Positions 1 to 12,656 of a stretch of DNA of 12,656 nucleotides are shown here, in pieces (position 1 is the stretch's first letter; each line of letters starts with the position of its first letter). The stretch spans positions 1 through 12,656 of the forward strand of contig MENB01000165.1 of assembly GCA_001768125.1 (NCBI GenBank), given 5' to 3'. The notes under the pieces are model-generated. The model searched no databases. It saw only the letters and a list, made by a program, of their open reading frames with translations, and was not told where the DNA came from. This DNA is from Armatimonadetes bacterium RBG_19FT_COMBO_69_19 (lineage in GTDB: Bacteria > Sysuimicrobiota > Sysuimicrobiia > Sysuimicrobiales > Kaftiobacteriaceae). A program made the position numbers and the translations under genes.

Positions 1-582
1 GACCTAAAGTACTTCCAGCTCACCGACAGGGACCTGAGGGAGCAGGGGCCGCGGGCGGCGCCGGGCGGGTTCATCACGAGCGATCCCGCACGGATGGAAG
101 CGATCTGGACCTCGATCAACGATGGCACGATCGACACGATCGATTCCGACCACGCGCCGCACACTCTGGAAGACCTCGAGCGGTTCAAGCAGGACCCCTG
201 GACCGGGCCGTTCGGCAGCCCACAGTACGACAACATGCTCTCGGTGTTGCTCACCGACGTCCACCGCGGGAAGCTCTCATTGGCCACGCTGGTGCGCGTC
301 TTCTCCGAGAACCCGGCGCGGCTGCTCGGCCTGTATCCGCGCAAAGGCGCGCTCCTGCCCGGGTCCGACGCCGACCTTGTCGTCGCAGACCTGGACAAGG
401 AGTGGAAAGCGAGCGACGAAACGGTGTACACGAAGGTGAAGTGGACGCCCTACCGCGGGTGGACGCTCAAGGGGAAGCCCGTGCTCACGATGCTCCGGGG
501 TTCGGTGATCATGCAGGACGGCAAGGTCACGGGAAAGCCCGGGTACGGTCGGTACATAGAGGGCGTGCCCCAGCGCATGTAG
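1..582 (+). CDS. Cyclic amidohydrolase (dihydroorotase/allantoinase/hydantoinase type), C-terminal part
   Basis: The reading frame is open from base 1, so the start and the N-terminal metal-binding HxH region lie outside the window; 193 C-terminal residues remain. Near residues 41-49 the protein reads IDSDHAPHT. This is the conserved Asp-His motif of the dihydroorotase/allantoinase/dihydropyrimidinase branch of the amidohydrolase superfamily, where the Asp is a metal ligand and general base. Further on, NPARLLGLYPRKGALLPGSDADLVVADLD is, in two adjoining parts, the usual entry into the C-terminal beta-sandwich; the end (RGSVIMQDGKV) is also typical. Such enzymes hydrolyse cyclic amide bonds in dihydropyrimidines, hydantoins, allantoin or dihydroorotate; the exact substrate cannot be read here. 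The next gene starts 78 bp downstream on the same strand and could share the transcript. The family is clear and the substrate is not. Confidence 0.88.
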   Translation, partial: DLKYFQLTDRDLREQGPRAAPGGFITSDPARMEAIWTSINDGTIDTIDSDHAPHTLEDLERFKQDPWTGPFGSPQYDNMLSVLLTDVHRGKLSLATLVRVFSENPARLLGLYPRKGALLPGSDADLVVADLDKEWKASDETVYTKVKWTPYRGWTLKGKPVLTMLRGSVIMQDGKVTGKPGYGRYIEGVPQRM

Positions 583-660
583 TCATCGCGAGGACACGCG
601 GTGACATGCCAGTCCCACAGGAAGTGCACGTTTGACCTCTGTGACCGGAGGCGACGCCCC

Positions 661-1641
661 ATGCCCCTGCTGCCTCTAACGCTTGCGTGTGGCTCATACG
701 ACCGGACCGACGCGCTGCGCACAGGCATCGTCCGGCCGGAAGGCATCGACCTCACCTACGTCGCCATCCAGTCGCCGCCCGAGATCTTCGCCCGGATGGT
801 GGCCAACCAGGCCTTCGACGCCTCCGAGATGTCCTGCGCGCACTCGCTGATCCGCCGCGGCAAGGGCGACTTCCCCTTCGTCGCCATCTCCGTGTTCCCG
901 TCTCGCATGTTCCGTCACGGGTACATCTTCATCAACACGAAGGCGGGGATCCGGACGCCGAAGGACCTCGAGGGAAAGCGGATCGGCCTGCCAGAGTACA
1001 GCCAGACCGCGGCGGTGTGGATCCGCGGCCTGCTTCAGCACGAGTACGGCGTGCGGCTCGAGACGGTCCGCTGGATCAGCGGCGGGATCAACGCGCCCGG
1101 CCGGCCGGACATCCTCGTGAACCGGCCGGAGGGTATCGAGATCGAGCGGGTGAAGGACCGGCCGCTCAACGACCTGCTGGTGGAGGGCGAGATCGACGCG
1201 CTGATCGGCGCGCGCCGGCCCGACGCGCTGGGAAAGCACCCCCTCGTGGCCCGTCTGTTCCCCAACTACCGCGAACTGGAACGGGAGTACTTCCGAAAGA
1301 CCCGCATCTTTCCGGTCATGCACACCGTGGTCATCCGCGAAGCACTGTACAGGGAAAACCGTTGGATCGCGGAGAGCCTGCACAAGGCCTTCGTGGAGGC
1401 GAAGACCTGGTGCATGACGCAGATCCGGTTCAGCAGCTCCTTACGGTACACGCTCCCGTGGCTGCACGCCGAACTCGAGGAGATGGCGGAGATCTTTGGC
1501 TCCGATCCCTGGCCCTACGGCCTCGAGGCGAACCGCCACGTTCTGACGACGCTGGTACAGTACCTCGTCGAGCAGCGCCTCCTCACGCGGCCGATCCCCC
1601 TCGAGGAGCTGTATGTCCCGCTCACCGTCCTCGGCGAGTAG
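661..1641 (+). CDS. 4,5-dihydroxyphthalate decarboxylase-like / ABC substrate-binding-like protein
   Basis: A 326-residue protein. The start at 661 is preferred over an upstream GTG at 601 because GGAGG (647-651) lies 9 nt before it and the sequence becomes family-like from residue 5 (LTLACGSYDRTDALRTG). The family resembles periplasmic-binding-protein folds of the NMT1/SsuA kind. It includes Pht5, which decarboxylates 4,5-dihydroxyphthalate to protocatechuate, but most bacterial members are uncharacterised. Recognisable blocks are TPKDLEGKRIGLPEYSQTAAVWIRGLL, read as two adjoining parts near residues 99-125, and FPVMHTVVIR near 217-226. I see no signal peptide, so a cytoplasmic enzyme fits better than a transporter component. 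The preceding amidohydrolase suggests a degradative or ring-cleaving cluster. The family assignment is firm; the reaction is not. Confidence 0.82.
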   Translation: MPLLPLTLACGSYDRTDALRTGIVRPEGIDLTYVAIQSPPEIFARMVANQAFDASEMSCAHSLIRRGKGDFPFVAISVFPSRMFRHGYIFINTKAGIRTPKDLEGKRIGLPEYSQTAAVWIRGLLQHEYGVRLETVRWISGGINAPGRPDILVNRPEGIEIERVKDRPLNDLLVEGEIDALIGARRPDALGKHPLVARLFPNYRELEREYFRKTRIFPVMHTVVIREALYRENRWIAESLHKAFVEAKTWCMTQIRFSSSLRYTLPWLHAELEEMAEIFGSDPWPYGLEANRHVLTTLVQYLVEQRLLTRPIPLEELYVPLTVLGE

Positions 1642-1672
1642 CCCGCCCCGGGCGGCGCGCCATAAAACGAAG

Positions 1673-1698
1673 GAGGGCAGGTCCGAGGACCCGCCCTC
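1673..1698. terminator. Two-way intrinsic terminator between convergent genes
   Basis: Outer arms GAGGGC (1673-1678) and GCCCTC (1693-1698) and inner arms GGTC (1680-1683) and GACC (1688-1691) pair perfectly around a CGAG loop, with one A/C mismatch (1679/1692). On the plus strand it is followed by TCTTCGATCATCTTTCT. On the minus strand it is followed by CCTTCGTTTTAT. It lies between the stops of the decarboxylase-like gene (1641) and the CsbD-like gene (1725), so it can serve both. Confidence 0.8.
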
Positions 1699-1724
1699 TC
1701 TTCGATCATCTTTCTGCCTCGATC

Positions 1725-1946
1725 TTACCGCACCGACGTCACCGGCTGAACCGGGAGGTACGTGGCCAGCTTGCTGAAGATCTCATCGCGGCTGATGCTG
1801 TTGTACTTCTCGCGGACTTTCGTCACGAGGAGCTCTGCATCTCCGTTGATGACCTGTACATCCTGCTCAGATAGGTTGGGCCAGATCTCCCGCAGCTTGG
1901 GCTGCACGGTTGTCCAGTGGTCCCTAATCATCTCAGGCTTGAACAT
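1725..1946 (-). CDS. CsbD-like small stress-response protein
   Basis: A 73-residue acidic, Trp-containing soluble protein. Its pattern is HW..V...L.E.WPNLSEQDVQVINGD...LV.KVREKYNSISRDEI, with conserved W, L, D, I and KY/S positions. This matches the CsbD family, small proteins induced by general stress in Bacillus and Escherichia coli (YjbJ) whose biochemical role is unknown. The ATG at 1946 has a strong GGAGG (complement of 1956-1960) 9 nt upstream. That ribosome binding site is also one arm of a 9-bp inverted repeat in the leader, so translation may be controlled by RNA folding. It diverges from a cold-shock protein gene and ends at a two-way terminator. CsbD-like identity rests on pattern recognition. 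Confidence 0.75.
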   Translation of the reverse strand: MFKPEMIRDHWTTVQPKLREIWPNLSEQDVQVINGDAELLVTKVREKYNSISRDEIFSKLATYLPVQPVTSVR

Positions 1947-1955
1947 TGTGTGTTG

Positions 1956-1998
1956 CCTCCGATCCTCTCAGTGCGTACCGTCATGTCGTGATCGGAGG
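1956..1998 (-). promoter_or_regulatory. Shine-Dalgarno-sequestering hairpin in the csbD-like leader
   Basis: Plus-strand CCTCCGATC (1956-1964) is the exact reverse complement of GATCGGAGG (1990-1998), with 25 nt between. In the minus-strand mRNA the upstream arm CCTCCGATC is an anti-Shine-Dalgarno, and the downstream arm GATCGGAGG contains the ribosome binding site 9 nt before the start codon. Closed, the 9-bp stem would hide the whole GGAGG. This is the layout of an RNA thermometer or a translational riboswitch. The repeat is seen directly; the regulatory role is inferred. A promoter upstream of 1998 is needed and is not firmly identified. TTGACA on the minus strand at 2091-2086 is a possible -35 with only a poor -10 (TGGAAT, 19-nt spacing). 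Confidence 0.55.
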
Positions 1999-2131
1999 TT
2001 GAGGAACCGCCGCACATTCAGGATGACAGGTATCCACCAGGGGGTCAACACATTTCGGCGATTCCATTCTCGGGGCCGCCGCGTTTGTCAAGGGAAACCC
2101 CTGTCAGGCCATTGTGCTCCGGGCCGAGTTG

Positions 2132-2176
2132 TGCGATAGTGTTGTCGCATCACAGGCATCATGCTCGGGTCTGTGA
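2132..2176 (+). promoter_or_regulatory. Structured 5' leader of the cold-shock gene
   Basis: Two consecutive inverted repeats precede the cold-shock gene: TGCGA (2132-2136) with TCGCA (2145-2149), 8-nt loop, and TCACAG (2150-2155) with CTGTGA (2171-2176), 15-nt loop. The second loop itself holds an alternative small stem, GCAT-C-ATGC (2156-2164). The ribosome binding site AAGGTGG (2191-2197) lies downstream and is unpaired in this fold. Long folded leaders that rearrange in the cold are known for cspA in E. coli. Similar use here is inference, and these stems are short. Confidence 0.35.
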
Positions 2177-2206
2177 GAGTCGAAGGAAAAAAGGTGGCAC
2201 GACGCA

Positions 2207-2413
2207 ATGGCAACCGGCACCGTGAAGTGGTTCAACAGTGAGAAGGGGTACGGCTTCATCACCCCCGAGGACGGTTCGAAGGACGTCTTCGTGCATTTCA
2301 GCGGGATCGAGGGCACCGGCTACAAGTCCCTCGAAGAGGGGCAGAAGGTTGAGTTCACCGTGACCCAGGGCCAGAAGGGCCCGCAGGCCACAGGGGTGCG
2401 CCCGATCGGCTAG
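2207..2413 (+). CDS. Cold-shock domain protein (CspA family)
   Basis: A 68-residue, full-length single cold-shock domain (OB-fold) that binds single-stranded RNA and DNA and acts as an RNA chaperone. RNP1 is KGYGFI at residues 13-18 and RNP2 is VFVHF at 27-31. The conserved start GTVKWFN and the ending GPQATGV are typical. The ATG at 2207 has AAGGTGG (2191-2197) 9 nt upstream. Members of the family are often constitutive or growth-regulated as well as cold-induced, so cold control cannot be assumed. The stop codon TAG (2411-2413) overlaps the stop of the convergent rhomboid-like gene in the palindrome CTAG (2410-2413). No terminator hairpin separates the two genes. Confidence 0.97.
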
Positions 2414-3132
2414 TGCAATCTTCCTCGATCGGCATCGTCTCCAGGTGAGGCATTCCGCATCAACCGCGTGAACTGCCGCTTCAACCGCCACCGCCGATAG
2501 AGGGCAATGGGATTGAGCGTGAGACGTGCGCCCGGACGCTCGCGGCCAAGCCGTAAGGCCGCGTAGCGTCCGCGGCGGACGTACCACCATGCCGCACCGA
2601 GTCCCGCGAGGGCGAATAGCCCGAGCGGAAACGGGAATGAGAAGGCCACCAGCACGACCGATGCTACCCCCAGCCACCGCGCCTCGATCGGGATGGCGAA
2701 GTACAGCAGCAGCCGAACCCCAGGATTGATCGCCGACCAGGCGACCACCGCGGCCGCCAGCACCATCGCCGACCCGGCCAGGACCGCCCCCCGCCCCGTG
2801 AGACCCGCCCCCACCCACAGACCGAGCGCGGTCGCGAGGCTGACGACGACGAGGAACACCAGGTAGTCGCGCGCGCCCCAGCCCCGCTCAAGGCTGCCGC
2901 CGAACATCCACAGCATGTACCCTCCCAGCAGCACCCAGAGGATACCCCCGGAGGCGACCAGCGGGTAGGTCAGCACCGACCAGGGAGAGGCGGCCGTGGT
3001 CGCCGTGTGGAAGATCAGCGGACCCAACAGGGCGCCGCCGCCCACGAACGTGATCACGAAGCTTGCCGCGTTGGCCGCGATCAAAGCCCACGTGACCGGA
3101 CAGTTCCCGGGCAACCGAGGGAGCGGGTCCAT
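2410..3132 (-). CDS. Rhomboid-like membrane protein lacking catalytic residues
   Basis: A 240-residue protein with about six membrane segments (roughly 13-33, 52-79, 90-110, 115-134, 152-168 and 170-186) and a basic, charged C-terminal tail on the presumed cytoplasmic side. [10 protein letters not shown] (50-59) and [16 protein letters not shown] (71-86) match the start and loop 1/TM2 region of rhomboid intramembrane serine proteases. Active enzymes have HxxxN in TM2, GxSG in TM4 and a His in TM6. Here the TM2 positions are W66 and G70, TM4 reads AGSA (Ser121), and the TM6 His position is Ala174, so it is probably a pseudoprotease. The ATG at 3132 is chosen over 3141 because AGGA (complement of 3141-3144) is 8 nt before it. 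It ends on the CTAG shared with the cold-shock gene. Confidence 0.72.
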
Positions 3133-3150
3133 GCTCGCCATCCTAGCGCG

Positions 3151-3171
3151 AACGCCAGCCTAACGCCAGCC
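3151..3171. repeat. 11-bp-period direct repeat between divergent genes
   Basis: AACGCCAGCC occurs at 3151-3160 and again at 3162-3171, so the period is 11 bp, one helical turn. It lies just upstream of the divergent rhomboid-like (start 3132) and secreted-protein (start 3235) genes. Direct repeats one turn apart are the usual binding geometry of OmpR/PhoB-type response regulators. A binding role is inference. Confidence 0.4.
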
Positions 3172-3234
3172 GGAGATGGGAATGCAGTCCATGTCCCCGC
3201 TTCGTGGGACAACCTAAGATCGGAGGAGTTCCCG

Positions 3235-4023
3235 ATGCGAGCCATCCGCATTCTGTCGACCGGCCTGGCGGCCGCTCTGCTCGTGACCGCGCTCCTGGCT
3301 GGGGCCGTGATGGGCGACGACGATGACGCCGAGATCGAGATGACGGGCGTCGTGCTCAGCGTGAATCTACCCAACTCATCGTTCCAGTTCCGCGAGTTCG
3401 CGTCGAACGTGATCTGGTCCGTGATCCTCCGCCGCGACAGCAGGATCGAGCTGAAGGGCGAGGGGAAGGACAAGTCGAGGAATTACCGGCTGGTCGCCGG
3501 CGACATCGTCGAGGTCGAGGGCAAGCTCCTCCCCGGGCGGACCGTCCTTACCAAGAAGGTCAAGGTCCTCGCACATACCAGCGCTGTGGACGTGCCCGCG
3601 CCAGTTGACAGGGTCCCGCAGACCGATCGACTTGCGCCGGCCCCCGGGCTCACCGTGCCGGCCATCGTGAAGACGATCGGCGTCGGCGCCGCGGTGAAGG
3701 CCTTCGCGCCGGCCCTCAACACCTTCATCAACAAGCTGGTGCAGGCCAAGGATCCGACGACGCTCCAGACCACCAAGGTGGTGCCGATCCTCAGCATCTC
3801 CATCGGCGTGAACACCCCGGGCCAGGCCGCGATCGGCGCGGCGCAGGTCTCGGGGCCGAAGGCGTCGGTGGACAAGGTCCAGGCCGTCGCCGCGCTCGAC
3901 GCCAACTACCAGGGAGCGTTCTCCATCCGCGCGCTGGTACCGGTAGATAGTCTCGAGCCCTGGAAGCAGGTGCGGCGTGTGCCGAGTGTGGGCGTCTCGG
4001 CCATCATCGATCTCAAGTTGTAA
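3235..4023 (+). CDS. Secreted two-part protein, DUF5666-like N-terminal domain
   Basis: A 262-residue exported protein. The ATG at 3235 has GGAGGAG (3222-3228) 6 nt upstream and is followed by a clear signal peptide (RAIRIL, then a hydrophobic core to about residue 27, then GDDDDAE). Residues about 33-112 form a small beta-rich unit (TGVVLSVN, FQFREF, SVILRRDSRIEL, GDIVEVEG, VLTKKVKVL) that resembles DUF5666-like OB-fold domains. A Pro-rich linker (about 120-143) leads to a C-terminal part with GVGAAVKAF, NTFINKLVQ, TKVVPILSISIG, AIGAAQVSGP and GVSAIIDLKL. I do not recognise that part; its Gly/Ala-rich beta pattern suggests a compact exported domain. Function is unknown; it is probably periplasmic or extracellular. 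It converges on the FAD oxidoreductase gene. Confidence 0.8.
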   Translation: MRAIRILSTGLAAALLVTALLAGAVMGDDDDAEIEMTGVVLSVNLPNSSFQFREFASNVIWSVILRRDSRIELKGEGKDKSRNYRLVAGDIVEVEGKLLPGRTVLTKKVKVLAHTSAVDVPAPVDRVPQTDRLAPAPGLTVPAIVKTIGVGAAVKAFAPALNTFINKLVQAKDPTTLQTTKVVPILSISIGVNTPGQAAIGAAQVSGPKASVDKVQAVAALDANYQGAFSIRALVPVDSLEPWKQVRRVPSVGVSAIIDLKL

Positions 4024-4049
4024 CCGCTCTCGGTCGCGTCTGGCCGGGT

Positions 4050-4076
4050 GAGAGGGGGTGCGCGGCGCCCCCTCTC
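4050..4076. terminator. Two-way terminator hairpin
   Basis: GAGAGGGGG (4050-4058) pairs perfectly with CCCCCTCTC (4068-4076). The inner bases T4059/G4067, G4060/C4066 and C4061/G4065 extend the stem around a GCG loop. It lies between the stop of the secreted-protein gene (4023) and the minus-strand stop of the oxidoreductase gene (4080-4078). On the plus strand it is followed by CTCATTTCC, only a weak T tract. Its place between convergent genes supports termination in both directions. Confidence 0.72.
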
Positions 4077-4077
4077 C

Positions 4078-5670
4078 TCATTTCCGGCGGCCCGCGGCAT
4101 CTCGCAGGATCTCCCGGGCCGCGTTGTACCCCGGCGCGCCCATGACGCCGCCCCCGGGGTGCGTCCCCGACCCGCAGAGGTAGAGACCGTGGATGGGAGT
4201 CCGGTAGTCGGCCCAGCCGGGAACGGGCCGCATGAAGAAGAGGCGGTCGAGGGTCATCTCGCCGTGGAAGATGTCGCCGCCGGTGAGCGAAAAGTTACGC
4301 TCCAGATCGAGCGGGCTGACCACCTGACGGTGGATGATGCGGTCCTTGATGTTGGGCGCGTACTGCGCGAGCGAGTCGATGACGCGATCGGCGTAGGTCT
4401 CTTTCAACTGATCCCAGTGGCCTTCGGCGAGCCGGTAGGGTGCGTACTGCACGAAGATGTTCATGACGTGCTTCCCCGGCGGCGCCAGCGACGGATCGTA
4501 CGTCGTGGGGATGGTCACCTCGAGGAACGGGGCGGCGGAGGGTCTCCCGGCCTGCGCGTCCTGCCAGGCGCGGTCGATGTAGTCCATCGTCGGGCCGATG
4601 TGGATCGTCGCGCGATGCTGCGGCCCCGGCGATCCTCCTGGGGCGGCGGTGAACTCGGGGAGGCCATCGAGGGCGAGGTTGATCTTCATCGCCACGCCTT
4701 CGGTGCGGATCGCCTCCACCTCGCGCCGAAAGTCGCCGTCGATGGACGGCACGAGGCCCAGGAAGGTCACCTTGGGATCGGCGCTGCTGGCGACGATCGG
4801 GGCCCGGACCTCCTCCCCGCTGCGCAGGACGACGCCCTCGGCCCGGCCCTCCCGGACGAGGATCCGCGCGACCTCCGCCTCGGTCCGGATCTCGACACCC
4901 TGCTGCCTGGCGGAGGCGGCGATGGCCTGGGCGACCCCGCCCATGCCGCCGCGCACGAACCCCCACAGCCCGCGCTTGCCGGCAGCCTGACCCATGCAGT
5001 GGTGGAAGAGGACGTACGCCGTCCCCGGCGTGCTCGGGCCGCCACGGGCGCCGATGACGCCGTCCGTGGCAAGCGAGGCCTTCAGCTCGGGGGATTCGAA
5101 CCAGCCGTCCAGGAAGTCGCGCGCGCTCTGGGTGGCGATGCGAACGGCCTGCACGAAGTCACGCGGAGGGAAGCGCAGCGCGTCCCAGCCGAGACGGGCA
5201 AAGCCGGCGAGGTCGCGCCAGCGCCGGCGCACAGGGTCGGGAGGGGTCCGGAGGAGCCAGGGGTCGACAACCCTCGCGAGGCGCTCCAGGACCGCCTCGT
5301 ACATTGGATAGCGCTCAGCGTCGCGCCGCGAGAACCGTCCGATCTCCTCCGCCGTCTTGCGGTCGTCCCGCCACACGAAGAGCGCCCGCCCATCCGGGAA
5401 GGGGCTGAAGAACGCTGGATCCTTGGGCAGGATCTCATAGCCGTGCCGCTCTAGGCCGAGGTCGCTGATGATCCGGGGCATGAGGAGACCGCACAGGTAG
5501 GCGGCCGTCGAGATCTTGAAGCCCGGCCAGGGTTCCTCCGTGACGGCCGCGCCACCGAGGACCGACCGGCGTTCGAGCACGAGCACGCGGAGTCCTGCCC
5601 GGGCCAGGTAGGCGGCGGTGACGAGCCCGTTGTGGCCGCCGCCGATGATCACCGCATCGTACGAGGTCAT
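4078..5670 (-). CDS. PYROXD2/phytoene-desaturase-like FAD-dependent oxidoreductase
   Basis: A 530-residue flavoprotein. The N-terminal dinucleotide-binding motif is VIIGGGHNGL (residues 7-16), followed by the ribose-binding Glu33 in VLVLERRS and the GGAA motif of the carotenoid-desaturase/amine-oxidase superfamily. The C-terminal FAD motif is LYLCGSGTHPGGGVMGAPGY. Length and the block TEEPWPGFKISTAAY favour the PYROXD2 (phytoene dehydrogenase-like) branch rather than true carotenoid desaturases, and no carotenoid genes are nearby; the substrate is unknown. The start at 5670 is chosen because AGGAG (complement of 5677-5681) lies 6 nt before it and MTSYDAVIIGGG begins the conserved domain. An ATG at 5676 and a GTG at 5751 are alternatives. 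It diverges from the peptide gene and ends at a two-way terminator. Confidence 0.93.
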   Translation of the reverse strand: MTSYDAVIIGGGHNGLVTAAYLARAGLRVLVLERRSVLGGAAVTEEPWPGFKISTAAYLCGLLMPRIISDLGLERHGYEILPKDPAFFSPFPDGRALFVWRDDRKTAEEIGRFSRRDAERYPMYEAVLERLARVVDPWLLRTPPDPVRRRWRDLAGFARLGWDALRFPPRDFVQAVRIATQSARDFLDGWFESPELKASLATDGVIGARGGPSTPGTAYVLFHHCMGQAAGKRGLWGFVRGGMGGVAQAIAASARQQGVEIRTEAEVARILVREGRAEGVVLRSGEEVRAPIVASSADPKVTFLGLVPSIDGDFRREVEAIRTEGVAMKINLALDGLPEFTAAPGGSPGPQHRATIHIGPTMDYIDRAWQDAQAGRPSAAPFLEVTIPTTYDPSLAPPGKHVMNIFVQYAPYRLAEGHWDQLKETYADRVIDSLAQYAPNIKDRIIHRQVVSPLDLERNFSLTGGDIFHGEMTLDRLFFMRPVPGWADYRTPIHGLYLCGSGTHPGGGVMGAPGYNAAREILRDAAGRRK

Positions 5671-5859
5671 CGTCATCTCCTGACCCGCCGCTCGTAGAGC
5701 ACCCGGTGGTAGCCCGCAAACCCGTCCAGATCGTCGGTTGTGGCAACGCACGCCCGCGCCATCCTCCTACTGTGTTCGTCACCAACCGCCCCCCGCCCCG
5801 TCGGACGGGGTCGGGGCAGAACGGGTCTCCCTCAGAGGTACGGAGAGCGGTACTCGCGT

Positions 5860-5877
5860 TTTAGTTGATGAACTAAA
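5860..5877. promoter_or_regulatory. 18-bp palindromic operator candidate (7-4-7)
   Basis: TTTAGTT (5860-5866) and AACTAAA (5871-5877) are perfect inverted repeats around the spacer GATG. The site is AT-rich in a GC-rich setting. It overlaps the predicted -35 of the peptide promoter and lies about 105 bp before the peptide start codon. The PlcR box, TATGNAA-N4-TTNCATA, has the same 7-4-7 geometry. I infer that the HTH-TPR regulator encoded next door binds here. Confidence 0.6.
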
Positions 5878-5894
5878 GAACAGGATTGCATAAC
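5865..5894 (+). promoter_or_regulatory. Predicted promoter of the signal-peptide gene
   Basis: TTGATG (5865-5870) and CATAAC (5889-5894), 18 bp apart, each match the sigma-70-type consensus at 4 of 6 positions. The -35 lies inside the 18-bp palindrome, so a protein bound there would block or help RNA polymerase directly. Transcription would begin near 5901 and give a leader of about 80 nt. The same CATAAC hexamer recurs upstream of the regulator gene (6243-6248). Confidence 0.45.
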
Positions 5895-5981
5895 CTCACG
5901 CCGAAAGGGGGCCACGGGGTTCGGCGGGACCCCAAGCCGGAAGGTGCCTGAATTCCATAGCCCAGGTGAGGAGGGGATCTC

Positions 5982-6116
5982 ATGCGGAAGATCATTGTGG
6001 CTGCGCTCGTGGCTCTGTTGCTGAGTCTTACTACAACGGCAATTGCTGGTGACTCCCTGCCCGGTGGTTCGGCTCGTTTCTGGATTGCCGGAGACAGCCT
6101 GCCGGGCGGCAGCTAG
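5982..6116 (+). CDS. Secreted 44-residue repeat peptide, candidate pheromone precursor
   Basis: An unlisted small gene of 44 codons. AGGAGG (5969-5974), 7 nt before the ATG, is among the best ribosome binding sites in the window. Residues 1-22 form a textbook Sec signal peptide: MRK, a hydrophobic core rich in V, A and L, then TTTAIA with an A-x-A site before Gly23. The mature part holds GDSLPGGS twice, at 23-30 and as the C-terminus (37-44), separated by ARFWIA. Both copies are preceded by Ile-Ala, so a second cut after WIA would release an identical octapeptide. The DNA copies differ at 10 of 30 nt, all silent. It lies directly upstream of an HTH-TPR regulator gene, as small pheromone genes often lie beside RRNPP receptors. 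There is no Cys, so it is not a lipoprotein or a disulfide-bonded bacteriocin. The pheromone role is inferred; a small cell-envelope peptide is the main alternative. Confidence 0.8.
   Translation: MRKIIVAALVALLLSLTTTAIAGDSLPGGSARFWIAGDSLPGGS
6012..6113 (+). repeat. Duplicated IAGDSLPGGS coding unit within the peptide gene
   Basis: Two 30-nt units encode the same decapeptide IAGDSLPGGS: codons 21-30 (6042-6071) and codons 35-44 (6084-6113). Codon by codon, Ile, Asp and Leu are identical. Ala, both early and late Gly codons, Pro and both Ser codons differ. The Ser pairs TCC/AGC and TCG/AGC need two and three base changes. The repeat is therefore old and conserved at protein level, not a recent copy. 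Confidence 0.85.
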
Positions 6117-6136
6117 TCCAACCCAAGACACAAGGC

Positions 6137-6167
6137 GGCCGCCGCTCTCCCGCCGGGAGCGACGGCC
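6137..6167. terminator. GC-rich stem-loop after the peptide gene
   Basis: GGCCG (6137-6141) pairs with CGGCC (6163-6167), and CGCTC (6143-6147) pairs with GAGCG (6157-6161), with a single C/A mismatch between and a 9-nt loop. It begins 20 nt after the peptide stop codon. The downstream sequence GTCCCGTTCCCCC has no U run, so it could be a partial terminator or attenuator. It could also be a stem protecting the 3' end of the peptide mRNA. It separates peptide and regulator transcription. Confidence 0.5.
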
Positions 6168-6197
6168 GTCCCGTTCCCCCCCGCCGGTCCATCTGCG

Positions 6198-6248
6198 AAC
6201 TTCCATGCAACTTCCATCGTTGCAGGAGATAATCGACTCACACATAAC
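6198..6248 (+). promoter_or_regulatory. Predicted promoter and repeats upstream of the HTH-TPR regulator
   Basis: AACTTCCAT occurs at 6198-6206 and 6209-6217, an 11-bp period. Overlapping it is an inverted repeat, TGCAAC (6206-6211) and GTTGCA (6219-6224) around 7 nt. A good -10, GATAAT (6228-6233), follows with no clear -35, which suits an activator-dependent promoter. Alternatively TTGCAG (6220-6225) and CATAAC (6243-6248) at 17-bp spacing form a weaker promoter. Either would place a transcript start shortly before the regulator gene at 6297. Confidence 0.45.
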
Positions 6249-6296
6249 AGCACAGGGCATGGACCTTGCTAGTAGGGGTAGGGGGAGGAAGATGGC

Positions 6297-7523
6297 ATGG
6301 GCGGCCTCGGAACGCGGATTCGCCAACTGCGCCAGTCGCGCGGGCTCACGCAGGAGCAGCTCGCCGGCCGGGAGCTAACCAAGAGCTTCATCAGCCTGCT
6401 CGAGCGGGAGAAGACGTCTCCCTCGGTGGAGACACTCGGCCTCCTGTCCCGGCGGCTGGGCACGTCCGTGGACGCCCTGCTGGGATCGCAGGACCGGTTG
6501 CCGGAGCAGGTCGCCGCGGGCCTGCTCGCCCTTAGTGCCGAGGCGCTGCGAAAGCGCAACGCGCCGCATGCGAAAGAGCTGCTCGGCGCCGTGAGCATCC
6601 TGTCTCGCTCGTACCGGCTCGACGAAACCGATCGCGAGCTCGTCCTCCAGTGGGCTCAGGTCGCGCTCGAGGAACGGGAGTTCGATACGGCTTCCTCGCT
6701 TGCCGCAGAAGCAAAGACGCGAGCTGAGCAGGCGCGGGACCTGTGGCGCACGGGCCGGGCTCTGCTCGTCCTCGGGACAGCGGCGCTGCGGCGCAGGGAC
6801 ATCCCGGCGGCCGTCCAGCACCTGAATGCATCGCTGGACATCCTCCGCAGGGCGAAGGCCAGTCGCGATCCGGCTCGCGTGGAGGCGCTGATCAACCTGG
6901 CGAGCGCGCTGGTCTACGCCGGTGACTACACGCGCGCGACTAAGCGGTACTACGAGGCGGCCCGGGCGCAGGTTACGCAGCAACATCCCGTCCTCCGGGC
7001 CCGTGCGCTGTGGGGACTCGGTGCTGCCTACCGTCATCAGGGAGAGCTCAGTAGCGCTATTGAGGCGCTCGTCGGCGCCCGGGACTTGTTCGAGAAGTCG
7101 GAAGATCTGCCGGACCTGGCCCACGTCCTCCACAACCTCGGCCAGGTGGCGGCCGAGCAGCAGCACAACAAAGACGCGCTCCGCCACTTCCACCATGCCC
7201 TACGCGTAGCCGAGCGTCTGAAGATGCAGGTGCTCCACGCCAACGTCCTGACGGAGATCGCGCGGGTCCACGTCACCCTGGAAAGCCTGGACGACGCCGC
7301 TGCGTTTGCCTCGCAGGCGCTGTCCGAGGCGAAGGCCGCGGGGGACCCGGTCGAGACCGCAGAGGCCCACGTCGTGCTCGGCCGCATCGCCTTTGCCCGC
7401 GGGAACCCGGCAGAAGGCACGAGGCTGATCAAGACCGCCGCCGAGATGTTCACCGCCCAGGGCATGAGCCATCGCGTCGCCGAGCTGGCCCGCGAGGCAG
7501 GGATGGCGCTGCTCGAGCGTTAA
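6297..7523 (+). CDS. XRE-family HTH transcriptional regulator with TPR array (RRNPP-like)
   Basis: A 408-residue protein; the ATG has GGAGG (6284-6288) 8 nt upstream. Residues 5-62 are an XRE/Cro-type helix-turn-helix (IRQLRQSRGLTQEQLA, SFISLLEREKTSPSVETL, LGTSVDALLG). The rest is all-helical. Six tetratricopeptide repeats recur every 40 residues (about 153, 193, 233, 273, 313 and 353), and two degenerate ones cover about 72-146. A 40-residue period, an N-terminal XRE domain and about 400 residues in total match the peptide-binding RRNPP regulators, especially the NprR layout. Their concave TPR surface binds imported oligopeptides of 5-10 residues and so switches DNA binding. The secreted repeat-peptide gene directly upstream would supply such a ligand. 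HTH-TPR proteins without a peptide partner also exist. The proline dehydrogenase gene follows after 14 bp. Confidence 0.92.
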   Translation: MGGLGTRIRQLRQSRGLTQEQLAGRELTKSFISLLEREKTSPSVETLGLLSRRLGTSVDALLGSQDRLPEQVAAGLLALSAEALRKRNAPHAKELLGAVSILSRSYRLDETDRELVLQWAQVALEEREFDTASSLAAEAKTRAEQARDLWRTGRALLVLGTAALRRRDIPAAVQHLNASLDILRRAKASRDPARVEALINLASALVYAGDYTRATKRYYEAARAQVTQQHPVLRARALWGLGAAYRHQGELSSAIEALVGARDLFEKSEDLPDLAHVLHNLGQVAAEQQHNKDALRHFHHALRVAERLKMQVLHANVLTEIARVHVTLESLDDAAAFASQALSEAKAAGDPVETAEAHVVLGRIAFARGNPAEGTRLIKTAAEMFTAQGMSHRVAELAREAGMALLER

Positions 7524-7537
7524 CCCACCAGGCGGGC

Positions 7538-8452
7538 ATGCTCACCCGCCGCCTCATCCTCCTGCTGGCCGGCAGTCCCACGATCCAGCGCTTCGTCCGC
7601 CGTTACGGCATGCGCCTGGGCGCCGCGCGTTTCGTCGCCGGCGAGACGCTGGACGAATGCGTCCAGGTGCTCGGCCGACTTAACCAGTCCGGCCTGATGA
7701 CGAACACGACGCTCCTCGGCGAGAGCGTGCACGACGAGGGCGCGGCGGGGGAGATCGTCGAGATCTATAACCGCATCCTCGACCGCATCGCGCGCGACGG
7801 TTTGATCACGAACCCATCCGTCAAGCTCACCCACCTGGGGCTCGACATCAGTGAAGAGCTCGCCTACACGAACCTCCGCCGGCTCGTCGAACATGCCGCG
7901 CACCTGCGGAACTTCGTACGGGTCGACATGGAGGACTCGCCGAGGGTCGACCCAACGCTGCGCATCTATCGCCGGCTCCACGAGGACGGCTTCACGAACG
8001 TCGGGGTCGTGCTGCAGTCCTACCTGTACCGGACCGAGAACGACCTGGCCCGGCTCCTCCCCCTCCGGCCGAATCTGCGCATCGTCAAGGGCGCCTACCT
8101 CGAGCCGCCCCAGATCGCTTTCCCGCGCAAGGAGGACGTGGACCGGAATTACGTCCAGCTGACGGAGCGGATGCTGTTGGAAGCCGGCTTCACCGCGATC
8201 GCCACGCACGATGACCGGATCATCGGCTGGGCCATCGACTTCATCGAGCGGCGCGGCGTCCCGCACGATCGCTTCGAGTTTCAGATGCTCTACGGCGTGC
8301 GGCCCGCCCTCCAGCTGGACCTCGTGCGCCGCGGCTACCGCGTCCGCGTGGCGACCCCCTACGGGCGGGACTGGTACCCCTACCTGATGCGCCGCCTCGC
8401 CGAACGGCCCGCAAACGTGTTCTTCATGGTGCGGAACCTGCTGCGGGGATGA
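7538..8452 (+). CDS. Proline dehydrogenase (monofunctional)
   Basis: A 304-residue stand-alone proline dehydrogenase, close in length to the Thermus and Deinococcus enzymes. It is an FAD-dependent (beta-alpha)8 barrel that oxidises L-proline to pyrroline-5-carboxylate and passes electrons to the quinone pool. Visible family blocks are PSVKLTHLGL with Lys97, VRVDMEDSPRVDPTL (128-141), GVVLQSYLYRT (156-166), RIVKGAYLEP with Lys184, ATHDD (222-226), FEFQMLYGVRP (246-256), and the substrate-binding YLMRRLAERP (282-291). The start follows a modest AGGCGG. Only 14 bp separate it from the regulator stop, so the two are probably cotranscribed. No pyrroline-5-carboxylate dehydrogenase gene is in the window. 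Proline catabolism is a possible output of the upstream regulator. Confidence 0.95.
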   Translation: MLTRRLILLLAGSPTIQRFVRRYGMRLGAARFVAGETLDECVQVLGRLNQSGLMTNTTLLGESVHDEGAAGEIVEIYNRILDRIARDGLITNPSVKLTHLGLDISEELAYTNLRRLVEHAAHLRNFVRVDMEDSPRVDPTLRIYRRLHEDGFTNVGVVLQSYLYRTENDLARLLPLRPNLRIVKGAYLEPPQIAFPRKEDVDRNYVQLTERMLLEAGFTAIATHDDRIIGWAIDFIERRGVPHDRFEFQMLYGVRPALQLDLVRRGYRVRVATPYGRDWYPYLMRRLAERPANVFFMVRNLLRG

Positions 8453-8566
8453 TCAGCACCTCCGGCAGCGCCTCGAGCGGACTCAGAAACCAGATTGGAA
8501 CCTGTCTGCGCGCCCGGACGTAGGGGAATGTGCAGGACGAACATACCTTCCCGGGAGGCAACCCAG

Positions 8567-9043
8567 ATGAGAATCATGCGCGTCGGTGTCATGGTGCTCG
8601 CCCTGATCCTCGCGCTCACCTCGATCGCCGCGGCCGGCCCGGACAAATCGAAGCCCGCCAAGCCGGCGAAGATCAAGATCCACACGCAGGGCGAGATCTT
8701 CTGCCCGGCGGCGGCGCTTGTCTTCGGCGATGTGGTGATCTCCCCCAGCCGCTGCTACATCGTGTACGTGCTGCGGGACAGCCGGGGCACGTTCCTGGCC
8801 TTTGCCGCTCGCGACGCGAAGATCCCGCCCGGGCAGCTGGTTCGCCTGAACACGCCGGCCGGGGCGAAGCTGAAGGGACGGATCTTCTACCTCGTGCCGC
8901 TGCGGACGGACAGGGTCATTGTCCCGGTGAATTCGATGACGCTCGTAGCGTTCAGGGCGGAGGACTACGGGCCGCGCCTGACGCTCGTGCTGACGAGCGC
9001 GGCGACCCCGAACCTGTCGATCACCTTCGCGGTCCGCTTCTAG
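8567..9043 (+). CDS. Small secreted protein of unknown function
   Basis: 158 residues. The ATG at 8567 has GGGAGG (8553-8558) 8 nt upstream. An N-terminal signal peptide (RIMR, hydrophobic core, SIAAAG) probably cleaves near residue 23. A Lys/Pro-rich linker (PDKSKPAKPAK) follows, then a compact beta-rich domain with only two Cys (FCPAAA and SRCYIV), likely disulfide-bonded after export. Blocks such as SRGTFLAFAARDAKIPPG, LKGRIFYLVPLR and PNLSITFAVRF have the alternating hydrophobic pattern of a beta-sandwich. I do not recognise a family. Its stop TAG (9041-9043) overlaps the stop of the convergent lipoprotein gene in CTAG. No terminator is seen between them. Confidence 0.78.
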   Translation: MRIMRVGVMVLALILALTSIAAAGPDKSKPAKPAKIKIHTQGEIFCPAAALVFGDVVISPSRCYIVYVLRDSRGTFLAFAARDAKIPPGQLVRLNTPAGAKLKGRIFYLVPLRTDRVIVPVNSMTLVAFRAEDYGPRLTLVLTSAATPNLSITFAVRF

Positions 9044-9645
9044 GGGATCGTGTAGCGGACGAGCTCGCTCCCGCCTTCGCGCTGGAGCTCGCCGCGCTGT
9101 TCCTCGCGCGCAATCTTCACGATCCCGACGCCCGGCGCATACCAGGTGAAGAGCGTCACCGTCAGATCCGCACGGGTGGTGACGGTCTTCACCTTCCACG
9201 CCTTGAACGTACCCGCAGTGACCTTCACCGTTTCTTCGCCCACCCACTCCTCGGTGATCCTCGACGGTACCGGGGTGTCGGTCGGGACCCAGGACCACGA
9301 CCGGCCTGCCTCCGGGGGGAGGAGGAGGACGGTGCGGGGCGGATCCACCACGACGCGGCGGCCGCCGCTCTCGGTCTCGACCACGCGGATCTCTGACGGC
9401 GTCGTCTCGTAACAGATGCGGGTGACCCGCTCGCGGCCATCCCGCGCGGTCTTTGTCTCGACGACCGCGCACGCCGCCGGCCCCACCGTCTTTTGGGCGA
9501 CGACGCGGGCGGTGATGTCCGCACCGTCCTCCGCCCTTCGCGTCCATGTGGCGCCCATGACGAGCGGAAAGTATGAGGAGGATGGTGCGGGCCTTTCCTG
9601 GCAGCCCGCGGCGACCACGAGCATCAGGATGAGGACAATTCTCAC
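9040..9645 (-). CDS. Putative lipoprotein of unknown function
   Basis: 201 residues with a short signal peptide and the lipobox VAAGC (Cys15), so it is probably lipid-anchored after signal peptidase II cleavage. The mature protein is beta-rich: YFPLVMGATWTR, CAVVETKT, LLLPPEAGRSWSWVP, EETVKVTAGTFKAWKV, FTWYAPGVGIVKI. The final block, a Trp-Tyr-Ala-Pro-Gly-Val-Gly stretch, is common in uncharacterised exported beta proteins. The start is a GTG at 9645 that overlaps the stop of the molybdopterin gene as GTGA (9645-9642), with AAGG just upstream, so translation is probably coupled. The 3' end shares CTAG (9040-9043) with the convergent secreted-protein gene. Function is unknown. Confidence 0.8.
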   Translation of the reverse strand: MRIVLILMLVVAAGCQERPAPSSSYFPLVMGATWTRRAEDGADITARVVAQKTVGPAACAVVETKTARDGRERVTRICYETTPSEIRVVETESGGRRVVVDPPRTVLLLPPEAGRSWSWVPTDTPVPSRITEEWVGEETVKVTAGTFKAWKVKTVTTRADLTVTLFTWYAPGVGIVKIAREEQRGELQREGGSELVRYTIP

Positions 9646-12251
9646 GACACCTTCTCGCGCTCCCGCAGGGCCTCGAGCAGCCGGCGCGGCGTCACCGGCA
9701 GCGAGGTGAGGCGGACGCCTGCGGCATCGGCGATGGCATTGGCGATGGCCGCGCCCCCCGGGATCACCGGCGGCTCGCCGACGCCCTTCGCCCCGAAGGG
9801 GCCGAACTCCGAGGCCACCTCGACCATCACCGTCTCCATCGGGGGAGTCGTGGACGCCTTTGGGATGGGGTATTCGGTGAACCCCCAGGTGAGCAGCGTC
9901 CCCTGGTCGTCGTACGTCATCGCCTCGAGCAGCCCCCAGCCGATGCCCTGCACCGCGCCGCCCCGCATCTGGCCTTCCACGGCCGGCGGGTTGATCGCGA
10001 ACCCCACGTCCTGGATCACCACGTAGTCGAGGATCTGCGCTTCGCCCGTCTCACGGTCCACGCGCACCTTCGTCAGATGCGCGGCGAATCCCGGCGAGCC
10101 CTTGGGGGATGGCAGGTTGCCGTTCCCGTATACCGGCGCGTACTTCGCCCCGAAGCTCATGAACTCCGAGGCCACCTCGACCATCACCGTCTCCATCGGG
10201 GGAGTCGTGGACGCCTTTGGGATGGGGTATTCGGTGAACCCCCAGGTGAGCAGCGTCCCCTGGTCGTCGTACGTCATCGCCTCGAGCAGCCCCCAGCCGA
10301 TGCCCTGCACCGCGCCGCCCCGCATCTGGCCTTCCACGGCCGGCGGGTTGATCGCGAACCCCACGTCCTGGATCACCACGTAGTCGAGGATCTGCGCTTC
10401 GCCCGTCTCACGGTCCACGCGCACCTTCGTCAGATGCGCGGCGAATCCCGGCGAGCCCTTGGGGGATGGCAGGTTGCCGTTCCCGTATACCGGCGCGTAC
10501 TTCGCCCCGAAGCTCATGCTCTTGCGCGCGATCTCGGCGAGCGCGATCTGCTTCTGGGATGTTCCCTTCACCCGCACCTGGCCTTCGGCGATCTCCAGGT
10601 CGTCGGGGCGCGCCTCCAGTTCCGCGGCGGCGATGGCCAGGATCTGCCGGCGCGCATCCTCCGCGGCGGCCTTCACCGCCGGTCCCACGGTGTACGTGAT
10701 CTTGCTCCCCCCCGACGCCCCCGCATACGGCGCCTGGTCGGTGTCGGCGATGACCACTTGCACCTGGTCTACCGGGACGCCCAGGACCTCGGCGGCGATC
10801 AAGGCCATGGTCGTCGCTGTGCCCGTGATGTCGACCATGCCGAGCACCACCTGGAAGGTGCCGTCGGTGTTCGCACGGATGCACGCTGAGGCGGACTCCA
10901 CGCCACCGGTCCAGCCGCCGACCGCCACGCCGTATCCGATGCCTTCCCCGCGCTCCCGATGCCGGTACTTCGGGTGGTCACGGAGCGCCTCGAGGACCTG
11001 GCGCATGCCCATCCGGTTCCACGGCCGGCCGTTGGGCATCGGGTCGCCCGTCCCCGAGCAGTTGCGCAGGCGCAGCTCGACAGGGTCCATCCGCAGCTGC
11101 TCGGCCATGATGTTCATCTGGGACTCTATGGCGAACGTGGCCTGGGGCGCCCCCGGCGCACGGTACGCGCCGTTGGGGGGCTTGTTGGTCAGGACTTCGA
11201 GCGCCTCGATGAGCAGGTTCGGGGTCTTGTAGTAGCCGCCCAGCAGTACCGCCGCGATCGACGCCGGCGCGCCGGGTTCCGCTCCCGCATCGAAGACGAT
11301 CTTCGCCTGCAAGGCCACCAGGGTGCCGTCACGCTTCACGCCCGTGCGCAGCCAGATCTCCGCCTCGGGACCGGGGGTGCTCATGAGGAAGTCCTCGCGG
11401 CGGGTGAGCACGACCCGCACCGGGCGCTTCGTGACCACGGCCAGTGCCGCGGCGAGCGGCTCGAGCAGCATGAACTTCCCGCCGAACGCGCCGCCGACGG
11501 TCATCGCGACGACCTTGACGCGGGACTCCGGATATCGGAGCGCCTTCGCCACCTGGGCTTTCACGTAGAACTGCGCCTGGGTGCTGGTGTACACCACAAC
11601 GGCCTGCATCACCGGATCGAGGGTGGCCACGGTGGCGTGCGGCTCCATGTACGACTGATGCAGCCTGCCGGTCGCGTAGGTGTGCTCCACGACCAGAGCG
11701 GCTTCCTTGAACCCGAGCTCGACGTCCCCCCGCCGAAAGGTGTAGGTGTTGGCCACGTTGCGCGGCTTCGTCTCCTTGCCCCCCTTGACGTCCACCGTGG
11801 AGTGGGCCGCGGCTTCCTCGTCGTCCTCCGCGTCCCGCCGCACGAGCGGCGCGCCATCCCGCATCGCCTCACGCGGGTCGAGGACCGCCGGCAGGACCTC
11901 GTACTCCACCTCCGCGCCGAGCCGCTCCACCCCATCGGCGGCCGCGCTTTCGGCCTCCGCGAGGACGACGGCGACGGGATGCCCGGAGTACAGCGCCTCA
12001 CCGTGCCTGGCCAGGAGGTTGCTTGAAACCCCTTCCGGCAAATCCTCTTCGGTGACGACGTTGACGACGCCGGGAACCCCGAGGGCGGCCGCCTTCGGCA
12101 GCCGGGTCACCCGCGCGTGCGGATGCGGGCTCAACAACAGCCGGGCGTGGAGCATCCCCGGCAGCTGCAGGTCTTCGGTGTACCGGGCGCTCCCGGTAAC
12201 CTTCCCGAGTCCCTCGATGCGCTTGGTGGGCTTGCCGACGACGGCGGTCAC
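9642..12251 (-). CDS. Xanthine/aldehyde dehydrogenase-family molybdopterin-binding subunit with internal duplication
   Basis: 869 residues, but two identical 119-residue segments (579-697 and 698-816) lie in tandem. Without one copy the length is 750, normal for the family. The start GTG (12251) has GGAGGGAG 9 nt upstream. It opens with the a/b hammerhead (KRIEGLGKVTGSARYTEDL). Molybdopterin contacts include GGAFGGKF, NGAYRAPGAPQATFAIES, TGTATTMALIAAEVLGV, GGSKITYT and GGAVQGIGWG (now present twice). The catalytic Glu lies in GAKGVGEPP (Glu826). Such subunits hydroxylate purines, aldehydes or N-heterocycles and need 2Fe-2S and FAD partners, which are not in this window. AYRAPGAPQ rather than AYxCSFR argues against form I CO dehydrogenase. 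Both ends overlap neighbours by 4 nt (GTGA). Whether the enlarged protein is active is unclear. Confidence 0.92.
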   Translation of the reverse strand: MTAVVGKPTKRIEGLGKVTGSARYTEDLQLPGMLHARLLLSPHPHARVTRLPKAAALGVPGVVNVVTEEDLPEGVSSNLLARHGEALYSGHPVAVVLAEAESAAADGVERLGAEVEYEVLPAVLDPREAMRDGAPLVRRDAEDDEEAAAHSTVDVKGGKETKPRNVANTYTFRRGDVELGFKEAALVVEHTYATGRLHQSYMEPHATVATLDPVMQAVVVYTSTQAQFYVKAQVAKALRYPESRVKVVAMTVGGAFGGKFMLLEPLAAALAVVTKRPVRVVLTRREDFLMSTPGPEAEIWLRTGVKRDGTLVALQAKIVFDAGAEPGAPASIAAVLLGGYYKTPNLLIEALEVLTNKPPNGAYRAPGAPQATFAIESQMNIMAEQLRMDPVELRLRNCSGTGDPMPNGRPWNRMGMRQVLEALRDHPKYRHRERGEGIGYGVAVGGWTGGVESASACIRANTDGTFQVVLGMVDITGTATTMALIAAEVLGVPVDQVQVVIADTDQAPYAGASGGSKITYTVGPAVKAAAEDARRQILAIAAAELEARPDDLEIAEGQVRVKGTSQKQIALAEIARKSMSFGAKYAPVYGNGNLPSPKGSPGFAAHLTKVRVDRETGEAQILDYVVIQDVGFAINPPAVEGQMRGGAVQGIGWGLLEAMTYDDQGTLLTWGFTEYPIPKASTTPPMETVMVEVASEFMSFGAKYAPVYGNGNLPSPKGSPGFAAHLTKVRVDRETGEAQILDYVVIQDVGFAINPPAVEGQMRGGAVQGIGWGLLEAMTYDDQGTLLTWGFTEYPIPKASTTPPMETVMVEVASEFGPFGAKGVGEPPVIPGGAAIANAIADAAGVRLTSLPVTPRRLLEALREREKVS
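9804..10518. repeat. Exact 357-bp tandem duplication (two copies)
   Basis: 9804-10160 and 10161-10517 read as identical by eye, and the match runs one base further (to 10518). 357 is 119 codons, so the frame is kept. The copies encode residues 698-816 and 579-697 of the molybdopterin subunit, each running from MSFGAK to EVASEF. A 13-mer, CTTCGCCCCGAAG, recurs at 9786, 10143 and 10500. Just left of the first unit it is followed by five different bases (GGGCC instead of CTCAT), so the joint is not at the 13-mer itself. It is either a recent duplication or an assembly error. Confidence 0.95.
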
Positions 12252-12655
12252 GTGGATGGACTCCCTCCGAACCCGATCTCGTACGTCTCGAAGAGGCGGC
12301 TGTACAGATCCAGCGCGTAGCGGTCGGTCATCCCTGAGATGTAGTCACAGACCACGCGGGGGACGCCCGCGTCGTGGAGCCGCTCCTGCGTCACCCGGGG
12401 CAGCAGGCGGGGCTCTTTCGCGAACATCTCGAACAGGCTGCGCACGAAGCGCCGGGCCTTCTGCTCCATGAGCAGTTTCTCCGGGTGATAGTACACCACG
12501 TCCCGCAGGTAGAACGCGAGCTGGCGCAGCTGGCCTTCCCGCAGCCCGCTGAGGCGGATCAAACGGCTCTGGCGCATCGCCGCCTCGGAGGAATCCGGCG
12601 CCGCCTCGCGCAGCCTCTCCTCCGCGACGCGGATGACGTCCTCGACGAGCCGGCC
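12248..12655 (-). CDS. Deoxyguanosinetriphosphate triphosphohydrolase-like protein, C-terminal part
   Basis: The frame is open to the window edge; 135 C-terminal residues are present and the HD-domain catalytic part lies beyond 12656. An internal ATG at 12577 is not the start because coding continues upstream (GRLVEDVIRVAEERLREAAP). The sequence RQLAFYLRDVVYYHPEKLL, the KARRFVRSLFEMFAKEP block and RVVCDYISGMTDRYALDLYSRLF, read in two adjoining parts, match the C-terminal helices of dGTPase-like (Dgt type 2) proteins. These hydrolyse dNTPs to deoxynucleosides and triphosphate and affect dNTP pools. The stop overlaps the GTG start of the molybdopterin subunit gene (GTGA, 12251-12248), so the two genes are cotranscribed and probably translationally coupled. 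Confidence 0.88.
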   Translation of the reverse strand, partial: GRLVEDVIRVAEERLREAAPDSSEAAMRQSRLIRLSGLREGQLRQLAFYLRDVVYYHPEKLLMEQKARRFVRSLFEMFAKEPRLLPRVTQERLHDAGVPRVVCDYISGMTDRYALDLYSRLFETYEIGFGGSPST

Positions 12656-12656
12656 G

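Follow-up and report, generated by a model that had tools for sequence, protein, structure and literature searches.

A candidate peptide pheromone gene beside an HTH-TPR regulator gene in Candidatus Sysuimicrobiota

The window analysed here, a stretch of 12,656 bp (G000:C165), originates from a genome which is 81% complete. According to the earlier note on this DNA, the host did not look like a typical Firmicute, and the genome indeed belongs to Candidatus Sysuimicrobiota and not to Bacillota. On the forward strand of the window we found a small gene (5982..6116) of 44 codons, whose ATG start at position 5982 is directly preceded by the ribosome-binding site GAGGAGGGG. Its product, the proposed pheromone precursor, reads MRKIIVAALVALLLSLTTTAIA-GDSLPGGS-ARFWIA-GDSLPGGS. 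A basic MRK start is followed by a hydrophobic stretch and two copies of GDSLPGGS, the second of which forms the extreme C-terminus. Residues 1-22 (5982..6047) were assigned to a Sec-type leader by inspection of the sequence and a hydrophobicity scan only; the leader ends with ..TAIA, which we take to be an A-x-A motif of signal peptidase I, and abuts the first GDSLPGGS. Copy 1 is encoded at 6048..6071 and copy 2, the proposed mature peptide, at 6090..6113 on the same strand; in most relatives, the variable peptide likewise occupies the C-terminus or a position close to it. Pfam did not disclose any match for the small protein, and a protein search with the product yielded no relatives beyond the identical protein of the window itself. 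When a degenerate DNA pattern for GDSLPGGS was applied to 10 family-level genomes, only the two copies of the window and two more in the orthologue of genome G017 (L005) were detected, and the reversed control gave no matches in the same genomes. The small gene with its GDSLPGGS repeats is real and not a product of chance.

Separated by 180 bp from the small gene, a gene on the same strand (6297..7523) encodes an XRE-HTH/TPR regulator of 408 aa, the proposed intracellular peptide receptor. Its HTH comprises about residues 4-61 and its TPR superhelix about residues 65-408. Pfam assigned HTH_3 to residues 8-60 (4.6e-10) as well as TPR_12 (1.3e-23); none of the 14 Pfam matches in all bears an RRNPP family name, and the matches in PADLOC and NCBIfam were weak ones to HTH or TPR models, those of NCBIfam lying far below the cut-offs. 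An AlphaFold2 model (mean pLDDT 92.8) revealed the HTH followed by helix pairs approximately 40 residues apart. Both genes, including the ribosome-binding site, the leader (by hydrophobicity), the repeats and the TPR period, had been described in the earlier note and were confirmed by these data. The combination of HTH and TPR in one chain is a trait of the NprR-type subfamily. A PDB profile search with the regulator gave LGN (9.7e-29), RapF (2.6e-13) and NprR (4.2e-12), comparison of the modelled fold resulted in VIA Z values of 30.2 for LGN, 29.7 for Rap and 28.2 and 26.6 for NprR, and the Foldseek matches include PlcR (3u3w, 6.5e-6). Because the eukaryotic LGN matches the TPR model as well as Rap and NprR do, we rejected the structure as proof of membership in the RRNPP family, and the regulator may, but need not, descend from this family. 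With 408 aa and a TPR domain, whose groove is a putative peptide-binding site, the regulator agrees with the description of RRNPP(A) receptors as proteins of 250-500 aa containing a TPR peptide-binding domain (PMC10075063). The adjacency described for such systems was observed as well, as the neighbouring small gene bears a ribosome-binding site and encodes a putative exported precursor (leader by hydrophobicity only). Mature RRNPP(A) peptides are short pieces of the C-terminal part of their precursors, in some cases repeated, and are shared by close relatives; they return to the cell through an oligopeptide permease and act by binding in the TPR groove. Of these traits, the repetition and the conservation were observed for GDSLPGGS.

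Upstream of the small gene, a candidate for a SigH-type promoter (5882..5905, forward strand) was identified by motif counts and a spacing scan. It consists of AGGATT (5882-5887), 15 nt and GAA (5903-5905). SigH promoters contain a -35 AGGA and a -10 GAAT 17-18 nt apart (PMC12456013); the distance of 17 nt in the window fits SigH, and the -10 sequence is GAAA, in which GAA is matched but the T of GAAT is not. Just 5' of this element lies a perfect 7+4+7 palindrome, TTTAGTTGATGAACTAAA (5860..5877), the sole match in the window, with none in shuffles. A role of the palindrome as receptor operator is not supported, because only this copy exists in its own genome (0-2 mismatches) and the orthologous locus of G017 lacks the left arm. 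Between the two genes, a GC-rich hairpin (6134..6170, forward strand) with an 8+7 bp stem and no T-run is a candidate terminator or attenuator. The whole 187-nt stretch harboring the hairpin showed a weak folding z of -1.67, and Rfam gave no match at E <= 0.1 within 5700-6400.

The receptor gene is followed after 14 bp by a proline dehydrogenase gene (7538..8452, forward strand; Pfam Pro_dh, 5.8e-35), a possible target or passenger. By eye, this gene is also next to the receptor in G017 and was not seen at L162-L165, four neighbourhoods of the core clade; the contig of L160 stops about 1.3 kb past the receptor. Proline dehydrogenase was rejected as a general target, since by eye it adjoins the receptor only within the genus. 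Upstream of the gene pair, the neighbour on the opposite strand encodes a CrtO-like FAD oxidoreductase (below the model cut-off). No Opp importer had been noted previously, which is true for the window but not for the genome, where 24 SBP_bac_5 matches and abundant permease families are present, none of them linked to GDSLPGGS.

To place the gene pair in its phylum, 43 genomes of Candidatus Sysuimicrobiota, all of one class and order, were sampled; the name ANGP1 ("Terrabacteria group bacterium ANGP1") leads in the NCBI taxonomy to Candidatus Segetimicrobium genomatis of this phylum. Matches of the regulator at E <= 1e-20 were obtained in 63 places on 31 of the 43 genomes, with one to four per genome. 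A comparable small gene was present upstream at 36 of these loci, the window included, and no upstream small gene was found at the remaining 27, among which L050, L003 and L013 have short upstream DNA of just 20 bp, 164 bp and 337 bp, respectively. A strict scan for small upstream ORFs that have a ribosome-binding site and encode an exported product covered 59 loci (L015, L035, L050 and L062 without N-terminal match were left out) and was positive at 28 of them. Further inspection added L015, L019, L030, L056, L057, L059, L035 and L009. The small gene of L035 starts with GTG and has the tail AGSGDIDSYGGTAR, and L009 exhibits, by eye, the peptide frame ..QIAGDVGPGGG at the same place behind a truncated leader; upstream of L062, no small gene was found within 800 bp. 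In L009/L165 (G013:C12), oligopeptide-transporter-like ORFs come after the receptor. As a control, the strict scan was applied to ORFs from these contigs or their equivalents and was positive in 1 of 112 (the raw figure of 2 in 113 includes the receptor L004, missed by the filter); the control ORFs were chosen by length and may include spurious ones, and some contigs occur in duplicate. Outside the 63 loci, the named records L081, L083 and L092 likewise possess a small gene. Out of 58 lower-scoring loci (L086-L143), mostly from other bacteria and mostly matched by the HTH, seven were positive in the strict scan (L092, L110, L111, L120, L124, L134, L138), and a GD-rich tail occurred only in L092, an ANGP1 record. 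Small genes downstream of the receptor were sought at 29 loci lacking an upstream one, within 700 bp at some loci and 2-240 bp at many, and a single candidate of interest emerged: in L074 (Firmicutes bacterium UBA3570), an exported-looking ORF of 64 aa begins 4 bp past the receptor stop and is possibly a precursor in downstream position.

The peptides encoded by these small genes vary in sequence, the borders of the mature peptides given here being our choice. Doubled words are GDSLPGGS (window and G017), GDTWPGGG, GDTGPGQNG, GDVGPGQNG (two genomes), GDVGPGDS, GDIGPGS, GDDPPDSD, APELPGEN, GQDGPGQ and GHGDGGAVG; GHGDGELL is present in three to four units and GDDNGPGAV in at least two. Among the single words are GENLPNGN, AEPPGGNGG, DPELPTGG, GGMPGENGG, DGDMGGGL, DGDFPGGG, GGGWPGGK, GHGGGELL, GDDAGGSH, GDDPGGH, GDDNDGSH and others. 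An internal repeat of at least six residues was detected in 15 of 31 precursors examined, and in 2000 shuffles per tail the observed repeat length was never reached for any of these 15. One imperfect repeat unit each occurs in L058, L061 and L081. L034, L037, L058, L081 and L083 contain at least three tandem peptide units (GHGDGELL.., GDDNGPGAVYGLPPLVPQ..), like amplified pheromone genes, and all 15 repeat-bearing genes stop with TAG.

Repeats were also compared at the codon level. In 13 of the 15 repeat-bearing precursors the compared copies differ at three or more codons, all differences being silent, and in L037 and L058 the longest repeat pair is identical in DNA. The two copies of the window (IAGDSLPGGS) differ at seven of ten codons with identical residues, and at both serines one copy uses a TCN codon and the other an AGY codon. 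Relative to the G017 orthologue (82% identical), the 16 repeat codons show four silent and no amino acid differences, the other 28 codons eight silent and 14 amino acid differences (one-sided Fisher p = 3.5e-4, one pair). The pair L007/L008, with one silent and no amino acid difference in 18 codons versus three and two in 40, is too close to add much. In distant systems the repeat is altered, mostly in every copy of one gene at once, as expected of a signal word. The anticipated conservation of the repeat holds perfectly for the nearest orthologue but not for distant systems, in which the word changes.

A tree was calculated from 65 receptors. It does not comprise L035, L050 and L062 (incomplete N-terminal match), L092 (187 homologous residues, cut 350), 17 named loci taken as repeat records of included loci and the remaining members of L086-L143; L081 is marked 'none' in the tree, though its repeats were shown later. 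The clade of the window contains 11 receptors (support 100/99), all of which have a linked precursor (in L009 with truncated leader), and nine of these precursors carry two peptide copies. The linked small ORFs, complete in the own clade and frequent in the phylum (36/63), together with the repeat conservation, support the pheromone/receptor reading of the earlier note, and neither of the two genomic checks that the note had named refuted it. No small gene was found in a separate clade of eight (L003, L018, L032, L040, L041, L043, L044, L046; support 100/100); in L003, the upstream DNA is limited to 164 bp. This clade is represented by one receptor in each of eight of the ten genomes of the window's family. 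Its members may only listen, with no word of their own, or have another role; receptors without own peptide have been reported for some Rap proteins (PMC9765709). The distance between peptides tracks the distance between receptors (r = 0.57 for 36 pairs and 0.64 for 11), a correlation that could be explained by shared descent alone.

The promoter element recurs in the phylum. AGGA[AT]N-N15/16-GAA was found within 160 bp 5' of 20 of 30 small genes, compared to 0.26 expected by first-order resampling, and a looser form at 22 of 30 (0.81 expected); the motif AGGAWW...GAA was first seen by reading 19 upstream regions, and 17 of the 30 tested had already been viewed then. Six of the 13 small genes unviewed at that time contain the motif (L034, L036, L037, L048, L058, L061), L034, L037, L058 and L061 being close relatives. 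When spacings from 8 to 24 were scanned, nine loci were obtained at 15, 13 at 16 and at most two at any other value; this peak places AGGA and GAA 17-18 nt apart, matching the figure for SigH. Out of 24 receptors without small gene, only two showed the motif, both near the receptor start. In L011, L023, L027, L056, L074 and L092, AGGA..GAA lies 66-91 bp 5' of the receptor itself, and these receptors may be driven by SigH. A longer, stricter form of the promoter matched in the own genome only at the small gene; a regulon was not found by DNA motif. Of the 43 genomes of the phylum, 36 have a match above the cut-off of the spore_sigH model TIGR02859 (36 of 44 searched), as does one of 14 control genomes. 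In the own genome there are two partial matches of 291 and 270 bits, below the cut-off of 294.8. In Bacillus, SigH promoters are found in front of most phr genes (PMC4147580).

Taken together, we consider it likely that an exported and re-imported peptide controls, in an RRNPP-like manner, a DNA-binding TPR receptor outside Bacillota. The SigH-type promoter would drive the 44-aa precursor, which would be exported by Sec and lose its leader by a cut after ..AIA. A second cut at the IA/G boundary before copy 2 would free GDSLPGGS, which would build up outside until an oligopeptide ABC importer (Opp-type) returns it to the cell. There, the peptide is predicted to be the ligand of the regulator, sitting in the groove of its TPR domain and altering DNA binding via the HTH at the genes under its control.

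In plan, the system is closest to NprR-NprX of the Bacillus cereus group, which belongs to the RRNPP family, and control of the precursor is Phr-like. It differs from NprR-NprX by its host, a member of Sysuimicrobiota and not of Bacillota, by an identity to NprR of 12% across the structural alignment and by the upstream position of the precursor gene with its own promoter-like element, whereas nprX is located downstream in nprR-nprX. PlcR-PapR, PrgX, Rgg, ComR and AimR are cytoplasmic HTH-plus-TPR-like receptors of short peptides, whose sequences are unlike those of the window; the regulator shares the HTH and TPR plan with them. Rap proteins are not known to have a DNA-binding HTH. They contain a 3-helix bundle (PMC5199041), and phr is located downstream of rap (PMC5199041), in contrast to the upstream precursor of the window. 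In the surveys PMC10075063 and PMC9765709, the systems from PlcR-PapR to AimR are those of Bacillota and viruses.

The short exported product, its Gly-rich repeated core and the adjacent regulator would also suit an exported antimicrobial or modified peptide (bacteriocin/RiPP), for which the HTH-TPR protein merely served as regulator, and the TPR protein weakly matches HaaT, a TPR model of RiPP clusters (39 bits versus a cut-off of 1125). However, neither a modification enzyme nor a peptidase-transporter or immunity gene was noticed among the annotated genes of the window or, by eye, among unannotated ORFs of six other loci. The leader is of the plain hydrophobic Sec type, and acidic, Gly-rich peptides of 7-10 residues would be unlike bacteriocins. 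We regard this explanation as very improbable. Decidedly unlikely, too, is that the peptide is a true exported signal read by another receptor and that the HTH-TPR protein is adjacent for other reasons. The 27 of 63 HTH-TPR loci without linked small gene imply that the regulator can act without such a neighbour, but in the core clade the linkage is complete, peptide similarity tracks receptor similarity, and no other recurring regulator was seen among unannotated ORFs of six neighbourhoods inspected by eye. A hydrophobic type I toxin, an attenuator leader peptide or an untranslated ORF would be compatible with a short hydrophobic reading frame and a hairpin 3' of it. Yet it is the polar repeats that are conserved and not the hydrophobic part, identical repeats diverge silently, and the ORF has its own promoter-like element and ribosome-binding site, which makes this last interpretation extremely improbable.

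Returning to the RRNPP-like system, the pairs of tiny genes and regulators with varied words in relatives suggest that the phylum uses peptide messages between cells. Several genomes harbor multiple receptors with differing peptides; such differences within one genome make private parallel channels likely. More tentatively, and with slightly less than even confidence, we propose a phylum-wide family of SigH-gated pheromone systems whose words change fast (GDSLPGGS, GDTWPGGG, GDVGPGQNG, GHGDGELL and others). A genome would run several private channels, and the conserved clade of receptors without partners would only listen. RRNPP-like signalling would then be common to deep Terrabacteria lineages and not an invention of Bacillota.

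The earlier note had not recognised the peptide from described systems, and a literature search with four peptide strings indeed gave no paper containing any of them, nor one describing such a system for Sysuimicrobiota, bioRxiv and most subscription journals lying outside the search. The words 'quorum' and 'sporul' are absent from the main text of the taxon description (PMC11604079), and the RRNPP surveys covered Firmicutes/Bacillota and viruses (PMC10075063, PMC9765709, PMC12700828). The RRNPP plan is known, and new are the other phylum, the upstream precursor with its own promoter-like element and the acidic, glycine-rich words. If the proposal is true, signalling by imported peptides extends to an uncultured, little-known phylum. 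The family would offer peptide-receptor pairs by the dozen that can be tested, their natural variation being useful for studies on specificity, and would give access to density-dependent behaviour of Sysuimicrobiota. The SigH-type promoter raises the question of whether control of signal peptides by SigH is older than Bacillus.

Apart from the signalling genes, the window contains a direct repeat of 300 nt (9786-10085 and 10143-10442, 98% identical, spacing 357) inside a xanthine-dehydrogenase-like gene (9642-12251). The protein has 869 aa in the window, compared to 750 aa for the homologous ORF of G017, and the repeat is either an in-frame duplication or an assembly artefact.
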